Assembly: GCA_030608765.1 (NCBI GenBank)
Contig: JAUWDN010000054.1
Location: 1-7,007 of the forward strand
Reading direction: 5' to 3'
DNA length: 7,007 bases
DNA from: Promethearchaeota archaeon
GTDB lineage: Archaea > Asgardarchaeota > Lokiarchaeia > Sigynarchaeales > SOKP01
Both the position numbers and the translations under genes were made by a program. Shown here piece after piece: positions 1 through 7,007 of the stretch. Below the pieces are notes generated by a model. It searched no databases, was not told the DNA's origin, and saw nothing but the letters and a program-made list of their open reading frames with translations. Position 1 is the first letter of the stretch. Each line of letters opens with the position of its first letter.

Positions 1-156
1 ATAATATTTGTATTTTATTTCATCGTCAACATATTTGTGGCGTTAAGTTTGATTTTTGTCTATTTCTACCCATTAGAAGGAGAGAAATTAGAACGACTTG
101 AAGAAGAACTCAAAGAACTTCATCAAAAAAAGAGAGAACTACTAAATACAATTTAA
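1..156 (+). CDS. C-terminal end of a membrane transporter, probably GPH/MFS type (partial)
   Basis: The gene enters from the left edge in frame 1 and ends at TAA 154-156, leaving 51 residues. The first 24 or so (IIFVFYFIVNIFVALSLIFV onwards) form one hydrophobic transmembrane helix. A Tyr-Pro-Leu then leads into a charged helix (EGEKLERLEEELKELHQKKR) that would be cytoplasmic and coiled-coil prone. A last helix followed by YPL-x(1-2)-EK and a Glu/Leu/Arg-rich tail is a recurrent ending of GPH (MelB-like) sugar/cation symporters and other MFS carriers, so that is the preferred reading. The tail alone cannot prove the family or give a substrate. It sits 24 nt upstream of the geranylgeranyl reductase on the same strand, so the two may be cotranscribed. 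Confidence 0.55.
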   Translation: MIFVFYFIVNIFVALSLIFVYFYPLEGEKLERLEEELKELHQKKRELLNTI

Positions 157-168
157 AAAACAAGTTTT

Positions 169-173
169 GAGGG
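169..173 (+). promoter_or_regulatory. Shine-Dalgarno-like GAGGG before the GTG start of the reductase
   Basis: GAGGG lies 7 nt upstream of the GTG at 181, in the short spacer after the transporter stop. It is the best ribosome-binding match near any start in this window. It supports GTG 181 as the true start, as does the position of the FAD-binding strand, which begins at residue 3. Having a Shine-Dalgarno here, unlike the promoter-proximal genes, fits an internal gene of an operon. Confidence 0.55.
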
Positions 174-180
174 TTTATTC

Positions 181-1422
181 GTGATATATGACTTAATTAT
201 TATCGGAGGTGGTCCAGGTGGGGCAACGGCTGCAAAGATTGCTGCAGAAAGTAATGCAAATGTGCTTTTACTTGAAGCTGAGGAAGAAGGTAGATATAAA
301 TGTTGTGCCGGAGGAATTCCTGCTAGAAGCGAAGAGTTCTCACCAATACCCCACGGAGTTGGTGATCGTGAAGTTACCGGCGGAGTTTTATTTACTCCAA
401 AAAAAGGACCTATGGAATTCGAAGCTTCTGGAAAAGATAATAAGGGTTATTGCATGTTTCGAACCGACTTCGATAAGTATCTCTTGGACCTTTCCCAAGA
501 CGCTGGTGCCCAAGTAATTTATAAATCTCGAGTAAAAAGAATTGAGATTGGCAAAAATAAGAACATCAAGATAATAGGGACAAAAGAATTTCAAAGCAAA
601 TGTGTGATCCTCGCAACCGGATTGGGGGGAGCCCAATTACAAAGAACTCTAGGTATAGAGGTTCCGCCAATGGTAAGTGGAATACAAGCGGAAATTAGCG
701 TCCCCGAATCTGTCATAGACGACCAATTTGGTAATCGAGTATGGGAATTCTTCGATCGTAGTTTAATTGATCACGGGATTGGGTGGGTGTTTCCTAAAAG
801 TCAAACGCTAAGCATTGGAGTTTTAGGGAAGGGAGTTAAGATGACTCATTTTAACGCTTTTCTCAAGAGTCCGTTCATAAAGGATAAAATCGAAGGAAGA
901 GAGATGATAGTTTTTGGGGGTCGAAAAGTTTGGGCAGCTCCTATACCTGATCGATTGATCGCAAAACCTTATTGTGAGCGAGTTATGGTAATTGGAGATG
1001 CTTGTGGAACTGCGGATCCAATTTTATACGAAGGAATTTATCAAGCACGCTTATCTGGTAAAATTGCGGCAGAAGTTTTCTGTCAAGCGCTTGAAAAAGA
1101 GGATTTTAGAGAACCTGAACTTGCAAGATACAACGACCTCCTACTAAAACATCTCCACGAAGAAGGTTTGAGGTATTCCTATAAATTTCATCACCTTTTG
1201 TATCATAGTGGTCTCTTGGAACGAGTCCTCGAAGCGACCTATTCAATGGCTCAAGAGGATCCAGAAATGATGCAATCAACTATCGCATTATTTACAGGGA
1301 CCGAAACTAGGAAACATAGCTGGGAAGTTATGATGTCTCGTAAATGGAAATTAGTAAAATTTTTGGGTATTAAGAATAGCCTGAAACTTTTCCCAACTCT
1401 GGTTCATGCGCTCCGTATCTAA
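181..1422 (+). CDS. geranylgeranyl reductase family FAD-dependent oxidoreductase
   Basis: This is a flavoprotein of the geranylgeranyl reductase (GGR) family, which in archaea hydrogenates the isoprenoid chains of membrane lipids (digeranylgeranylglycerophospholipid reductase) and elsewhere reduces other prenyl groups. Visible marks are the dinucleotide-binding strand-turn-helix with GGGPGG at residues 9-14 and an acidic end of strand 2 (LLLEAEEEG, 29-37). There is also a Cys-rich KCCAGG at 40-45, where relatives carry the active-site Cys-Gly-Gly loop. The second FAD motif is IGDACG at 271-276, followed by PILYEGIYQARLSG. GWVFPK at 201-206 matches the conserved Trp-x-Phe-Pro substrate-pocket motif. 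At 413 aa the length is normal and the gene looks intact, ending in tandem stops (TAA TAA). Family assignment is secure. The exact substrate is inferred: the ILYEGI segment departs from the usual PLTGEGI-like form, so an archaeal lipid role is likely but a quinone or other prenyl substrate is possible. Confidence 0.87.
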   Translation: MIYDLIIIGGGPGGATAAKIAAESNANVLLLEAEEEGRYKCCAGGIPARSEEFSPIPHGVGDREVTGGVLFTPKKGPMEFEASGKDNKGYCMFRTDFDKYLLDLSQDAGAQVIYKSRVKRIEIGKNKNIKIIGTKEFQSKCVILATGLGGAQLQRTLGIEVPPMVSGIQAEISVPESVIDDQFGNRVWEFFDRSLIDHGIGWVFPKSQTLSIGVLGKGVKMTHFNAFLKSPFIKDKIEGREMIVFGGRKVWAAPIPDRLIAKPYCERVMVIGDACGTADPILYEGIYQARLSGKIAAEVFCQALEKEDFREPELARYNDLLLKHLHEEGLRYSYKFHHLLYHSGLLERVLEATYSMAQEDPEMMQSTIALFTGTETRKHSWEVMMSRKWKLVKFLGIKNSLKLFPTLVHALRI

Positions 1423-1442
1423 TAAGTAAAAGAAAATCGTAT

Positions 1443-1472
1443 TATCTATATTTTAGATATAAAATTTAGATA
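1443..1472. repeat. short dyad TATCTA-N5-TAGATA plus direct repeat of TTTAGATA
   Basis: TATCTA (1443-1448) and TAGATA (1454-1459) form an inverted repeat with a 5-nt centre, and TTTAGATA occurs twice (1452-1459 and 1465-1472), 13 bp apart. The cluster lies just after the reductase stop and about 30 bp before the TATA-like box of the glycosyltransferase gene. That is where an archaeal activator site would lie. The sequence is very AT-rich, so chance occurrence is a real alternative. Confidence 0.25.
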
Positions 1473-1497
1473 CTAATTGGAGAAAGTTATACCTAAA

Positions 1498-1508
1498 TAC
1501 TTAAAAAG
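1498..1508 (+). promoter_or_regulatory. TATA-like box of the glycosyltransferase gene
   Basis: TACTTAAAAAG resembles the archaeal TATA box. With the usual 25-27 nt spacing it would place transcription start near 1528-1532, giving a leader of roughly 17-21 nt before ATG 1549. No convincing Shine-Dalgarno precedes that ATG. The box separates this gene from the upstream transporter/reductase unit. Assignment is by pattern only. Confidence 0.45.
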
Positions 1509-1548
1509 AGTTATTCTTAAGATAGCCTAATATATGAGCTAAAATGAG

Positions 1549-3048
1549 ATGACATTTAAGAAAATTATTGTGGTTATATTTATTATTATAATTTCACTAA
1601 TCCTATTCACAAGTGAACTTATGATTCATTTTATCAATTTTCTTTATATTTATCCATTGGTATATTGGATCACCTATATCTCTGCTATCATTGGTGTTTT
1701 AACCATAATTATTACTTTATTTTGGTATGCAAAGGCGAGAATAAGGTTTTCATCACCAATCAAAAAGAAGACTTTTTCTTCTGTTAAAATAATTCTCACG
1801 ATAATTACAATTTTAGGAATCATTCAGGTAATATTATCTCTATTCGCTCAAGAATTATTATATCAATTAACTTCTATATTATTTATCACATTATCAGCAA
1901 TTTTTGGTTTTAGAACTTTTATTAATTTATCTACTTCACTCTTGTTTCGTTCGAGTATTAAGGAGTTTGGGACTATACCATCAGTTTCAATAATTATACC
2001 TGCCTATAATGAGGGTAAAGTGATTGAAAAAACAATTAGATCAGTTTTAGAACTGCGTTATAGTCAAAAAGAGATTATTGTTGTGGACGATGGCTCAACG
2101 GATAATACTTTAAAAATTTTGAAAATGATGGAAACTGATAATCCAATTAAGGTCATTTCAAAAAGAAAGAATGGGGGAAAGTGGTGTGCACTAAATGAAG
2201 GGATAGAATCAGCTATATCAGATATAATGGTATGTATAGATGCTGATACAGTATTGGATAAGAACGCAATACAGCCATTAGTAAATCATTTCATTGATAG
2301 TAAAGTTGGAGCAGTAGCAGGGAATATAAAAGTTGGAAATCGAGATAATATACTTACAAAATTACAAGCTTTGGAATATATTTCTCAATTGAATATTCAA
2401 AGAAGAAGTGAAGCATTTTTTCGAAAAATAACAGTAGTTCCAGGCCCTTTAGGAGCTTTTAGAAAATCTATAATTAAAGAAGTGGGTTTCTATACTGGAG
2501 ATACATTTGCAGAAGATGCAGACTTAACTTTAAAAATATTAAGAGCAGGATATAGAATAGAATATGAACCTAAATCAATTGGATATACAGAAGCTCCAAC
2601 ATTTCTTTTTGATTTAGCTAAACAAAGGTATCGTTGGTATAGAGGATTACTACAAGTAATAATTAAACATAAAGGCATGTTTTTTAATCCAAAATATGGA
2701 ACTACAGGATTGTTTATGATTCCTTGGATATCTTTGAATGGATTAATCTTTTCTTGGTTTAACTTTTTCGCAAGTGTATGGATTTTTATACTTATATTTA
2801 ATCCATTTTCTGGATTTCTTATATATGTACAAATTTATTTTTTCTGGTTTTCTTTCTTTCTGATAATGGAAGTAGTTATGAGTATGTATGCGGTATTTGT
2901 GGATGTAAGGGAAAAACCAAAAATTTTGTTTTATATAATTGCTTATAAATTATTCTACGGATACATGACTAACACAATCAGAGTTTTAAGTCAATTAGAG
3001 CAATATTTAAAATATCCTATGAAATGGGAGACTATTAGAAGAACTTGA
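1549..3048 (+). CDS. membrane-embedded family 2 glycosyltransferase (cellulose/hyaluronan/poly-GlcNAc synthase type)
   Basis: A 499-aa integral membrane GT2 enzyme, expected to transfer sugar from a nucleotide-sugar at the inner membrane face and possibly to extrude the growing polysaccharide. N-terminal hydrophobic helices occupy about 4-22, 33-60, 79-99 and 104-125. The catalytic GT-A domain starts at SVSIIIPAYNEG (145-156). It contains VVDDGSTDN (178-186), the metal-binding DAD (231-233), the general-base segment AEDAD (321-325) and the QRYRW form of the QxxRW motif (359-363). That last motif marks processive synthases such as BcsA, HasA and PgaC. Hydrophobic helices follow at about 385-416, 420-450 and 458-478. 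ATG 1549 begins a basic-hydrophobic N-terminus that suits a first membrane helix. Base composition is odd: spot counts give G+C of 14/60 at 2521-2580 and 14/60 at 2821-2880, against 30/60 and 24/60 in two lines of the reductase. Part of this reflects Ile/Phe/Lys-rich membrane coding, but recent acquisition is possible. The polymer cannot be told from sequence alone. Confidence 0.87.
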   Translation: MTFKKIIVVIFIIIISLILFTSELMIHFINFLYIYPLVYWITYISAIIGVLTIIITLFWYAKARIRFSSPIKKKTFSSVKIILTIITILGIIQVILSLFAQELLYQLTSILFITLSAIFGFRTFINLSTSLLFRSSIKEFGTIPSVSIIIPAYNEGKVIEKTIRSVLELRYSQKEIIVVDDGSTDNTLKILKMMETDNPIKVISKRKNGGKWCALNEGIESAISDIMVCIDADTVLDKNAIQPLVNHFIDSKVGAVAGNIKVGNRDNILTKLQALEYISQLNIQRRSEAFFRKITVVPGPLGAFRKSIIKEVGFYTGDTFAEDADLTLKILRAGYRIEYEPKSIGYTEAPTFLFDLAKQRYRWYRGLLQVIIKHKGMFFNPKYGTTGLFMIPWISLNGLIFSWFNFFASVWIFILIFNPFSGFLIYVQIYFFWFSFFLIMEVVMSMYAVFVDVREKPKILFYIIAYKLFYGYMTNTIRVLSQLEQYLKYPMKWETIRRT

Positions 3049-3072
3049 TAATTGTAATTTGAAAATGGTAAT

Positions 3073-3093
3073 AATTGTTTTTTTACAACAATT
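3073..3093 (+). terminator. hairpin with T7 run after the glycosyltransferase gene
   Basis: AATTGTT (3073-3079) and AACAATT (3087-3093) form a 7-bp AT-rich stem around TTTTTAC. A run of seven T (3078-3084) spans stem and loop, and the T-rich GTTTATATTATTT follows. The right arm is itself part of a perfect palindrome, AACAATTGTT (3087-3096). It lies 25 nt after the glycosyltransferase stop, between convergent genes. Archaeal termination depends mainly on U-rich tracts, so the T7 is probably the working part. Confidence 0.45.
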
Positions 3094-3154
3094 GTTTATA
3101 TTATTTGCTCAGTAATTTCTGTATATAATTTCTCTTCTTGATTTTAAATAAAAT

Positions 3155-4096
3155 CTATCTGATTTTTTTGTACATGGGATAGAAAATAGGTGAAATATAA
3201 GCTCCACTTGTTTTAGAATAAAATTTAATATTCTTTTCATCTACCCACATGATTTCACATGTTTTTAATCCATTTTGTTTGATATCCCATAAACACCATA
3301 AGAAGAGTTCAGTCCCAATTCCCTTTCCCCGTAACGACTCCAAAACTCCCGTTGGTCCAAATGAACCAGGAAAAAACAAACCATGAGTAGACCAACCAAC
3401 TATTTCATTTTTCGCGTTCTTTGCTATGAAAGTTGTTGGAGGATTAAGCTTAAACGAAATTAGGACTTCTTCAGCCCATGTACCAAGTGGAAATTGATGT
3501 TTCACAAAGTTATAAGTTTCGTCGAAATCATTAGGTTGAACGCGTTCATATTCATATCCTTCTTTTTTCGCCGCAGGTTCTTTTTTAATGATGTCCAAAG
3601 AAACTGTGAGGTTGAATATAGTCTCACGGGATTTAAATCCATGTTTTTTTAAAAAGAAATAGAGGCTTGTATCGCGTACATCGACACCGGGTTGCCAATA
3701 TTCAGGAATACTAGGACCATAAATTACTTTAGTTATTTCTTTCTCCTTAGTTCGCCTTAAGAATTCATAAAACATCTTAGAACCAAGTCCTTGTCGTCTG
3801 TATTGCTTATCGACTACACATCCCTTAAAGAAATATTGGTCTTTATTTAATATGTTCCTACGCACTACTATAAATGCTGCTATTGGTTTATCTATCTCTA
3901 AATTATATAAAATTAGGGATAAATCTTGTTCAAAACCGATGTCTTCTAGCGTACCTCTACGAAAATAATCAAAAGGAAGCGAAAAAAAGCGAGAATTATC
4001 TTCAAATAACTGATGTATGCTTTGGATATTTTCTGAAGACAACTGCTTATAATCCATTTTCTCTGTATTTAGCTTAATTTTCTTATTATTTTTCAA
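3155..4096 (-). CDS. tandem GNAT-fold N-acetyltransferase (two GNAT domains)
   Basis: This 313-aa protein carries two GNAT modules, each with the acetyl-CoA pyrophosphate loop. The first domain (about 14-165) has VVDKQYRRQGLG, with RRQGLG at 100-105. The second (about 181-313) has GPTGVLESLRGKGIG, with RGKGIG at 256-261. The pieces YWQPGVD (133-139) and FYSKTSGA (292-299) recur in paired-GNAT proteins known from bacteria, where they are mostly unassigned. An acyl-CoA-dependent N-acyltransferase is secure, but the acceptor (amino sugar, small amine or peptide) is not. Start choice: TTG at 4096 lies two bases after the stop of the HAD gene with GGAG upstream, which favours coupled initiation. 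ATG at 4057 (MDYKQLSSENI, residue 14) is the alternative and would still keep the whole first domain. It forms an operon with the HAD gene and is convergent with the glycosyltransferase gene. Confidence 0.82.
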   Translation of the reverse strand: MKNNKKIKLNTEKMDYKQLSSENIQSIHQLFEDNSRFFSLPFDYFRRGTLEDIGFEQDLSLILYNLEIDKPIAAFIVVRRNILNKDQYFFKGCVVDKQYRRQGLGSKMFYEFLRRTKEKEITKVIYGPSIPEYWQPGVDVRDTSLYFFLKKHGFKSRETIFNLTVSLDIIKKEPAAKKEGYEYERVQPNDFDETYNFVKHQFPLGTWAEEVLISFKLNPPTTFIAKNAKNEIVGWSTHGLFFPGSFGPTGVLESLRGKGIGTELFLWCLWDIKQNGLKTCEIMWVDEKNIKFYSKTSGAYISPIFYPMYKKIR

Positions 4097-4098
4097 TT

Positions 4099-4794
4099 TT
4101 ACAGAAGCTCCAGTAATTTTTCTAACTTTCCCCTATAAGTTGGTTCGGGAGTTTTGGCGCTCAAATTTGTGTTTGAACTGTTTACTAAGAAGGTCTGCGA
4201 ACCTAAATTGACACATACCATATCCTTATCTTCGTCCCCTACCATCATACATTCTTTAGCAGAGAGATTGAGATATTTAAAAATCAATTGATAGTAAAGG
4301 AGATTCGGTTTTGTAGCACATGAGTTTTCAATACTGGTTATGAGATCGTATGGAAAATCACCAATTCCTGCCCATTCAAGACGCTGTTCTATAGCTGTTA
4401 AAGGAAGAACGGGTGTTGTTGCAATTACAACCTTATAATCTTTGTTAAAAGCAGTTTGAATAACTTTCCGTGCTTCCGGTTTCTTTTTTGTAAATTTCTG
4501 TAATTTCTTAAAATCTTCCTCGTAAAATTTATCAAAAAGTGGTCGGATTTCGTCCTTTTCGTAGCCTTCAACAGGAAAAAAAGCTTTTGAAAACGCTTCC
4601 TCATTTGGAATTTTACCATCGTTATTATTTACGAACTCAGACGCTTTCAATATGGCCGGAACCATCTTTTTAGGAGGAACTAAGTGAGCTACACTATTAG
4701 CTAATAATTTTAAATATCCCGGAACGAATTGGTTTAAATCTACATCTATTAAGGTTCCATCTAAATCGAATAAGATTGCTTTAAGTTGTCTCAT
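4099..4794 (-). CDS. HAD-superfamily hydrolase (phosphatase-like)
   Basis: A 231-aa cytosolic HAD hydrolase with all four motifs. Motif I is FDLDGT (D10 nucleophile, D12 acid/base). Motif II is IATTP with T126. Motif III is K162 in ATKPN. Motif IV is VGDEDKD with D187 and D191 for Mg2+. Residues about 18-105 between motifs I and II form a helical C1-type cap, which usually sets specificity for a small phosphorylated metabolite. The segment PLTAIEQRLEWAG (131-143) resembles a HAD subgroup I know mainly from Clostridia-type and related bacteria, with no assigned substrate. I chose ATG 4794 over TTG 4806: it begins right at the beta-strand that carries motif I, and it lies about 26-31 nt from a TATA-like box, as a leaderless or near-leaderless archaeal gene would. 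TTG 4806 adds only four residues and has no better ribosome site. The tandem GNAT gene follows after two bases. Confidence 0.85.
   Translation of the reverse strand: MRQLKAILFDLDGTLIDVDLNQFVPGYLKLLANSVAHLVPPKKMVPAILKASEFVNNNDGKIPNEEAFSKAFFPVEGYEKDEIRPLFDKFYEEDFKKLQKFTKKKPEARKVIQTAFNKDYKVVIATTPVLPLTAIEQRLEWAGIGDFPYDLITSIENSCATKPNLLYYQLIFKYLNLSAKECMMVGDEDKDMVCVNLGSQTFLVNSSNTNLSAKTPEPTYRGKLEKLLELL
4108..4111 (-). promoter_or_regulatory. GGAG inside the end of the HAD gene, before the TTG start of the GNAT gene
   Basis: Read on the minus strand, GGAG lies within the last codons of the HAD gene (CTG GAG CTT CTG TAA) and 11 nt before TTG 4096. The spacing is a little long. Even so, stop, two bases and start in this order suggest that ribosomes finishing the HAD protein reinitiate on the acetyltransferase. 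It is the main argument for the TTG start over ATG 4057. Confidence 0.4.
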
Positions 4795-4818
4795 AATTTT
4801 ACGCAAACTGAAGTTAAT

Positions 4819-4829
4819 GCAATATATTG
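4819..4829 (-). promoter_or_regulatory. TATA-like box of the HAD-GNAT operon
   Basis: GCAATATATTG contains the 10-bp palindrome CAATATATTG, centred about 30 nt before ATG 4794 on the minus strand. Transcription starting about 26 nt downstream would begin within a few bases of that ATG, so the mRNA would have almost no leader, in keeping with the lack of a Shine-Dalgarno. Other AT-rich stretches nearby could serve instead. Confidence 0.35.
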
Positions 4830-4872
4830 TTTCTAAATTATATTAGCAATTATAATTTGTCATTTACCCTTC

Positions 4873-4888
4873 TTTAAACTAGTTTGAA
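4873..4888. repeat. 16-bp near-perfect palindrome in the divergent intergenic region
   Basis: TTTAAACTAGTTTGAA has a perfect 10-bp core, AAACTAGTTT (4876-4885), and pairs on both sides with one T/G mismatch. It sits between the divergent HAD and arrestin-like genes, about 80 bp upstream of the former's start and 105 bp upstream of the latter's. A dimeric regulator site is possible. No regulator gene is present in the window. Confidence 0.35.
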
Positions 4889-4904
4889 ATAAAGTTTTAA
4901 TAAT

Positions 4905-4959
4905 TTGTAGATTACAATTAATAGTAAAAAAAAATATTAATAGAGTTCTACAATTAATA
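4905..4959. repeat. dyad TTGTA-GAT-TACAA overlapping an 11-bp direct repeat
   Basis: TTGTA (4905-4909) and TACAA (4913-4917) form a perfect 5-3-5 inverted repeat. The second arm begins an 11-bp direct repeat, TACAATTAATA, found at 4913-4923 and 4949-4959. A related 10-mer, AATATTAATA, occurs at 4933-4942 and 4956-4965. The downstream copy abuts the presumed promoter of the arrestin-like gene. The layout suits an operator with repeated half-sites, but low sequence complexity lowers confidence. Confidence 0.35.
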
Positions 4960-4975
4960 TTAATAATATTAAAAT
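4956..4975 (+). promoter_or_regulatory. TATA-like AT block before the arrestin-like gene
   Basis: The stretch AATATTAATAATATTAAAAT is centred about 26 nt upstream of ATG 4992. This is the standard distance from an archaeal TATA box to a transcription start, so the message may be leaderless. No purine-rich ribosome site is visible in CAACAATTTCTTGAA just before the ATG. The exact box within this AT block cannot be fixed by eye. Confidence 0.4.
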
Positions 4976-4991
4976 TCAACAATTTCTTGAA

Positions 4992-6200
4992 ATGAGATTA
5001 AAGCTTAGTGATTTAAATAACGGTTCCGTCTACTTAGGTGACAAGCTAAAAGTTAGAACGACATATAATTTTGACGAAGATTCGTCAATCTTATGGTCTG
5101 GGATTCGTCTATTAACTCATCCACCATGTTTAAAAGAACTACAAATCACTAAGGAAGATATTTTCTCTAAGGGCAAATTTGAAAAGGGGGAATACATTCG
5201 AGAAAACTCGTTTTTGATCAAGAACAACGTTATTCCTACCATTAAAAACAGAAATTTGGAATACGAGATAAAATTAATTTTAAGATTACCTCATCCTAAT
5301 GATCCGGATGATGATTTAGTAATTAATAAAACTCAAAAAATTGAAATCAGGGCAAAGGTATCAAATCAACTAGTGACAAAACCTAATCCTCTGTCGCTTT
5401 CAATTTCGGGGTTAAACATTAATGTATCAAAGGATGTATATCGTCCAGGGGAGACGATAAAAATCAACTTTTCTTCTAAAGAGCTCAAACAGGTAGAAAT
5501 CAGACTTTTGCAAAAAGCAAATGTAATTTGTTATTGTGAAGCTTATGGACAAACATGTAGCAAGGTAGAAGAATTACCCCCTGCTATTGCGGGAGATGCT
5601 AAAACTTCCGATATGAATAAAGAATTCCTGCTTTTAAAAGTACCTGAGATTGCTCAACCAAGCCATAACTACTTATGGGAACCCCACGAAAAAGAGTTTT
5701 GGGGAATGAAATACGGTTCTTACGTAAAATGGTCTTTAATGTTTATTGGAAAGCCTAAACCCGAATTTGGAAGAGAACCAATTAAATTCAAAGTCCCGAT
5801 AACGATTTTAGCAAAACCAATTGGGAAAGATGAATTAAGAACTGATCTGTTTTCTAAAGGTACTGCTGAAGCACCTTCTATCTTTGACGGAGTCTCATCA
5901 AGGTTTCAGAAAGTATATAAAATTATTTCAATTGATTCCGATATAGAAAGATATAACATTAAAATAAAGAACATATCTAAAGAGACCTTAGAGGGCGTTT
6001 CAGTTAACATTTCGGGACTTCAAGAAGGTTTATTCGAAACTGCTCCAACCTTAACTGGATTTCATCGTTGGGAAGCCGGCGAGGAAAAGGAAATTGTTTA
6101 TAATAGTAAGCAAAATATTACCGCTTTAATCTGTGTTTTAAAAGATAATTCTCAAAAAACAATCAGGATTCAAACCCCTTTAGCTTCCAACTTCTTCTAA
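4992..6200 (+). CDS. arrestin/Vps26-like protein with an extra C-terminal beta domain
   Basis: I read this 402-aa soluble protein (no signal peptide or membrane helix) as an arrestin-fold scaffold. Residues about 1-118 look like an arrestin N-domain: VYLGDKLKV (13-21) opens it, and FLIKNNVIPTIKNRNLEYEI (74-93) follows the Phe-x-(Leu/Ile)-...-Pro-Thr-...-Tyr-Glu-Ile pattern of the family. It ends in LRLPHPND. Residues about 128-268 look like the C-domain, with VYRPGETIKINF (139-150) matching the recurrent Tyr-x-Pro-Gly-Glu-x-Ile strand. Residues about 298-390 add a third beta-rich domain (YNIKIKNISKETLEGVSVNI, 311-330) that recalls ear-like or CARDB-like sandwiches. Three cysteines cluster at 170, 172 and 179, and C46 lies elsewhere. 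Bacterial Spo0M and eukaryotic Vps26/arrestins share the two-domain fold. The family call rests on motif spacing and needs a profile search. It converges on an MglA-type GTPase gene 18 nt away. A trafficking or scaffold role is inference. Confidence 0.6.
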   Translation: MRLKLSDLNNGSVYLGDKLKVRTTYNFDEDSSILWSGIRLLTHPPCLKELQITKEDIFSKGKFEKGEYIRENSFLIKNNVIPTIKNRNLEYEIKLILRLPHPNDPDDDLVINKTQKIEIRAKVSNQLVTKPNPLSLSISGLNINVSKDVYRPGETIKINFSSKELKQVEIRLLQKANVICYCEAYGQTCSKVEELPPAIAGDAKTSDMNKEFLLLKVPEIAQPSHNYLWEPHEKEFWGMKYGSYVKWSLMFIGKPKPEFGREPIKFKVPITILAKPIGKDELRTDLFSKGTAEAPSIFDGVSSRFQKVYKIISIDSDIERYNIKIKNISKETLEGVSVNISGLQEGLFETAPTLTGFHRWEAGEEKEIVYNSKQNITALICVLKDNSQKTIRIQTPLASNFF

Positions 6201-6201
6201 T

Positions 6202-6221
6202 TAAGATTAGAATTCGTCTTA
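6202..6221. terminator. weak shared dyad between the convergent arrestin-like and GTPase genes
   Basis: TAAGA (6202-6206) and TCTTA (6217-6221) flank a 10-nt centre containing GAATTC. The right arm includes the stop codon of the GTPase gene. With only 18 nt between the two stops, transcripts from both sides must overlap or end within the opposing gene. The 5-bp stem lacks a T-run, so a terminator role is a weak guess. Confidence 0.2.
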
Positions 6222-6812
6222 TTGGAGCGCAGATACTATTTGACTCTTGTATAAATTCTTAAAAACGAGGCTTAAAATTTCCTCAAAGGTGTCTAATATC
6301 CCCTCTCCATTCACAGCTATTGTTTTCTTAAAGTCAATGTTTTTAAATTTAAAATAATTGATGTTTTCTAAGAAAACTGCTGGCGAAAATTTGTCAGGTA
6401 AGTCTTGCTTGTTAAACGCTATAACCTTAGGAAGAGTGATAATAGCATCTTCAAAATAATTGCATAATTCGTTCCAAGAAGTTAAATTTCGGTAATATAC
6501 GTCTTGTTGTGAATCTGCTACAAAGATAATCCCATCGATTGCTTGCAATGTAACAGGCCGCGTAATAATGTAGAAATCCTGCCCAGTCGTAGAGTAGAGG
6601 TGAATCTTTAGATGCCACTGTTGATTTTGAAAACTAATCGTTCCATAATCGAAGAATAGTGTCCTTCTTACGCTACTGTCTATGCTCAAAACGCGATCTT
6701 TCTTCCCAAAATGGTTGAATAACGCTTTTATAGATGTGGTTTTTCCGGATAATGCGGGTCCAAAATAGCAAATTTTCAATTGAATACTTTGAGTTAGTTG
6801 ATCTATTATCAT
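6219..6812 (-). CDS. MglA-family small Ras-like GTPase
   Basis: A 197-aa single-domain GTPase. The P-loop is GPALSGKTT (18-26, with K24 and T25). Switch I holds RRTLFFDYG (49-57). The G3 region is HLYSTTGQDFY (71-81), the G4 motif is NKQD (134-137), and AVNGEG (166-171) is at the place of G5. The RTLFFD signature and a G3 of the form LY-x(3)-GQ-x-FY, with no Asp before the Gly-Gln, are typical of the MglA group. That group sets cell polarity in bacteria, where its GTPase activity is controlled by an MglB/Roadblock partner. VADSQ (98-102) after the IDGIIF strand matches as well. There is no C-terminal prenylation box or membrane helix, so location would depend on partners. No Roadblock gene is in the window. 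The neighbouring convergent gene encodes an arrestin-like protein, a plausible effector or regulator. ATG 6812 gives a natural N-terminus before beta-strand 1. Confidence 0.87.
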   Translation of the reverse strand: MIIDQLTQSIQLKICYFGPALSGKTTSIKALFNHFGKKDRVLSIDSSVRRTLFFDYGTISFQNQQWHLKIHLYSTTGQDFYIITRPVTLQAIDGIIFVADSQQDVYYRNLTSWNELCNYFEDAIITLPKVIAFNKQDLPDKFSPAVFLENINYFKFKNIDFKKTIAVNGEGILDTFEEILSLVFKNLYKSQIVSALQ

Positions 6813-6851
6813 ACTAAAATTACTTTCTTGCTTTTATGTAGATATTAAAAT

Positions 6852-6865
6852 AAGTTTAAAAAAGC
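6852..6865 (-). promoter_or_regulatory. TATA-like box of the GTPase gene
   Basis: On the minus strand this reads TTTTTTAAACTTAT, 40-53 nt upstream of ATG 6812. Transcription from the usual distance would start near 6830 and leave a leader of about 18-20 nt without a clear Shine-Dalgarno. A second AT block (6841-6852) lies closer and would give an almost leaderless message. Which one is used cannot be decided here. Confidence 0.35.
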
Positions 6866-6874
6866 CGATTTTTT

Positions 6875-6900
6875 TAGATGGTTCGCTTAATGACCGTCTA
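6875..6900. other. hairpin-forming inverted repeat upstream of the GTPase gene
   Basis: TAGATGGT (6875-6882) and ACCGTCTA (6893-6900) pair over 8 bp, with one G-T type mismatch, around the 10-nt loop TCGCTTAATG. The stem contains the most GC-rich bases of this intergenic stretch. A looser outer dyad (T-run at 6869-6875 against the A-run at 6908-6914, with AGAT/ATCT inside) could extend it. It lies directly upstream of the GTPase promoter and may be an operator or a transcript-end structure. Confidence 0.4.
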
Positions 6901-6907
6901 TTATCTT

Positions 6908-6925
6908 AAAAAAATTAAAAAGAAA
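6908..6925 (-). terminator. T-rich tract ending a minus-strand gene beyond the right edge
   Basis: Read on the minus strand the tract is TTTCTTTTTAATTTTTTT, three T runs in 18 bases, the usual form of an archaeal terminator. The last bases of the window (about 6980-7007) are purine-rich on the same strand (AAGAAGAGAAG), as coding strands often are here. A minus-strand gene therefore probably ends in the last 75 bases. The frame is undecided: stops at 6932-6934 and 6979-6981 are both possible ends. Confidence 0.35.
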
Positions 6926-7007
6926 TACAACTCAAAAAACTAAATCGTTTCCTTTTATCCTACACTCTAACAACGACCTTAGGATAAGTATCTCAACTTC
7001 TCTTCTT

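Follow-up and report, generated by a model that had tools for sequence, protein, structure and literature searches.

Linkage of an ear-bearing arrestin-like protein of Asgard archaea to a Rag-type GTPase gene and an FrhB-like protein

When an archaeal genome encodes an arrestin-like protein beside a small GTPase, are the two partners, or does the arrestin-like protein belong with other genes? The question is raised by a 7,007-nucleotide stretch (the window) of Promethearchaeota contig JAUWDN010000054.1, which is Lokiarchaeia-like. An initial annotation had read two of its genes as a convergent pair, an arrestin-like protein of 402 residues (here ARR) and an MglA-type GTPase separated by 18 nt. 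Both frames are indeed open at those positions, and neither is a chance frame, since ARR has 428 database homologues and the GTPase is matched by 2041 database proteins at E<=1e-3. The features of the pair are as follows.

4992..6200, + strand: open frame of ARR, an arrestin-like protein of 402 aa
4992..5381, + strand: arrestin-N-like domain, residues 1-130, boundary approximate, seen by profile-profile comparison only
5127..5129, + strand: codon of Cys46, which is C in 208/208 family proteins
5382..5819, + strand: arrestin-C-like domain, residues 131-276, boundary approximate, a sub-cut-off match to Pfam Arrestin_C
5529..5558, + strand: CxCx6C motif (Cys180, Cys182, Cys189), all three C in 208/208
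5928..6197, + strand: C-terminal ear domain, residues about 313-402, start approximate, from hhalign
6201..6218, no strand: 18 nt separating the stop codons of the two convergent genes, from the coordinates of both
6219..6812, - strand: MglA-type small GTPase of 197 aa, from solved-structure match and conserved motifs

A simple scan of the gap showed no terminator-like site, and searches for RNA families, tRNA, promoters and terminators found none. No stretch resembling a transmembrane segment is present in either window protein (hydropathy over 19 residues peaks at 0.6 and 1.4), and an anti-phage defence system was discarded as a candidate when PADLOC models matched none of five proteins. Named relatives of ARR are Asgard, with the exception of cluster P0033, which is additionally labelled Candidatus Nanopelagicaceae bacterium, and 42 ARR loci lie in Lokiarchaeota or Lokiarchaeia genome records. 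Because some divergent relatives are themselves labelled Lokiarchaeota or Sigynarchaeota, the terms "Loki-type" and "divergent" denote classes set by ARR identity rather than taxa.

The arrestin-like character of ARR rests chiefly on profile comparison. Pfam Arrestin_C matches residues 141-276 just below its cut-off (E 9.6e-6, 26.4 bits against 27.7), and at E<=1 it matches 23/33 and 14/20 family members; Pfam Arrestin_N, at the same threshold, matches neither the window protein nor any of 33 Loki-type or 20 diverse members. Of the two arrestin-type signatures originally claimed, the C-terminal one therefore stands slightly under the cut-off and the N-terminal one is recovered by profile-profile comparison but has no Pfam Arrestin_N match. 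Aligned by hhalign with a profile of Asgard arrestins (26 of 32 ORFs from 24 loci, taken from Arrestin_N matches), the whole protein scores 95.9% with E 5.8e-9, residues 7-183 being co-linear with profile positions 24-217, so that the alignment extends over two domains in tandem and upholds the arrestin-clan-like nature of the protein. The N-domain alone scores 68% (E 4.8e-5) against the same profile. Twenty column shuffles reach at most 0.6% for residues 1-285 and 1.5% for the N-domain, and the ear scores about 1%. Searches of PDB by sequence returned non-significant matches only, including some to S-arrestins and one to a protein with an arrestin domain (best E 0.26). The more specific families named at the outset for comparison did not fit. 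Vps26 and Spo0M are counted as members of the arrestin clan in part of PMC2515105; unlike either, ARR genes have no match to PF03643 (Vps26, found in 7/227 genomes of the phylum) or PF07070 (Spo0M, found in 26/227) at E<=0.01. Nor is ARR an ordinary Asgard arrestin-domain protein. Those proteins, mostly of about 280-320 aa, exceed the PF00339 cut-off in 49 of the 227 genomes, and none of the PF00339 matches listed falls at an ARR gene. They agree with ARR in the order of their two arrestin-like domains, whereas ARR lies below the Pfam cut-offs and possesses an extra ear, four invariant cysteines and a recurrent gene setting.

The ear and the cysteines had both been overlooked in the initial annotation. 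Cys46, Cys180, Cys182 and Cys189 are invariant in 208 of 208 ARR family proteins longer than 330 aa, the window protein included (200 distinct sequences; two proteins of 330 aa or less were omitted), and together may form a metal or redox site. A SWIM zinc finger (CxCxnCxH) was considered and rejected, as the fourth ligand position is H in only 10/208 and the Pfam SWIM model reaches E 0.044 at best, in 4/20 members.

One C-terminal ear domain, probably a beta-sandwich, is common to ARR, an FrhB-like protein and a third family, YFDE. By hhalign the ear of ARR matches the C-terminus of the YFDE family at 98.5% (E 4e-15) and that of the FrhB-like protein at 97.9% (E 7e-13), while 20 column shuffles give at most 3%; the domain has no significant match in Pfam or PDB. 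Exactly three ears are encoded in 15 of 16 ear-positive genomes in a set of 20, and in 59 of 96 ear-positive genomes in the set of 227 among the matches listed; the other 37, many of these genomes being fragmentary, depart from three among those same matches. The third copy is YFDE in seven regions, and the ears of ARR form a single clade (61/61). These assignments follow the best-matching ear profile, since labels taken from the best BLAST hit misassign some YFDE proteins as ARR or FrhB. Separately, an NfnB-like protein bears an ear in two loci. As for the N-terminal domain of YFDE, a longin identity found no support in Pfam or PDB searches, and a search of 12 genomes for NPR2 gave two weak matches, both located elsewhere.

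Which genes, then, accompany ARR across its family? Divergent copies, 30-49% identical to Loki-type copies (17 loci with a value), directly follow a gene for a Rag-type (Gtr1/RagA) GTPase on the same strand in all 20 genomes counted, the borders of the two matches lying <=300 nt apart; six genomes with short ARR pieces (G109, G116, G125, G135, G145, G149) were excluded from this count. In 33/35 loci the FrhB-like gene in turn precedes the Rag-type gene by <500 nt, and the order in divergent relatives is operon-like: FrhB, Rag-type GTPase, ARR. In 24 further genomes the Rag-type gene lies 0.9-20 kb upstream of ARR on the same strand, and where the two share a contig they share a strand in 44 of 45 genomes. 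Linkage is looser in Loki-type genomes, with the strand maintained; in the nearest relatives of the window the Rag-type gene is 7.8-20 kb from ARR or on another contig. The genes downstream of ARR differ between the divergent and Loki-type loci. Co-occurrence is strong, if confounded by phylogeny: of 227 genomes, 71 have ARR, 69 the Rag-type orthologue and 64 both, leaving seven ARR genomes that lack an orthologue match and five with the orthologue that lack ARR. Two chromosome records depart from the pattern, G001, with ARR and the Rag-type gene 80 kb apart on opposite strands, and G002, with ARR and one ear and no Rag-type orthologue. Seventeen ear-positive genomes have no Rag-type GTPase at E<=1e-50. 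ARR is absent from eleven genomes (G046-G056) in which a Rag-type match occurs together with three or four ears, which makes ARR dispensable to whatever the rest of the set does.

The upstream GTPase is a credible member of the Rag family. The protein encoded at L074:7486-8397 matches Pfam Gtr1_RagA with E 2.3e-26 (93.1 bits, above the cut-off of 22). Replacement of NKxD by HKxD is a Rag hallmark, and H118, K119 and D121 are invariant in 17/17 sequences. Its solved relatives include Gtr1 and RagA (E about 1e-20), the best being 8yl2 ("GTP-binding protein", 2e-27), and its C-terminal half has no roadblock match by profile. The Gtr1_RagA domain is common to this protein and the Rag/Gtr GTPases of the Ragulator and EGO systems; the Asgard setting differs from those systems in that an arrestin-like protein, an FrhB-like redox protein and a shared ear are linked to the GTPase. 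A 2024 study (PMC10933270) describes Rag-like GTPases from Asgard archaea. The original proposal that an arrestin-like protein works with a GTPase consequently survives in altered form: ARR is linked to a GTPase, but the better-conserved and co-directional one is Rag-type and lies outside the window.

The FrhB-like protein contains FrhB_FdhB N and C domains (Pfam FrhB_FdhB_C, E 4e-40) together with 4Fe-4S matches, as do the F420 proteins FrhB and FpoF; in contrast to these, it ends in the ear and falls below the NCBIfam cut-offs for both. Its presence raises the alternative that ARR is a metal or FeS structural subunit of an FrhB-type oxidoreductase, the Rag-type GTPase regulating only expression or location and never binding ARR. 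The four invariant cysteines, the common ear and the FeS/flavin protein genes found near ARR in several loci are all consistent with such a subunit. Nevertheless, the gene immediately upstream of divergent ARR is invariably that of the GTPase, and the arrestin-like character of two of the three ARR domains points to a binding role more than to electron transfer. We regard this alternative as doubtful.

The partner first proposed, the GTPase in the window itself, is MglA-like. The solved structures closest to it are those of MglA (E 1.2e-27), the best non-MglA structure being a yeast Rab (1.8e-6), which places it nearer MglA than Rab, Arf or Ras. The motif TLFFD is present in 120/120 listed relatives and RTLFFD in 119/120, bearing out the annotation as MglA-type. 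An intrinsic arginine in Switch I, a predicted arginine finger (Arg53 of MglA), is discussed in part of PMC10933270, where MglA-like GTPases in an Asgard archaeon are also reported; alignment of the window GTPase with MglA assigns this residue to the R of RTLFFD. Nearest structures and motif are therefore shared with MglA of Myxococcus and Thermus. A gene for an MglB-type roadblock partner is expected alongside MglA. Unlike the Myxococcus and Thermus systems, the loci of the window GTPase lack a roadblock ORF: a profile built from 13 Asgard proteins (16 ORFs from 30 loci, less three wrong frames) had no match at E<=1e-3 in 34 loci with an MglA-type GTPase ORF and two matches in 1008 ORFs, both in locus L091. 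One ORF cluster that had appeared roadblock-like was not borne out by this profile.

That this GTPase recruits ARR to the membrane or a cell pole, as a GTPase/adaptor pair, is in our judgement unlikely. The expected proximity in related genomes does exist. The GTPase lies within 8 kb of ARR in 23 of the 24 Loki-type loci having 8 kb downstream, and at least 38 of the 227 genomes of the phylum carry both genes on one contig in convergent orientation, no more than 5.3 kb apart and in 18 of these genomes no more than 150 nt apart. Intervening genes are nevertheless frequent, and in Loki-type loci unrelated neighbours are similarly conserved (a HAD-family gene in 21/21, c3 in 20/24, a NifU-like gene in 17/24). 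Every pair found is on opposite strands and convergent, and therefore cannot form a single transcript; in 19/32 loci the GTPase gene is followed on its own strand by that of the small c3 protein. In the 19 divergent loci that were read, ARR had no MglA-type gene in its vicinity. A module exclusive to the pair is accordingly not upheld, although its proximity in Loki-type relatives is, and because the GTPase was seen near ARR in Loki-type genomes only, we set it aside as the main partner. Its place beside ARR in this lineage most likely reflects synteny, and it may have been recruited at a later stage. The suggested link to vesicle trafficking likewise gains no support, the linked genes encoding FrhB-like redox, CBS-domain and FeS/flavin proteins.

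It is likewise unlikely that ARR consists of generic Ig-like sandwiches that resemble arrestins by coincidence at the level of the fold and whose neighbourhood is ordinary synteny: the sub-cut-off Arrestin_C match, the missing Arrestin_N match, weak matches to other sandwich families and the breadth of Loki-type synteny would all fit, but neither the co-linear alignment, with its low ear and shuffle scores, nor the persistence of Rag-type linkage where other neighbours change is explained.

We are left evenly poised over the reading that we prefer, in which ARR, as an arrestin-clan-like protein, would serve as adaptor or scaffold subunit in a module of Asgard archaea built around the Rag-type GTPase, the FrhB-like F420/FeS oxidoreductase and YFDE, as gene order and domain content suggest. 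Eukaryotic Rag GTPases report nutrient state to TORC1. In the module proposed here, the ears would bring ARR, the FrhB-like protein and YFDE onto one complex, in which the FrhB-like protein, with the CBS proteins encoded nearby, may act as a sensor of redox or energy state. Switching of the complex would fall to the Rag-type GTPase, and ARR could present or recruit the target by means of its arrestin-like domains together with either a structural Zn site or a redox-sensitive FeS/thiol site. That the whole constitutes a Rag-GTPase metabolic-sensing complex in Asgard archaea, its three proteins joined by a nearly exclusive ear and switched by the Rag-type GTPase, is a more tentative proposal, which we consider possible rather than probable.

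No report of this gene set appeared among the literature matches listed (open-licence PMC papers, preprints excluded). In a 2016 review (PMC4917890), the use of Lokiarchaeal Rag homologues as a handle on archaeal nutrient sensing is posed as an open question. According to part of PMC10933270, the small GTPase genes of one Lokiarchaeon generally do not share operons with genes for roadblock, longin or TRAPPC3 proteins, and this missing linkage makes it difficult to pair small GTPases with their regulators. For one Rag-type GTPase, the gene set described here supplies three concrete candidate partners, ARR, the FrhB-like redox protein and YFDE, which have one domain in common, and the question therefore becomes testable by pull-down. 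If the proposal is correct, Asgard archaea would possess a prokaryotic equivalent of the Rag machinery for nutrient sensing, one coupled to redox state, in which the arrestin-like adaptor forms the output arm.

The window appears to derive from a Lokiarchaeia genome. In a genome contig search, the loci nearest to its 402-aa arrestin-like ORF (ARR) come from Lokiarchaeota/Lokiarchaeia MAGs and share 86-87% identity with it, and each of the 42 ARR loci recovered bears a title of this kind. We refer to these 42 loci, whose ARR is 51-87% identical to that of the window, as Loki-type and to loci with ARR at 30-49% as divergent, classes defined by ARR identity and not by taxon names. The two convergent genes under study are:

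4992-6200, + strand: ARR, an ORF of 402 aa
6219-6812, - strand: MglA-type GTPase, with 18 nt between its stop and that of ARR

Elsewhere in the window, a PgaC-like family 2 glycosyltransferase (1549-3048) lies between a geranylgeranyl-reductase-family gene and a GNAT gene; among nine related loci that include the reductase gene, a close copy occupies that place in L006 alone.

The initial annotation ascribed two arrestin-type domain signatures to ARR. Pfam recovers the second, matching Arrestin_C to residues 141-276 (E 9.6e-6, slightly below the curated cut-off), but gives no Arrestin_N match in the window protein; among 33 close relatives and 20 diverse members, Arrestin_C appears at E<=1 in 23 and 14, respectively, and Arrestin_N is absent from the families listed for either set. 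The N-domain was therefore assessed by profile-profile comparison with proteins located at Arrestin_N matches in Asgard genomes, 26 of which formed the profile. ARR matches this profile at 95.9% probability (E 5.8e-9), with a co-linear alignment over residues 7-183 that spans the boundary between the N- and C-domains; the single domains score 68% each (E 4.8e-5 for the N-domain), and column-shuffle maxima are 1.5% for the N-domain, 7.7% for the C-domain and 0.6% for residues 1-285. Together these comparisons support the presence of two arrestin-type domains, though at the profile level only. By Pfam, ARR is neither of the two related families suggested for comparison, Vps26 and Spo0M. Arrestin_N exceeds the Pfam cut-off in 49 of 227 Asgard genomes (e.g. 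regions L104-L127), sometimes several times per genome, and a few Asgard arrestin-domain proteins also match Vps26 or Spo0M models. One Lokiarchaeota ARR copy (L003:10001-11293) has about 29 additional residues, its profile match being split in two with overlapping query ranges.

Four ARR residues, Cys46, Cys180, Cys182 and Cys189, are invariant: all 208 family members above 330 aa, of which 200 are distinct, have cysteine at these positions, and no other column exceeds 27% cysteine. The set includes the window protein and extends to relatives at 22% identity. The four residues may form a putative site for a metal or an FeS cluster, or else a thiol cluster that responds to redox state.

The label given to the convergent GTPase is correct, since among solved structures it matches bacterial MglA best (E 1.2e-27), with Rab, Arf and Ran far behind, and its motifs are conserved: among 120 listed relatives, the P-loop and TLFFD occur in all, and RTLFFD, the xGQ motif and FNKQD in 119 each. 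None of the 120 has a cysteine in its last six residues. PMC10933270 already reports MglA-like GTPases from an Asgard genome. Across the Loki-type loci the recurrent gene order is HAD-family (-), ARR (+), often the cupin-like gene c9 (+), MglA-type GTPase (-), c3 (-) and a NifU-like gene (NifU Pfam E 2e-29). The immediate neighbor of ARR is the HAD gene upstream (33/36) and either the MglA-type GTPase or c9 downstream (15/41 each). At least 38 of the 227 genomes of the phylum encode ARR and the MglA-type GTPase convergently within 5.3 kb, 18 of them within 150 nt. Of the Loki-type loci with enough sequence, 23 of 24 have the GTPase within 8 kb of ARR. Among 20 regions that hold remoter members of the ARR family (18 divergent primary loci; L077, a second ARR copy; and L093, which is Loki-type), the MglA-type GTPase is present in L093 only. 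The proximity is real, but other genes, too, recur within 8 kb (HAD 21/21, c3 20/24, NifU-like 17/24 and the Rag-type GTPase gene c8 15/21). The conserved c3 protein of about 126 aa (L030:5293-5670 and 31 other loci) has no significant Pfam match, lies directly behind the MglA-type GTPase on the same strand in 19/32 loci, and is a possible candidate partner for it. In L091, a Ras-like small GTPase ORF adjoins each of two roadblock-profile matches (2204-2962, E 1e-6; 3577-4332, E 1e-7).

Each of the 18 divergent primary loci has the gene c8, which encodes a ~303-aa Rag-type GTPase, upstream of ARR in the same orientation. The L074 protein matches Gtr1_RagA at E 2.3e-26, and the solved structures closest to the c8 profile are 8yl2 (an entry named GTP-binding protein), Gtr1 and RagA. 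An FrhB-like gene directly precedes c8 in 17 of the 18 loci, L092 being the exception, and lies less than 500 nt upstream of it in 33/35 loci. Among the 227 genomes, ARR occurs in 71 and a c8 orthologue in 69, with both in 64, ARR alone in seven and c8 alone in five (Fisher p 5e-42, overstated because genomes were taken as independent). The two genes share a contig in 45 genomes, on the same strand in 44; the gap is at most 300 nt in 20 genomes, which are the 20 with divergent ARR, and 0.9-20 kb in 24. The genes downstream of ARR vary among divergent loci, so the neighborhood is not a frozen block. The initial observation stands, and the idea of an arrestin-like adaptor paired with a small GTPase can be kept if the GTPase is exchanged: the partner that is better conserved is the Rag-type GTPase and not the window's MglA-type protein.

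Several other genes were seen in these regions. A second, more divergent arrestin-like gene (L077:8141-9304, genome G089) lies among FeS-protein genes and not behind a Rag-type GTPase. Four tandem 422-427-aa proteins adjoin the arrestin-like gene in L080 (236-5532), with similar ORFs in L081, L083 and L085; both proteins of this type tested (L080:4249-5532, E 1e-9; L083:9651-10922, E 4e-13) end in a V4R domain, a relative of TRAPPC3. A peptidase C25 protein (L089:12639-15188, E 2e-61) adjoins the FrhB-like gene.

Residues ~310-402 of ARR form a domain, here called the ear, that Pfam and PDB searches did not recognize. In profile comparisons it matches the C-terminus of the FrhB-like protein (97.9%, E 7e-13) and that of YFDE, a third ear family named after a conserved motif (98.5%, E 4e-15), and the latter two match each other (99.6%, E 6e-25); 20 column shuffles reach at most 3% and the remaining cross-comparisons of cut domains at most 9.2%. 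A repeat comparison agrees but is non-independent, as its second alignment contains ARR rows. By these profiles the three C-termini are the same domain, and the ARR ears form one clade (61/61, SH-like support 0.86). The ear also occurs on an NfnB-like protein with Fer4_20 and Pyr_redox_2 domains, at two loci near the Rag-type GTPase gene:

L097:1308-3041: NfnB-like ear oxidoreductase
L098:13458-15191: NfnB-like ear oxidoreductase

Whole-genome searches with the ear profile found it in 16 of 20 genomes, 15 with exactly three copies and G002 with one, and not in the four picked for being without ARR or c8. By position or ORF reading, the three ears belong to ARR, to YFDE and to the FrhB-like protein encoded next to c8; in G054 and G056, which are without ARR, a second YFDE-type protein takes the third ear, and for the third ORF of G080 and G102 it is the length alone (372 and 376 aa) that fits. 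Among the matches listed for the 227 genomes, with candidates limited to 22 in many of them, 96 genomes are ear-positive, with one ear in 13, two in 10, three in 59, four in 13 and five in one. A c8 match at E<=1e-50 occurs in 80 genomes, of which 79 are ear-positive; 17 ear-positive genomes are without such a match. In seven regions the profile of the YFDE N-terminus (E 4e-48 to 1e-59) confirmed the further ear protein as YFDE, and one of these regions has two tandem copies.

The shared ear, gene order and co-occurrence suggest that the ear-bearing proteins and the Rag-type GTPase may act in one complex or pathway. Against this, c8, FrhB-like and YFDE genes are kept without ARR in some genomes. 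In eleven of them (G046-G056) no ARR match accompanies the three or four ears and the c8-type match (E 1e-93 to 1e-115); FrhB-like, CBS and YFDE genes lie beside c8 in three of six ARR-less loci read (L094-L096), and in G088 (L100) CBS, YFDE, FrhB-like and c8 genes are grouped without ARR. CBS domains were confirmed in all three proteins tested. Linkage of ARR and c8 is also broken in G002 and in G001, where c8 lies 80 kb away on the opposite strand, and the nearest relatives of the window have c8 at a distance of 7.8-20 kb or on a separate contig. If the proteins do act together, the FrhB-like one (F420, FeS) would provide redox input, the CBS proteins encoded nearby could be nucleotide sensors, the Rag-type GTPase would be the switch, and ARR would serve as adaptor or scaffold. 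The setting of ARR resembles redox metabolism more than the vesicle trafficking to which the initial annotation had related the pair.
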